In this document: positions 1 through 59,441 of the stretch, one piece after another
How the letters are laid out: every line of letters starts with the position of its first letter
Numbering within the stretch: position 1 is the stretch's first letter
Source of the DNA: Candidatus Zixiibacteriota bacterium
Lineage (GTDB): Bacteria; Zixibacteria; MSB-5A5; GN15; FEB-12
Reading direction: 5' to 3'
NCBI GenBank assembly: GCA_024276275.1
Contig: JAJRXM010000019.1
Coordinates: 1-59,441, forward strand
DNA: 59,441 nt
The notes under the pieces: generated by a model
The model's database searches: none
The model's input: the letters and a program-made list of their open reading frames with translations, nothing else
Told to the model about the DNA's origin: nothing
Program-made: the position numbers and the translations under genes

Positions 1-2547
1 GTACACAGAGATATCAAACCCTCAAACATAGTGATCGATGCTCATGGACTTCCTAAAATACTTGATTTCGGTTTGGCCACAATTCAGGGCAGAGACCAAA
101 TTACCAAAGTCGGTTCCGTCTTAGGCACTGTTGGATATATGTCTCCGGAACAGGCACTTGGAAAACAAGTTGATGATCGAACTGATGTCTGGTCATTGGG
201 TGTTGTTTTATACGAAATGCATACCGGTATGTCACCATTCCGAGCAGATAAAGAACAAGCAGTAGTGTATCACATACTGAATACACCGGTAATTTCGGTA
301 ACCAAACAGAACCCAAATGTTTTACCGGACCTTGATGGGTTAGTAATGAAGATGCTTGAAAAAGAGCCATCCCTGCGTCCGTCTGCTAAAGAGGTCTATA
401 CAGTACTATCAAAGAATATAAATTCTGATATATCCCTTTACGAAGACTCAAGTGTATCAGAAAATGTACCCACTATGGTTGGAAGAGAGGTTCATGAGGG
501 TATGATGGGCGATGTCTTCCAAACAGCAGCACAAGGTCATGCACGTCTGCTCTGCGTTACCGGTGAGCCGGGTATTGGAAAGACAACTCTGACCGAAGAC
601 TTTCTCCGTACTTTACGTTCGGAAAAACAGTCTCCGCCTCTCATTGCTCGTGGACGATGTTCAGAACGACTAGCCGGAACCGAAGCCTATCTTCCACTTT
701 TGGAAGCCCTTGAGAGCATGCTGAGAAATCATCATGATGGACAAGTAGCACTTACCATGAAGCAACTTGCTCCGACTTGGTTTTTCCGAATTACTCCTCC
801 CCAGTCCGGAGATGCATCAGACATTCAGTTGGCTGAAGATGCACGTGCAGCATCACAGGAAAGAATGAAGCGAGAGCTCTTTACTTTTCTACGCGAATTA
901 TCCCGCAGTACAACAGTTGTCTTTTTCTTCGACGATATCCATTGGGCAGATATCTCTACCGTGGATCTTATTTCCTACTTGGGAACACGTGGAGATGATT
1001 TGAGAATACTAACTATAGTAACATATCGTCCCTCAGAGCTTCTCCTTGCAGAGCATCCTTTTATCGGCATTAAACAGGAACTACAAGGGCGGGGTATCTG
1101 CGAAGAGGTAGCCTTGGATTTCCTGGGTCATGATGATATTGTTCAATACCTCGATATTGAATTCCCCGGTCATTCGTTTTCCTCAAGTCTAATTGATTTT
1201 GTACATGCCCGGACTGAAGGGAATCCACTTTTTCTTTCTAATATACTCGACTATCTTCAAAACGAGGGTGTTATTACTGATAAGAAAGGATGGCACTTGT
1301 CACGACCCCTTTCTGAAATAGAGGATGATATACCACAGTCAATCCGTAGTATGATTGCACGAAAAATAGATCAACTGGAAGATAAAGACCGACGACTTCT
1401 TATGACAGCGGCAGTACAGGGTGCCGAGTTTCATGCAGCTATTATAGCAGGTGCAATGGATGCTGATGAAGTCGATATTGAGGAAACTCTCGAAAAATTA
1501 CAGCAAGTACATACGTTTGTACGTAAAGTTGGTGAAGAGGAGTTACCGGACGGGTCCCTTACTTTACGATACCGTTTTGTGCATGCTTTGTATCAGAACT
1601 CTCTGTACGAGGCGTTGACTCCTGCACGCCGGGCGAAAATGAGTGTTGCTGTGGCAACAGCTTTGGCTAATTCTTACAGGGATGACACCACACCGATAGC
1701 AGGTGAGCTTGGAATGTTATATGAAGCTGCCAGAGAATTCGCAAAAGCTTCAAATTCGTTTGTGCAGGCGGCAACAAAAGCAACTAAGGTTTATGCAGTA
1801 CATGAGGCTCTAGAGCTTTATACCAGGGGAATTACCTGTGCGAAAAAACTCAAGGGTCTTGAGCGTGAACAACGACTCTTAACAGCGGAGATGGGCTTAG
1901 CTCATGTTTACGCATCAATGGCTTGCTTTGAGGATGCGGTTGAAGCTTGCAGGCGTGCTGAATCAGCAGCCGAAGCGGCAGGAATGGTCGAGGAACGTAT
2001 TAATGCTATTTGTGCCAAGGGGATGATTCTATTTAATTTGAAAAAAATAGACGAATTGCGATCTGAAGGTGAGCGAGCTATGGAGTTGGCTCGTTCTATA
2101 GACTCGGCCGTAGGGACGGCATCTGCTGAAATGGTTTTGGCATCTTCGGGACTTTGCCTTGGGGAGCTTGAGGAGGTTAAACCTTTCTATGAGCATGCTG
2201 TTCCAATTCTTAAAAAAGCAGGGCTACCGGAACATGTATTAGTTGGTTTGATGCTTGGAGGAGGTCGCCATGCATGGCGGATGGAGAATGAAGAAGCTCA
2301 TGAAATATTAAAAATAACAATTGAAAGAGCTTATGAGCTTGGGACAGGGTTCGTGCTTGACGGGGGACTTTTCTTCCAAGCAATGGTGTTTGGGAATCAG
2401 GGACAGATGGGTAAAGCATTTAACTTACTTAATGAGGCAAACCGTTTAGCTGAACTTAATCAGGATGCCTATTGGTTGGCTCGTTTACCGAATACATTTG
2501 GCTTGGGCTTTGAATATCTTAGGAGAGATTGCACTGTTAGAAGATAA
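1..2547 (+). CDS. Serine/threonine protein kinase fused to AAA ATPase and TPR region (5' truncated, frameshifted at 3' end)
   Basis: The reading frame is open from base 1, so the true start lies upstream. The first codons encode the HRDIKPSN catalytic loop (bases 4-30), followed by the DFG metal-binding motif (bases 64-72) and a GTVGYMSPEQ activation-segment end, so the kinase N-lobe is missing. After the kinase comes a linker and an AAA_16-type ATPase with Walker A GEPGIGKTT (from base 562) and a Walker B-like FFFDDIHWAD (921-950). The rest is a long helical TPR-like region. Proteins of this build are cytoplasmic signalling hubs that phosphorylate Ser/Thr and use a STAND-like ATPase switch. 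The frame ends at 2547 in an unlikely tail, while the natural continuation lies in the next frame (see following entry). The frameshift lies near 2495-2515. Confidence 0.85.
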   Translation, partial: VHRDIKPSNIVIDAHGLPKILDFGLATIQGRDQITKVGSVLGTVGYMSPEQALGKQVDDRTDVWSLGVVLYEMHTGMSPFRADKEQAVVYHILNTPVISVTKQNPNVLPDLDGLVMKMLEKEPSLRPSAKEVYTVLSKNINSDISLYEDSSVSENVPTMVGREVHEGMMGDVFQTAAQGHARLLCVTGEPGIGKTTLTEDFLRTLRSEKQSPPLIARGRCSERLAGTEAYLPLLEALESMLRNHHDGQVALTMKQLAPTWFFRITPPQSGDASDIQLAEDARAASQERMKRELFTFLRELSRSTTVVFFFDDIHWADISTVDLISYLGTRGDDLRILTIVTYRPSELLLAEHPFIGIKQELQGRGICEEVALDFLGHDDIVQYLDIEFPGHSFSSSLIDFVHARTEGNPLFLSNILDYLQNEGVITDKKGWHLSRPLSEIEDDIPQSIRSMIARKIDQLEDKDRRLLMTAAVQGAEFHAAIIAGAMDADEVDIEETLEKLQQVHTFVRKVGEEELPDGSLTLRYRFVHALYQNSLYEALTPARRAKMSVAVATALANSYRDDTTPIAGELGMLYEAAREFAKASNSFVQAATKATKVYAVHEALELYTRGITCAKKLKGLEREQRLLTAEMGLAHVYASMACFEDAVEACRRAESAAEAAGMVEERINAICAKGMILFNLKKIDELRSEGERAMELARSIDSAVGTASAEMVLASSGLCLGELEEVKPFYEHAVPILKKAGLPEHVLVGLMLGGGRHAWRMENEEAHEILKITIERAYELGTGFVLDGGLFFQAMVFGNQGQMGKAFNLLNEANRLAELNQDAYWLARLPNTFGLGFEYLRRDCTVRR

Positions 2548-2791
2548 CGTTACCGACTCTCGAAAGTACTATGATGATGCCTTAAATATATTAACAGTTA
2601 GTCCATGCCCGACTATTGCCTGGAAGATTCTAATAGCTCGGGGAGACTTATTTAAGAAGCTTGGTGATGATACGAGTTCGGACGAATGTCGTGGACGAGC
2701 ACGTTCTTTAGTTAAGAGTTTGGCCGATTCTGTTGCCGACGGAAAAATACGCACCACGTTTTTAAAGTCACGCATTGTCGAATCGATATGA
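2465..2791 (+). pseudogene. C-terminal TPR fragment of the kinase-AAA-TPR gene, in a shifted frame
   Basis: This frame overlaps the end of the upstream kinase gene. From about base 2508 it reads as TPR-like helical sequence (WALNILGEIALLEDN, then KYYDDALNIL), ending at a TGA at 2789-2791. The upstream frame reads well up to about ARLPNTF and then turns into a short basic tail. The simplest reading is one gene, 1-2791, with a single-base indel near 2500-2515. The ATG at 2465 is unlikely to be a genuine start. Whether the indel is real or a sequence error cannot be decided here. Confidence 0.75.
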
Positions 2792-3464
2792 ACTCATGGC
2801 GAATAGCTTATAAAAAAGTAATCACAATATAGTTAATTTACTGTGTCTGCAATTTTTTCACATTTTAAAATTCTATATATCGTATTCAAATACTTTCTCA
2901 GGTTTTCCTGACATATATATTTAAACAAGTAGCACTAAAACTCTCACAAAATTACCATATATACTAAACGACTATTATTCGATAAATATGAATACTGGAG
3001 TTGATGTGGAAATAATTCAACAATCATGTCGGCTTCCGTTTAAGCTTATGTAAAGTATTGTATAGCAAAAAGTAAAAGCAATACAACTAACAGGTATCTT
3101 CACAGTATGTTTAACTGTCTATAGCTATACTTAATCGTTGACAAATAACACCATTTGTGTTATTATAGCATATATCGTAGGTATACTAAACAGTATGCCG
3201 GTTAGGTATTTGACTTAAGCAGGGTTAAATAATAAGTTTTTGTCGCAAAATCCAAAATACTTTTACATCTCAGATATTGATTCTGTGCCGTCAAGTCATC
3301 AAATGTTCTGTAAATATACTTGATGAATCAGAAGTTTACATAGAGAAAATTGATAGTGAGTATACTGTTTGAGTTTACATTCTTACAGCCTGAAATGAAA
3401 TTTTCACTAAGATATTATAAAATAAAAAATAATAAAAAGACGATAAGTCCACTTTGGAGGTATT
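2792..3464. other. 673-bp AT-rich intergenic region with one promoter-like site
   Basis: I see no convincing coding sequence in either strand; the longest ATG-initiated frames I read are about 20 codons and lack a good ribosome-binding site. The only clear signal is the sigma-70-like promoter with an internal inverted repeat at 3138-3166. I see no terminator hairpin between that promoter and the next gene, so the stretch after about 3173 may be a roughly 290-nt leader for the giant secreted-protein gene. Confidence 0.6.
3138..3166 (+). promoter_or_regulatory. Sigma-70-like promoter with an operator-like palindrome in its spacer
   Basis: A perfect TTGACA -35 box (3138-3143) is followed after exactly 17 bp by TATTAT (3161-3166), one base from TATAAT. 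The spacer holds an inverted repeat: AATAACAC (3144-3151), 5 bases, then GTGTTATT (3157-3164), all 8 pairs perfect, running into the -10 box. A repressor bound here would block polymerase. The nearest downstream gene starts at 3465. The assignment is by consensus only. Confidence 0.5.
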
Positions 3465-6400
3465 ATGCGATTCTTAACTAGTTTCATTTTAACCACACTG
3501 ATATTAATCTCTACAAGTTCGGCACAACCTGTCGGAGACATTTCATTAGGTCAAATTATAGGGAATTCATACGGTGATACTGTCGGACTCGGTCCTTTAT
3601 CTTTTAATTTTAATTATACCGTTGGTTCTTCAAGCGATACTATTAAAGGTATTACTAATGGATTTCGGATATATTCTCCCGACGGTGCTACTTGGGAAAA
3701 CCTATACGGTGATACAATAAACGGTTTTGGCGGTTCAGTATTTGATTTAGTATTTTCAATTGACAGTTTTAGTACTGACGGTATCGGGAGCGATACCTTA
3801 GGTTTTGGTGGTGCCGTAATGTTAAACCCGGGAATGCAACCCGGATTTTCACAAGAAATTATTTCTATAAATTTGGAATTTCAAATTGAGGATAACGGTA
3901 AAACAATTTGTATTGATTCATCTTTCTACCCTCCAACCGGAACTTGGTTGTGGTCATCCGGTTTTAATAATTCCGGTGTTCCGAGTTGGGGAGGTCCATA
4001 CTGTTTTACAATAGATGCATGTTTCGGAGATCAAACAGATAGTGATGGAGACGGCATACCTGATATTTGTGATATCTGTCCAAATGATCCTAATAACGAT
4101 AGTGATGGAGATGGGTTCTGTGGTACAATAGGAGATATTTCATTAGGGCAAATAATTGGGAATGCATCCGGTGATACTGTTGGTATAGGTTCTTTATCAT
4201 TTAATTTCATTTTTACCGTTGATTCATTAAGTGATAATATTAAGGGATTTACTAACGGATTTCGGATTTACTCTCCGGATGGTGCTACTTGGGAAAACTT
4301 ATCCGGTGATACAATAAACGGTTTTGGCGGTTCAGTTTTCGATTTAGTATTATCAATAGATAATTTTAGTGTTGATGGAGTAGGATACGACTCTGTTGGA
4401 TTCGGTGGTGCTGTAATAATGAACCCGGGATTACCTGCCGGATATTCACAAGAAGTTATTTCTATAAACTTAGAATTACAAGCCGATGATCACGGCAAAA
4501 CAATTTGTATTGATTCTACTTATTATCCTCCTGCAGGATCTTGGCTGTGGTCAGCCGGTGCCGGTAAAACCAGTGCACCTAGTTGGGGAGGTCCATACTG
4601 TTTTACAATAGATGAGTGCGGAGGTGATCAACTAGATAGTGACGGTGACGGAATGCCGGATGTTTGTGATATATGTCCCAATGATCCCGATGATGATATA
4701 GACGGTGACGGTATCTGTGGTGATATCGATAATTGTCCGACTGTGAACAACCCGTCTCAACTAGATAGTGACAGTGACGGAATAGGTGATGTGTGTGATA
4801 CCTGTCCCAATGATCCCGATGATGATATAGACGGTGACGGTATCTGTGGTGATATCGATAATTGTCCGACTGTGAACAACCCGTCTCAACTAGATAGTGA
4901 CAGTGACGGAATAGGTGATGTGTGTGATACCTGTCCTAATGATCCTGACAATGATATAGACGGTGACGGTCTCTGTGGTGATATCGATAATTGTCCGACT
5001 GTGAACAACCCGTCTCAACTAGATAGTGACGGTGACGGAATAGGTGATGATTGCGATACCTGTCCTAATGATCCTGACAATGATATAGACGGTGACGGTC
5101 TCTGTGGCGATATTGATAATTGTCCGACAGTGTACAACCCGTCTCAACTTGATAATGATGATGATGGAGTCGGTGATGACTGTGATGCGTGTCCCGGTTT
5201 TATTGATAGTTTAGATGCTGATTCTGATAATATCCCCGATGATTGCGATGCCTGTCCTAATGACCCCGATAATGATATAGACAATGATGGGATATGTGGT
5301 GATTTAGATAACTGTCCCGACAACTTTAACCCAAATCAAGAGACTTTTACTTTGACCAGTCCGGCATCAAATGAAACTATTAGTGCGTTGACCAGTTTTA
5401 GTTGGACAACAATTTGTGCAAGCAGTTCTTATAATATTGTACTTTGTCAGGACTCAGCTCTTACGAATATTCTATGGTCAAAAGAATTAACTAATCCTAC
5501 TGTTGACTATGATGGTCAACCGTTACAACCGGAGACCAAGTATTTCTGGTCGGTTAGAGCATATTTAGGATCAGGATATTCTGACTTTGCCCCTTCATTC
5601 AGTTTTAATATAGCTGCACCGGCTGATACACTTGCTGCTCCAAGTTTAGTCTATCCCGCAAATAATGATTCATTGGTATTACCTGCGACGTTTACCTGGA
5701 GTCCGGTATTTGGTGCAGTAGGCTATGAGATTGAATATTCATTATCCAATACATTTTCATCAAAAGATTTTTCAACTACAAATGTAGGTGCTACAGTAAC
5801 TATTCCAAATGTCTTTACTATTGGTACTTCTGTTTATTGGAGAGTAAGAGCTATCGACAACTTTGGATTTGCAGGGCATAATAGCAGCACAAGTTTATTT
5901 TTTGTCAAAGAGACAATTTTAATTCCTAATGCTCCAACAACATTTGCTCCTGATGATTCAACCTATACTGATTCAGTTAAGTTTTATTGGAGTAATGAAA
6001 ATCAAGTAGAGTGTTATAATGTAGAATTTTCGACTGATTCACTTTATAATGACCCTGCCAGTAGTTTTTCAGTAGACGTCTGTACAGGTGATACATCTCT
6101 TTCATTGTACCAGACCAGGGGGGCGGTTATTTATTGGAGAGTGCAGTCTTGTAATTCAGCAGGATGTAGTCCATGGTCTCTAGGTATTGGTGGAAATAGC
6201 CTCGCAGCAGGTGGAGGTATCGGTTGTACCGGTTGCCCTGGTGAAAACAGCGTTAGCACAGGTCTTAATTGTATCGAAAATGCTCAAATAGATATAAATA
6301 AGAGTGTAGTAGAAATTGAATTAAATGATCTTTATTCGATGTCGGCATCTTTTTATGTCTCCTGTTTAGAAGATGTTCGAGTGGAATGGCTGATTGATGG

Positions 6401-8252
6401 GTTAGTTTTCTCTAACGTTAATTTTGAGATTATTGAAGATTCGATAATTACTGTCTATTCGCCATTACTTCCTACATCAGTTGTAGATTTTTACACAGTC
6501 AGTGTAAAAATTTATGCTTCCTCAGAATTTATAACTGTCGGTTCAGTAAATGTCGATGTTATAGCACCACCCTCTTTGCCTGTCGACCATTTAAATATTA
6601 CTACAAGCAAATCTTCATTATTGGCGGATGGTGTTTCAACTGCTTTGATAACAATCGAAGCGAGAGATAGCCTTGATAATGTAGTGTATTCTGATAACGG
6701 TAGAACTGTTGGAGTATCGTTAGGCGGTTTACTGGGAAATATTGACTCTCCTACAAAAACGACCGTAAATGGAATAACTATTTTCACATATACTACCGGA
6801 AACAGTCCCGGAATTGAAAATTTAACAGCATCTTCAAGCGGTTTACCTGATGCTACAGTTTTATTAACTTTAAATGCTACAACACTTATTGATCTTAAAA
6901 ATAACTACCTTGCTTTATCTAGCGAATTATTGGCATTAAAACTTGAAAATAATTTAGGGACACCATTATTAACGGATAATTATTCGCTTGGGACTTTAGC
7001 GGATTTCTATAATACAAGGATTGATATTGCAAGCCCGACTGATGCTGATACTTTATCATTAAGGCGAGCATTGCTTGGGTTAGATGTGATGTTACAGAAT
7101 TATAATCACTTGAATGCTCAATCGTATGAATATGATGATGACTTTACAACTACATATAGTCAGCAACACTCATCGTATGATATTTTGTCAAATCTTCAAT
7201 CATTTTTAACTCCGATAATTGCTTCTGCTGATATTATATATCAAGCTATACCGGATTTACCTGCGGAACTTCAGCAAAAATATCAAAACAGACTCTCAGA
7301 ATTATATAACAACCTTTCTCTGAGACTCAATATGGAATATATTTTACTTTCGGATTATCCAAGGAATGATCTTAAATCAGCTACTGATTATATGATGACA
7401 GCAATTAAAAATATGTTATTTTTTGGAATGTCTATGGAAACAGCGATTATTGATGAGCAAATAAGTGCTGATAACAATGATTATCTTTTAAGCAGATATT
7501 TTAACATTTCGCAACCTGTTATAGATAGTTTATCCGTTTGGACTGTCAATAATATTTATACCGGTACTTATGACGATGCGAAAGTAGCGTATGATTCATT
7601 ATTAGCTATTTTTAAGGGTAACGGAAATGTAGTCAGCGGTCGGTATAATAATTTAAAAATTGATTCCGTTAATAGCTATTATATTGATAAACTTAATACT
7701 ATTTCAAGTTTATCTGCCGAACAGAGAGTTGATAATGCTCTAATCATTTCCGGTGAAATACTGTCTGACAATTCATATTTTGACGGTATAAATCTTCTCG
7801 GTAACTATATGAGCAATATGAACTCTAATCTTTATAATTTAGCATCTGTTTCGTCCGGAGGACCTTCTCCTTCTTCTGCTGTTAATAAGAATTTACAAAG
7901 TAGTTTACTATCAAACTCTACAGCTGATTATCAGGTTGTAAATAAAAAACTGAGCAATCAAGTGTTAGAATCTTACTCGTTGATAGATAATACTTATGAA
8001 ACATTGACCAGAGAACTACTCAATAATCTCGGTAACTCTGACTATACCAATCTTCAAACAAATATGGATCTTATCGAACAGCATAATGAAGTTCTGACAC
8101 AGACTCTTAAAAATATATTTGGGATTGTTTATTCAAGTGCAAATAAGGCTAATAACACATTGACCGAATTCAATACTCTTTATAGAGATGTACTTAATTA
8201 TTATACTGAATCGTCTTATGCCAGAGGGTTGCTTGATTTGTACTTAGCGTAA
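3465..8252 (+). CDS. Giant secreted calcium-repeat protein, main part before an in-frame stop
   Basis: The start is supported by GGAGG at 3456-3460, four bases upstream of the ATG. Residues 1-20 form a signal peptide. Two homologous modules of about 160 residues follow, near residues 24-185 and 223-385, both beginning [11 protein letters not shown]. Residues about 389-623 are thrombospondin type-3-like Asp-rich calcium repeats ([17 protein letters not shown]), partly encoded by a 129-bp tandem repeat. Next come fibronectin-III-like modules (about 630-910), a short Gly/Cys-rich linker, an invasin/Big_1-like domain (about 1040-1140) and a long helical region. The frame stops at TAA 8250-8252, but the same frame continues sensibly to 8984 and ends in dockerin-like repeats, so the intact gene was probably 3465-8984. 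The protein is likely extracellular or surface bound; its ligand is unknown. Confidence 0.8.
4629..5144 (+). repeat. 129-bp tandem repeat, four units, inside the secreted-protein gene
   Basis: Units begin at 4629, 4758, 4887 and 5016 with an exact period of 129 bp (43 codons); a diverged continuation starts at 5145. Units 2 and 3 differ at only a few bases, and the second half of unit 1 matches unit 2 almost exactly. Each unit encodes Asp-rich calcium loops plus CPNDPD and [11 protein letters not shown] segments. Near-identity at DNA level suggests recent duplication or gene conversion, so copy number may vary between strains. Confidence 0.9.
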
Positions 8253-8504
8253 TTTAACGCAAATAGAACAGATGAAAATGCCAGAGTTAAAGCGATTAAT
8301 CAGGGTAATTTGGCATTAGCTCTTACAGAACAATTACAAACAAATTTAGATGCTATATTTGGAATTGTCTTTACTCTTGAATCGGCTCCAACTTTGTTAG
8401 TATCAAGTGATGCTATTTTAGCTTAAGATTTATTTGTAAATGTTGAATATACAATAAATTTCTGGATATTAAATTATGGTTCAGGTATTTCAGAAGGTAG
8501 TTAT

Positions 8505-8984
8505 GTGAAAATATTTGGTGATGGATCCTCAAGGATAATATCAGGAGACTCAACATTTATCGGATCGTTAGCTTCCGGTGACTCTGTTCAAGTTACTGCT
8601 ACTGTAGAATTTTATGAGCCGGTCGAAAGCAATAGAGTTAAGAAATCTACCAATACTTCTTCTGCGTTTGGATGGAGTTCTATTAGTATTCTGCCAAGTA
8701 ATAATAATGGTTTATCGGTTTCCACTATTAACTCATATGGCTACCAGATTTCTTGTTGTATCGGTATTCGGGGTAATGTTGATGGTGATATTCTTGATGA
8801 AATCGATATATCTGATTTAGTCATATTGTCAGCTTATTCTTTCCAAAATGGAACCGAACCTCCGTGCATGGAAGAAGCTGATATTGACGGTTCAGGAGGA
8901 TCTGTACCTATTGATATATCTGATATTGTATTACTAGTTGCATATATGTTCCAAGGTGGAGCAGCACCGGCACTCTGTCAGTAA
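8505..8984 (+). pseudogene. C-terminal part of the giant secreted protein, with dockerin-like repeats
   Basis: This segment is in the same frame as the gene starting at 3465. The frame is separated from it by TAA codons at 8250-8252 and 8424-8426, with coherent protein-like sequence on both sides and between them. It has a beta-rich domain, then a double dockerin-like ending: RGNVDGDILDEIDISDLVIL and, about 30 residues later, ADIDGSGG followed by IDISDIVLLVAYMF, each an Asp-rich calcium loop plus a helix. Dockerin domains bind cohesins in cellulosomes, but similar repeats end many secreted proteins of FCB candidate phyla without any cellulosome. The GTG at 8505 is an arbitrary start; I read the whole as the tail of one gene. 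Confidence 0.7.
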
Positions 8985-9017
8985 TAATGAATTGATACAT
9001 ATTTTTTTAAGTATACG

Positions 9018-9049
9018 AAGCCAACAGGTTATCACTTGTTGGCTTTTTT
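9018..9049 (+). terminator. Rho-independent terminator after the secreted-protein gene
   Basis: A perfect 9-bp stem (AAGCCAACA at 9018-9026 with TGTTGGCTT at 9037-9045) encloses a 10-base loop and runs into a T-tract. It sits 34 bases after the TAA at 8982-8984. Confidence 0.85.
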
Positions 9050-9114
9050 ATTGTATTCTTAATGATGTACTTCTTTCTTGTAATATTGATTTCCATAATC
9101 TAAATTAGATATAT

Positions 9115-9453
9115 ATGAGTAATATATATAAACAAAAACTTATTGATACACTTCATGAAGTGCGTCCGAGATTATCTACAACACATAATTTAGAATTTAA
9201 AAGTTGTTTTGGAGCAATCGCTGGATATTTGAACGGTAGTATTTTTATATCCTGTGGGAAATTTGGGTTAGCGTTAAAACTTCCCCCAAAAAATCTTGAG
9301 AAACTATTTCAGGAAGAAGGAGTAAAACCGCTTCAATATTTTAAGAACGGTCATATAAAAAAAGATTATGCAGTAATTCCTAAATATATATTAAATGATA
9401 AAGATAGATTTAGAAAATTAGTCAGTATATCTATTAAGTTTATTTCTTCATAG
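9115..9453 (+). CDS. Small TfoX N-terminal-domain-like protein
   Basis: This 112-residue protein has the layout of the TfoX/Sxy N-terminal family: an N-terminal helix (YKQKLIDTLHEV), a central FGAIAGYLNGSIFISCG strand region, LALKLPP, then KDYAVIPKYIL and a C-terminal helix. Family members are often small stand-alone proteins of uncertain role, named from a competence regulator. The gene stands alone after a terminator and before a kinase gene on the same strand. I see no strong ribosome-binding site. The family assignment rests on pattern resemblance and is moderate. Confidence 0.6.
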   Translation: MSNIYKQKLIDTLHEVRPRLSTTHNLEFKSCFGAIAGYLNGSIFISCGKFGLALKLPPKNLEKLFQEEGVKPLQYFKNGHIKKDYAVIPKYILNDKDRFRKLVSISIKFISS

Positions 9454-9607
9454 TTAGGCTTTGTCGGCTAGCCATCCATCTCGGCTTCAAGATATTCTTC
9501 TCTATTTTTAATAGATAGATTCAGTCGCTTTTTAATTGACGATATACATACAATGAGTTATAATTTTAGTTCTAGTAAAACACTTAAAAAATAATAATTG
9601 AGAAAAT

Positions 9608-11446
9608 ATGACAGATAATAATGAAAAAAATATACCTGAACTTTTTTCTAACAATACGATCATACAGCATTACCGTATTATAAAAAAAATTGGCTCCGGT
9701 GGTATGGGAGTTGTATATCTAGCTGAGGATACAAAACTTGATAGGCAGGTTGCTCTGAAGTTTTTGACTCTAAATCAAAAAGAAAACTCTCCAGAACTGA
9801 TACAATTCAGGAAAGAAGCTCAAGCAGCAGCACGACTTCAGCACCCCAATATCATAACTGTCTATGAAGTTAATGAATACAAGAACTGCCCGTACATCTC
9901 AATGGAATTTATTGAAGGCCAATCTTTGCAGGAAATTTTAGGTAGTAGAGCCTATTCTATAAATGAGATAATTGAAATTGCTATCCAAATCAGTTCAGGT
10001 CTTGCCGAAGCACATGAAAAAGGAATTACTCATCAAGATTTAAAACCCGGAAATTTGATGGTTGATCAAACAGGTACAATTAAAATTCTTGATTTCGGAT
10101 TAGCATTATTATCGGAAAAAAAATCAAACCCTGATTCTGAACGCACTATAACGAGCAACCCTTTTGCTGATAAAATTACCGGCACCATTTTGTATATGGC
10201 TCCTGAACAATTACTGGGACAGGAGAGTAACAATCAAATAGATATTTTTGCCTTTGGCATCATACTTTATGAACTTATAACAGGCGAACATCCTTTTACA
10301 GCTCCGACTGTATCTGAACTTACAGCAAAGATACTTCGAGACACACCTAATAATTTATATGATAAACGAAATGATGTACCCTATGATCTTAATCGTATTG
10401 TGTTTAGATGTTTGAACAAAAAAAGCACAAAACGATTCCAAACAGCTAGAGATATATGTAACGAACTTGAAGAGCTGTTAAACCTATTAAAACAGAATAT
10501 AACAGTAAATGTGAGTAGTAAAGGTGTAGTAAAAACTACTACCACTCTTACTGAAGAGTCCTATGTACTGACTACTGAATTAGTTCGCGAACTAACTCTC
10601 AAAGATCCAAGAATGATTGGAACGAAGCTTGCCTATATGGATAACAATGTTGTATCGGATAAACTTGTAGTCTACTTACATGGAATTGGTGCAGATCATA
10701 GACAATTTTCTGATGCTTTACGGAAATTACCATATAGAGCTGTTGCAATATCATTATACGGATTTGATGAAAACGCTCAACTTCGAATTCCATTAAAACT
10801 GGAAGATCACTCTATTTTACTTCACGCTTTGATAAAAGATATAAGTGATAGGCTAAAACCAAAAATAAATATACTGGTAGGATTTTCCTCAGGAGCAGAC
10901 CATTTCCTTCATTGTCTTACATCAGAATTATTTGATGATATTAAAATAAGTGGAATGCTGTCTCTAGGTTGTAATATCCATATAGAAGATTGTTTTGCAA
11001 CAAGTAAGCTGTCAGAACTTACTTCGGGAGATGAAAATCAAATTCTTTCAATTATAAAATTGTTTAGCCAACATGCATCCTCAATAAGTGACTGGCTGAT
11101 ATTGCATAGCTATCTGGTAACAGCATTTTCCAAGTTTTCTGATCAAACAAAACCGTTTAGCCAATATGCGTATGATATATTAAAGCCATTTAAAGACGGT
11201 AACTGGGAACTGTTTCCAAAATGGTACCAAAACTGCATGAAAAAAATTCCTCATGTTCGGTTTATAACTGATACAGGCGGGTACAATACGTTAGATACTC
11301 TTATGCTGAAGCATCTGGAAAATAATATTCTGGGAGATGATTTTTCTGAGGATTCAATAATGAAAGTTCCTGATTCGCATATGGATTTAGTGAAACCTGA
11401 AAAAATAGTTGCACAAACGATAGACTTTATGAAACTGTTTTCGTAA
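9608..11446 (+). CDS. Serine/threonine kinase fused to a C-terminal alpha/beta hydrolase
   Basis: The first 290 residues are a Hanks-type kinase: Gly-rich loop GSGGMGVVY, Lys51 in VALKFL, catalytic loop THQDLKPGN (His142-Gln143-Asp144), Asp162 of DFG, and GTILYMAPEQ. The usual HRD arginine is glutamine, so activation-loop control may differ from RD kinases. After a linker comes an esterase/phospholipase-like hydrolase domain from about residue 345: YLHGIG (oxyanion region), nucleophile motif GFSSG with Ser427, and a probable catalytic His591 in SHMDLV. There is no obvious membrane segment, so it should be cytoplasmic. The fusion suggests that phosphorylation controls, or is controlled by, hydrolysis of a small ester or lipid; this is inference. 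It lies upstream of an envelope-protein run. Confidence 0.85.
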   Translation: MTDNNEKNIPELFSNNTIIQHYRIIKKIGSGGMGVVYLAEDTKLDRQVALKFLTLNQKENSPELIQFRKEAQAAARLQHPNIITVYEVNEYKNCPYISMEFIEGQSLQEILGSRAYSINEIIEIAIQISSGLAEAHEKGITHQDLKPGNLMVDQTGTIKILDFGLALLSEKKSNPDSERTITSNPFADKITGTILYMAPEQLLGQESNNQIDIFAFGIILYELITGEHPFTAPTVSELTAKILRDTPNNLYDKRNDVPYDLNRIVFRCLNKKSTKRFQTARDICNELEELLNLLKQNITVNVSSKGVVKTTTTLTEESYVLTTELVRELTLKDPRMIGTKLAYMDNNVVSDKLVVYLHGIGADHRQFSDALRKLPYRAVAISLYGFDENAQLRIPLKLEDHSILLHALIKDISDRLKPKINILVGFSSGADHFLHCLTSELFDDIKISGMLSLGCNIHIEDCFATSKLSELTSGDENQILSIIKLFSQHASSISDWLILHSYLVTAFSKFSDQTKPFSQYAYDILKPFKDGNWELFPKWYQNCMKKIPHVRFITDTGGYNTLDTLMLKHLENNILGDDFSEDSIMKVPDSHMDLVKPEKIVAQTIDFMKLFS

Positions 11447-11596
11447 TGTATTTACTGAACTTTATGTAGTAGTCCTACGAGGTCTTTATAATCCATTATT
11501 TCCTTGACAGAAATTTATATTTTATTATTTTATTTCCTAATATACCCATTATATATAAAAGGTTAGTATTAAAATTCTTATGGAGAACTATCAGCC

Positions 11597-12106
11597 ATGA
11601 AGCATGTCATCGCAGCTATCATATTTATATCCTTTTCATTTGTTTTAAACGGATGCGGAGCGATGGCACTCAATGCCTTAGTTAAATCAGAGGTCAGTAA
11701 AATAACGGACTATTTGCTTGAGGGTGGGGGGAATTGGAAATTTGATAAATCAATTCATTATGATCTGCTTATTCAAAACAGAATTATTTTAGACACTATC
11801 GTACTTGATACGGCTTATTTTCAGATTTCAACTTATAAATTTAACGATGATAAAGGTGATGATATTTTTAGAAGCGGATTTAGGATGCTTGAAGACAGTA
11901 CCGTTGAGAACTATGAATGGGTTGTTGCTGAATATGGTGAAAACAGGTTTCGCTTAGAAATATATTTTCCTACCGGAGCATTACAAACAACTTCTGAAAA
12001 AAATGTAATTCTTGTTTGGAATAACAATCAATTCAGATTAGTACAAGAAGCCTCAAGCTTGACAACGTATGATTTCTATCATCATTACTGGAGCAGAAAT
12101 AATTAA
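11597..12106 (+). CDS. Putative lipoprotein, lipocalin-like beta-rich domain
   Basis: This 169-residue protein begins with a signal sequence ending in a lipobox (FVLNGC), so the mature protein should be lipidated at Cys20. The rest is beta-rich (GNWKFDKSIHYD, FRLEIYFPTG, NVILVWNNNQFRLV), resembling small lipocalin-like lipoproteins, but I cannot assign a family. A GGAG lies upstream of the ATG. It precedes two thioredoxin-fold-like proteins on the same strand and may belong to the same envelope group. Confidence 0.65.
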   Translation: MKHVIAAIIFISFSFVLNGCGAMALNALVKSEVSKITDYLLEGGGNWKFDKSIHYDLLIQNRIILDTIVLDTAYFQISTYKFNDDKGDDIFRSGFRMLEDSTVENYEWVVAEYGENRFRLEIYFPTGALQTTSEKNVILVWNNNQFRLVQEASSLTTYDFYHHYWSRNN

Positions 12107-12146
12107 AATTTATTATACTGAAAGAGTCAAAATAATAGGATCATAT

Positions 12147-12752
12147 ATGCATATTATTTATAAAATTACGATAATTACAACTCTAATTATTGCATCTATC
12201 GGTACAAACCTGAATGCTCAGGACTTATCAGAAATTAAAAACTTATTATTAAATGAACAAGGGGACACTGTTACGGTTGGTTCACTAATTAAAGATAATC
12301 AACCTTTATTGATTCAATTTACAAACAGTTATTTAGAGAGGACAAAAAATATTTTAAAAGTAGTTCCTGCATTTAAAAAAGAGTACGGTCTGCAAGATAT
12401 AATAATCTGTGGAAATTTTTACGGAATTGAAACAGAGTTTCATCAAGCTGTTTTGAGTAAAGCAAATAAATACTTTCAAAAACCTGTCTACTATGATTTA
12501 ACCGGTAAAATTGAATATACCTATGATGTAAGCAGTCGACGGGTAACGGTTTTGTTTGACAAAAACGGAAAACTTGTTTCAAACTATTATCCATATTCGT
12601 TCCAAGATATTTATAACACTCTGACTACTTATCTAGGTGTAGTGTTTTCAGATGATTTTGATAAAGATGGTGTCTTAGATATGAATGATGACTGTCCTGA
12701 AATTGCCGGGAAAAAAGATTTTTCAGGGTGTCCCCAAAAAAAAATAAGATGA
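12147..12752 (+). CDS. Secreted redoxin-like protein with a C-terminal calcium loop
   Basis: I place the start at ATG 12147, which gives a clean signal peptide ending LNAQ, rather than at 12069, which would put 26 residues before it and overlap the previous gene. The 201-residue product has a thioredoxin-fold-like core (PLLIQFTNSYLERTKNIL, later VTVLFDKNGKLVSNYYP) but no CxxC, so it is probably not a classical disulfide reductase. It ends with a thrombospondin type-3-like calcium loop (DFDKDGVLDMNDDCP). Its TGA overlaps the next ATG by ATGA, implying translational coupling. It is probably periplasmic or surface exposed. Confidence 0.65.
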   Translation: MHIIYKITIITTLIIASIGTNLNAQDLSEIKNLLLNEQGDTVTVGSLIKDNQPLLIQFTNSYLERTKNILKVVPAFKKEYGLQDIIICGNFYGIETEFHQAVLSKANKYFQKPVYYDLTGKIEYTYDVSSRRVTVLFDKNGKLVSNYYPYSFQDIYNTLTTYLGVVFSDDFDKDGVLDMNDDCPEIAGKKDFSGCPQKKIR

Positions 12753-14404
12753 TATTAGATGTAAAACCTATAAACTTTCGTAAAACGTTAATTTGTGGAT
12801 ATATTAGCAATTTAGCTCATATCTCTAGTTCGTATGTGATTAATAAGAGACATGACTCTTTAAAGCTTGTCGATGTATTTAAACCCGCATCTAGGAATTT
12901 AGTTGTTGTTGTAAATACCAGAGATAGTCATGCATGCCTGGAGTATTTACAAGAAATAAATAATCGGGCAAAATTTTGGCAGGAAAAACTCGGGTATAAC
13001 CTAACTGTTATTGTATATAAAGATGATGTAGATAAGATATTAAAATTTGCTGAAAGAAAGGGATGGTCATTTCCACTGTATGCTTCAGAAGATTTTCCCG
13101 TGTATGATTATTTTAGAACAGATACTGATAAACTGTTCCTTCTGTTTGATGAAAACGGTCAACTTGAATGGTACAATAAAGATAAAGTTAATAGCAATAC
13201 AGATATTCCGCATGTAAGGCTTATGGCACGAGCAGGTGTCGACAAGTCTGTTGACTGGGATAATGACGGTATCTTAGATTTTGAAGATAAAATAATTAAC
13301 CCGTCAAGAAAACAGACTTCGGCCGACGCAAATGAAATGACTCAGGGGCTATTGTTTGAGAACAGTAATAGTAAAAAAATAGATTTGTATATAAAGCCTG
13401 AAACAACAAAAGAAACAAAAAAAGAATCAAACTGGGTCACAAAAGGATTTGCGGTTGATGCCAATGATGAAGCAACGAGTTTCAACAACATTATTGGATT
13501 AGAAGAGAACAGCAGTGAAGTACAAGGTTTTATCGCTTCTTTAGGAGAACCGACAGGTAGTAGCGATATAGTAGAACGTGATAAATTAAAAAATCTAGGG
13601 TTAGAATTATTAGGGAATAAAAGAATAATTTGGTATGATAAAGGTATTGAGGTTTATATTAAATCACATGGTAGAAAAATGATAGTGTATAAAGTAACAT
13701 ATCATAATAAAAAAAACCGATGGTCTCAATACGATGGCCAACTTCCGAATAGCATTGATTGGAATACTTCAAGAACTTCTATTAAGAACAAATTTAATGC
13801 TTCTTTAAAAAATGAAAATATCTTAACCTGTCAGCCGAAATCACCAAGAGAACATATGCTTGATTTTTACTTTGACGATAGTGTACTTAATTTGGTAGTG
13901 TTTTCACTTGTAAAAAGAGAATACCCACCTTTGACAGTTGATGCAAACAGTTCAACGGTTGAAATGTATGAGGCTGTTATTAATGATGTGCAGAATCAAT
14001 TTCGAGGTTTTAAAAGGATAGAAGTTAAGGAAGATATAAATTCTTATTATGCTCCCGACTTTGAAAATGCAAATTTTGGTAGAATGAGATTAGATAGAGT
14101 TTCTAAGCAGCTAACCGTATATGTTTATGAAGGTCCCGATGAAACCAAAATGACGGAAAAACTAGATTTACATTTAGGTGCTTTAATTACCTGCGGGACA
14201 GATAAACTGGGATACAATTTTGAGTATGAAATTGACGATAGTGTAGAAGGTATGATAAAAATGATACTAAAGCCGACCGAATATTTAGAATTTCCATATT
14301 CAATAACATTAGTAAAATTTATCACATTCGACTATAACGAAGATACTAAGCAGCTTGATGATATTTTTAACTTAAAAATACTCATTAATATTGAAAAAGA
14401 ATAA
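12749..14404 (+). CDS. Large redoxin-like protein with calcium loop and beta-rich tail, unknown function
   Basis: The preferred ATG at 12749 overlaps the preceding stop (ATGA); an upstream ATG at 12728 is in frame but less likely. Residues about 45-165 resemble the thioredoxin-like core of the upstream protein (NLVVVVNTRDSHACLEYL, KLFLLFDENGQLEWY), again without CxxC. A calcium-loop-like DWDNDGILDFEDK follows near residue 175. The remaining 350 residues are beta-rich with motifs such as LGEPTG, KGIEVYIKSHG and LPNSIDWNTS, vaguely like small immunity or SMI1-associated families, but this is weak. There is no convincing signal peptide with this start, which is odd next to a secreted paralog. 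I do not know the function. Confidence 0.6.
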   Translation: MILDVKPINFRKTLICGYISNLAHISSSYVINKRHDSLKLVDVFKPASRNLVVVVNTRDSHACLEYLQEINNRAKFWQEKLGYNLTVIVYKDDVDKILKFAERKGWSFPLYASEDFPVYDYFRTDTDKLFLLFDENGQLEWYNKDKVNSNTDIPHVRLMARAGVDKSVDWDNDGILDFEDKIINPSRKQTSADANEMTQGLLFENSNSKKIDLYIKPETTKETKKESNWVTKGFAVDANDEATSFNNIIGLEENSSEVQGFIASLGEPTGSSDIVERDKLKNLGLELLGNKRIIWYDKGIEVYIKSHGRKMIVYKVTYHNKKNRWSQYDGQLPNSIDWNTSRTSIKNKFNASLKNENILTCQPKSPREHMLDFYFDDSVLNLVVFSLVKREYPPLTVDANSSTVEMYEAVINDVQNQFRGFKRIEVKEDINSYYAPDFENANFGRMRLDRVSKQLTVYVYEGPDETKMTEKLDLHLGALITCGTDKLGYNFEYEIDDSVEGMIKMILKPTEYLEFPYSITLVKFITFDYNEDTKQLDDIFNLKILINIEKE

Positions 14405-14560
14405 TATCTAAATTATTATAAGAGGATTAACTTAGCGTAGTTTGTCTGAGTATTTCAAATAGAGAAATATAGTTGACGTGGATGAATGTAATCCATATAT
14501 TTCATTTTAGAATAATATCAACACACAATGTTAATATTCATAAAAATGGAATAAGTTCAG

Positions 14561-17500
14561 ATGAAAAGAACATTTGATTGTAAACGGCTATTATTACCTC
14601 TTCTTATAGTATTTACCTTAATATCCCCTCTTTCTGCTCAAGTCGACTGGGATGCTGAATTTGTTTTTGACCCGTTTCCATCTCCGTACCTTTCCGATTG
14701 GGAATCAAACGGCAATATCGGTTCAGTTGCGATTACGAATAATACTTCCTTATCTATTGATGCTATAATATTTTTCACATTAGAAGAATCAAGTCGCGGC
14801 GAGATAGCATCTGCTCAAAGCAATATATTTACATTCCCTCCCGGTTCTATTGAAAATATCTCTACCGATGATATTATAGATTATAACAGTTTAGATTATA
14901 ATACAGATTTAGAAGATTTAATTATTCGCACCGGAAGACTACCCGAAGGTGACTATACCGCTTGTATCGAATTACAATTGACAGACGGGACAGTCTTATT
15001 TACCGATATTTGTGTTTCGTTTTCGATTGTCTATCCCGACCCTCCGTATCTTATTTTTCCGTTCGATAGTGATACACTTATCGATTTGTTCCCTCTGTTT
15101 CAATGGACTCCTGTACAGGTACCGGTTGGTTTTCCTATACATTACTCTCTTAAAATTGTAGAAACGTATGATGGTCAAATTCCCTATCAGGCTTTGCAGG
15201 CAAATCCGGTTCAGTATGAAAATACATATTTAACTGAAACAAGCTTGCTGTATCCTTTAGATGCCTTAGAACTTATTAAAGGAAAACGATATTCGTGGGA
15301 AGTACAAGTTCTTGATGAGGTCAATACTCCTCCGTCTTCAAATAACGGTAAAAGTGAAATCTGGTCTTTTATATATGATCCCGATACAACAACACCTCCT
15401 GAAATGTATTCTGTTAGTGGAAGAGTTTGGTCAGCTGAGACAAAACAGGGAATTAGCGGAGCAGAATTACAATACCAACCTGTAGAAATACATGTTAACG
15501 GTACTGATACAAGTTGGATTCCGTACGGTGAGATAAAAACAAGTATATCATCGTATGGTATGAGGTCACACGTCGGCAGAACTGTTGACGGAAAATTTTC
15601 TTTTAATGATTGTGAAGAGGGAACATATTTTCATATTCTTGTTTCAGCAGAAAATTATAAAAACAAAACGATACAAGGCACAGAGTATTATTTACGTGAT
15701 AACATAACAAGTCTAAATATAGAATTAGAGCTTGAACCTCCCGGGAATAAAACTATTTCCGGTAAAGCAGTAGATTTCTTTACGAATAAACCTTTAGCAA
15801 ACCAAACAATTGTTTATCATCAAGTTCGAAAAGTATCTAATTCGTTTATTGAGCAAAATTTAAAAAAATTAGAGACTATAACTGATGATGAAGGAAACTT
15901 TAGTTTTACTAAAACTGCTGACTCATCATATTTTTCTCTTCGTACCGACGAGACACCTACTCACATATCAAAGTTGGATATTGGCAACCATATGTATCAG
16001 AACGGAGATATCGATTCGGTTCTATTTTTAATATCTCCAAAAGCAGGTGGAATTGAGGGTTATGTTGTATCAACACTGGGTGGGGATACTACTTATGTGA
16101 AAGATGCTAAAGTTGTATTTGCTAAAGTCTATACTGCACAAATTAAAGAAACTACAACTTCTTATTTTACAATGTTTGGGAAACGTCTTGGTGAACAAAC
16201 AAAATCTGAGACGAAATCAGTAACAAAGTATTCCGGTCAGAAAATTTCTGTACAGACAGATGAAAACGGTTATTTTATTTGTGATAATATCCAGCCGGAA
16301 TTTAATGTCACTTTAGATGAAAGCTCATATCGTGCCGGTATAGTACGTAGAGAAACTAAACAAGAACTAATTAGCTTTACCGATAAAAAACTAACTATCA
16401 CAGTAGAACATTCTCAATATGATAAGTATGTTGCTCCTGATTCTATCGACTATATCATGGGTGTGATTACTGATGTAGGCACTCATGTTCTAGCTTCAAA
16501 AATAGGTTCTGTAACAGGTCAAATTGTTAGTACCGAAGGACCTGTTGAAAATGCGGTTGTACGATTATTCAAACAGGGTGAGTACCTTATTGATTCTCTT
16601 TCACCATCAAGCGATTCAGGTGCTTGGGGGGGAGCAGCAGAAGCCGGTAATTCGTTTGCTTCAGGTGCGAGTAATGCGTCCGGCACCTATCTGTTAGGTA
16701 ATATCCCAATTAACAATCCGAATCAGGTAAGTGATGAATACATAATGGAGGTAACAGCTGACGGTTATTATAAGCAAGTCACAGAACTTCGATTAACAGA
16801 GAATGGTCAGCTCATTAGAAAAAATTTCACATTAGCAGATAAACCGTCAATCGTTTCAGGCCAGGTACAACTATTTTCCGGTTCTTCTGTATCGGGTGCC
16901 AGGGTTGTACTCTCTAAAAAGATTGATATCAAAGTCGAAGAGTTGAATTTAGATTACAAAAATGTATTTATCACAACGCACTACACTCTGACCGACGGTT
17001 CTGGAAATTATTCGTTTAGTGACGTTCCAAAAGGAACGTATAAAATTACATCTGTGACACCGCAAAATATTAAAGCAGTTTCTGACTCGTTTGCTGTAGC
17101 CGGTGGACGTACTATAATTATTCCATTAGTTACAAAATCTCAAAAAGGCTCATTGGCGGGTGTGGTGAAGTCATCAAACGGAAACCCATTGTCAAATGTT
17201 GTCATAAAATCAGAAAGTCTACCGTCACTCTTTATAACTACAAATATTAAAGGTGAGTTTAAACTAAAAAAGGTTCCGTCAGGCAAGATGGATCTCATAC
17301 TGACGCGCTTTAATCATACCGATACTACTGTTGAAGTTGATGTACCTGTTGATACTTCAGAATTTGATGACCTTCTGTCAAAAGAGGGAGATGCTGACAA
17401 AGTTGAAATTATCATGGAACTACTCACCGGCACCTATAAAATAAAAGTAGTTGATATGGCTTCCAATTCCTCTCTTGCTAACATGGAAGTTTCACTTGGT

Positions 17501-18430
17501 AAGGAATCAAAAACTACAAATTCTTCAGGGATGGTTACATTTAAAGATATCGGTGTCGGTCGTCAAGAGTTAAAAGTATCACCGCCTGAATCTGATACCT
17601 ATGATAAAGACTATGTACCTTTCTCTTCAAAAGTGACAGTTAATGTCGGTCTAAACAGCTTAAAGACTATCGAACTTGTTCCCGGAGCCAGAATGTCCGG
17701 TAAAGTTGTAGATGTTAGCGGAGGAAAAGGGATTGGCTCAGTTGCGGTTCATATAGACGGTAATAAAGATATAAAAGCTAAAACCGCTAAAGACGGTACT
17801 TTTACGCTGAAGAATCTACCTGCGGGAAAACCTATTACCTTGGTAGCACAAAAACCGGGTTATAAAATAGCAAGACTTTCAAAAAACTGGTCGATAACTG
17901 CCGGTGACCATATTAAAAATGTTACGGTCAAAATGGAAGAGTCACCGGTTGATTCAATCTTTGGCTTTGCCATAGTTCTTGATTCGATGACAAAAGCAAG
18001 CGGGAACAATAACTATCTTACCGGTTCTCTTATACAAATTAAGAACTCGTTCGGCTTAAGTTTCAAGGATAAAGAGGTCGAACTGCGTTTTATAAAACTA
18101 CTTGTAGATGAAAACTACAAACCGATTAAAGATAGTTTTAATCTGGAAGTAAAAGAACTTGATGTAACTGTTTTCGGTTTTGAAGGCAATATGCAGCATA
18201 AGAACGGTCTTAAAGTTGAATGGATAGATTCCCTCTCTGTAGGACGGATAGTCGGTGATATTACAATCATGGATGCTACATCGCTTATATTCCCGGAAAC
18301 TAAACTGGGAAATCTGAAAATTCCAAAAAAGAAAACACCAACTTTTGGTCGGATGGTGTTAATAGGTCTTTACAAAAATTCGGGCTTACAGCTACCGACA
18401 CAGAATTACAGGCAACATTTAAAGGGGTAA
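14561..18430 (+). CDS. Giant surface protein with carboxypeptidase-regulatory-like repeats (TANFOR-like), N-terminal part before a frameshift
   Basis: A signal peptide (ending PLSAQ) is followed by an N-terminal region with LPEGDYTACIEL and PYLIFPFDSDTL...PLFQWTPV patterns. I associate these with large Bacteroidota surface proteins often labelled TANFOR-domain. From about residue 285 to 1100 come roughly eight repeats of carboxypeptidase-regulatory or CnaB-like beta-sandwich modules, each starting with a SG(R/K/Q)V-type strand, for example YSVSGRVWS, TISGKAVDF, PSIVSGQVQ and ARMSGKVVD. The frame ends at 18430 in an unlikely tail. The natural continuation is in the neighbouring frame, so the full gene is probably 14561-20244, about 1,890 codons. 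It is likely an extracellular or outer-membrane-anchored fibre or scaffold acting with the two downstream genes. Confidence 0.75.
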   Translation: MKRTFDCKRLLLPLLIVFTLISPLSAQVDWDAEFVFDPFPSPYLSDWESNGNIGSVAITNNTSLSIDAIIFFTLEESSRGEIASAQSNIFTFPPGSIENISTDDIIDYNSLDYNTDLEDLIIRTGRLPEGDYTACIELQLTDGTVLFTDICVSFSIVYPDPPYLIFPFDSDTLIDLFPLFQWTPVQVPVGFPIHYSLKIVETYDGQIPYQALQANPVQYENTYLTETSLLYPLDALELIKGKRYSWEVQVLDEVNTPPSSNNGKSEIWSFIYDPDTTTPPEMYSVSGRVWSAETKQGISGAELQYQPVEIHVNGTDTSWIPYGEIKTSISSYGMRSHVGRTVDGKFSFNDCEEGTYFHILVSAENYKNKTIQGTEYYLRDNITSLNIELELEPPGNKTISGKAVDFFTNKPLANQTIVYHQVRKVSNSFIEQNLKKLETITDDEGNFSFTKTADSSYFSLRTDETPTHISKLDIGNHMYQNGDIDSVLFLISPKAGGIEGYVVSTLGGDTTYVKDAKVVFAKVYTAQIKETTTSYFTMFGKRLGEQTKSETKSVTKYSGQKISVQTDENGYFICDNIQPEFNVTLDESSYRAGIVRRETKQELISFTDKKLTITVEHSQYDKYVAPDSIDYIMGVITDVGTHVLASKIGSVTGQIVSTEGPVENAVVRLFKQGEYLIDSLSPSSDSGAWGGAAEAGNSFASGASNASGTYLLGNIPINNPNQVSDEYIMEVTADGYYKQVTELRLTENGQLIRKNFTLADKPSIVSGQVQLFSGSSVSGARVVLSKKIDIKVEELNLDYKNVFITTHYTLTDGSGNYSFSDVPKGTYKITSVTPQNIKAVSDSFAVAGGRTIIIPLVTKSQKGSLAGVVKSSNGNPLSNVVIKSESLPSLFITTNIKGEFKLKKVPSGKMDLILTRFNHTDTTVEVDVPVDTSEFDDLLSKEGDADKVEIIMELLTGTYKIKVVDMASNSSLANMEVSLGKESKTTNSSGMVTFKDIGVGRQELKVSPPESDTYDKDYVPFSSKVTVNVGLNSLKTIELVPGARMSGKVVDVSGGKGIGSVAVHIDGNKDIKAKTAKDGTFTLKNLPAGKPITLVAQKPGYKIARLSKNWSITAGDHIKNVTVKMEESPVDSIFGFAIVLDSMTKASGNNNYLTGSLIQIKNSFGLSFKDKEVELRFIKLLVDENYKPIKDSFNLEVKELDVTVFGFEGNMQHKNGLKVEWIDSLSVGRIVGDITIMDATSLIFPETKLGNLKIPKKKTPTFGRMVLIGLYKNSGLQLPTQNYRQHLKG

Positions 18431-18627
18431 AACTTGCTGTTGATTATACCAAAACAAATATCGATTCAACAGGGCTTCATTTTTGTGGTTCGATAACATT
18501 TAAAGAAAAATTCAAGCTCGGTTTTAAAAATCTGCATTTAGCTAATATTGAAGATGGGTTCCTTGAACTAAAAGGTATTACGATAGTAACAGACCCTGTT
18601 CCAAAAATTCCGTTTGGGGTCTTTACG

Positions 18628-20244
18628 GTGTATGACAGTTCCGCAACATGGGATGAAACAGGTTTTTGGATTAACGGTTCTTTAAAAATGAACAAACTTT
18701 CTGATAGGGAGTTTGGTATTAAAGATGTTCATGTATCAAAAAAAGGAGACTTCCTTTCAGCAACTGTTACCGCTGAAGGAGATAATGGTGAAATATCTGT
18801 CCATGGACAAAAATTTGCAATTGAAGAGCTGACTTTTGGAACAGATAACTGGGATGTTGATACTGTTGCGAATGTACAATATCTCATGATGTCGGGCAAG
18901 TTGACACTCACAGGTCTTGACAAACCGGTCGAATTTCAAAATCTTAAATATACCGAAACAGATATTTTCACCGGTACAATTGCTTTCAACCAGACAAAAA
19001 CATTTAAGAAAATTGTTTCTGTTAGCTTAGAAGAGTTAGTTTTTGGTATTCATGATACAAAAGGAAAATTTGTTTCTATAAGCGGTGGCGTACAATTTGG
19101 TGCGATCAAAGGTGTCAAAATGGAAGCAAGTAATCTGCAATTCTATTATGACGGTAAAGTCGCTGTTGATGAAATAGGGCTTGGATTTTTTGCGGGTCCT
19201 ACAGAAGTAGAGATTAGAGTCCGTTGGACAGATACAGAGTTTGAAGGTGAGGGGCTTTTACAGGTAAAACCGGTCATCACAGTTGGTGCAGAATTTAGAT
19301 ATGCCGGCACAAAAGACTGGTGGGTAAAAATTATTTCCGGAACTCGAATACCTGTCGGTCAGGTAGATATTGTACAGACGACCGGTGGAGTCGGACTCAA
19401 AGATGACACCTGGAGGTTTATGATTGGCGTAACTATTGCTCCTAAAGGTGCCGATAAAGGTCTTTCAATGGCAGTAGAAGTAAATGTATACCTAAGTCCG
19501 GTGGGTGTTATTCTTACAGGTGCTGCCGATGTTGAAGTAGCAAATTCCTTAAATGTCGGTCATGGTGAATTCAAATTTGATATAACAAAAGGTGAACTCG
19601 ACGGATTTATTATATATGTCTATGACAATGATGCATTAACTATGAACGGACAAATAAACTTTGGGGCTCATTTTGGTAAGTTTTGGTATATCCATGGAAC
19701 TGCCGATGTTAATTTCTTAGAGTTCTTTTCAGCCCGTGGACTTGTTGTCGCAGCACAAAATTGGCCGTACTACTATAACGGTGAAACAAAAATAGTAAAC
19801 GGTCTTATCATAGATATCTCCCGTAATTTTAGTATAGGCGGAGACTATGGGGTCGTTGGCTGGGGGCTTAGTTTTAATCAGCATGGGGCAATGGAAGCGA
19901 CCTGGTCGGGTAATTTCAGAGGTCAAATTGATATGAATGGCAGAGCTCATGCATATATCGGCTTTGACCCGTTTGGTACTCTTAAGGCAACCGGGGGCTT
20001 TGACCTTGGTGCGGGATTAAGTAAAACAGGTTCTGAATGGAGAGCAAACGGATATGGACGTTTTTCTTTGGCAGCATCGGTGGGAAGTTGTAATGCAGGA
20101 TGTAATTCCCTTTGTGCCGGTTGTGCTAAAAAAGTATTGGGTGTTTGTGTCTGGCCGAAATTTGGCGGTAAAGTATGTGTCGGTTTGAAAGCAGATGTTA
20201 AGTTCTCAAGTAGAACAGGTACTGATTTTAGAGTGAGTTTCTAA
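18628..20244 (+). CDS. C-terminal part of the giant surface protein, beta-repeat and Cys-rich end
   Basis: The GTG at 18628 is only the first possible initiator; the same frame is coherent upstream from about 18343 (SLQKFGLTATDTELQATF), so this is the displaced end of the gene starting at 14561. The junction lies near 18320-18345, next to an A6 run at 18325-18330. The product is a long alternating beta-structure (FAIEELTFG, VQFGAIKGVKMEASNLQFYY) resembling stacked or fibrous sheets. The last 60 residues are Cys-rich (CNAGC, CAGC, GVCVWPKFGGKVC) and may form a disulfide-locked cap. The TAA overlaps the next ATG by one base (TAATG). Confidence 0.75.
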   Translation: MYDSSATWDETGFWINGSLKMNKLSDREFGIKDVHVSKKGDFLSATVTAEGDNGEISVHGQKFAIEELTFGTDNWDVDTVANVQYLMMSGKLTLTGLDKPVEFQNLKYTETDIFTGTIAFNQTKTFKKIVSVSLEELVFGIHDTKGKFVSISGGVQFGAIKGVKMEASNLQFYYDGKVAVDEIGLGFFAGPTEVEIRVRWTDTEFEGEGLLQVKPVITVGAEFRYAGTKDWWVKIISGTRIPVGQVDIVQTTGGVGLKDDTWRFMIGVTIAPKGADKGLSMAVEVNVYLSPVGVILTGAADVEVANSLNVGHGEFKFDITKGELDGFIIYVYDNDALTMNGQINFGAHFGKFWYIHGTADVNFLEFFSARGLVVAAQNWPYYYNGETKIVNGLIIDISRNFSIGGDYGVVGWGLSFNQHGAMEATWSGNFRGQIDMNGRAHAYIGFDPFGTLKATGGFDLGAGLSKTGSEWRANGYGRFSLAASVGSCNAGCNSLCAGCAKKVLGVCVWPKFGGKVCVGLKADVKFSSRTGTDFRVSF

Positions 20245-22319
20245 TGAGTGGAGAATATAATAGAATGAGTAAAAGTAAATTCAAATTTTTTATAGTATAC
20301 CTAATTGTTATTATTTTAACTGTGACTTCAAATGCTCAGGTTGATACAACTAGCACAGATTTACCGTTTCAAGTATTTGCATATTCAGCACCCAAGGGAA
20401 TAATGCTTGTAATTGTAGGTGACTGGATTATCCCTACTAAAGGGGATAACCTTTCAGGTTATAATATCTATAGAAAAGAGAATGAAAAAGATACGTTTAA
20501 GAAAATAACACCGTTTCCGCTTAAGGCATCATCTACATATTCTGATATGGTGGACAAAATTGGGCAGAGTTTAGACGGTATGTTTCCGATAGTAGGTGTT
20601 GAAGATTCCGCACAGTTTTGGCAGTTATTAGTTAGTCAAGATGAATCTATCGCGGTATGGGGAACTATGTTTAAAAAATTCCGTGAAGCGATGGGACAAC
20701 TTCTTTATGACTATGAGATTGAATCAGGGAAAACATATACATACGTTTGTACCAAAACAGATGCATCAGGGGTAGAGTCGGCATTCTCCTTAGAAATTTC
20801 AGCAACTTCCGGAACTCCTCTTTTTGAATTGTTAGGTCCGGTTGATGTTACAGCAGAGGCTAAAGATAATCAAGCGGTGATAACGTGGCATGTAAACGAA
20901 TTTGATTCAGCAGCTTTTTCATACAATATATATCGTGCTTATGATTCACTTGGACGATATACACGTTTGAACAGTGAAATGATAGTACCTATGTTCAATG
21001 ACGGAAACGAATCGGCAACCGAGATGAGTTTTGTTGATACTCTTATGAAAAACGGCAGAAAATATTATTACGCCGTTGTATCTGTAGACTATGCTGATAA
21101 TGAAAGCAGCAGAAATAATATCCTTTCTGTATTTGCTCAAGATACAAAAGCACCTGCAGTTCCAAAAAATATCAAATCTGAATCTGGTAAACTTGGTATT
21201 AGCATCTTATGGGATTTATCCCCCGAAGATGACATCGCAGGGTACGCATTGTATCGTTCAGTAGATGTTGACTCTGTATTTGAAAAAGTTCATACAGATT
21301 TACTTCCGCTAAATGTAAACAGATACGAGGATGTTACTGCTCAATCAGGTGATGAATATTTCTACCGCTTAACAGCAGTTGATCAGGCAGGTAATGAATC
21401 TGAGCAATCGGCAAATGTTTATGGGTTTTATATCGATCCTTCTCGTCCGTTACCGCCGATGAATTTAAAAGCTGAGGCAGATAGTTCTCAGATAACTCTT
21501 TCGTGGAGCAAAATTGAAAACAATGAAATTTTAGGTTATTATGTTTTTCGAACAAGCTCATACAAAGGTGAATTTTCACAGGTTTCAGATTTAATACCGA
21601 GAGAAGATACTCTTTGGACAGACACATCATCACTTTCATCATTAAGCACATATTATTACGCTATGAAATCCTCTACTTTAAACGGTAACTTTTCATACTA
21701 CAACGAAGCTGTTGCTGTAAAACCATTACCAACCGAGAGAGCCCTTCCAACTCCTCCCTCTGATTTTTATGGTTATGCCGATTATACCGGTGTGAGACTT
21801 CATTGGAAAATGCCGTTAGACAAATCTGTATATGGTTACAATATCTATCGAATTACAACTAGTGAGAGTTCTCTAGTGAAATTAAATGATTCACTTTTGA
21901 TATTCTCTACAACATCGTTTTTAGATAAGACAGCAAAAAAAAATCAAACATATTCTTATTATATTAAATCTGTTCATTTTGAAGGAATAGAAGGTAATGC
22001 ATCGCATGAAGTAGAAATAACACCTCTTGCAGCATCTCCTGAACCGCCAGATAATTTTCGTGCATTTGTTCAAAACGGTATTATTACTCTTAAGTGGAGT
22101 AAGATTCTGCTGGATGATATGAAAGGGTATAATATATACAAGCATACCGGGGATGGATTGCTTAAGAGAGTTAACAAAGAAATTATTGCATTAAACAATA
22201 CTGAATTTAAAGATGGTGATATAAGCTCTCAACAAAGATACTATTATTCTATATCTACAGTATCAATAGATAACCGAGAAAGTTTTCAATCGACAGCAAT
22301 AGATATTATGTCAAAATAG
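20244..22319 (+). CDS. Secreted multi-domain fibronectin type III protein
   Basis: The gene starts on the last base of the preceding stop; a second in-frame ATG at 20265 gives a tighter signal peptide (ending TSNAQ) and is an equally good start. The mature protein is built of about six fibronectin-III domains, recognisable by repeated Y(N/A)(I/L)YR and Y(Y/F)Y motifs: GYNIYRKE, SYNIYRAYD, GYALYRSVD, GYYVFRTS, GYNIYRITT, GYNIYKHTG. There is no catalytic domain and no type IX secretion tail that I can see. It sits between a giant repeat protein and an outer-membrane barrel with almost no spacing, so an extracellular structural or adhesive partner is the likely role. Confidence 0.8.
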   Translation: MSGEYNRMSKSKFKFFIVYLIVIILTVTSNAQVDTTSTDLPFQVFAYSAPKGIMLVIVGDWIIPTKGDNLSGYNIYRKENEKDTFKKITPFPLKASSTYSDMVDKIGQSLDGMFPIVGVEDSAQFWQLLVSQDESIAVWGTMFKKFREAMGQLLYDYEIESGKTYTYVCTKTDASGVESAFSLEISATSGTPLFELLGPVDVTAEAKDNQAVITWHVNEFDSAAFSYNIYRAYDSLGRYTRLNSEMIVPMFNDGNESATEMSFVDTLMKNGRKYYYAVVSVDYADNESSRNNILSVFAQDTKAPAVPKNIKSESGKLGISILWDLSPEDDIAGYALYRSVDVDSVFEKVHTDLLPLNVNRYEDVTAQSGDEYFYRLTAVDQAGNESEQSANVYGFYIDPSRPLPPMNLKAEADSSQITLSWSKIENNEILGYYVFRTSSYKGEFSQVSDLIPREDTLWTDTSSLSSLSTYYYAMKSSTLNGNFSYYNEAVAVKPLPTERALPTPPSDFYGYADYTGVRLHWKMPLDKSVYGYNIYRITTSESSLVKLNDSLLIFSTTSFLDKTAKKNQTYSYYIKSVHFEGIEGNASHEVEITPLAASPEPPDNFRAFVQNGIITLKWSKILLDDMKGYNIYKHTGDGLLKRVNKEIIALNNTEFKDGDISSQQRYYYSISTVSIDNRESFQSTAIDIMSK

Positions 22320-22335
22320 TGGAAAATTATAATTA

Positions 22336-24024
22336 ATGAATAGATATTATACAACAGTACTTTCGTTTGTCATTACAACGCTGTTTATCTCTGTTGTTTC
22401 AGCACAAACAGATACACAAATGAATGATAATTCTAACAAAACTGAATATATAAAACTTTCAGGTGATTTTGGTGTCTATGGTGAATTGTATTCAATCTCA
22501 GGACGGGAAAAAAGAAGACCGTCATCAACTGAAAGAATGTTTTTTAATCCGACTGTTTCATTTTATAATGCTTTGCAATTAGATTTTAAATTTGTATTCT
22601 CATCAGAAGGAAACTCATCTCGACAAGATATCAACCAACTTGATATCAATCCAAAGTGGAGTTGGGGTGAGATTCATGCCGGCGATTTTTCACTTTCTTA
22701 TTCTCCATTTACTGTATCAGGTATAAAAATTCGCGGTGGTTCATTTGACATTAATCCGGGTAAGTTTCGTTTGGCATCGTTTGGTGGTATTTCTCAGAGG
22801 GAAGTTATAACATTTAATAAACAACAAAGTTTTAAAAGAGAAATTTATGGCGGACTTATAGGGCTGGGTAAAAGCAACAAATCTCATATACAACTTACTG
22901 TTTTAAAAGCAGAGGATATTTTTAATACTGTTGAGAATATCATAATTGATACATCGGGTTTCTCAGACAGTTTGCTTGCTGACTCTACATCAATCCCAGA
23001 AGTTACACCTAAAGAGAATGTCGTTACCTCACTAAAAACAAGACTCGATATTTATAAAGGCAAGTTCGTTCTCAATACCGAAGTAAGCGGTTCAGCCTAC
23101 ACCAGAGACCTTGAGGCTACTGACTTAAATCCTGATGAGGTTCCTTCGGGTGTAAATGATATTTTTACGTTGAAAACAAGCTCGTCTTTTGATTTTGCTT
23201 ATAAGTCAGATCTAAAATTAAAATTTAAAAATATGACTATCACCGGGAAATATAAATTTATAGGCCCAGGATATGTATCGCTTGGAGTGGCATCGCTACA
23301 AAATGATGTAAAACTTATTGGAACCGGTTTTTCTTTCCGTCAAAAGAAGTTTATGTTACGCGGCAATGTTGACTTACAAAAAGATAATTTGATAAATCAA
23401 AAAATATATACTACTAATCGTAATAGATATAGTTTCAGTATTAATTACCGTATTTCCAGAAAATGGAATATGAATAATTCGTTGAATCTTTCAACAATGA
23501 AAAATGATGCGGTATCAGATGCTCTTCTGCTTGACTATACATCTATGGTTCTTCGCACCGGAAACCGATTGTCTCTTTCAAAAGGTATCGCCCGCTCTTT
23601 ATCGTTTGACTATACCTATCAAAACTCAAAAGATTCTAACCCTCTTCGGACAAGTTCTAAACTTAACTCACATTCGGGTTCAATCGGTATACAGCTTACT
23701 CTCTCAAAAAATATAAATATATCTCCTATGCTAAAAATTCTTTTAAATAAACAAGGTTTCTCAGAACAAAAAACTATTCAAACTTATTCGCTGTCAGGTC
23801 GGCATTATGCCAAACAAAAGAAACTGTCTACAAGTCTCCGGCTCTCATATTCAAAACAAGATGATTCTGATAATCTAAGAGGTTCTATACGAAGCAGATA
23901 CTCTGTTGAGAATTTTGGTTCAATCGGATTAGAAATTTCTTTCAATAAATTTACAACAGATTTACTTAACAGAACATCTTTCGACGAGTCGTTTATTAAG
24001 TTTACCTATAATAAATCATTTTAA
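22336..24024 (+). CDS. Outer-membrane beta-barrel protein
   Basis: A signal peptide (ending VVSAQ) precedes about 540 residues of amphipathic alternating strands, ending in an aromatic C-terminal residue (FIKFTYNKSF), as typical of barrels inserted by BAM. Examples of strands are FKFVFSSEGN, LKLKFKNMTITGKYKFIG and RYSFSINYRIS. There is no TonB plug motif that I can identify. The ATG is 16 bp after the stop of the fibronectin-III gene, so it should be cotranscribed. It is the likely membrane anchor or export channel for the two preceding proteins; this is inference from context. Confidence 0.75.
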   Translation: MNRYYTTVLSFVITTLFISVVSAQTDTQMNDNSNKTEYIKLSGDFGVYGELYSISGREKRRPSSTERMFFNPTVSFYNALQLDFKFVFSSEGNSSRQDINQLDINPKWSWGEIHAGDFSLSYSPFTVSGIKIRGGSFDINPGKFRLASFGGISQREVITFNKQQSFKREIYGGLIGLGKSNKSHIQLTVLKAEDIFNTVENIIIDTSGFSDSLLADSTSIPEVTPKENVVTSLKTRLDIYKGKFVLNTEVSGSAYTRDLEATDLNPDEVPSGVNDIFTLKTSSSFDFAYKSDLKLKFKNMTITGKYKFIGPGYVSLGVASLQNDVKLIGTGFSFRQKKFMLRGNVDLQKDNLINQKIYTTNRNRYSFSINYRISRKWNMNNSLNLSTMKNDAVSDALLLDYTSMVLRTGNRLSLSKGIARSLSFDYTYQNSKDSNPLRTSSKLNSHSGSIGIQLTLSKNINISPMLKILLNKQGFSEQKTIQTYSLSGRHYAKQKKLSTSLRLSYSKQDDSDNLRGSIRSRYSVENFGSIGLEISFNKFTTDLLNRTSFDESFIKFTYNKSF

Positions 24025-24136
24025 AAGGATACCGATTCAATCAATTATTTAATCTGTAAGGCTAAGGCTCTCTAAGGTTTAGTGGGTGAGGTTTTTGAGC
24101 AAAATGAAATAATCACAATAATTACAAAATAATGTA

Positions 24137-24164
24137 TTGACATTAACAAGTACATCTATATATT
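24137..24164 (+). promoter_or_regulatory. Sigma-70-like promoter of the marR-RND operon
   Basis: TTGACA at 24137-24142 is followed after 16 bp by TATATT at 24159-24164. It lies 44 bases before the regulator's first ATG and directly upstream of a palindrome that would overlap the initial transcribed bases. Confidence 0.6.
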
Positions 24165-24175
24165 AGACGCAATTA

Positions 24176-24189
24176 GTTGCACATGCAAC
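24176..24189. promoter_or_regulatory. MarR-type operator palindrome
   Basis: GTTGCA and TGCAAC form a perfect 6-bp inverted repeat around a 2-base centre. The site lies about 12 bp after the -10 box and 19 bp before the marR-like ATG. TTGC...GCAA half-sites are typical of MarR-family operators, so autorepression of the operon is the likely role. Confidence 0.65.
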
Positions 24190-24207
24190 AGTCGTAAATA
24201 GAACTAT

Positions 24208-24657
24208 ATGGTGGGACGCATGAAAGAAACGGAAAATATCCTTGGCATACTTATCGGGGCATCTTGGCGAAGTATGCGGAAAAAACTGGCACATAATATT
24301 GCTCTATCAGCCTATAATATTTCTGCCGAACAAGGGATTATAATTGCCATGTTGTCTCACTACGATAAAGTAAATCAACAAATGCTGACAGAATTTCTGC
24401 AATGTGAAAAAACTGCTATTACCCGGTGGATTGATTATTTGGAATCAATATCTCTTGTAAAAAGAATTCCTGACAAAAATGATCGCAGGCAAAATATTCT
24501 TAAACTAACACCAAAGGGCAAGAAGTTCTCGGTTGAATTTATTAAAATAGGAATTTTAACTGAATCACAAGCCTTGCAAGGAATTGATAAAGAAAAAGCA
24601 GATATATGTAAAGAAGTTTTAAAGCAAATTATTTCAAATTTGGAAACTACACAATAG
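24208..24657 (+). CDS. MarR-family transcriptional regulator
   Basis: This 149-residue protein has the winged-helix layout of the MarR family: N-terminal dimerisation helices, a recognition region QMLTEFLQCEKTAITRWIDYL, and a wing with the diagnostic DRRQNILKLTPKG. An alternative ATG at 24220 is preceded by GGTGGG and is equally plausible. It is the first gene of an operon with an RND adaptor and pump, and a palindrome sits in its promoter region. It probably represses this operon and is released by a small ligand that the pump exports; the ligand is unknown. Confidence 0.9.
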   Translation: MVGRMKETENILGILIGASWRSMRKKLAHNIALSAYNISAEQGIIIAMLSHYDKVNQQMLTEFLQCEKTAITRWIDYLESISLVKRIPDKNDRRQNILKLTPKGKKFSVEFIKIGILTESQALQGIDKEKADICKEVLKQIISNLETTQ

Positions 24658-24726
24658 CATAGTAGAGGTCGTAATGGTAAATTACTAAAATACATAATAC
24701 CTATTCTCATAATAGCAGTAGGTTTT

Positions 24727-25812
24727 TTGACGATGAATTGGCTGATTAGTTTAAAAAAGAAAACTCCGAAACAGGAGCCTGTTATAACATCAAAAATTGT
24801 TGCGACAGAAATTGTAAATCTACAACCTATAATTTCACAGATACAACTTTTCGGACGAGCCGCTACGTCGTCTCCGGTACAGTTAAATTCTGAAGTAACC
24901 GGAGTTTTAGAAAAAGGTGATATTGAATTCAAAGTATCAGAAGAGTTCTCAAAAGGGGATTTATTATGTAAAATTGATGACCGCCAGGCGAAGTATTCTT
25001 TAAATTCCGCCAAAAGTGATTTATTAAATGCTCTTGCGAACATGCTACCTGAAATTAAAACAGAATTTCCAACAGAATTTGATATATGGCAAACCTATTT
25101 TAACCAAAGTAATTTTGAATCTAAAATTGCTCCACTTCCAAAAGTTACTCATGACAAAATACACTTGTATCTATCAAGATTTAATGGTTATAAACTTTAC
25201 TATAATGCACTAAACCTGGAAATTATCTTAGATAAATATTATTTTTATGCACCGTTTGACGGCTCCATAACATCTACAAACATACAAGTCGGCTCTTCGG
25301 TACGGGCAGGAACTCAAATAGGTGAAATTATCAATATAGCTGATATGGAAATAGCGGTACCGGTTGAAACAAAAAATATCCTATGGGTTGACCAAGATAA
25401 AGATGTATTAGTTAGAGCATCAGAATTTTCAAAAGAATGGACTGGAACTGTCACTCGGATTGGAAGCAGTATTGATCCAAAAACTCAAACAGTAGATATC
25501 TTCGTTAAAGTTAATCAAGAAACAAATAACCGATTGTTGAACAATGTATTTGTCGAGGTTCAGTTTCAGGGAAAACCTGTAGAAGATGCTTTTGCAATTC
25601 CTCCGATGGCATTGTATGAAAATTCTTTTGTATACCTTCTTAAAAACGGCAAGCTGCTAAAACAAAATGTAAATCTTATTAGACGTGAAAACAATAGAGT
25701 GATTATTAAAGATGGAATAAATACTGGAGATACTATTGTTGTAGAAGCAATGCAGGGCGTAGCTTCGGGCATGTCAGCTAGTTCTAAAAAAGATATAGTT
25801 GGAGGGAACTAA
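24727..25812 (+). CDS. RND efflux periplasmic adaptor (membrane fusion protein), 5' end disrupted
   Basis: The product matches the HlyD/AcrA adaptor family: a lipoyl-like first half (VTGVLEKGDIEFKVSEEFSKGDLLCKIDD), its second half (FYAPFDGSITSTNIQVGSSVRAGTQIGEI), then beta-barrel and membrane-proximal domains. The helical hairpin between the lipoyl halves is short. The TTG at 24727 cuts through the N-terminal membrane anchor: the frame stays open upstream and encodes GKLLKYIIPILIIAVGFLT but has no start codon. An ATG at 24674, five bases after GAGG (24665-24668), sits where the start should be but one frame off, so a single missing base near 24677 would restore the gene. It follows marR and overlaps the pump gene by one base. 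Confidence 0.8.
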   Translation: MTMNWLISLKKKTPKQEPVITSKIVATEIVNLQPIISQIQLFGRAATSSPVQLNSEVTGVLEKGDIEFKVSEEFSKGDLLCKIDDRQAKYSLNSAKSDLLNALANMLPEIKTEFPTEFDIWQTYFNQSNFESKIAPLPKVTHDKIHLYLSRFNGYKLYYNALNLEIILDKYYFYAPFDGSITSTNIQVGSSVRAGTQIGEIINIADMEIAVPVETKNILWVDQDKDVLVRASEFSKEWTGTVTRIGSSIDPKTQTVDIFVKVNQETNNRLLNNVFVEVQFQGKPVEDAFAIPPMALYENSFVYLLKNGKLLKQNVNLIRRENNRVIIKDGINTGDTIVVEAMQGVASGMSASSKKDIVGGN

Positions 25813-28800
25813 TGCATAAGCTGATAGCATATTTAATAAGATATCCTATTTGGGTATCTGTGTTTATGGGAAGCGTCATTATCTTTGGGCTTATCTCTCT
25901 TACACAAATACGATTTTCATTTTTCCCGGAATCGATTCCGCATATTATAAAAATCGATGTTTCCTATCCCGGAGCATCACCTGAAGAAGTTGCCGAGGGT
26001 GTAGTTTTAAAGATAGAAGAAAATTTGGAAGGTCTCATTGGAATAGACAGAGTAACATCGGTATCAAAAGAAAACATAGGTATCGTAACGATTGAAACAA
26101 TGATTGATACCGATATTGATAAATTGTTAGCTGATGTAAAAAATGCAGTGGACCGAATTATATCATTCCCATTGGATGCCGAGAAACCTATAATCTATAA
26201 ACAAGAATTTAATTTACTCTCTCTTGTTATAGGTATCAATGGCGAAACAGATTTATATAATTTAAAATTTATAGCAGAAAAATTTCGTGATGATTTATTA
26301 GCAACCGACGAAATCTCACAAGTCGAAATCACTGGTCTTCCCGAACTGGAATTTTCAATAGAACTCTCAGAAGCAAAACTAAGAGAGTATCAACTACGTT
26401 TTGAAGATATTCGTCAAGCTGTCTTAAATTCCAACCTTAATATATCCGGTGGAAAGTTTGATACCGAAGACGAAGAAATTCTTATTCGTGCATGGGGAAG
26501 ATCCTATTACTCCGAAGATATTATGAATATCCCTATTCGGGGGAACAGCAACGGTACAGTAATACTTCTTCGCGATGTTGCATCCGTTTATGAACAGTGG
26601 GAGGATGTCTCAACAAAACAATACTATAATAATAAATTTTCTGTCTCAATAAATATTTCACAAACTTCCAGTGAAGATATTTTGGCTATCGCAGAGAAAG
26701 CAAAAGAGATAATGCATACATTTAATGCCGAGCATAACTCTCTTGAAGCTGTTATTTTAAGAGATATGACAATTCCTCTTTCACAGCGTATAGAGCTGCT
26801 TTCCAAAAATGGTGTTATCGGTTTGCTGCTTATAGTAATATGTTTAGGTTTTTTTCTAAATCTTAGACTTTCATACTGGGTTGCTATGTCAATACCGTTC
26901 TCCTTTGCGGGAATGTTTATCGTGGCAAACTTTGCAGGTATTACAATAAATATTATGACACTTGCAGGGATGATTATTGTTGTTGGTATTTTGGTTGATG
27001 ATGCTATTGTTGTCGGAGAAAATATATTTGCTCACTTTGAACGAGGTAAATCTGCCTTGCAAGCAGCTATTGACGGGTCTAAAGAGGTACTGGCTCCTGT
27101 AGCAACATCAGTTTTGACAACGGTAATTATTTTCTTAGCGTTTTTCTTTTTAGAGGGAAGACTCGGTGAGATGATGTGGCAAATGGCACTTGTAGTAGTT
27201 GCATCGCTTCTATTTTCTCTAACAGAAGCATTTTTAATTCTACCCTCTCATTTAGCACATTCAAAAGGTTTGAAACGTGACAATAAAATATCAACAATAA
27301 GAAAAAATATTGAGTCCGGTATAAATCATGTAACTAAAAATATCTATGGTCCTATATTAAAGATGGCTTTAAAATATAAATGGATAATAGTTGTGATTCC
27401 ATTTGCTTTTGTTATGATAACGATAGGTTTAGTAAAGGGCGGTCTTGTAGGAGTTACATTTTTTCCAAATGTAGAAACAGATGAAATTCCTATCAATATA
27501 TCGTTAGTAGCAGGTAGTCAGGAAGCAAAAACGGACTCTCTTTTAGTAGAGATAGAAAAAATCTGCTGGCAAATTAATGATGAAATCAAAGAAGAACGTG
27601 TTGATAAAAAAGATGTCATTATATCAGTTCAGCGTGAAATAGGAAGCAACAAGCTTGGAGAGTCGGGAAGTCATACCGGAAGAATATTAGTACAGCTTCT
27701 TGATGGTGAAGCTCGCGAAATGGCAGCTTATCTGATTTCAAACCGTATTCGTAAGGCGGTAGGATTTATACCTGAAGCACAAAATCTTACTTTTGGAGAG
27801 AGTAACCGATTCGGTAAGGCAGTTTCAATTTCTCTATTAGGTGAAAATATAGATCAATTAGAACAAGCAACTCTTTTACTGCGAGCAGAACTTAAAAATT
27901 TCAAAACACTGAAAGATATAACCGACACAAATCTTAAAGGTCGTCGTGAAATTAATATAACCTTAAAACCTTTAGCTCATGCCCTTGGACTGACTCTACA
28001 GGACGTAGTCGGACAAATTAGACAAGGTTTTTTTGGTCAGGAAATACAACGAATTCAAAGAGGTCGAAATGAGATAAGAGTTTGGGTTCGGTATCGTCCC
28101 GAAGAGAGAAGCTCATTAAATAATCTTGAGCAAATGCGTATTAGAACTGTAAATGGTACTGAATATCCGTTTGCGGATTTAGCAGAATATACAATTGAAC
28201 GAGGTATAACCCAGATAAATCACCTGACTCGAAAACAAGAAATAAAAGTTGAAGCAAATCAGACTAGTATTAAAGATGACTTACCGCCTATTATTGAAGA
28301 AATTTCTACTGAAGTTCTTCCAAGAGTTTTGTCACAAGTCAAAGGTGTAACAGCACAATTTGAAGGGCAATCTCGCGAAGAAAACAAAATGAAAAATTCT
28401 ATGATAACTGCCTTCGGTATTGCCTTTCTATCAATGTTTATTTTGATAGTCCTTGTCTTCAGATCTTATGCTCAAGCAGGGATGATATTTTCTTTGATTC
28501 CACTAGGTGTTTTAGGAGCAATCTGGGGACATGGAATTCAAGGTATCCAATTAAATCTATTATCTGCTATCGGTATGCTTGCCCTTGCCGGAATTATTGT
28601 TAATGATAGTATAGTCTTTGTAGATCAAGTAAATCGTTTTCTTAAAAAAGGGCAAAAAATAGAAGATGCTATTTATAACTCTGGTCTTGCAAGGTTTCGT
28701 CCAATTATACTCACGACACTTACGACTGCCTTGGGCATGGCACCGCTTATATTTGAAACAAGCAGACAAGCGAAATTCTTAATTCCAATGGCTGCTGCTG

Positions 28801-28976
28801 TTGCTTATGGCTTAGTCTTTGGGACAGTTATTTTATTAGTAATTCTTCCGGCATATTTCTTATCATTTAATACTATTAGATTAAAATATGCACATATTTA
28901 TTTAGATAAATCTGCAACCCGTGAATCAGTTGAGCCGGCAGTTAAAGAACTAGATAATATCTTAGATTCATACTAA
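25812..28976 (+). CDS. RND-family efflux pump permease
   Basis: This 1,054-residue protein has the standard AcrB/HAE1 length and layout: a first membrane helix, a large periplasmic domain (SYPGASPEEVAEGV), a helix bundle with GILVDDAIVVGENIFAHFERG (transmembrane helix 4, carrying the proton-relay Asp-Asp pair), a second periplasmic domain and a second bundle (GIIVNDSIVFVDQVNRFL). It sits in the inner membrane, driven by proton motive force, and works with the upstream adaptor. The ATG overlaps the adaptor stop (TAATG). No TolC-like outer-membrane gene is adjacent, so the exit duct must be encoded elsewhere. The substrate cannot be predicted; the build is HAE1-like rather than metal-ion-like. 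Confidence 0.93.
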   Translation: MHKLIAYLIRYPIWVSVFMGSVIIFGLISLTQIRFSFFPESIPHIIKIDVSYPGASPEEVAEGVVLKIEENLEGLIGIDRVTSVSKENIGIVTIETMIDTDIDKLLADVKNAVDRIISFPLDAEKPIIYKQEFNLLSLVIGINGETDLYNLKFIAEKFRDDLLATDEISQVEITGLPELEFSIELSEAKLREYQLRFEDIRQAVLNSNLNISGGKFDTEDEEILIRAWGRSYYSEDIMNIPIRGNSNGTVILLRDVASVYEQWEDVSTKQYYNNKFSVSINISQTSSEDILAIAEKAKEIMHTFNAEHNSLEAVILRDMTIPLSQRIELLSKNGVIGLLLIVICLGFFLNLRLSYWVAMSIPFSFAGMFIVANFAGITINIMTLAGMIIVVGILVDDAIVVGENIFAHFERGKSALQAAIDGSKEVLAPVATSVLTTVIIFLAFFFLEGRLGEMMWQMALVVVASLLFSLTEAFLILPSHLAHSKGLKRDNKISTIRKNIESGINHVTKNIYGPILKMALKYKWIIVVIPFAFVMITIGLVKGGLVGVTFFPNVETDEIPINISLVAGSQEAKTDSLLVEIEKICWQINDEIKEERVDKKDVIISVQREIGSNKLGESGSHTGRILVQLLDGEAREMAAYLISNRIRKAVGFIPEAQNLTFGESNRFGKAVSISLLGENIDQLEQATLLLRAELKNFKTLKDITDTNLKGRREINITLKPLAHALGLTLQDVVGQIRQGFFGQEIQRIQRGRNEIRVWVRYRPEERSSLNNLEQMRIRTVNGTEYPFADLAEYTIERGITQINHLTRKQEIKVEANQTSIKDDLPPIIEEISTEVLPRVLSQVKGVTAQFEGQSREENKMKNSMITAFGIAFLSMFILIVLVFRSYAQAGMIFSLIPLGVLGAIWGHGIQGIQLNLLSAIGMLALAGIIVNDSIVFVDQVNRFLKKGQKIEDAIYNSGLARFRPIILTTLTTALGMAPLIFETSRQAKFLIPMAAAVAYGLVFGTVILLVILPAYFLSFNTIRLKYAHIYLDKSATRESVEPAVKELDNILDSY

Positions 28977-28989
28977 ATGTGTATCTTTT

Positions 28990-29799
28990 ATGAAAATAGA
29001 TAAAGCAGAAATTAGAATATTTCAAACCAAAATTAGAAAGTTCTATCGTTTGAAAGGAAGAGAACTTCCGTTTCGTATGATAGACGACCCTTATGCAGTA
29101 ACTGTTTCAGAAATAATGCTGCAGCAAACTCAAGTTGATAGAGTACTACCTAAGTACTTACATTGGATAGACAAATATCCATCCTGGAAAAAATTATCAG
29201 AAACCTCTAATAAATCAATTCTATCAGATTGGTCAGGATTGGGTTATAACAGAAGAGGTTTATATCTAAAATCTATTGCTGAAATAGTTACTAACGAATT
29301 TGGTGGAATCATACCTGCAGATATTGAAACTCTTAAACAACTGCCCGGTATCGGAACTTATACATCACATGCGATTCTTATTTTTGCATTTAAAAAACGT
29401 TTGGCAGCGGTAGATACAAATATACGGAAAGTTCTTCTACACAGTTTTAATCTTTCTCCGGAAACTTCCACTTTAAAAACTCAACAATTAGCAGAAACGG
29501 TTCTCCCGAAAACAAAAATTAGGGAATGGCATTACGGTCTAATGGATTTTGCTAAAACGCTTCCGTCTGAGGTTCATAAAAAATACAAAAATAAATTCAG
29601 CCAATCAAAATTTGAAGGTTCCATCAGACAGATTCGCGGTGAAATTATAAGACAACTGGTTATACACCATTCAGTAACAATTTCGAAAATTTCAATTGAA
29701 ATGAACCGTACTCTAGATGATGTTTCCCAAGCCCTTTCAGGTTTAGTGAAAGAACAAATAGTTTGTTTAAGTAAAAATAAGATTAAATTAGTGAAGTAA
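28990..29799 (+). CDS. MutY-like adenine DNA glycosylase lacking the iron-sulfur cluster
   Basis: The helix-hairpin-helix glycosylase core is clear: catalytic Glu41 in SEIMLQQTQV, the HhH segment LKQLPGIGTYTSHAI, and catalytic Asp142 in AVDTNIRKVL. The family removes adenine paired with 8-oxoguanine. At 269 residues it is shorter than MutY (about 350) and has neither the four-cysteine [4Fe-4S] loop nor the C-terminal NUDIX-like domain. Instead, after MDFAKTLPSE it has KFEGSIRQIRGEIIRQLV and a short winged-helix-like tail, as in clusterless MutY-type enzymes. It lies 13 bp after the pump gene and may share its transcript. A strong terminator follows. Confidence 0.85.
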   Translation: MKIDKAEIRIFQTKIRKFYRLKGRELPFRMIDDPYAVTVSEIMLQQTQVDRVLPKYLHWIDKYPSWKKLSETSNKSILSDWSGLGYNRRGLYLKSIAEIVTNEFGGIIPADIETLKQLPGIGTYTSHAILIFAFKKRLAAVDTNIRKVLLHSFNLSPETSTLKTQQLAETVLPKTKIREWHYGLMDFAKTLPSEVHKKYKNKFSQSKFEGSIRQIRGEIIRQLVIHHSVTISKISIEMNRTLDDVSQALSGLVKEQIVCLSKNKIKLVK

Positions 29800-29811
29800 C
29801 CTGTAATAATA

Positions 29812-29841
29812 AAAGAGAGTTATAAATGTATAACTCTCTTT
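29812..29841. terminator. Bidirectional terminator between convergent genes
   Basis: A perfect 13-bp stem (29812-29824 with 29829-29841) with a 4-base loop lies between the plus-strand glycosylase stop (29799) and the minus-strand DUF3365 stop (29866). A-rich and T-rich arm ends give a short U-tract on each strand. Confidence 0.85.
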
Positions 29842-29865
29842 AGTTTCAAGATTTATTTTTGTAAT

Positions 29866-30594
29866 TTATTTTATAAAAGATAAAGGAAGCATCACAGAAA
29901 TAGCACCCCGAACATCACCTATGTTATATCCTTCTTTCTTACGGCCTGCTATATCAAGAGAACCGACAGGCGTTCCATGACACTTAAGACATGCTTCTTT
30001 TATATAAATAGGTTGCATATAACGGTAGACTTCTTCACCGTTTTTTTGTGCGTTAACACCATATCCTACATTTTTTTCAAATTCATTATTTTCAAACTTG
30101 GCTAATATTTCAGATTCAAAAGCATCCGGTTTGTTGGCACGATTTCTGTATTTACTAGAAGTTTGTTTTAATTTAACACCTGTCTCTTTATAGAAAGCAT
30201 CACCGACTTTTTTGCCATATACAGCAGGAATAAATCCTTTAAATTTAAGTCCTTTTGTATTTATTAATTCCTGTTTGTCGTTGATAACTTCTTTTACAAC
30301 CTTGACATAAGCAATCAATAATTTGTTTAATTCATTGGTTGGCTTTATGGTGGCAAGATCAATTCCGGTTTTTTCATTATAATTTTTTGTCAATTGTGCA
30401 ACAAATAAATCAGCAGTAAATCCTTTGTCACCTTTTGCTTCGTCATTTATAAGCCCTTGATTTACAGCAGTCACATAGCGACCGGAAACTAAAGCCAAAG
30501 CAAGTTTTTGAGCCATATCATCTGATTTTTCAGCATGCACAAAAGAACCGATTAACATTGCCGGGAATAATATCCCGATTAATAAGTTTCTCAT
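29866..30594 (-). CDS. Periplasmic DUF3365 haem-binding protein
   Basis: A signal peptide (ending SFVHA) is followed by a Tll0287-like/DUF3365 sensor domain and a single c-type haem motif CLKCH (Cys202-His206) near the C-terminus, in the family pattern YMQPIYIKEACLKCHG, with a closing GAISVMLPL. Such proteins sit in the periplasm and bind one haem; they are thought to sense or carry electrons. On the minus strand an AAGGGG lies upstream of the ATG. It is divergent from an msrB gene, and an inverted repeat lies between them, which fits joint control under oxidative or haem stress. Confidence 0.85.
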   Translation of the reverse strand: MRNLLIGILFPAMLIGSFVHAEKSDDMAQKLALALVSGRYVTAVNQGLINDEAKGDKGFTADLFVAQLTKNYNEKTGIDLATIKPTNELNKLLIAYVKVVKEVINDKQELINTKGLKFKGFIPAVYGKKVGDAFYKETGVKLKQTSSKYRNRANKPDAFESEILAKFENNEFEKNVGYGVNAQKNGEEVYRYMQPIYIKEACLKCHGTPVGSLDIAGRKKEGYNIGDVRGAISVMLPLSFIK

Positions 30595-30657
30595 TGAAAA
30601 CCCCTTTCTTGTGATAGTAATGGTCTAAATAAAATGAAATAAATACTTACATAAAAA

Positions 30658-30679
30658 AGATAATTAAATCTAATTATCT
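30658..30679. promoter_or_regulatory. Perfect inverted repeat in the divergent DUF3365/msrB spacer
   Basis: AGATAATTA (30658-30666) and TAATTATCT (30671-30679) form a perfect 9-bp inverted repeat with a 4-base centre. It lies 64 bp from the DUF3365 start and 156 bp from the msrB start. It could be an operator; no T-tract follows the arm, so a terminator is less likely. Confidence 0.45.
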
Positions 30680-30835
30680 ATATTTTCGGTTATTAGAAAT
30701 GTTCCTTAACTATCTGAATTGTATAAGAAATTAAAAAGATTTATTCGAGTTTCATGTTGAAACAGAAAATTTGAAAGGAACTCTTTATTCTCTTAATTGG
30801 TACAAGTTTACAAGTCTTACATAGAAAGGAATTGT

Positions 30836-31384
30836 ATGAGGATTCAGAAAAAATCAAAGCTGGTTCTTACGACTTTAGTTGTTCTTGCCGTATTTGTTAT
30901 GTATAATTCACTTATCTCGCAACCTATAAAGGAATCAAAGTTGGAAAAAAATAAAAAAGAATTAGTTCCAAATGCTGAAGGTAAAATTGTATTAACAGAC
31001 GCCGAATGGAAAAAACGGCTTACTGATGAAGAATACAGAATATTACGTAAAGGCGGCACCGAGCGGGGAGGAACAGGTGAATTTTATCATAATAAAAAAA
31101 ATGGAAAATATCTTTGTGCCGGTTGCGGATATGAACTTTTTAAATCTGATACGAAGTATGACTCAGGTTCAGGTTGGCCTGCATTTTTTAAACCTGCTTC
31201 TGATTCATCAGTTGCTGAAAAAAGTGACAATACTTTCGGCATGAATCGTACTGAAGTTAAATGTTCTCGCTGCGGTGGCCACTTAGGCCATGTTTTTGAT
31301 GACGGACCTAATCCGACCGGACTTAGGTATTGTGTAAATTCCGCTTCATTAAACTTTGTACCCGATAGTATTGATAAAAAATGA
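30836..31384 (+). CDS. msrB: Peptide-methionine (R)-S-oxide reductase, membrane-anchored or exported
   Basis: MsrB reduces the R-epimer of methionine sulfoxide. The protein has the zinc cysteine pairs (CAGC and CSRC), the GSGWPAFF substrate motif, [11 protein letters not shown], and catalytic Cys in [10 protein letters not shown] choose ATG 30836 because AGAAAGGA ends five bases before it; the upstream TTG at 30797 lacks such a site. The 182-residue product starts with a hydrophobic segment ([16 protein letters not shown]), so it acts in the periplasm, consistent with repair of oxidised envelope proteins and with the divergent haem protein. Its TGA overlaps the next gene's ATG (ATGA). Confidence 0.93.
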
Positions 31385-31953
31385 ATGTTAAATATGTAGT
31401 CCTAGATTCATAACAATTATTTATTAGACAGGCACATATAAATGATGCTTTAGAAATAGCTGATTATTTTAAAAGAAATCGTCTATTTCATAAACAGTAC
31501 GACCCTGTCCGTTCCAAAGAGTTTTATACTGAACCTTTCTGGACAGATTTAATTTTGACAGATTTGCAAAAGTTTAGAAACGATGAATCTTTACGATTGT
31601 TTCTTTTTAAGAAGGATATCCCCCAAAGAGTAATCGGTATGGTTCATTTTTTCGGATTTACAAGAGGAGTTTTTCAAGCGACTTATTTAGGATATTCTCT
31701 TGATGAAGCAGAGCAGGGGAATGGGTATATGCATCAGGCTTTATCTGTTACAGTCGAATATATGTTCAACGACTTACATTTTCATCGTATTATGGCAAAT
31801 TGTATGGTAAGTAATAAAAAGAGCTTACAAGTATTACAAAAATTAGATTTCGAAATTGAAGGTACAGCAAAAGACTATCTATTTATAAACAGAAATTGGG
31901 AAGATCATATTTTAACAACTCGAATAAACTATAAACATAAATTTAATCAATAG
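31381..31953 (+). CDS. RimJ/RimL-type GNAT N-acetyltransferase with an in-frame TAA at codon 11
   Basis: The ATG overlaps the msrB stop (ATGA), and the frame reads [10 protein letters not shown], then TAA (31411-31413), then [19 protein letters not shown] and a full GNAT domain with acetyl-CoA loop QGNGYM and the C-terminal [24 protein letters not shown]. The N-terminus aligns position by position with the common family pattern LETERLxLRxxxxxDA if the TAA is read as an amino acid. The next possible initiator, TTG 31555, would delete the first 57 codons, including beta-1 and alpha-1, and would likely give an inactive enzyme. So this is a nonsense mutation, an error, or readthrough. The family acetylates N-termini or small amines. 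Confidence 0.75.
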
Positions 31954-32158
31954 AACCCGGTTCGGGTTCATTAGGAAAAGGCTCAAATTTCGTTTGACCG
32001 GTTTTAAGCATCATCTTTACGTACGGATGACACCGCTTACAATTTTCACCAAATCGCACATGCTTCTGTAAATCTTCTAGCTTGTTGATATTATGTTTTT
32101 CAGCAATTTTTATTAATTCAGTAAATTTTTTTCCAAAACAAACACATCGCGTAACCAA
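31943..32158 (-). CDS. BFD-like [2Fe-2S] protein
   Basis: This 71-residue protein has the bacterioferritin-associated-ferredoxin cysteine pattern: Cys5-x-Cys7 and Cys40-x2-Cys43, with an intervening helix pair (LIKIAEKHNINKLEDLQKHV). Such domains carry a [2Fe-2S] cluster for iron mobilisation or electron transfer. The start is a TTG, but AAGGA lies seven bases upstream (32166-32170 on this strand), which supports it. It lies 85 bp after the radical SAM gene on the same strand and overlaps the 3' end of the convergent acetyltransferase gene by 11 bp. It might reduce the radical SAM enzyme; this is inference. Confidence 0.8.
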   Translation of the reverse strand: MVTRCVCFGKKFTELIKIAEKHNINKLEDLQKHVRFGENCKRCHPYVKMMLKTGQTKFEPFPNEPEPGSID

Positions 32159-32243
32159 ATTTATTTCCTTTTGCTCGTTAGTATTTCAATACAAAAGAAT
32201 ATATTTTAGTTTATTCATAAATACAATGTCTCTTGTAAAAATA

Positions 32244-33155
32244 TTAGCCTTCTGAGCATGAAGTGCCGGAGGAAAAACAGGAGAAACAACGATGATGTCC
32301 AAGCATAACTTTGATATTTATAGATTCCTTGAGCGTTTTACTCAGGTTATATTGCTCATCATCATCAACTAGAGTACAGGCATAGACACCTGTTTGCCCG
32401 TTCTTTTTTACAATCATACGACTATAAGCACACATAAATTCAGCTCTGGATATTTCGTTTTTATATGTTGTCATACAATTTTCTGTAATATGAGGAACTT
32501 CAATAGATTTATTTGCTTTAAAAAGATTATAGAACACAATTAGCTTTGTATCTTCGGGTATTCCGGCATTCTTAAAAACTTGTTTAAATTTCTCTTCAAC
32601 AGCACTTTTGTCTTCACTTTGACGACCGTACCTTGCGACAGAAACTGAAAATCTGTTTTGATGAAGCATCCCTAATGTTTCAAGTGCTATTGCAAAAGAT
32701 CCTTTACCTCGACCGTTATCATGTTCTTTTTCATCAGGATGGTCTATCGAGATTCTAAATTTTAGATTATTTGGTGTTTTTTTTAGTTGTAATACTTCGT
32801 CAAACTTACTTCTTATAGGTCCGGTACCATTGGTTAAAACTAAACAAGGGCGATATTGTAAGGCATAAGAAAGTATCTTAGGAAAATCATTATTTACAAA
32901 CGGTTCTCCACCGGTAAATGAAAAGCGTTCAACTCCCAATTCAACCGCTTCATCTATATATTGTTTTGCTTCATCAAATGTAAGTAGTTCTATTCGTCTG
33001 TCACCCGGCTTTGAATCTTCAAAACAAAATGAACAGCCCAAATTACAATCGGTTCCGGTATGAAACCAAAGCTCAGTTAATTTTTCAGCTTGTATATATC
33101 CACGTTTGACCCCATCAGGAGTTAATAGCCAATTATTCTCAGTTGTATGATGCAT
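32244..33155 (-). CDS. Radical SAM enzyme with a C-terminal cysteine cluster
   Basis: The CxxxCxxC motif (Cys37, Cys41, Cys44 in CNLGCSFC) binds the catalytic [4Fe-4S] cluster that cleaves S-adenosylmethionine. FSFTGGEPF and VLTNG complete the barrel signature. The 303-residue protein ends with CFSCFSSGTSC, a Cys-rich tail after Cys260-type GVYACTLV, resembling the auxiliary-cluster (SPASM/twitch) region in reduced form. The product could modify a peptide or small molecule; I cannot name the substrate. No precursor peptide gene is visible nearby. It is divergent from metH and precedes a [2Fe-2S] protein gene. Confidence 0.85.
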   Translation of the reverse strand: MHHTTENNWLLTPDGVKRGYIQAEKLTELWFHTGTDCNLGCSFCFEDSKPGDRRIELLTFDEAKQYIDEAVELGVERFSFTGGEPFVNNDFPKILSYALQYRPCLVLTNGTGPIRSKFDEVLQLKKTPNNLKFRISIDHPDEKEHDNGRGKGSFAIALETLGMLHQNRFSVSVARYGRQSEDKSAVEEKFKQVFKNAGIPEDTKLIVFYNLFKANKSIEVPHITENCMTTYKNEISRAEFMCAYSRMIVKKNGQTGVYACTLVDDDEQYNLSKTLKESINIKVMLGHHRCFSCFSSGTSCSEG

Positions 33156-33347
33156 TAGTATATTCTTATTTTGTTTAGAGTTATTGTTATTAGCACAAAC
33201 AACAACATATTATAAATGTTCCTTAAAAATAATATAAAATTAAATAGAATTAAGTCGTAATTGTTTAGTATAAAATATTTTATATAGTATTCTAAGTAAG
33301 AATTAGTAAATTAAATAAGTCGGGCAGAACTATAATTGAGATTATGT

Positions 33348-36300
33348 ATGAGCAAAATAGAGCAATTAAAACAACTACTATCTGAAAAAATCCTCATTCT
33401 AGACGGTGCTATGGGGACTATGATTCAAGGGTATAAACTTTCAGAATCAGAATTTCGAGGTAAACGATTTGCTGATCATCCCGTTGATTTAAAAGGAAAT
33501 AACGACCTCCTTTCACTTACTCAACCTGAGATAATTGCTGAAATTCAAAGAGCCTATCTATCAGCCGGAGCAGATATTATAGGAACCAATACATTTAACG
33601 GTACCTCAATTTCTCAGTCAGACTACCAAACAGAAAAATATGCCTACGAGATAAATCTTGAATCAGCCAAAATTGCCAAAAAAGCAGCAGAAGAATTTAC
33701 TCTGCAAGACAGTAGTAAACCTCGTTTTGTTGTAGGCTCTATGGGACCTACAAATAGAACCTGCTCAATCTCACCCGATGTGAACAATCCCGGATTGCGA
33801 ACAGCAGATTTTGAAATGATGCGGGTTTCTTACTATGAAGAAGCAAAGGGGCTTCTTGATGGCGGTGTAGATATTCTGGCACTTGAAACTATTTTTGATC
33901 CTTTAAATTCCAAAGCAGCTATCTTTGCTGTTAAACAACTACTAGATGAATATAAAATACGAGATTTTCCCATCTGGATATCAGGAACGATTACCGATAA
34001 AAGTGGGCGTACTCTTTCTGGCCAAACAACAGAGGCGTTTTGGAATTCAGTTCGTCATGTCAATCCGTTTGCGGTCGGACTAAATTGTGCTATGGGGGGA
34101 GAAACTCTCAGACCGTTTTTAAAAGAATTATCGGAGCTTGCTGATTGTTATGTCTCAATTTATCCCAATGCAGGACTTCCAAATCAGTTTGGTGAATATG
34201 ATGACACCCCACAATATATGGCTTCAGTTCTAAAAGAGTTCGGACAATCAAAACTGTTAAACATTGTTGGCGGATGTTGTGGTTCTACTCCCGAACATAT
34301 CGCAGAAATTCATAATGCTTTTCAAAGTATAAAACCGAGAGAAATTAAAACAAAAGAACGTCTGACCCGTCTTTCCGGCCTAGAGCCGATGGTCATTCGC
34401 AAAGATTCCTTATTTGTTAATATAGGCGAACGGACTAATGTTGCAGGTTCTGCTCGATTTGCAAAACTTATCAAAGCAGGTGAGTATGAAAAGGCTCTTG
34501 ATGTAGCCATGCAGCAGGTACGCAACGGTGCCCAGGTTATTGATATTAATATGGATGATGCCATGCTTGACGGTAAAGATGCTATGGTTAAATTTCTCAA
34601 CCAGGCAGCCTCGGTACCGGATATTGCAAAAGTTCCGTTTATGATAGATTCATCCGACTGGGAGATAATAGAAGCCGGGTTAAAATGTCTACAAGGAAAG
34701 GGCATTGTTAATTCTATATCTTTAAAAGACGGCGAAGATGCATTTCTTGCAAAAGCTGAAACAATAAAACTTTATGGTGCCGCTGCTATTGTTATGGCAT
34801 TTGATGAACAAGGCCAGGCAGACAGCTATGAGCGAAAAGTTGACATCAGTAAACGTGCCTATAAACTACTGACAGAAAAAATAAACTTCCCACCCGAAGA
34901 TATAATTTTTGATCTGAATATCTTTGCTATAGCAACAGGTATAGCCGAACATAATTCCTATGCTATTGATTATATCAAAGCCTGTAAAACTTTAAAAAAA
35001 GAACTTCCGTATATCAAAATCTCCGGTGGTGTCAGTAACCTTTCATTTTCCTTTAGAGGTAACGACTACATTCGAGAAGCAATGCATTCTGTATTTTTAT
35101 ATCACGCCATAAAGGCAGGAATGGATATGGGGATTGTCAATGCCGGACAGTTGACGATTTACGATGATATAGAACCACAACTACGGGAGGTTATTGAAGA
35201 TTTAATTTTAAACCGTTCTGATTCTGCAACTGAAAAACTAACTATTCTTGCCCAAAAAACAAAAGGGAAAAAGAAAAGTTCTGTCGCCGATGATGTCTGG
35301 CGTAAATTGCAGCCGACCGAACGTATTTCACATGCTTTAGTGCATGGTATTACCGACCATATAGTAGCAGATGTCGAGGAGTTGCGTTTGTCAGGATTTA
35401 TTCCTCTTGAGCTTATTGAAGGCCCCTTGATGAACGGTATGAAAATTGTCGGGACACTTTTTGGTGAAGGCAAAATGTTTCTCCCTCAAGTCGTCCGTTC
35501 GGCACGTGTCATGAAAAAAGCAGTTGAATATTTGGAACCTTTTTTGGAGGCAGAAAAAGGAACCCGTTCATCGCGTGGAAAAATTCTTTTGGCAACTGTC
35601 AAGGGAGATGTCCACGATATCGGTAAAAATATTGTTGGAGTAGTATTAGGTTGTAACAACTATGAAATTGTTGATTTAGGTGTTATGGTTTCCGCAGAAA
35701 CAATTTTAGAAACGGCAATTGAAAAAGATGTTGATATTATCGGATTAAGCGGACTTATCACTCCTTCGCTTGAGGAAATGGTACATGTTGCCAAAGAAAT
35801 GGAACGCCTGCAATTTAAGAAACCGATACTTATTGGAGGAGCTACAACCTCTCGTTTACATACTGCTGTCAAAATTGAACCGCAGTATAATGGGAATACA
35901 ATTCACGTTGCCGACGCTTCCCGATCTGTTGCAGTAGTAAACAATCTAATGCAAAAAGATAAAAAAGATTCTTATACTGCCTTTATTAAAGAACAGTACG
36001 AACAACTACGAAATGACTATACAAAGAAAAGCAAAGATTCAAAACTTCTTACTTTTGAAGATGCGAAAAATAATAAGCTACATATAAATTGGAAAAACTA
36101 TAAACCTGTAATACCCCAAACATTAAAACGCCAGGTTTTAAACAATTATCCGATTACTGAACTCAGAGAATTTATTGACTGGACACCGTTTTTTAAGGCA
36201 TGGGAGCTTCCCGGGCGATACCCGAATGTGTTAAAATCTACACATACAAAAAAAGAAGCAAATAAACTCTTTGATGATGCCAATAGTATGCTTGATAGAA

Positions 36301-37022
36301 TTAATTCAGAGTCATTACTAGAAGCCCGAGCAGTCTTTCAACTGTTTCCGGCTCAATCAATAGGTGAGGATATAATACTATTTACTGATGAAAACTGTAC
36401 TGACACACTCGCAACCTTGCATTTTTTACGCCGTCAAAAAGAAAAATCTCATGGCATAAACTATTCACTTGCAGATTTTGTTGCACCACAAAAATTAAAT
36501 ATTAAAGATTTTCTTGGTTTGTTTGCCGTAACAGCAGGCATAAATGCTGAGCAGTCTGCTCAGAAGATATTTGAGAAACATGATGAATACTCACAGATTA
36601 TGCTCAAATTACTGGCAGACCGTCTTGCCGAAGCTTTTGCCGAACGGTTACATCAGTTGGTTCGTACGAAATATTGGGGATACCGACACGATGAACATCT
36701 TACCAATGATGAATTAATAAATGAATTATATACAGGCATCCGTCCTGCTCCGGGTTATCCGGCTTGTCCCGATCACTCAGAGAAAAAAACTATTTTTAAT
36801 CTTTTAAATGTCACCAATCAAATTGGAGTATCACTTACCGAAGGATGTGCTATGACTCCGACAGCATCTGTTTCCGGTTATTATTTTGCTCATAATGAGG
36901 CAAAGTATTTTTCTGTCGGAAAACTTACCGAAGATCAGATTATTGACTATGCCAAGAGAAAAGAGATGTCTGTTAAATCAGTAGAAAAATGGTTGAGTCC
37001 AAACTTGGCATATCAAAAATAA
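33348..37022 (+). CDS. metH: Cobalamin-dependent methionine synthase
   Basis: MetH transfers the methyl of 5-methyltetrahydrofolate to homocysteine through cobalamin. All four modules are present in 1,224 residues: a homocysteine domain with zinc cysteines GLNCAMGGE and [10 protein letters not shown] (about 1-330), a pterin domain starting [14 protein letters not shown] (about 355-620), a B12 cap and Rossmann domain with the axial-His motif GDVHDIGKN (about 650-880), and a SAM-dependent reactivation domain with [12 protein letters not shown] (about 900-1220). I prefer ATG 33348 over the TTG at 33336. I see no cobalamin riboswitch in the 190 bp upstream. MetF, which makes its substrate, follows at 37160. 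Confidence 0.97.
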
Positions 37023-37094
37023 TTTAGTTGATTTAGATAGGTTTCTGTAACTATTTATATAGAAATAATAATTTATATAAATAAGGCATATAGA

Positions 37095-37125
37095 ACAGCT
37101 TGCAAGCTGTGAGCTTGTCGAAGTA
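37095..37125. repeat. REP-like palindromic element
   Basis: ACAGCTTGCAAGCTGT (37095-37110) is a perfect 16-bp palindrome followed directly by GAGCTTGTCGAAG. The latter resembles the TGAGCTTGTCGAA family of dispersed intergenic repeats seen in many bacteria. It lies in the metH-metF spacer and could form an attenuating hairpin. I did not find a second copy here, but my search by eye is limited. Confidence 0.5.
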
Positions 37126-37159
37126 TATTCAGCTATAAGGAATAGATGAAAAGAAAATA

Positions 37160-38101
37160 ATGTATATTATAGAGCATTTACAACAAGCAAAAAAGCCGTT
37201 ATTTAGCTACGAGATTATCCCTCCTATGAGAGGGAAAAACTGTCGCGAGATTTTGGATATAGTAGAAGAACTGCTACCGTATGATCCGCCGTTTATTGAT
37301 GTTACCGCACATTCTGCTGAAGCATATTATGAAGAATTAGATAACGGTTCTATAAAGAGACACGTGCGCAAAAAAAGAACGGGAACTATTTCAATATGTG
37401 GAATTATCCAAAATAGATACAATATTGATACTGTCCCTCATTTGTTGTGTCGTGGGTTTACCAAGGAAGAAACCGAAGATGCGATGATAGAGCTGGGTTA
37501 TCTTGGAATTCACAATGTTTTAGCTATACGGGGTGATGAATCAAACTATATCAAACCTGTTGATACTGCTAAATCTGTAAATTCTTACGCTGATGAGCTT
37601 GTAACGCAGCTTAATAATCTTAAAAAAGGGATGTATTTAGAAGAAATAGAAAATTCCGACCCGATTGAAATGTGTATCGGTGTAGGCGGTTACCCTGAAA
37701 AACATCTGGAGGCACCGAATTTAAAAACAGATATTCAATACTTAAAAGCAAAAGTCGATGCCGGGGCAGACTATATTGTAACTCAAATGTTCTTTGATAC
37801 TTCATATTTTAATAAATTTGTATCAGAATGTCGCAAAGCAGGTATTAAAGTTCCTATTATCCCGGGTTTGAAGATTATTAGCGGTATCAAACAACTTTCA
37901 TCACTTCCGAAAAATTTCAATGTAACAATTCCCGAAGAATTATCCGATGAAATAACATCAAACCCGAAACATGTCAAAGAAATTGGCAAAAACTGGGCAT
38001 TAAAACAATCTGAGGGGCTTTTAAATAGTGGGGTTCGCTGTATTCATTTTTATATTATGAATGATACCAAAGCTGTTACATCTGTAATTAAAAAACTTTA
38101 A
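37160..38101 (+). CDS. metF: Methylenetetrahydrofolate reductase
   Basis: The 313-residue protein has the TIM-barrel MTHFR signatures SYEIIPPMRGKN near the start, IDVTAHS, NVLAIRGDE, then GADYIVTQMFFD and PIIPGLKII. The enzyme reduces 5,10-methylene- to 5-methyltetrahydrofolate with a flavin and feeds MetH, whose gene ends 137 bp upstream on the same strand. The length fits the short bacterial form without the eukaryotic regulatory domain. It is cytoplasmic. Confidence 0.93.
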   Translation: MYIIEHLQQAKKPLFSYEIIPPMRGKNCREILDIVEELLPYDPPFIDVTAHSAEAYYEELDNGSIKRHVRKKRTGTISICGIIQNRYNIDTVPHLLCRGFTKEETEDAMIELGYLGIHNVLAIRGDESNYIKPVDTAKSVNSYADELVTQLNNLKKGMYLEEIENSDPIEMCIGVGGYPEKHLEAPNLKTDIQYLKAKVDAGADYIVTQMFFDTSYFNKFVSECRKAGIKVPIIPGLKIISGIKQLSSLPKNFNVTIPEELSDEITSNPKHVKEIGKNWALKQSEGLLNSGVRCIHFYIMNDTKAVTSVIKKL

Positions 38102-38242
38102 AATCTTTTTGTATAACCAAATAATTATTGTTGATATTATAGAGTAATTTATATAGAATAAAATATTGCTTATTGTAAAAATGTGGGCAGCTTACTTATA
38201 CTTTGTTTGCTAATAAAATATATGACAAAAGGAATTGTCAGA

Positions 38243-39343
38243 ATGAAAAAACAAAAAATTGTTTTAATCGTTGGTGCCAGACCAAATTTCATGAAATCGG
38301 CACCTTTGATGCGAGAACTTTTATCTAATAAAAAATCTTTTGATACAAAACTAATCCATACCGGACAACATTATGACCATGCTTTGTCGCAACTATTCTT
38401 TGATGAGTTAAAAATGGCAAAACCGGATATTTATCTGGGCGTTGGTTCCGGTTCACATGCTGAACAAACAGCAAAAATAATGATTGAACTGGAAAAATCT
38501 TTTACTGAAATAAAACCTGATTTGGTTATGGTCTTTGGAGATATAAATTCCACTCTTGCCGCTGCTATTGTAGCTGCTAAAATGTGTATTAAGTTAGCAC
38601 ACGTCGAGGCAGGACTTCGGTCATTTGATCATACAATGCCTGAGGAAATCAACCGAATTGTAACAGACCGTCTTTCAAATTATTTATTTGTCTCAGAAGA
38701 ATCAGGGTTGATAAATCTCAAAAACGAGGGTGTCCCGGAATCTAAAATCTTTTATACCGGCAACATTATGATTGATTCTTTAGTTTCAAATTTAGAGGTT
38801 GCATCGCATTCTACTATTTTAGAAAGACTTTCATTGGAACCTGAAAACTACATAACAATGACAATGCATAGACCTGCCAATGTTGATTCTGAAGAGACGT
38901 TAAAAGAACTATTTAAAAGTATAACTGAAATCAGTAAAGAAATACCGATTGTTTTCCCATGCCATCCACGCACAAAAAAACGTCTTGAAGACTTTGGTAT
39001 TAAAAATAACGACGATTCACACGGTATCAAAGTTATAGAACCTCTTGGGTATCTTGATTTTTTGAAATTACAGTCTAAATCAAAATGTGTCTTAACTGAT
39101 TCCGGCGGGGTACAGGAAGAAACAACGTTTTTACAAATTCCATGTATTACTATGCGAAAAAACACCGAACGACCTTCAACGGTTGATATCGGTTCAAACC
39201 TTGTTATTGGAGTTGACCCGAAAGTTATTCAGGATACAACATTAGATTCAGTCCGTGGTAATGCAAAAGTCGGTTCTATTCCAAAGTTGTGGGACGGCAA
39301 CACTGCCGGTCGTATAGTCGATATTATGAAAACAAACTTATAA
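38243..39343 (+). CDS. wecB: UDP-N-acetylglucosamine 2-epimerase (non-hydrolysing)
   Basis: The protein carries the family's VGARPNFMKSAPL at the start, HTGQHYD, AHVEAGLRSFD, MPEEINRIVTDR, TMHRPANVD and LTDSGGVQEE. It interconverts UDP-GlcNAc and UDP-ManNAc in the cytoplasm for polysaccharide synthesis. I choose ATG 38243, preceded by AAAGGA; an in-frame ATG at 38222 is possible. At 366 residues it is the normal length. It opens a long same-strand polysaccharide locus, so ManNAc or a derivative such as ManNAcA is a likely component of the product. Confidence 0.93.
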   Translation: MKKQKIVLIVGARPNFMKSAPLMRELLSNKKSFDTKLIHTGQHYDHALSQLFFDELKMAKPDIYLGVGSGSHAEQTAKIMIELEKSFTEIKPDLVMVFGDINSTLAAAIVAAKMCIKLAHVEAGLRSFDHTMPEEINRIVTDRLSNYLFVSEESGLINLKNEGVPESKIFYTGNIMIDSLVSNLEVASHSTILERLSLEPENYITMTMHRPANVDSEETLKELFKSITEISKEIPIVFPCHPRTKKRLEDFGIKNNDDSHGIKVIEPLGYLDFLKLQSKSKCVLTDSGGVQEETTFLQIPCITMRKNTERPSTVDIGSNLVIGVDPKVIQDTTLDSVRGNAKVGSIPKLWDGNTAGRIVDIMKTNL

Positions 39344-39366
39344 TATAAATTGTATTTTCTATTCTT

Positions 39367-40878
39367 ATGACAGTTTCAGGAAATCTCGTTGCAATAAGTA
39401 GATCTGATAAAGCAGAGTATCCGGCTGATGCTCCGTTTCATCCGCAGGATCAATTCCCTGAATATAAATTTTCAGAATTCAGTTCAGAAAAAAACTATAT
39501 CTATAATGCTGTTCGCCAGTCATTTTATCTTTTAGGTTTGGATAAAGAAAACTATGGTACAAAAAATTGGAATCCGTTAAAAGAGTTTATCCACAAAGGT
39601 GATACAGTATTACTGAAACCGAATTTAGTAAAAGAGTTTCATCCGAGGGATAAAAACGGATGGGAATATATTCTCACTCATGGGTCAGTTATTCGAGCTG
39701 TTGCCGACTATGTTTTCTTAGCATTAGAAGGTGAAGGAAAAGTTATCTTAGGCGATGCTCCTCAAACAGACTCATCGTTTACAACTATTGTAAAACTTCT
39801 CAAACTGCAGGAAATAACAGACTATTATAAATCAAAAGACCTCGATTTCTCATTACTTGATTTCCGAAAAGAAGAATGGGAAAATAAAAACGATGTTATC
39901 GTAAAAAGAACTAAACTTACCGGTGATCCGTATGGCTATTTTGCTTTTGACCTTGCAGAGAAATCAGAATTTCATTCTCATTCCGGTGTCGGAAATTATT
40001 ATGGGGCTGACTACGATTCTGATGAAGTAAACAGTCATCATAACGGCCATAAAAATGAGTATCTTATAACCGGTGCTGCTATCAAGTGCGATGTCTATTT
40101 TAACATAGCGAAATTAAAAACACACAAAAAAGCCGGTGTTACAATAAACTTAAAAAATTTAGTCGGTGTAAACGGCGACAAAAACTGGCTGCCGCATCAT
40201 ACCGAGGGAGACCCTACAAGCGGTGGCGATCAATTTCCCGAAATCAAAATCTCACAAAAAGCAGAAAACTCATCGGTTCATTTACTAAAAAAATTAGCAC
40301 TCGGCATTCCCTTTATCGGTCCAAAAATTATGCAGCTAGCCAGACCAATCGGAAAAAAGATTTTTGGTGATACTGAAAATATTATCAGAAGCGGTAACTG
40401 GTACGGCAACGATACTGTATGGCGGATGTGTCTTGATTTAAACAAACTTGTATTATACGGTCATAACAATGGCACTTTAAAAGAAGATACTCTTGCTAAT
40501 CGTAAAAGATATTTATGCCTTGTTGACGGGTTTATTGCCGGTGAAGGTCGGGGGCCTATGAATCCCGATCCTTTTGATGCTTCTCTCTGTATCTTTGGAA
40601 CAAACCCGGTTGCGGTCGATGCTGTTGGAGCGACTCTTATGGGATTTGACATAAACAAAATTCCGATTATCCCAAATGCCTTTAAAGTAAAGCACTATAA
40701 ACTGGTTGGTTTTTGTAAAGATGAGATACTATGTCAAAGCAATGTCCCCGATTGGTCAAAAAAAATATTTGATATAGAAAAAGAATCAGTCTATTCGTTT
40801 AAACCTCATTTCGGTTGGACCGGACATATAGAAAAAACGGGAGCTGCAGATGTCAAAGTCAATACAACTGTATCATAA
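39367..40878 (+). CDS. DUF362 domain protein
   Basis: The 503-residue protein matches the DUF362 family: VLLKPNLVKEFHP near residue 80, VILGDAPQTDSSF, IKCDVYFNIAKLKTHKKAGVTINLKNLVG, and the closing NPVAVDAVGATLMGFD. DUF362 proteins have no settled function; many carry a 4Fe-4S ferredoxin tail, which this one lacks. It appears in capsule and exopolysaccharide loci beside PaaK-like and AsnB-like genes, as here. It overlaps the next gene by 29 bp, which supports coupled expression. Confidence 0.85.
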   Translation: MTVSGNLVAISRSDKAEYPADAPFHPQDQFPEYKFSEFSSEKNYIYNAVRQSFYLLGLDKENYGTKNWNPLKEFIHKGDTVLLKPNLVKEFHPRDKNGWEYILTHGSVIRAVADYVFLALEGEGKVILGDAPQTDSSFTTIVKLLKLQEITDYYKSKDLDFSLLDFRKEEWENKNDVIVKRTKLTGDPYGYFAFDLAEKSEFHSHSGVGNYYGADYDSDEVNSHHNGHKNEYLITGAAIKCDVYFNIAKLKTHKKAGVTINLKNLVGVNGDKNWLPHHTEGDPTSGGDQFPEIKISQKAENSSVHLLKKLALGIPFIGPKIMQLARPIGKKIFGDTENIIRSGNWYGNDTVWRMCLDLNKLVLYGHNNGTLKEDTLANRKRYLCLVDGFIAGEGRGPMNPDPFDASLCIFGTNPVAVDAVGATLMGFDINKIPIIPNAFKVKHYKLVGFCKDEILCQSNVPDWSKKIFDIEKESVYSFKPHFGWTGHIEKTGAADVKVNTTVS

Positions 40879-42235
40879 ACTTCCGTATTTTCTCAAACAA
40901 CTCATCTGCTCCTATGAAGGAAAAAAAATTCAAAAACGCCGTTATGATGATTCTTTTTTGCAACTTCTAAAAAAATACAACGAAAGAACAACAATAAGCA
41001 AAGAAGATCTATACCAATTTAGAGATGAGAGCTTAATAAAATTTATCCATTATGCGATAGACAATATACCTTTTTACAAAAAGTATAACAAAAATGATTT
41101 TAAAACATTTGAAGACCTATCGAAACTACCTCTATTAACAAAAGAAACAGTCCACAATAATATAGAACAGTTCAAATCTGCTTCATATAGTCAATCTGAT
41201 TGCATTACTTCCCATACAAGCGGAACTACCGGAGCGGGACTTGTTTTCCCTGTTTCAAAAGTTGCCGAAAAACATCAATGGGCTGTTTGGTGGCGGTATC
41301 GAAATAATCTTGGAATCAAGTTCAAAACCAAATGCGGTATTTTTACAGGTCAACCGATATTAAACCCTACCGAAAAAAATCCGCCATTTTGGATACTGAA
41401 TAATGCGAACAATGAAATTATTTTTAGCGGGTACCACCTGCATGTTAATAATATTGCTCACTATATAAATGCTATAAATAAATATAAAATAGAATGGCTA
41501 CATGGATATCCCTCAAATTTGGCACTACTTGCAAAACTAATGTCAGAAGCAAACCTGAACATTAACCATAAAATAAAAATTATTACTACCGGTGCTGAGT
41601 CTTTATTGATGTATCAGAAAAACCTGATAGAATCACAATTTCAAACAACAGTATATAATCATTATGGACTTGCCGAGGCTGTTGTAAATATTTCTGAATG
41701 TAAAAATGGGAACTTACATGTTGATGAAGATTTTTCAGCGGTTGAATTACAGCACCTAGAGGGAAACCGATACAAAATTATCGGAACCAATTATCATAAC
41801 TCTGCTTTTCCTCTTTTACGCTATGACACCGGTGATATTGCTACTATTGAAAACGAAAAACTATCTTGCTCCTGCTCCTATCACTGCAGAATTGTAACGT
41901 CTATAGACGGCCGCAAAGAAGATTATATATATCTTTCTGACAATGTACCAATCGGACGACTTGACCACTTGTTTAAAGATTTAGTCCATGTCAAACAAGC
42001 TCAGATATATCAAAAAGAGATTGGGAAAATGGAAATCCGAATTGTAAAAGATACTCTATATTCAAATGCCGATGAAAAGAAACTAATTTCAGAAATAAAT
42101 ATGCGAATGGGCAGTAAAATAGAATTCAAAATTTTATATCTTGATGAAATAAAAAAAATAAGCAGAGGGAAATTTCGTTTTATCCTTTCTGATGTTAAGA
42201 ATAACAATATTAAAGAGATGGCAGAAAATTACTGA
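40850..42235 (+). CDS. PaaK/CapK-like AMP-forming adenylating enzyme
   Basis: This 461-residue protein matches the phenylacetate-CoA ligase-like branch: DLSKLPLLTKETV, the ATP-binding loop SHTSGTTGAGL, NHYGLAEAV and LRYDTGDIA. Such enzymes activate a carboxylate as an acyl-adenylate; CapK relatives occur in polysaccharide loci and probably serve acylation or amidation of a sugar. It overlaps DUF362 upstream and ends on the first base of the AsnB start (TGATG). Together these three genes look like a decorating module. The substrate is unknown. Confidence 0.85.
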   Translation: MSKSIQLYHKLPYFLKQLICSYEGKKIQKRRYDDSFLQLLKKYNERTTISKEDLYQFRDESLIKFIHYAIDNIPFYKKYNKNDFKTFEDLSKLPLLTKETVHNNIEQFKSASYSQSDCITSHTSGTTGAGLVFPVSKVAEKHQWAVWWRYRNNLGIKFKTKCGIFTGQPILNPTEKNPPFWILNNANNEIIFSGYHLHVNNIAHYINAINKYKIEWLHGYPSNLALLAKLMSEANLNINHKIKIITTGAESLLMYQKNLIESQFQTTVYNHYGLAEAVVNISECKNGNLHVDEDFSAVELQHLEGNRYKIIGTNYHNSAFPLLRYDTGDIATIENEKLSCSCSYHCRIVTSIDGRKEDYIYLSDNVPIGRLDHLFKDLVHVKQAQIYQKEIGKMEIRIVKDTLYSNADEKKLISEINMRMGSKIEFKILYLDEIKKISRGKFRFILSDVKNNNIKEMAENY

Positions 42236-44133
42236 TGTGTGGAATTGTTGGAGCATTTTCATTTGGCAATAATACCTTTGAGATAACAGAGCCATATATA
42301 CAAACTATGCGGGACATGATGACTCATCGGGGACCGGACGGTGCAGGTTTGTGGGTCTCCGATGACAAAAAAGTCGGCTTTGGACATCGCAGACTTTCAA
42401 TTATAGATCTTTCAGAAAAAGCAGCACAACCGATGTCAAATGAAGATGATTCACTATGGGTGACCTTTAACGGGGAAATATATAACCATGCTGAGATTAG
42501 AAAAGAATTACAACAAACAGGGAATCATCATTTTAAAACAGACCATTCTGATACTGAAATAATTCTCCACGCCTTTGAAGAGTGGGGTATTACCTGTATA
42601 AATAAATTTCGCGGGATGTTTGCTTTTGCTCTTTACGATTCAAAAAAACAAGAGCTATGGCTGGTACGTGACCGTATAGGGGTCAAACCTTTATATTATT
42701 CTATTCATAATGGACGGATTGTTTTTGCCTCAGAAATAAAAGCTCTCCTAAAAGATAAAGATCAAAAAAGAAAAGTAAATGAACAGTCGCTGTTTCATTT
42801 TCTCTCATTTCTTACAACTCCTGCACCTGATACACTATTTGAAGGTATAAAAAAACTACCGTGCGGTTCTTGGATATGTGTGAATAAAAATGGAGATATT
42901 CAACAAGAAAAATACTATGATGTTTTAGATCATACATCTGACTTATCAAACTTATCAGAAAAAGATATTACGGGAAAAATATTAGATGAACTACGCAAAG
43001 CAGTTCAACTTCGCAAAGAATCTGATGTACCTGTCGGCGTTTTTCTCTCAGGCGGTATAGACTCAAGTACCAATGCCGCTCTTTTTTCAGAGAACTCTCA
43101 AAATAATATAAAAACTTTTACAATCGGCTATCAAGGTGAATATAAATCAAACCCAAGTGAAACAAAGTATGCCAAACAGATGGCAGAAATTGTTAATGCT
43201 GAATACCATGAACATCTTCTTTCAATAGATGACTTAATTGATTTCCTCCCCGAGATGGTAAAACTACAGGATGAACCTATAGCCGATCCGGTTTGTGTTC
43301 CTGTCTACTATGTTTCAAAACTTGCCCGTGACAACGGTGTCATTGTTTGCCAGGTTGGTGAAGGTGCCGATGAGCTATATTGGGGTTACAATGAATGGAA
43401 AACAATGCTTAATCTGCAAAAACTATCCAACCTACCGTTATCAAAAATCCCAATTTCTATTTTAATACTTGCAATGAAGCTTACGGGTAAAACAGAAAAA
43501 CCTTCGTATGAGTATCTTCGCAGAGGACTTCACAGTCAACCTGTCTTTTGGGGTGGGGCTGAGGCTTTTACCGAAACAGAAAAGATGAATTTACTTTCTC
43601 CCAGGCTCAAAGAAAAATTTCAAAATTATTCATCGTGGGAAGCACTGGCACCGTTGAGAAAACAGTTTGAGGAAAAAGCTGCTGAAAAATCTGACCTAAA
43701 CTGGATGACATATATTGATTTGAATCTAAGACTACCGGAACTTCTCTTAATGCGGGTAGATAAAATGAGTATGGGAGTTTCGCTTGAGGGAAGGGTTCCG
43801 TTTTTAGATCACAAATTTGTCGAATTGGCCATGTCTATTCCACAGAAGATGAAAACAAAAAATGACACACTAAAATATCTTCTAAAAAAATCAGTTCGAG
43901 GCGTTATACCCGATGAATTGATTGATCGAAAAAAACAAGGCTTTGGAGTACCTGTATATGAATGGCTTTTTGATAAGCTGGGTGATAAAATAGAAACAGA
44001 GTTGTCACAGTTTTGTGATAAAACAGATTTTTTTGATAAAAAAGAAGTAATGCGACAAGTTGAATTAAAAAACGGACCTAAAATCTGGTATCTCTATAAT
44101 TTTGCTCTTTGGTGGAAAGAATATATCGAATAA
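42235..44133 (+). CDS. AsnB-type glutamine-dependent amidotransferase
   Basis: The protein starts MCGIVGAFSF, giving the N-terminal nucleophile Cys2 after Met removal, and has HRGPDGAG, GHRRLSIIDL and FNGEIYNH of the glutaminase domain. The synthetase domain has the PP-loop SGGIDSS (from residue 272) and RVDKMSMGVSLEGRVPFLD. The 632-residue length is normal. It hydrolyses glutamine and uses ATP to amidate a carboxylate. In a polysaccharide locus the acceptor is more likely a uronic-acid sugar than aspartate, but a housekeeping asnB role cannot be excluded. Confidence 0.93.
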   Translation: MCGIVGAFSFGNNTFEITEPYIQTMRDMMTHRGPDGAGLWVSDDKKVGFGHRRLSIIDLSEKAAQPMSNEDDSLWVTFNGEIYNHAEIRKELQQTGNHHFKTDHSDTEIILHAFEEWGITCINKFRGMFAFALYDSKKQELWLVRDRIGVKPLYYSIHNGRIVFASEIKALLKDKDQKRKVNEQSLFHFLSFLTTPAPDTLFEGIKKLPCGSWICVNKNGDIQQEKYYDVLDHTSDLSNLSEKDITGKILDELRKAVQLRKESDVPVGVFLSGGIDSSTNAALFSENSQNNIKTFTIGYQGEYKSNPSETKYAKQMAEIVNAEYHEHLLSIDDLIDFLPEMVKLQDEPIADPVCVPVYYVSKLARDNGVIVCQVGEGADELYWGYNEWKTMLNLQKLSNLPLSKIPISILILAMKLTGKTEKPSYEYLRRGLHSQPVFWGGAEAFTETEKMNLLSPRLKEKFQNYSSWEALAPLRKQFEEKAAEKSDLNWMTYIDLNLRLPELLLMRVDKMSMGVSLEGRVPFLDHKFVELAMSIPQKMKTKNDTLKYLLKKSVRGVIPDELIDRKKQGFGVPVYEWLFDKLGDKIETELSQFCDKTDFFDKKEVMRQVELKNGPKIWYLYNFALWWKEYIE

Positions 44134-44307
44134 AGTATAAATCAGGTAAATCTTTCTGTTCAATTTAGAATTATTTTCCTGTTTTATAAACAGCAATATA
44201 TATAAGCATATAAATACAACAATTAACTTGTTATTATATATATAGTTAAAGTTTATCGCATTGTCGGTTTCAATCAGGCATGGTGATTGCATATACAAGT
44301 AAATGAT

Positions 44308-45417
44308 ATGGAAAAAATACAATTAAAAAAGAATTCCGAAAGTGCTGCCTCACCTTTTTTCCAATCGGTGCTGCTGCCGCTTTTGCGATATAAAAAAATG
44401 ACCTATACGATTGTGACAGTTACTCTTATGGTCACATTGGTCTATTGTCTTTTGATACCTAACTGGTATACATCAACTGCAACAATTCTACCTACTGCAG
44501 GTGGCAGTGGACTGTCCGGATTATCAACATTTGCAGGTTCACTTGCCGAACTAGGATTAGGTACAATGATGCAGGCTGATGAAAACTCATCGGCACTATT
44601 CCCAAAAATATTGAAAAGCAGACTTATATCTGAAAAACTTTTAGACCACAAGTTTGATTTCAAGTTTGATGGTCAGAATAAAAGCATGACTTTAGATGAG
44701 TACCTGGGTGCCGACAACCGAGACAAAGCGATAAAAAAACTTAACAAACTCGTAACAATTGATGTTGATAAAACTACCGGTGTTCTCAGACTTTCAGCAA
44801 TGACAGAATATCCCGAGTTATCTGCTTTGGTTGTACATACATATTTAGATGAATTGAATGACTATAATATGTATACAAGAAAGTCTAAAGCTCAGGAAAA
44901 CAAATCATTTATAAATAACAGACTCTTAGAAACTAAACTGGAGCTACTCTCAGCAGAAGAAAACTTAAAATTATTTCAAAATAAAAACCGTAACTATCTT
45001 TCATCTTCAGACCCAGCACTTCGTCAAGAGCATCTCCGTTTACAGCGTACTGTTACTATAAAGGAAACTATTATGCTGCAGCTCACTAAACAATTTGAAT
45101 TAGCCCGTGTAGAAGCTGCCAAAGATATTCCTATAGTACGAGTGATTGACAAAGGCTCGGTACCGATTATGAAAACAAAACCGAGTAGAACAGTATATAT
45201 GTTTATGGCATTGTTAGGTTCGCTTTTTGTATCGGTTATTTTATCTTTATGGTTTGAAATAGTAAATAAAAGAGGTATTTCGTCGCAATTAAATTCTTTG
45301 CTCGCATCACCTGAAATCGAAATGAATAAGTTTGAAGAAAAGTTAATTCAAACAACCTCTCATACAGTCAATAGAATAAAAGGAACTATAGAAAAAACTG
45401 ACAGGACGTCGGTTTAA
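44308..45417 (+). CDS. Wzz-like polysaccharide chain-length determinant
   Basis: The 369-residue protein has two membrane helices, near residues 31-53 (TYTIVTVTLMVTLVYCLLIP) and 298-320 (VYMFMALLGSLFVSVILSLW). They flank a periplasmic domain with coiled-coil stretches (NNRLLETKLELLSAEENL), and the typical proline-containing VIDKGSVPIMKTKPSR precedes the second helix. It lacks a cytoplasmic tyrosine kinase, so it is a PCP-1/Wzz type rather than Wzc. ATG 44308 is preferred over TTG 44287. It sets polymer length with the Wzy-like and Wzx-like proteins encoded downstream. Confidence 0.9.
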   Translation: MEKIQLKKNSESAASPFFQSVLLPLLRYKKMTYTIVTVTLMVTLVYCLLIPNWYTSTATILPTAGGSGLSGLSTFAGSLAELGLGTMMQADENSSALFPKILKSRLISEKLLDHKFDFKFDGQNKSMTLDEYLGADNRDKAIKKLNKLVTIDVDKTTGVLRLSAMTEYPELSALVVHTYLDELNDYNMYTRKSKAQENKSFINNRLLETKLELLSAEENLKLFQNKNRNYLSSSDPALRQEHLRLQRTVTIKETIMLQLTKQFELARVEAAKDIPIVRVIDKGSVPIMKTKPSRTVYMFMALLGSLFVSVILSLWFEIVNKRGISSQLNSLLASPEIEMNKFEEKLIQTTSHTVNRIKGTIEKTDRTSV

Positions 45418-45439
45418 TTTAGAATAGGAACAAAAAAAG

Positions 45440-46147
45440 ATGAAATCATTACTACGCTCAGGTGCAAAAACAGTTTATAAGTATATGACAGAAATACCGA
45501 ACAGGTTTACTATTGCAGCCGGTCGAATGGGTATGATAGAACTATATCAACCGATTTTCGGGGAAGAAGAATCCGGAGCCGAAGCACAAAGAATGTGTGC
45601 GGACAGATGGAAACAAATGAAAAAACATCTTCCAAAAGATAAGTTTTCATTTATGGATATCGGTTCACAAATCGGATATTTTACTTTTCAAGCAGCCAAA
45701 GAGGGTGGTGTATCTTTTGGAATAGAACGAAACAAACGATACTGTGAAGTTGCCCATGCTATTAAATCTATGCGAAATATGGATCACGTTGCATTTTTAA
45801 ATATCGGTATTGATTCATTTACCGTAAAAGGTTTACCGAATGTAGATGTGCTTTGTTGTATGTCGATTTTTCATCATTGGGTTCGCGAAAGCGGATTTGA
45901 AGAGGCAGATAAAATTTTTACAGAACTTACAAACCGTACTAACGCAATATATTTTGATACCGGCCAATCAAATGAACAGGATGTTGACTGGGCTAAAGAC
46001 CTTGAATTTATGAATCCTAACCCGGTTGAATGGATCGAAAAATATCTCAAGTCTAAAGGATTTACAACGGTAAAACAGTTAGGTGAGTTTGCGACACATC
46101 TCTCGCCGGTACCGCGTATGCTCTTTTTTGCCTCAAAAGACAAGTAA
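45440..46147 (+). CDS. Class I SAM-dependent methyltransferase
   Basis: The 235-residue protein has a Rossmann SAM motif SFMDIGSQIGYFTFQAA near residue 70 and a likely acidic SAM ribose contact in GIERNKRY. VDVLCCMSIFHHW follows as motif IV. It is cytoplasmic and in line with the polysaccharide genes, 22 bp after the Wzz-like gene. It may methylate a sugar or a lipid-linked intermediate, but the sequence does not tell the acceptor. Confidence 0.85.
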   Translation: MKSLLRSGAKTVYKYMTEIPNRFTIAAGRMGMIELYQPIFGEEESGAEAQRMCADRWKQMKKHLPKDKFSFMDIGSQIGYFTFQAAKEGGVSFGIERNKRYCEVAHAIKSMRNMDHVAFLNIGIDSFTVKGLPNVDVLCCMSIFHHWVRESGFEEADKIFTELTNRTNAIYFDTGQSNEQDVDWAKDLEFMNPNPVEWIEKYLKSKGFTTVKQLGEFATHLSPVPRMLFFASKDK

Positions 46148-46171
46148 AACTATTCAATCGAAAGTTTTCAA

Positions 46172-47173
46172 ATGGGTAAAATAGCTCTTGAGAAAAAGGA
46201 GATTGAAGAATGTTTTAACGCTCTGCATCTTTTATCTCAAAATAATTTTGATTCAAAAAGAATTCGAGGGTCGTTTTCCAGATTTCCGAACGGATTTTTT
46301 ATAAATGACTCAATCGATGCGGACTCTTTTTTTACTGAAACAATTAAAGAACCGTCTCGAAAAGATAAACTATCTAAACTCCTTTCCTCAATCCGACTGG
46401 TAAAAAAACTGGGAACAACATCATTTGAAATTGCAATTCCTTCATCACTACTTGAGATAAAGGAAAAAATTTGTGCATTAAAAATGATAAACGATTCATT
46501 AATTCTATGGACAGATAATTTTGTGTACAAAATTCCTGCCACTGAAAAAGCAGTAAGACGAACCAATAAAACAAAAGATAATTTAGTTATTCTAAAAAAA
46601 TTAGATACTGACATACAGGAATTATTCCTCATCCCCCAATTTATCGAAACCTCAGACATGGTACTACAATGCAGTGTCAAATGTTTAACCCTGTCTTTGG
46701 ATAACGAAAAAATTTCGGAAATTGATAATTTCTTGAATACCTATTTTTCAAAAGTGTTTCAAAGTGCCGAACTACAAAATTCAATTTACCGAGGTCTCCA
46801 ACATGGCGATTTACATTTTAGAAACCTGTTAAAACGTAAAAATAATAAACTCTGTATTACAGACTTAGATCTCATTGAAGAGAACGGTTTTCCATTTTTA
46901 GACCTCATGCATTTTGCTATTCATCTTACCCGAACTATTGAAAAATCTTCTCAATACCAACCTTTTGAATCTTTCTTAAAAGAAAAAAGCTATTTGTATA
47001 ATAAACTAAAAACATATAATTTTTATAAAATTTCTGAAATATGGCTGCAGTATTATCATGACGATTATATCGCTTTATATATTCAAAGCCAGATTGAATG
47101 GTATCATTATAACAAAGCAACCTCTGATGAACTTATACAGCTTGAAAAACTACAAAAGAAATATGTGTTATGA
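46172..47173 (+). CDS. APH-like small-molecule or sugar kinase in the polysaccharide locus
   Basis: The C-terminal half carries the phosphotransferase catalytic loop GLQHGDLHFRNLL and the metal-binding ITDLDLIEENGFPFLDLMHFA of the aminoglycoside-phosphotransferase/choline-kinase fold. The N-lobe is weaker, and residues 1-100 are unlike known families. Proteins of this type in polysaccharide clusters phosphorylate a sugar, lipid core or small alcohol. It overlaps the next gene by four bases (ATGA). The substrate is unknown. Confidence 0.75.
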   Translation: MGKIALEKKEIEECFNALHLLSQNNFDSKRIRGSFSRFPNGFFINDSIDADSFFTETIKEPSRKDKLSKLLSSIRLVKKLGTTSFEIAIPSSLLEIKEKICALKMINDSLILWTDNFVYKIPATEKAVRRTNKTKDNLVILKKLDTDIQELFLIPQFIETSDMVLQCSVKCLTLSLDNEKISEIDNFLNTYFSKVFQSAELQNSIYRGLQHGDLHFRNLLKRKNNKLCITDLDLIEENGFPFLDLMHFAIHLTRTIEKSSQYQPFESFLKEKSYLYNKLKTYNFYKISEIWLQYYHDDYIALYIQSQIEWYHYNKATSDELIQLEKLQKKYVL

Positions 47174-48522
47174 TTTTTTCAGGTAGAAAAAAAGATGCTG
47201 TACTCGTAGCAATTTATACATATAGCGGACTTGTTATGAGTTTTGTATTCAGCTCATTGTTTATACGTTTTGACGGGGGAGAGTTATACGGTATCTATGC
47301 TCACTCGTTGGCAATACTTAGCTTTATTGTTGTCGCACTCGGATTTGGTTTCCAAGTCGGATTAGTAAAGATAAACATTTCACTCGAAAAATATAAATCA
47401 ATTGCAACTACAACAATGCTTTTTTGGTCATTGGTTGTATTAGTTGGAATGCTTTTTTACTATTTAGTATATTTTAACAATGACTTCAGCTCATCATTTT
47501 TATTAGTTATTGCTGCCGGATGTACTGCCTTAACAGAACTTGTAGCAGTAGTATGGCAATGGATGAAAAAAATTGTCGAATTTCGCGGCTATGTTGTTTT
47601 CCGTTCAGTTGTCAATACCTGTTTAGTGCTTTTGTTAATTTATGAGATTATAAATATCGAATTATTTTTAATACTTATATCTCTATTTGCGATAACTCAC
47701 TTTAGTTTTTTAGTTATAAAAAGCGGAGCAATTTCGAGTATAAAAAACTTATCACACATTCAGCAAAACTACCTGGAGATTAAAACTAATCTTTGGAGCC
47801 AAAGTAAATTCTTTTGGGCTTCATTATTAGCCGTTGCGGTCTATGGTAAAATAGGTATTGTCATGCTTAAATTCTTTTCATTTTCAAACAGTGAGATAGG
47901 TAGATATGCCTATTTATACACAATCATGGCGGCATTATTAATTTTACCTTCTGCTATTCAAACGTATCTCATGCGTCCGTTATTTGCTAAAGATATGGAC
48001 GGTACCGCTATGTTTAAAAGAATACTTCCTGTATATATTATTATAGGAGCAGTATGCTCATTTCTCTTTTGGAAATTTCTTCCGTTAGGAATTGAAATAA
48101 TTATTGGTAAAAGTTCTGATCTTTTAGATGTATATCACGCTTTCGCCCCAACAATTCTGATTGTATACATTGCAAATTTACTTGGTATGGCACTTATGAC
48201 AGAGGGGCATGAAAAAGAAAGAGCGTTTATTCAATGGTTTGCAGCTATCTCTCACATTTTATTAAATCTAATCTTGATACCTATATTTGACTTAAAAGGT
48301 GCCGCACTTGCTACAACAGGCTCATACTTTCTTTTACTATGCGGCTTTCTTTATGTTACCTATATAGACAATATCTGGAATACAAAAAAGCAGATTGCTG
48401 TATTACTGTTTTGCTCGCTTGCATCGGTTGGATTTTATTTTCAGGAGTATATTATCTTGCTGCCGATAATTATCGCATCGAGTATGTTTTTCACACAGCA
48501 TTTCTCCAGAAAAACAGCGTAA
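47170..48522 (+). CDS. Wzx-like polysaccharide flippase
   Basis: The 450-residue protein is almost entirely membrane helices (about twelve) and has the MVF/RfbX transporter layout, with charged residues in short loops (YGIYAHSLAILSFI, GRYAYLYTIMAALLILPSA). It would flip undecaprenyl-linked repeat units across the inner membrane before polymerisation. The start overlaps the kinase stop, supporting an operon. It is followed by a 200-bp gap containing a small gene. Confidence 0.88.
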   Translation: MIFSGRKKDAVLVAIYTYSGLVMSFVFSSLFIRFDGGELYGIYAHSLAILSFIVVALGFGFQVGLVKINISLEKYKSIATTTMLFWSLVVLVGMLFYYLVYFNNDFSSSFLLVIAAGCTALTELVAVVWQWMKKIVEFRGYVVFRSVVNTCLVLLLIYEIINIELFLILISLFAITHFSFLVIKSGAISSIKNLSHIQQNYLEIKTNLWSQSKFFWASLLAVAVYGKIGIVMLKFFSFSNSEIGRYAYLYTIMAALLILPSAIQTYLMRPLFAKDMDGTAMFKRILPVYIIIGAVCSFLFWKFLPLGIEIIIGKSSDLLDVYHAFAPTILIVYIANLLGMALMTEGHEKERAFIQWFAAISHILLNLILIPIFDLKGAALATTGSYFLLLCGFLYVTYIDNIWNTKKQIAVLLFCSLASVGFYFQEYIILLPIIIASSMFFTQHFSRKTA

Positions 48523-48683
48523 TTCTACATTTTTTTACTTGGGTAAAAATTTCCAAAATCAGAAGAATAAATTTCCGTTTCAAGCCTGAAATTTATAGAC
48601 ACAAACCTGTTTCGCACAGTTAAGTCTTAGTACTACAGTAGCTTAGTCAATATGTTTCAGTTTGGCACATCCTTTGATATGTA

Positions 48684-48699
48684 TTAAGGTGAACCTTAA
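48684..48699. promoter_or_regulatory. Perfect palindrome before the small gene
   Basis: TTAAGGTGAACCTTAA has perfect 7-bp arms around a 2-base centre, 21 bp before ATG 48721. It may be an operator or a hairpin that shelters the ribosome-binding site (GGAG at 48711-48714). No T-tract follows, so a terminator is unlikely. Confidence 0.45.
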
Positions 48700-48720
48700 A
48701 ACTTGTCATGGAGTGACAAA

Positions 48721-48891
48721 ATGAGCCGTATTAAGTATTCAAAAGACCATAAGAAAAAATCATCATTTTTTGCCTTTGTTCCTCAGGGAACTACTCTGGT
48801 AGAAGTATTAACATCTCCCAAAAAAGTTGTAGAAACGCTTCGCAATAATTCTCTTGATGTGAAGAAAAATTATAAGATAAACAACAACTAA
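48721..48891 (+). CDS. Small basic protein of unknown function
   Basis: This 56-residue protein is preceded by GGAG six bases before its ATG, and it ends nine bases before the heparinase-like gene. The sequence is Lys-rich at the start (SKDHKKKSSFFAF), then PQGTTLVEVLTSPKKVVETL. I recognise no family, signal peptide or membrane segment. Its good ribosome-binding site and tight spacing to the next gene argue that it is real; a perfect palindrome lies just upstream. Confidence 0.5.
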   Translation: MSRIKYSKDHKKKSSFFAFVPQGTTLVEVLTSPKKVVETLRNNSLDVKKNYKINNN

Positions 48892-48899
48892 GGATTTAT

Positions 48900-50945
48900 A
48901 TGCTCCGGGTTTATCTTATCAAAATAAAACAAAAATTACAGCACTTGGCTAAAAAATATAAATCGCCGATGAAAGTTCTTTCGATAGAGCAGTTTTACGC
49001 ATCTCGATTTTTAGGTGAAAAACCCTGTGCTTCCTATTTCGTAAATCGGAAAAATCCAAAATTCTTTTTTAACAGCTCTGATTATGAATTGTACGCAAAA
49101 CATCTGCAGGATGTATATCCAAATGCTTCCTCAAGAGCAGTTAGCAGAGCAGAAGATGCCTTAAATCATACGTTTGATTTATTAGGTTCAGGAAAAACAG
49201 CACTAGGTAAAGTTATAAACTGGCATAAAGATTTCAAATCAGGTAAAACTTGGAACAAAGCACATCACACAAAAATACAAATTATAGACCAAAATGATAA
49301 CTCCGATATCAAAGTACCGTGGGAACTTTCACGATTACAGCACTTCACAGATTTAGGAAAAACATTTTGGCTAACCGAAGATGAATCATACCTTCGTGAA
49401 TTTATAACAACAGTTCAGCATTGGGAAAGAGAAAACCGAGTAGGCTATGGACCTAATTGGACCTGTCCGATGGATGTTGCTATCAGAGCAATTAATATAA
49501 TTTACGGTTTATATTTCTTTTCAGCTAAAAATTCTCTCTCTGAAAACTTTATCCAACAAGTAATTCGTTTACTCTATTACCATGGTCTACATATTGAACA
49601 AAATTTAGAACTGGTTGAAGATGGAGCTAATAGTAATCATCTGTTATCAAATTATCTCGGACTGTTTTATCTCGGGTTATTGTTTCCTGAATTTGACAGA
49701 TCAAAAAAATGGAGACAGATTGCCTGTGCAGGCTTAGAAAAAGAGATAGTTCTTGAAATAAATAAAGATGGTGCCGATTATGAATGTTCGACATCGTATC
49801 ACCGTTTAGTATTAGAAATTTTCTTATCAGCTTATATTCTTGGCAAAAAAAATAATTATAAATTTTCAAAGACCTACAAAACCCGTTTACAGAAAATGCT
49901 CCATTTTTCTGAGTCAATTACTACTCCAAACGGTATTACTCCGTTAGTAGGCGATAACGATGACGGTTATATAATTAAACTTTCAATTGATAACCCGGCA
50001 TCGCATAAACATTTAATAGAGCTTGGCTCCGAGTTATTTAAAACTTCTCAACCGAATTTTATAGAGAAAACAGAAGAATCTCTTTTTTACTTTGGTATAT
50101 CAAATAATAAACCTGCCAAGAAAAGAGCAGTCAAATCATCGTTTTTTAAAGAAAGCGGTTATGCAGCAATTCGTTCGGAAAAATTACATCTATTGTTTTC
50201 AGCTACTAAATTAAGCAAAAAAGCATTAGGCGGACACAAGCATAACGATAATCTGGCATTTACTCTTGAGTATAATAAAATTCCATATTTTATTGACCCC
50301 GGTACATTTTGTTATACTTCTGATTATAAAAAACGAAACCTCAACCGCTCTGTTGTATCACATAATACCGTTGCAATAGACTCACAAGAACAAAACAGAT
50401 TTTTTGACTCACGACTATTTTATCTCTTTAACGACAGTAAGTCAGAATTAGACCTTTGGGCAAATACAGGTAAACAATTTATTGTCAGCGGTTTTCACAG
50501 AGGATACGAGCAAAACAATAAGATAATCCACCGAAGAACTATACTTGCGAACCTACATGAGTCAGTCATTGAAATTACAGATGAAATCACAGGTGACAGC
50601 AACAAAGAACATCTTTTTGAAACAAGATTTATCACACCTGTAGCAAATGTTATAGTGCATAAGAACAGTGTGATAGAAGTTGTTGAAGATAGTAGTAATA
50701 AAATAACAATGGCTTTTGATGCTGACTCAAACCAAAAAATAGAAATTAAACAGTCGGAATACTATCCACGTTTTGGAGTTGCCAAACCGGCTCAAGTGAT
50801 TACACGAATACAAAAAGTAAAATTACCATTGATAAATAAAACAACGATTGAACTAACAAAAGATGAAATAGCTGATTATTCAAAACAGAAAATTCATAAT
50901 AGAATAGCAGAAAACAATAATACAAGTACTGCGGTAAAGATATAA
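48900..50945 (+). CDS. Heparinase II/III-like protein of the polysaccharide locus
   Basis: The 681-residue protein has the alginate-lyase-like toroid in the first half (NTGL-type helices around DMDVA-like CPMDVAIRAINIIYG and DGANSNHLLSNYLGL) and a beta-sandwich heparinase II/III domain in the second (GGHKHNDNLAFTLEYNKIPYFIDPGT, then RSVVSHNTVAID). Members cleave uronic-acid polymers, and in biosynthetic loci they may trim or quality-control the nascent chain. There is no clear signal peptide, so the location is uncertain. The stop overlaps the next ATG (TAATG). Confidence 0.85.
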   Translation: MLRVYLIKIKQKLQHLAKKYKSPMKVLSIEQFYASRFLGEKPCASYFVNRKNPKFFFNSSDYELYAKHLQDVYPNASSRAVSRAEDALNHTFDLLGSGKTALGKVINWHKDFKSGKTWNKAHHTKIQIIDQNDNSDIKVPWELSRLQHFTDLGKTFWLTEDESYLREFITTVQHWERENRVGYGPNWTCPMDVAIRAINIIYGLYFFSAKNSLSENFIQQVIRLLYYHGLHIEQNLELVEDGANSNHLLSNYLGLFYLGLLFPEFDRSKKWRQIACAGLEKEIVLEINKDGADYECSTSYHRLVLEIFLSAYILGKKNNYKFSKTYKTRLQKMLHFSESITTPNGITPLVGDNDDGYIIKLSIDNPASHKHLIELGSELFKTSQPNFIEKTEESLFYFGISNNKPAKKRAVKSSFFKESGYAAIRSEKLHLLFSATKLSKKALGGHKHNDNLAFTLEYNKIPYFIDPGTFCYTSDYKKRNLNRSVVSHNTVAIDSQEQNRFFDSRLFYLFNDSKSELDLWANTGKQFIVSGFHRGYEQNNKIIHRRTILANLHESVIEITDEITGDSNKEHLFETRFITPVANVIVHKNSVIEVVEDSSNKITMAFDADSNQKIEIKQSEYYPRFGVAKPAQVITRIQKVKLPLINKTTIELTKDEIADYSKQKIHNRIAENNNTSTAVKI

Positions 50946-52474
50946 TGGATACTTTAACAGTAAATTATCAATCAGAGAAATTTCTCAAATTTTTATTAGG
51001 TGGAATAATTACTGCCACTGTTATTTATGTTTCATTATTTATTCAAATTACTTTAAACCAGATTTTTGCACTTTTCTTAGGTGCGGTTGTTATAACATTT
51101 TGGGCGCATAGCAAAGTATACGGTTTAACAGCTGCCGTTATTTTCTTTTTGATTAAACCTTTCTGGCTACGTTTGGCATATCATGTAGATTTATCTATGT
51201 ATGGATCATCTGGTTTTGACCTACTCGGTCTGATGCCGACATTAATTCTCGTTAGCTTAATTTGCTCACATCTTTATATGTCTATTATTGATAACAAAAA
51301 ATTGTGTCCCGATAGAACAAGAATTTTAATCTCTTTATTTTCTGCTCTTTGTTTTCTCTCAATCTTTTTTCCGACAAATTCAATTATGATCGGGTTGGCA
51401 GGATTTCAAAGAAACATTCTTCCAAATATGCTTATTCTATTTCTAGCTGTTTCAGTTTTCAAAAATGAAAAAGATATTCTAGTTTTAGTCAAATCATTGG
51501 CAGTTGTCGGCTTAATTTCAATTCTCTACGGAATCGGTCAGTTTATTACCGGAATATTTCCTTGGGAAATCTTGTGGATGAAAAATGTCGGTTTTGCTAC
51601 CTCTACAGCCGGATGGCTTACTATCGGTTTACGTGGAATAGAATTCCGTATTTTTTCTATGTTTTATTATCGCACAGATTTTTTCTTTACTAATGTACTG
51701 ATTTTTTCCCTTTTAATAACATACGCAAAATCATTTACCGGATTTATGAAATGTATCAAAATACTGTTTTATATCAGTTGGTTCATAATGATGATTATTA
51801 CTTTTGAACGTACACCGCTCATTATGTCATTTGTGGCTGTTCTTATAGTTTATTTCATGAATGCGACACAATCAAAGAAAAAAATGCTTATAACGGCAGC
51901 AATTACTCTCGGTGTTGTGGCATATTCAACATTGCTAGTTTTTGAACCGTACTTAAAAAGTTCAGGTGTTGAATCACTTATCCGTTTGGCAGAGATGACT
52001 AATCCGCTTGAGGCTGGCTCTATTCATGATAGAACAGATAATTATTGGGGGCCGTCACTTGAAATTATCAAATCAAATCCATTAGGAGTCGGGATTGGAA
52101 GCGGAAGCGGCACCAAGGCATCAGATCAGGTAAGCCTTGCTGATTCAGGCAATATCCAAACTCACAATGAGATATTACAAAAAACACTTGAAACAGGAAT
52201 TTTAGGTGGAGTTCTGTTTTTATTGTTGATGCTTTCAATTCTAAAAGATAGCTTACAGTTATCAAAAGTTAATCGTTCTGCACGTCGATTTGGGGTAGCA
52301 ATTACTACCTGTACTTTGGTGTTTATGATGAGCAGTATGATTACTTTAACCTTTAGCGGTGGACGTGGGTTAACATTTTGGCTTTTAGTCGGGGTAATGT
52401 TAAGTATGCTGAGCCAAAAAAGTGTTTTACAAAATGAAATGACAACTTCGGATTTAAAAAAGGTAGAGGTATGA
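50945..52474 (+). CDS. O-antigen ligase/polymerase family membrane protein (Wzy/WaaL-like)
   Basis: The 509-residue protein has about eleven membrane helices and a large periplasmic loop ending in the family region NYWGPSLEIIKSNPLGVGIGSG, with QTHNEILQKTLETGILGG, the Wzy_C signature with its conserved His. It would polymerise repeat units or transfer them to an acceptor in the periplasm. It overlaps the preceding stop by one base and the following glycosyltransferase start by four. Confidence 0.88.
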   Translation: MDTLTVNYQSEKFLKFLLGGIITATVIYVSLFIQITLNQIFALFLGAVVITFWAHSKVYGLTAAVIFFLIKPFWLRLAYHVDLSMYGSSGFDLLGLMPTLILVSLICSHLYMSIIDNKKLCPDRTRILISLFSALCFLSIFFPTNSIMIGLAGFQRNILPNMLILFLAVSVFKNEKDILVLVKSLAVVGLISILYGIGQFITGIFPWEILWMKNVGFATSTAGWLTIGLRGIEFRIFSMFYYRTDFFFTNVLIFSLLITYAKSFTGFMKCIKILFYISWFIMMIITFERTPLIMSFVAVLIVYFMNATQSKKKMLITAAITLGVVAYSTLLVFEPYLKSSGVESLIRLAEMTNPLEAGSIHDRTDNYWGPSLEIIKSNPLGVGIGSGSGTKASDQVSLADSGNIQTHNEILQKTLETGILGGVLFLLLMLSILKDSLQLSKVNRSARRFGVAITTCTLVFMMSSMITLTFSGGRGLTFWLLVGVMLSMLSQKSVLQNEMTTSDLKKVEV

Positions 52475-53841
52475 GCGTAAACAGGTTAGAACAAAAATCT
52501 CTTTTAATAATATCACATTCCTATAAACCGCTTTTAAATCCCAGAGCATTTAGATGGTCGGCTATTTTAGAAGAATGGGCTAAAGATAATACCAAAATTG
52601 ATGTTATCACATCTTGGCAACCGGGGCAACCTCGGGAAGAGATAATCAACAATGTACATATCTTCCGAGTTAATAATGCATTAATAGAAAAATTACGCTC
52701 TCGGTTTATCAAAACAGACAGAAAAACATCTGTTACAAAAAATAAAAATTCAGCAAAAACCGAATCAAAAACTAACAAAGTAATAAAAACAGTTCTAAAA
52801 AAACTCCATGATTTAACATGGAAAAACATCTATTGGCCTGACTATGCCACACTCTGGAAAAAAACAGCTCTTCAAAACGCTATATATCTAATTGATACAG
52901 AACAATATGATGCTTTTATTACCGTTTCAGACCCGTTTACATCGCATACAGTCGGTTATGAACTAAAACAAAAATATCCGCAACTAAAGTGGCTTGTTGA
53001 TATAGGCGATCCCTTTTGTTTCCGTCATGACACACCGACAAACAATCACTTCTTGTATAAACAAAAAAATTATAATATAGAACGGGAAGTTTTTGCAAAG
53101 GCAGAACATATTTCAGTAACTACAGAATCTACAAAAAATAAATATACCGAGTTGTTTCCTGAATCTGCTCATAAAATAAAAGTCATTCCACCTCTTATGG
53201 CACCTGCTGAAGTAAAACATACGAGTACCGTTTCAGAAAAAAATGATACAATTAAACTAATTTTTGTAGGGACTCTTTATAAAGCGATAAGAAATCCTAA
53301 ATTTTTATTACAAATATTTACACAACTATTGAGAACAAATTTTTCTAAAAAAGTTGAACTTCATTTTTACGGAGATATTAATGACTGTCAGGATGAGTTT
53401 AAAAAATATCAGCCTTTATTGAATAAAAATTTATTTTTACATGGTCTCGTTTCGAGGGAAGAAGTACTTCAAGCTATGGCTACCTCTTCTGTACTTATAA
53501 ATATCGGTAATGATAATATGTACCAACTTCCAAGTAAAATTGTAGAATATGTTTTAACAGGTAAACCTATTATTAATATCGCTCGTTTAGAAAACGACAG
53601 CTCAACAGAATTTTTACAAGCATATCCCGGAAAACTTATTATGCATGATACAAAAGATGGCTTATTTCAAAATGAACTTTCAAAATGTATTTCTTTTATA
53701 CATAACCTGCCAAAAGATCTTCCCCTAAAAGAAAGAGAAACTTGGCATCGCACTTTTAGTCCGGAGACTATTACCAAACAATATCAAAATTTACTTGCAA
53801 AACCTATTCCTGAATGTAATTCCACACAGGTGTTATCATGA
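52471..53841 (+). CDS. Glycosyltransferase, GT-B fold
   Basis: The 456-residue protein has an N-terminal acceptor domain (NPRAFRWSAILEEWA, later KNIYWPDYATLWKK) and a donor domain with KLIFVGTLYKAIRNPKFLL and the terminal LPSKIVEYVLTGKPIINI, in which the Glu contacts the nucleotide-sugar ribose. This is a GT4-like retaining glycosyltransferase acting on the cytoplasmic side of the membrane. A Lys-rich insert lies near residues 75-110. The exact sugar is unknown. The ends overlap both neighbours by four bases. Confidence 0.85.
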   Translation: MSVNRLEQKSLLIISHSYKPLLNPRAFRWSAILEEWAKDNTKIDVITSWQPGQPREEIINNVHIFRVNNALIEKLRSRFIKTDRKTSVTKNKNSAKTESKTNKVIKTVLKKLHDLTWKNIYWPDYATLWKKTALQNAIYLIDTEQYDAFITVSDPFTSHTVGYELKQKYPQLKWLVDIGDPFCFRHDTPTNNHFLYKQKNYNIEREVFAKAEHISVTTESTKNKYTELFPESAHKIKVIPPLMAPAEVKHTSTVSEKNDTIKLIFVGTLYKAIRNPKFLLQIFTQLLRTNFSKKVELHFYGDINDCQDEFKKYQPLLNKNLFLHGLVSREEVLQAMATSSVLINIGNDNMYQLPSKIVEYVLTGKPIINIARLENDSSTEFLQAYPGKLIMHDTKDGLFQNELSKCISFIHNLPKDLPLKERETWHRTFSPETITKQYQNLLAKPIPECNSTQVLS

Positions 53842-54953
53842 AACCTATTTGGCATATTTACTATGGTACACGTGGTACAGCCGGTTCATATATTGACGCT
53901 TTATTAAAAGCATCAATGAAAGCAGGACTAAAAGCAAAAGCTTTTGTAAGCGGTAGATATACATACCAACCTTCAAACTGTGTGCGTTGTTTTTTCCCGA
54001 TTACAGATAAAACAGAAAAGCGAAATAAGTTTATACTTTTATTAAGAGGTGTTGAATTAGTGATGGCCTATGTATATATCGCTATCTTCAGTATTATTAA
54101 ACGTCCGACAATTAATATCCATCTCATAGATGATTTAACAATCACATATTATTTGTTTCTGTTTTTCAAAAAGATAAATCTTCAAGTATATATAACCTGT
54201 CACGATATTCAATCACAATATGAAGGAATGACACAAATTCGTACTGCTATGATGTCAAACGCTGACAAATTAGTTGTACACAATAAAAATGCAAAAATGA
54301 CACTAGTAAATAAAGTCGGTGAAGATTCTAAAAATAAAATTAAAGTATATCCATTCCCGTTTTCTTCATATGAAGAAATTGTTAATAGAGATAGAATTCC
54401 TGAAGTTAAACAAAGTTTACTAACAGCAATACCAAATGATAAGCCATTTTTTTTATTCTTAGGTGTTATAAGAAATTCAAAAGGTATAGAAACATTGTTA
54501 AAAGCATGGAAAATTTCTAATTCAAAAGAATCATCAAACTTGGTTATTGCAGGTAAATGGACAGACCCAAGTAATGCTATACGAAAAATGGCAGATGATG
54601 ACCCTACATGTATTGTCTTTGATAATTATATTACCGACGAGGAATATGTCGCATTGATTGAATTAGCAAAGTTTACTGTTTTACCTTATCTAAACTATAT
54701 ACATAGTGCTGTTTTGTATTCTTGCGGGTATCATGGAAGTGCTGTAATCAATTCAGATATAAATTTGTTTACTGAAACAATGCCGGGTTATCCGTTAGTG
54801 TTTCCAAGAGGTAATGAAAAAGAACTTGCAAAACTACTAGACAAAACGGCCAATATGAATACAGATGAAGTATCAAAATATAGAAATTTAACAAAACAAG
54901 CTGTACAAAATCAACAAGATGATTTAGTAGATCAGCTAAAACTCGTTTATTAG
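53838..54953 (+). CDS. Glycosyltransferase, GT-B fold
   Basis: The 371-residue protein opens with IYYGTRGTAGSYIDALL, a typical donor-domain GxxGG-like start, and has a second Rossmann domain with FLFLGVIRNSKGIETLLKAWK and LVIAGKW. EEYVALIELAKFTVLPY follows in place of the usual EGFGLxxxEAM. A hydrophobic stretch near residues 72-105 may associate with the membrane. The donor and acceptor are unknown. The ATG overlaps the previous stop by four bases. Confidence 0.8.
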   Translation: MKPIWHIYYGTRGTAGSYIDALLKASMKAGLKAKAFVSGRYTYQPSNCVRCFFPITDKTEKRNKFILLLRGVELVMAYVYIAIFSIIKRPTINIHLIDDLTITYYLFLFFKKINLQVYITCHDIQSQYEGMTQIRTAMMSNADKLVVHNKNAKMTLVNKVGEDSKNKIKVYPFPFSSYEEIVNRDRIPEVKQSLLTAIPNDKPFFLFLGVIRNSKGIETLLKAWKISNSKESSNLVIAGKWTDPSNAIRKMADDDPTCIVFDNYITDEEYVALIELAKFTVLPYLNYIHSAVLYSCGYHGSAVINSDINLFTETMPGYPLVFPRGNEKELAKLLDKTANMNTDEVSKYRNLTKQAVQNQQDDLVDQLKLVY

Positions 54954-54987
54954 TGAAATGAAATATTATAAAATATATGAAAACTAC

Positions 54988-57150
54988 ATGAAACAAGTTC
55001 TACAATACGACCGCGAGAAAAAAGTAAGGGTAAAAGATATCCCGACACCTCAAATGAAATCAGTCGGTCTTGTCGTCGACAATCGCAGTTCGCTTATCTC
55101 AGTCGGTACTGAACGTTCGATTATCGAACTTTCACAAATGTCTTTAGTAGGCAAAGCAAAACAAAGACCCGATGTTGTCAAACAAGTCATTGACAAAATA
55201 AAAACCGAAGGTATAAAATCAACCTATAACAAAGTAATGGGTAAACTCTCAGCTCCATTACCTCTTGGTTATAGTTGTGCGGGTATAGTACGGGAAGTTC
55301 ATCACTCTGTAGATAAATTTGCTATAGGCGAAAGAGTCGCTTGTGCCGGTTTCGGCTATGCTTCGCATTCGGAAACTATTTTTGTCCCTACAAACCTGAC
55401 AGTTAAGATACCGGATTCAGTTTCTTACGATGAAGCGAGCTTTGTTACTCTCGGAGCAATCGCTCTACAGGGTGTCAGAGTCGCCGATATTCGTTTAGGC
55501 GAAACAGTAGCTGTTATCGGACTAGGTTTATTAGGACAAATTACCTGTATGCTTTTGGAAGCGTCCGGTTGTAAAGTTATCGGTATGGATATAGATCATG
55601 AAAAATTGATTCAGGCAAAATCATGCGGAGCAACAGAGACTTGTATGTCTGACTCAGCAGCGATTTCTACTATTATGAATCATACTGCAGGGCATGGTGT
55701 TGACACTGTTATAATAACAGCTGCAACCGATTCCGCAGGTCCTGTAACTCTAGCCGGTGACATCTGTCGTGAAAAAGGTACTGTTGTTGTAGTCGGTGCG
55801 GTCAAAATGGATATACCGCGAAAAGCGTATTATGACAAAGAGCTGTCATTCAAACTTTCTCGTTCATATGGACCGGGAAGATACGATTATAATTACGAGG
55901 AAGCAGGAAATGATTACCCCTTCAGTTATGTTCGTTGGACTGAAAACAGAAATATGGATGCCTTTATTAAACTTATTGCGAATAATAAAATTAATATAAA
56001 ACAACTTATTTCACATCGCTTTAATATCAATCAAGCAACAGAAGGGTACAAGCTTATTTCCGGTGTCACCGATGAAAAATTTACCGGTGTAATACTACAA
56101 TACGACCAAAAAGAAAAAATAATAACAAAACCGGAAACAAGAACAAATCCAACGATTCCAAACAATAATACCGAAACAAATATCGGTTTTATCGGTGCCG
56201 GAGGATTTGCTTCGGGAGTACTCCTTCCAAATATTAAACAGGTCGGTAACTATAATCTCAAAGCAATAGTTTCAGGAAGCGGTATCTCAGCCGATTCATC
56301 ATCCGAACGGTTCGGGTTTGAAACAACAGTTTCAACAACTGATGAGATGATGCAAAACAAAGATATCGGAACAATTTTTATAGCTAACCGACATAACCAG
56401 CATGCCGAACTTGTTTTAGATGCCATGCAAAATGGTAAATCAGTTTTTGTTGAAAAACCGCTTTGTATGAACCAAGAAGAACTAAACAAAATTATCTCTT
56501 CTTACAATGAAAACAAAACTCGCATGATGGTCGGATTCAACCGTCGCTTTGCTCCGATAATACAAGAGATAAAGAAAAAACTTCAAACGAACAAATATCC
56601 ACTTTCTATGTATTATCGTATAAACGGCGGGTTTATCCCGTCAGGTACCTGGATACAAGATGCCGAAACAGGTGGTGGTAGAATAATCGGCGAGGTCTGC
56701 CACTTTGTAGACTTACTATCCTATCTTACTGATTCACCGATTTGTAAAGTAGAGGCAGAGTCATTAGTTATGCCTGATGAACGCTTTCGCTCTGATGACA
56801 ACCTGCAGATAACTCTTCGATTCAAAAATGGCTCCGTAGGAACTATAAACTACATTGCATCAGGTAATACTATGATGTCAAAAGAATATTTAGAAATTTT
56901 CGGAGGTGGAATGGCTGTTACGATGGATGACTTCAGAACCCTCACGATAGCTGATGATAAAAATAAAAAATTAGATAAAAAACAGTCGCAGGATAAAGGA
57001 CACAACGCTATGCTTCGCGCATTCTGTGAATCACTCAAAAACAAAACCGACTCACCGATTCCGTTTGAACAAATCGTTAATGGAACCGAGACAACTTTCG
57101 CTATTATAGAAAGCTTGTCGGAAGGAGGGGCATTATGGCTAAACGATTAA
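54988..57150 (+). CDS. Bi-domain oxidoreductase: MDR alcohol dehydrogenase-like plus Gfo/Idh/MocA
   Basis: Residues about 1-345 are a medium-chain dehydrogenase (LPLGYSCAGIV, AVIGLGLLGQITCMLLEASG), and residues about 390-720 are a Gfo/Idh/MocA domain (NIGFIGAGGFASGVLLPNI, VFVEKPLCMN, GRIIGEVCHFVDLLSYL). This fusion is a recurring companion of heparinase II/III-like proteins in polysaccharide loci and probably oxidises a sugar nucleotide. I choose ATG 54988 (MKQVLQYDREK), which matches the usual family start, over ATG 54958. It overlaps the next gene by 16 bp. Confidence 0.88.
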   Translation: MKQVLQYDREKKVRVKDIPTPQMKSVGLVVDNRSSLISVGTERSIIELSQMSLVGKAKQRPDVVKQVIDKIKTEGIKSTYNKVMGKLSAPLPLGYSCAGIVREVHHSVDKFAIGERVACAGFGYASHSETIFVPTNLTVKIPDSVSYDEASFVTLGAIALQGVRVADIRLGETVAVIGLGLLGQITCMLLEASGCKVIGMDIDHEKLIQAKSCGATETCMSDSAAISTIMNHTAGHGVDTVIITAATDSAGPVTLAGDICREKGTVVVVGAVKMDIPRKAYYDKELSFKLSRSYGPGRYDYNYEEAGNDYPFSYVRWTENRNMDAFIKLIANNKINIKQLISHRFNINQATEGYKLISGVTDEKFTGVILQYDQKEKIITKPETRTNPTIPNNNTETNIGFIGAGGFASGVLLPNIKQVGNYNLKAIVSGSGISADSSSERFGFETTVSTTDEMMQNKDIGTIFIANRHNQHAELVLDAMQNGKSVFVEKPLCMNQEELNKIISSYNENKTRMMVGFNRRFAPIIQEIKKKLQTNKYPLSMYYRINGGFIPSGTWIQDAETGGGRIIGEVCHFVDLLSYLTDSPICKVEAESLVMPDERFRSDDNLQITLRFKNGSVGTINYIASGNTMMSKEYLEIFGGGMAVTMDDFRTLTIADDKNKKLDKKQSQDKGHNAMLRAFCESLKNKTDSPIPFEQIVNGTETTFAIIESLSEGGALWLND

Positions 57151-58427
57151 ACATTTTGTATCTTTCACACTATTTTCCACCCGAGGTAAACGCTCCGGCT
57201 ATTAGAGTGTCAGAAATGGCATCACGATGGGCAGATAACGGTAGCGATGTAACCGTATTAACAGGTTTCCCAAATCATCCGGCAGGAATTATTCCCGATG
57301 AATTCAAAGGGATGAAGCGTCTGGTGACGAAATTTAAAAAACTAAAACTTGTTCGTACTTATCAATATGCGGCACCAAATAAAGGGTTTGTGAAACGGAT
57401 AATGAACTATCTTTCGTTTATGTTTTCCTCCGTCATACTTGGTTCTTCTCAAGTCGGTAAACCGGATATTATTATAGCAACCTCACCCCAGTTTTTTGTA
57501 GCTGTTGCGGGGTATGTTTTGAGTCGAATTAAAAAATGTAAATATGTTTTTGAAATCCGTGATGTATGGCCGGAAGAAATAGTAGCCGTCGGTGCTATAA
57601 AAAATCCGAGTATAATAAAAACTCTCGAAGCTATCGAAATGTTTTTATACCGCAAAGCTGACCTTTTGGTAGCTGTAGCTCAAGGAACTATTGATCTTCT
57701 TTCTGAACGGGGGATTCCAAAAGAAAAAATGGTTCTTTATCCAAATGGTGTTAATATAAAACACTTCCAGGAAGTACCAAGCGGTACCGCTCTTAGAAAA
57801 GAACTTGGCATAGATGACAAATTTGTTGTCAGCTATGTAGGTACACACGGAATGGCTCACAGGTTAGAAGATTTATTGCAAGCGGCTAAAAATTTGGAAA
57901 AATATAAAGATATTCAATTTTTGTTTGTCGGTGACGGTGCCGAAAAGAAAAAACTTGTCAAAACGGCAAATGAAATGAATTTGAAAAATGTCATTTTCCA
58001 CGACCAGGTCTCCCACGATAAAATTGTTGAATTTTATAAAGCGACCGATCTTTTTATGGTTCCACTCAGAAAAGCTAAACTCTTTACAAAAAATATCCCC
58101 AGTAAAATTTATGAAATTATGGTTGTCAAAAAACCTATTCTTATTTCTACAGAGGGTGAGTCTCGGAAACTGGTTGAAACAGCAGGAGCAGGACTTAGCT
58201 GTACTCCTGAAAATGTCAAAGAGATGACAGAAAAGATCCTCTATCTATATGAAAACAAAGAACTTTGTGAAAAAATGGGTAACGACGGGTGTAGCTTTGC
58301 AATTGCAAATGCTTCTCGTATGCGTATCGCCGACAACTATTTAGAAACTCTCAGAAAAGTTGTTGCCGATATTACTGTTTATGAAACAGAACAAAAAATA
58401 GAAAAAGAGATAAAGGCTACGGCGTAA
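57135..58427 (+). CDS. WbuB-like GT4 glycosyltransferase
   Basis: The 430-residue protein begins LYLSHYFPPEVNAPAIRVSEMA and continues VTVLTGFPNHPAG, both hallmarks of the WbuB family (fucosamine transfer in O-antigen pathways). The donor domain has VSYVGTHGMAHRLEDLLQAA and FTKNIPSKIYEIMVVKKPILIS. VFEIRDVWPEEIVAVGAI is the usual acceptor-side segment. It is the last gene before a strong terminator, so it closes this operon segment. Confidence 0.88.
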   Translation: MAKRLNILYLSHYFPPEVNAPAIRVSEMASRWADNGSDVTVLTGFPNHPAGIIPDEFKGMKRLVTKFKKLKLVRTYQYAAPNKGFVKRIMNYLSFMFSSVILGSSQVGKPDIIIATSPQFFVAVAGYVLSRIKKCKYVFEIRDVWPEEIVAVGAIKNPSIIKTLEAIEMFLYRKADLLVAVAQGTIDLLSERGIPKEKMVLYPNGVNIKHFQEVPSGTALRKELGIDDKFVVSYVGTHGMAHRLEDLLQAAKNLEKYKDIQFLFVGDGAEKKKLVKTANEMNLKNVIFHDQVSHDKIVEFYKATDLFMVPLRKAKLFTKNIPSKIYEIMVVKKPILISTEGESRKLVETAGAGLSCTPENVKEMTEKILYLYENKELCEKMGNDGCSFAIANASRMRIADNYLETLRKVVADITVYETEQKIEKEIKATA

Positions 58428-58461
58428 ATCCCTCAACGCTTTTAGTCTTTCTTTCCATATC

Positions 58462-58494
58462 ACCCGGCCGTAGGCTCATTCGGTCGGGTTTCTT
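58462..58494 (+). terminator. Rho-independent terminator closing the polysaccharide operon
   Basis: A 9-bp stem (ACCCGGCCG at 58462-58470 with CGGTCGGGT at 58481-58489, one G-T wobble) has a 10-base loop and is followed by a T-rich tail. It lies 34 bp after the WbuB-like stop. Confidence 0.8.
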
Positions 58495-58530
58495 ATTGCT
58501 TTTTTATGGGAAGTTGTTCTATATTACAAT

Positions 58531-59019
58531 ATGAAAAATATATCATTGGTTCTACTCATTATAAGTGCTGTTGTATTAATTGGTTGTTCAAACACAAGCT
58601 CTCCGGTCGGTACTAAAAAAATTGATATTGAGGAACTTATCAAATCACCGACAACAGTTCAAATAGATTCAACAACTTTCACACTTTCAGTTTATCTCTG
58701 GCGTGATTTTATGCCGATTTCACCAATTGATGGAAAACCGATGTTAGCAGTAGTTTCTATTACTACTATAGATTCTTCTGATTTCCCTACACATATTGAT
58801 GCTGATAAGTTTTGGGTTATTGACTCAGCAAATGTATGGGAAGCTCAACTTATTGATGATCCTAATTCGTATTTAGATTATAAAATTGCTAAAAAAGCAT
58901 CTGACGGACCAAAGTGGGAAACAGGTATATTAGTTGATGCTGTAGTTAGGTTAATCGAAAACGATTCTGTATATCATTATCTTAAAGTAGAAGATATAGA
59001 AATAACCCGCACCGACTAA
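58531..59019 (+). CDS. Putative lipoprotein of unknown function
   Basis: The 162-residue protein starts with a signal peptide ending in the lipobox LIGCS, predicting lipidation at Cys19. The rest is beta-rich and acidic, with YLWRDFMPISPIDGKPMLAVVSITTIDS, which I cannot match to a family. It lies after the operon terminator and so has its own promoter, not identified. The downstream methyltransferase gene begins 28 bp later. Confidence 0.65.
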   Translation: MKNISLVLLIISAVVLIGCSNTSSPVGTKKIDIEELIKSPTTVQIDSTTFTLSVYLWRDFMPISPIDGKPMLAVVSITTIDSSDFPTHIDADKFWVIDSANVWEAQLIDDPNSYLDYKIAKKASDGPKWETGILVDAVVRLIENDSVYHYLKVEDIEITRTD

Positions 59020-59046
59020 AAATTATCTGCATTTGAAAAGGGAAGT

Positions 59047-59441
59047 ATGTTAAGCATTTATCAAGATTTATTTGTGTCTGTAATTAACAAAAATAAACTA
59101 CACTACAAAGGTACTTATGTAAATAAAAAATGGCTAAACGGTTCTCTTACAGAATTAGATGAAGATATAGAGTATAATGTTGTAAACGGTATTCCTTGTT
59201 TTGTTGAGACAAAAGATGATCCTTGGTCAGATTACGATAAAGTAAAAGAAATGCTTGGTAGCGAAGGTGTATCACCCGATGGATTGATTGAAAAAAATTG
59301 GTTGGGAATTGCTCAAAACGATTCTTTTATCAATAAAATTCAACAGCTCATTTCTATGTCAGCCCAACAAGATGGATTGATACTGGAAATTGGATGTGGT
59401 CCAGGTGGCGGATTGGCTCCGTTAGTTTTAAATAATAATCA
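59047..59441 (+). CDS. SAM-dependent methyltransferase, 3' truncated by the window end
   Basis: The frame is open from ATG 59047 to the last base, and AAAAGGGAAG upstream supports the start. The visible 131 residues have an N-terminal region (YVNKKWLNGSL, NVVNGIPCFVE, resembling the short Trm112-like leader seen before some methyltransferases) and then the SAM motif LEIGCGPGGGLAP. The acceptor is unknown; the neighbouring polysaccharide locus suggests sugar or lipid methylation. Confidence 0.75.
   Translation, partial: MLSIYQDLFVSVINKNKLHYKGTYVNKKWLNGSLTELDEDIEYNVVNGIPCFVETKDDPWSDYDKVKEMLGSEGVSPDGLIEKNWLGIAQNDSFINKIQQLISMSAQQDGLILEIGCGPGGGLAPLVLNNN

Follow-up and report, generated by a model that had tools for sequence, protein, structure and literature searches.

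The three adjoining genes studied here probably form a surface module in which a cognate outer-membrane barrel exports or anchors a giant protein that carries a matching N-terminal leader. Leader and barrel co-occurred strictly, the passengers behind the leader were exchanged from cassette to cassette, and both partners had homologs in another phylum. As the pair was constant and the passenger variable, we read leader and barrel as cognate. What is new here is this pair with its exchangeable passengers, and its reach into a class of toxins still in search of an export route.

The window, i.e., the whole stretch of DNA analyzed, is a contig of 59,441 bp (C83) from a 3.39 Mb MAG (G000, 95% complete) of Candidatus Zixiibacteriota, a little-studied phylum. 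Its nearest named relatives were Candidatus Zixiibacteriota MAGs with the Dive100 label. The scan of named genomes used two short peptide patterns only; it returned four Zixibacteria relatives only and is uninformative on other phyla.

Layout of the three genes

The giant gene (14561–20244), the FnIII gene (20265–22319), and the barrel gene (22336–24024) adjoin each other on the + strand. The stop codon of the giant overlaps the first ATG of the FnIII gene (TAATG, ATG at 20244), and 16 bp lie between the FnIII stop (22319) and the barrel start (22336). Both the overlap and the 16-bp spacing of the preliminary description were thus borne out. The ATG at 20265 seems more likely to be the start of the FnIII gene than the alternative at 20244. 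By eye, the N-termini of all three proteins contained a signal-peptide-like segment with AQ at its end.

The same description had taken the three genes for a dedicated outer-surface system that brings its own membrane anchor. This was the right frame, as the genes travel together and the barrel is specific to the system. The labels "fiber" and "adhesin" that it gave to the system were guesses.

The giant protein and its conserved core

The giant begins with a Sec signal-peptide-like N-terminus identified by eye (14561–14641, + strand, MKRTFDCKRLLLPLLIVFTLISPLSAQ). The leader module of about 265 aa, common to all passengers of the system, is located at 14606–15397 (+) and scored 425 bits here with profile A6. 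It is followed by transthyretin-like (CarboxypepD_reg) repeats at 15413–17950 (+), matched by PF13620 in four stretches (E 3.4e-37, boundaries approximate). Identity to relatives supported a conserved C-terminal beta-rich core at 17945–20244 (+), which starts in the first frame and goes on in the second after about 18345. The Cys-rich end noticed earlier is present in it. Over 633 aa, the core was 83–86% identical to same-genus relatives and 54–55% identical to the copies of G049 and G052, which belong to another family. These 633 codons were the most conserved part of the giant.

The C-terminal half of the giant had no match in Pfam or NCBIfam. PDB sequence searches with the core, barrel, and leader profiles returned no significant match, and an AlphaFold2 model of the core built with five sequences was unusable (pLDDT 35).

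The three genes may instead make a surface adhesin or fiber, for which the barrel is merely a membrane holder and toxin delivery is unrelated beyond shared domains. Transthyretin-like and FnIII repeats are common in surface adhesins. Pfam and NCBIfam also gave no toxin domain match in the giant, and what follows it is the FnIII gene rather than a gene for immunity. Against this reading, no adhesin family was matched. Leader and barrel also go with the toxin-bearing Bacteroidota proteins described below; the module is thus not confined to adhesins. We consider the adhesin reading doubtful.

A break in the reading frame of the giant

No single ORF covered the giant in the window. An ORF at 14561–18430 (1,289 aa) was followed in a different frame by a stop-to-stop ORF at 18304–20244 (646 aa). 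DNA alignment with five relatives placed a one-base deletion at 18343–18347 (+). The window reads ACTTTTGG there (about 18343–18347) and the relatives read ACATTCTGG, coding PTFWSDGV. Intact frames of 1,896, 1,911, and 1,923 codons were found in G002, G052, and G049, respectively. The beta-repeat protein of roughly 1,890 residues in the preliminary description therefore held for the unbroken relatives (1,896–1,923 codons) and not for the window, which lacks a single ORF.

A programmed −1 frameshift at A AAA AAG (18325–18331) was rejected as the site of the break, because past it the relatives keep the original frame (IPKKKTPTFW) and the base is lost only downstream. Stop-codon recoding was rejected as well; the in-frame stops (TAG in G003, TAA in a different gene of the window) showed no consistent codon.

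In G003, of the same genus, the site of the window's deletion was intact, but an in-frame TAG occurred 43 codons on (L029 12452–12454, contig G003:C6). The TAG and the deletion are two independent breaks within about 43 codons. A second giant secreted protein, which combines thrombospondin-3 repeats with a dockerin-like end, is encoded at 3465–8984 of the window. Its frame is continuous except for two in-frame TAA codons (8250 and 8424), and it is apparently broken too.

Such breaks, in the giant and G003 and in the other window gene, would fit a pseudogene in the window organism and a decaying cassette. The rest of the sequence argues against decay. The copies of G002, G049, and G052 are intact, and the 633 codons past the break, with the same-genus identity given above, were constrained like the rest of the giant. 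Between same-genus species, omega was 0.08–0.10 for the N-terminal half and 0.05–0.07 for the C-terminal half, values that are approximate with synonymous sites near saturation. Purifying selection was seen on every part, with omega at about 0.05–0.15 where computable. Since the codons after the break stay conserved and constrained, the break is either very recent or an assembly error. The window's own copy may be newly inactive, or the assembly may be wrong at this point; decay of the cassette seems rather unlikely.

The FnIII protein and the barrel

The second gene (+; 20265–22319, or from 20244 with the alternative start) encodes a secreted FnIII-repeat partner protein (PF00041, E 1e-11). 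The third (22336–24024, +) encodes an outer-membrane beta-barrel with about 24 predicted strands in the AlphaFold2 model (pLDDT 64, pTM 0.54), which is the candidate partner of the leader. Neither Pfam nor NCBIfam had a model that matched the barrel. It has no domain resembling POTRA or any other known translocon part, and Pfam gave no plug or usher domain for it. No relative of the barrel was found in phage records.

When the barrel model was compared with the PDB by Foldseek, all matches were large barrels (MtrB, TonB-dependent receptors, and FimD), and the best was MtrB with a query TM-score of 0.48. Because these matches belong to several unrelated kinds, the fold leaves the choice between translocon and anchor undecided. 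Matches of many kinds would also be expected if the barrel were a generic transporter (resembling TonB-dependent receptors, MtrB, or ushers) that stands beside the giant by chance. We regard this as very improbable. The best TM-score was low for such an assignment, the model behind it was of middling confidence, Pfam returned neither plug nor usher domains, and the barrel occurred in just the nine genomes and four plasmids that carry the leader, as detailed below.

Conservation of the cassette in Zixibacteria

We surveyed 132 Zixibacteria genomes. The order giant, FnIII, barrel was kept in four further genomes (G002, G003, G049, and G052). The three genes were spread over three contigs in G028, and contig C345 of G113 ended after the giant and FnIII genes. 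The preliminary description was to be given up if the three genes never co-occurred elsewhere; they did co-occur in further genomes, and the giant–FnIII–barrel cassette is well supported as a conserved unit.

The upstream kinase, lipoprotein-like, and redoxin-like genes of the window were not conserved neighbors of the related cassettes. The downstream MarR, MFP, and RND genes gave no conserved neighbor either, just generic RND relatives with 23–27% identity. As none of the flanking genes was conserved, the cassette is an island with sharp borders. The suggestion that the upstream lipoprotein and redoxin-like genes are accessories found no support, with no homolog near any related cassette.

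The core of the giant was present in 7 of the 132 genomes, and full-length FnIII relatives (>500 bits) were present in the same seven. The FnIII profile alone was useless for co-occurrence, matching 128/132 genomes at E 0.001. A five-sequence profile detected the barrel in nine genomes, and a broader ten-sequence profile detected it in the same nine. The leader profile gave strong matches (280–432 bits) in exactly these nine genomes; the next-best matches were below 26 bits and covered the FnIII-like stretch only. The naive hypergeometric P of this overlap, which ignores phylogeny, was about 4e-14. The nine genomes come from two orders of the class and, within these, from three families; leader and barrel were both missing from most of the genomes related to them.

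Beside the same barrel family, the passengers behind the leader differed. Type II cassettes contained leader giants of 3,892 aa (G112) and 3,902 aa (G113:C40) together with FnIII, TPR, and barrel genes, which follow the 3,902-aa giant of G113 in this order. A cluster in G017 had the same gene order as that of G113, with its leader at another contig end. The core of the window giant aligned with that of the type II giants (hhalign probability 81%, E 1e-5), which is suggestive of homology that we do not claim. On contig C159 of G113, a 1,209-aa leader protein with a right-handed beta-helix look (by eye) was encoded immediately 5' of the barrel.

Orphan leader proteins of about 1,500 aa with no adjoining barrel were found on G002:C56, G003:C34, G052:C2, and G049:C15 (L034, L035, L036, and L050). 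They shared 45–74% identity with one another, and a barrel was present elsewhere in those genomes. The orphan leader gene of G049 is divergent to the cassette. Contig C12 of G113 has a barrel homolog (L080 9883–11676) that had no leader neighbor within the stretch analyzed; it is located between a TetR-like/ABC-exporter-like cluster and other genes.

Leader and barrel on Bacteroidota plasmids

A tblastn search of 72,556 plasmids with the window leader matched two Bacteroidota plasmids. With the Emticicia and Persicobacter homologs as queries, barrel and leader both matched the same four plasmid records, from Emticicia, Persicobacter, Runella, and Bergeyella. The Zixibacteria and Bacteroidota barrel profiles aligned over 510 columns with an hhalign E of 4e-38; reversed-sequence, PorP-like, and SprA controls were negative (all E >0.03). 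The Zixibacteria leader profile aligned with the toxin-bearing leader proteins of Bacteroidota at an hhalign E of 3e-26 (reversed control 0.42), and hmmsearch of the leader gave 4e-13 to 2e-23 for most of the toxin-type plasmid proteins.

The barrel gene adjoined the leader gene in Runella and Emticicia. In Emticicia, the barrel was followed by a 2,719-aa leader protein with a C-terminal WHH nuclease (Pfam 5.5e-11) and then by an SMI1/KNR4 immunity-type gene. The two leader proteins of Persicobacter are nearly identical in the middle and differ at the C-terminus; one C-terminus resembled the nuclease end of the Emticicia protein by eye. A toxin-type deaminase was encoded within the Bergeyella cluster. 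The Runella cluster is the window's nearest match outside the phylum; its adjacent genes encode the barrel, a leader giant with no recognized toxin, and an FnIII-like protein. The similarity between the window core and the C-terminus of the Runella giant was weak (hhalign probability 22%, E 1e-3), and homology is not claimed.

The Bergeyella porcorum plasmid (L122 and L126) carried at least three leader proteins, toxin-type deaminase genes, and many short split ORFs. These split ORFs may reflect sequencing errors or decay.

Relation to the type IX secretion system

The window genome contained SprA (E 7e-134, complete-looking, 2,040 aa) and 61 Por_Secre_tail matches, from which an active T9SS is predicted in Zixibacteria. 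The giant and its relatives might be T9SS cargo that passes through SprA, with the barrel as a docking or anchoring partner to which the leader binds during or after export. The barrel would then play a role modeled on the SprF/PorP-type barrels thought to serve SprB-like adhesins. A SprB-repeat or T9SS-tail protein was encoded within the same cluster in Emticicia and Runella, and T9SS was proposed for the related TANFOR toxins, near which its substrates are enriched (PMC7073777). As T9SS was found in every Zixibacteria genome tested, T9SS transport with barrel docking is a serious rival. The presence of SprA is itself uninformative on this rival, because 17/17 tested Zixibacteria genomes had it.

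Other evidence counted against T9SS cargo. The preliminary description had seen no type IX tail, and indeed the giant, the FnIII protein, and the barrel had no tail match in Pfam or NCBIfam; neither a type A nor a type B tail was found on any leader protein scanned. The barrel matched neither the PorP-like proteins nor SprA in profile comparison, nor any Pfam or NCBIfam model. We think it somewhat unlikely that the giant travels this way.

Proposed leader–barrel module

In the module that we favor, the giant, the FnIII protein, and the barrel would enter the periplasm via Sec, as their signal-peptide-like N-termini suggest. The barrel would insert into the outer membrane, and this cognate barrel would recognize the N-terminal Ig/FnIII-like leader of the giant. 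It would then export the giant across the outer membrane or anchor it there, and the FnIII protein may serve as an accessory between the two. We infer physical leader–barrel binding, the direction of transport, and a surface location of the giant; the barrel may act as a translocon, an anchor, or a T9SS docking partner. The passenger is exchangeable. Here it consists of the transthyretin-like repeats plus the Cys-ended beta core, with no recognizable toxin. Other cassettes have a giant of 3,900 aa or a beta-helix-like protein in this place, and in Bacteroidota the passenger can end in a nuclease toxin.

TANFOR (TIGR02542) is a Bacteroidetes polymorphic toxin class and almost exclusive to that group (Jana, Salomon and Bosis 2020, PMC7073777). 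Export of its members by T9SS was hypothesized there, with SprB and Por_Secre_tail domains enriched nearby, and experiments were called for. That study analyzed the TANFOR neighborhoods with conserved-domain libraries only, and its text does not mention a barrel. Having no Pfam or NCBIfam model match, the barrel described here would be invisible to such an analysis. Because it co-occurs with the leader in Zixibacteria and in Bacteroidota, where leader proteins can carry antibacterial-type toxins, we regard the barrel as a good candidate for the partner, so far missing, that exports or anchors the TANFOR-like toxin class. It is one specific gene whose deletion would directly test the question of TANFOR export. 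In Zixibacteria, the leader class also comes with passengers other than toxins; this suggests that the system is a chassis for display in general and not one for toxins only.

A bolder proposal, which we put forward only tentatively, is that the leader and the library-invisible barrel of about 24 strands constitute a new two-partner secretion route that has no relation to Omp85 and does not depend on T9SS. Its cargo would be TANFOR-like toxins in Bacteroidota and, in Zixibacteria, giants free of toxins.

Comparison with known systems

The leaders resemble TANFOR proteins in several ways: an Ig/FnIII-like leader after the signal peptide, very large size, FnIII domains nearby, and T9SS hosts. 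The Bacteroidota relatives also have C-terminal nuclease or deaminase toxins and immunity-type genes; the window differs in having neither. The window leader had no TIGR02542 match at E 0.001. None of the 132 Zixibacteria genomes exceeded the curated cut-off (67 bits), the best score being 25.9 bits inside the G028 leader with no match in the window genome, and the Bacteroidota plasmid leaders were likewise below it. The leaders are therefore termed TANFOR-like, not TANFOR members.

SprB/SprF systems also combine a giant surface protein with a neighboring outer-membrane barrel in a T9SS organism. They differ from the cassette, which had no type B tail and no PorP/SprF model match; profile comparison of the barrel with the PorP-like Persicobacter protein gave an E of 0.29. 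A likeness to Slam-type systems is the TPR protein encoded directly 5' of the barrel in the type II cassettes (G017, G112, and G113). In these cassettes, however, TPR and barrel are separate genes, and the window cassette has no TPR gene.

FhaC-type transporters have 16 strands, whereas the window barrel has about 24 predicted strands and no Omp85/POTRA match in Pfam. The leader likewise had no match to the haemagglutination (TPS) domain of two-partner secretion. In outline, the cassette nevertheless resembles two-partner secretion (FhaB/FhaC and the CDI pair CdiA/CdiB): a giant exoprotein bears a leader at its N-terminus, a dedicated outer-membrane barrel is encoded next to it, and the passengers are exchangeable and sometimes toxic.
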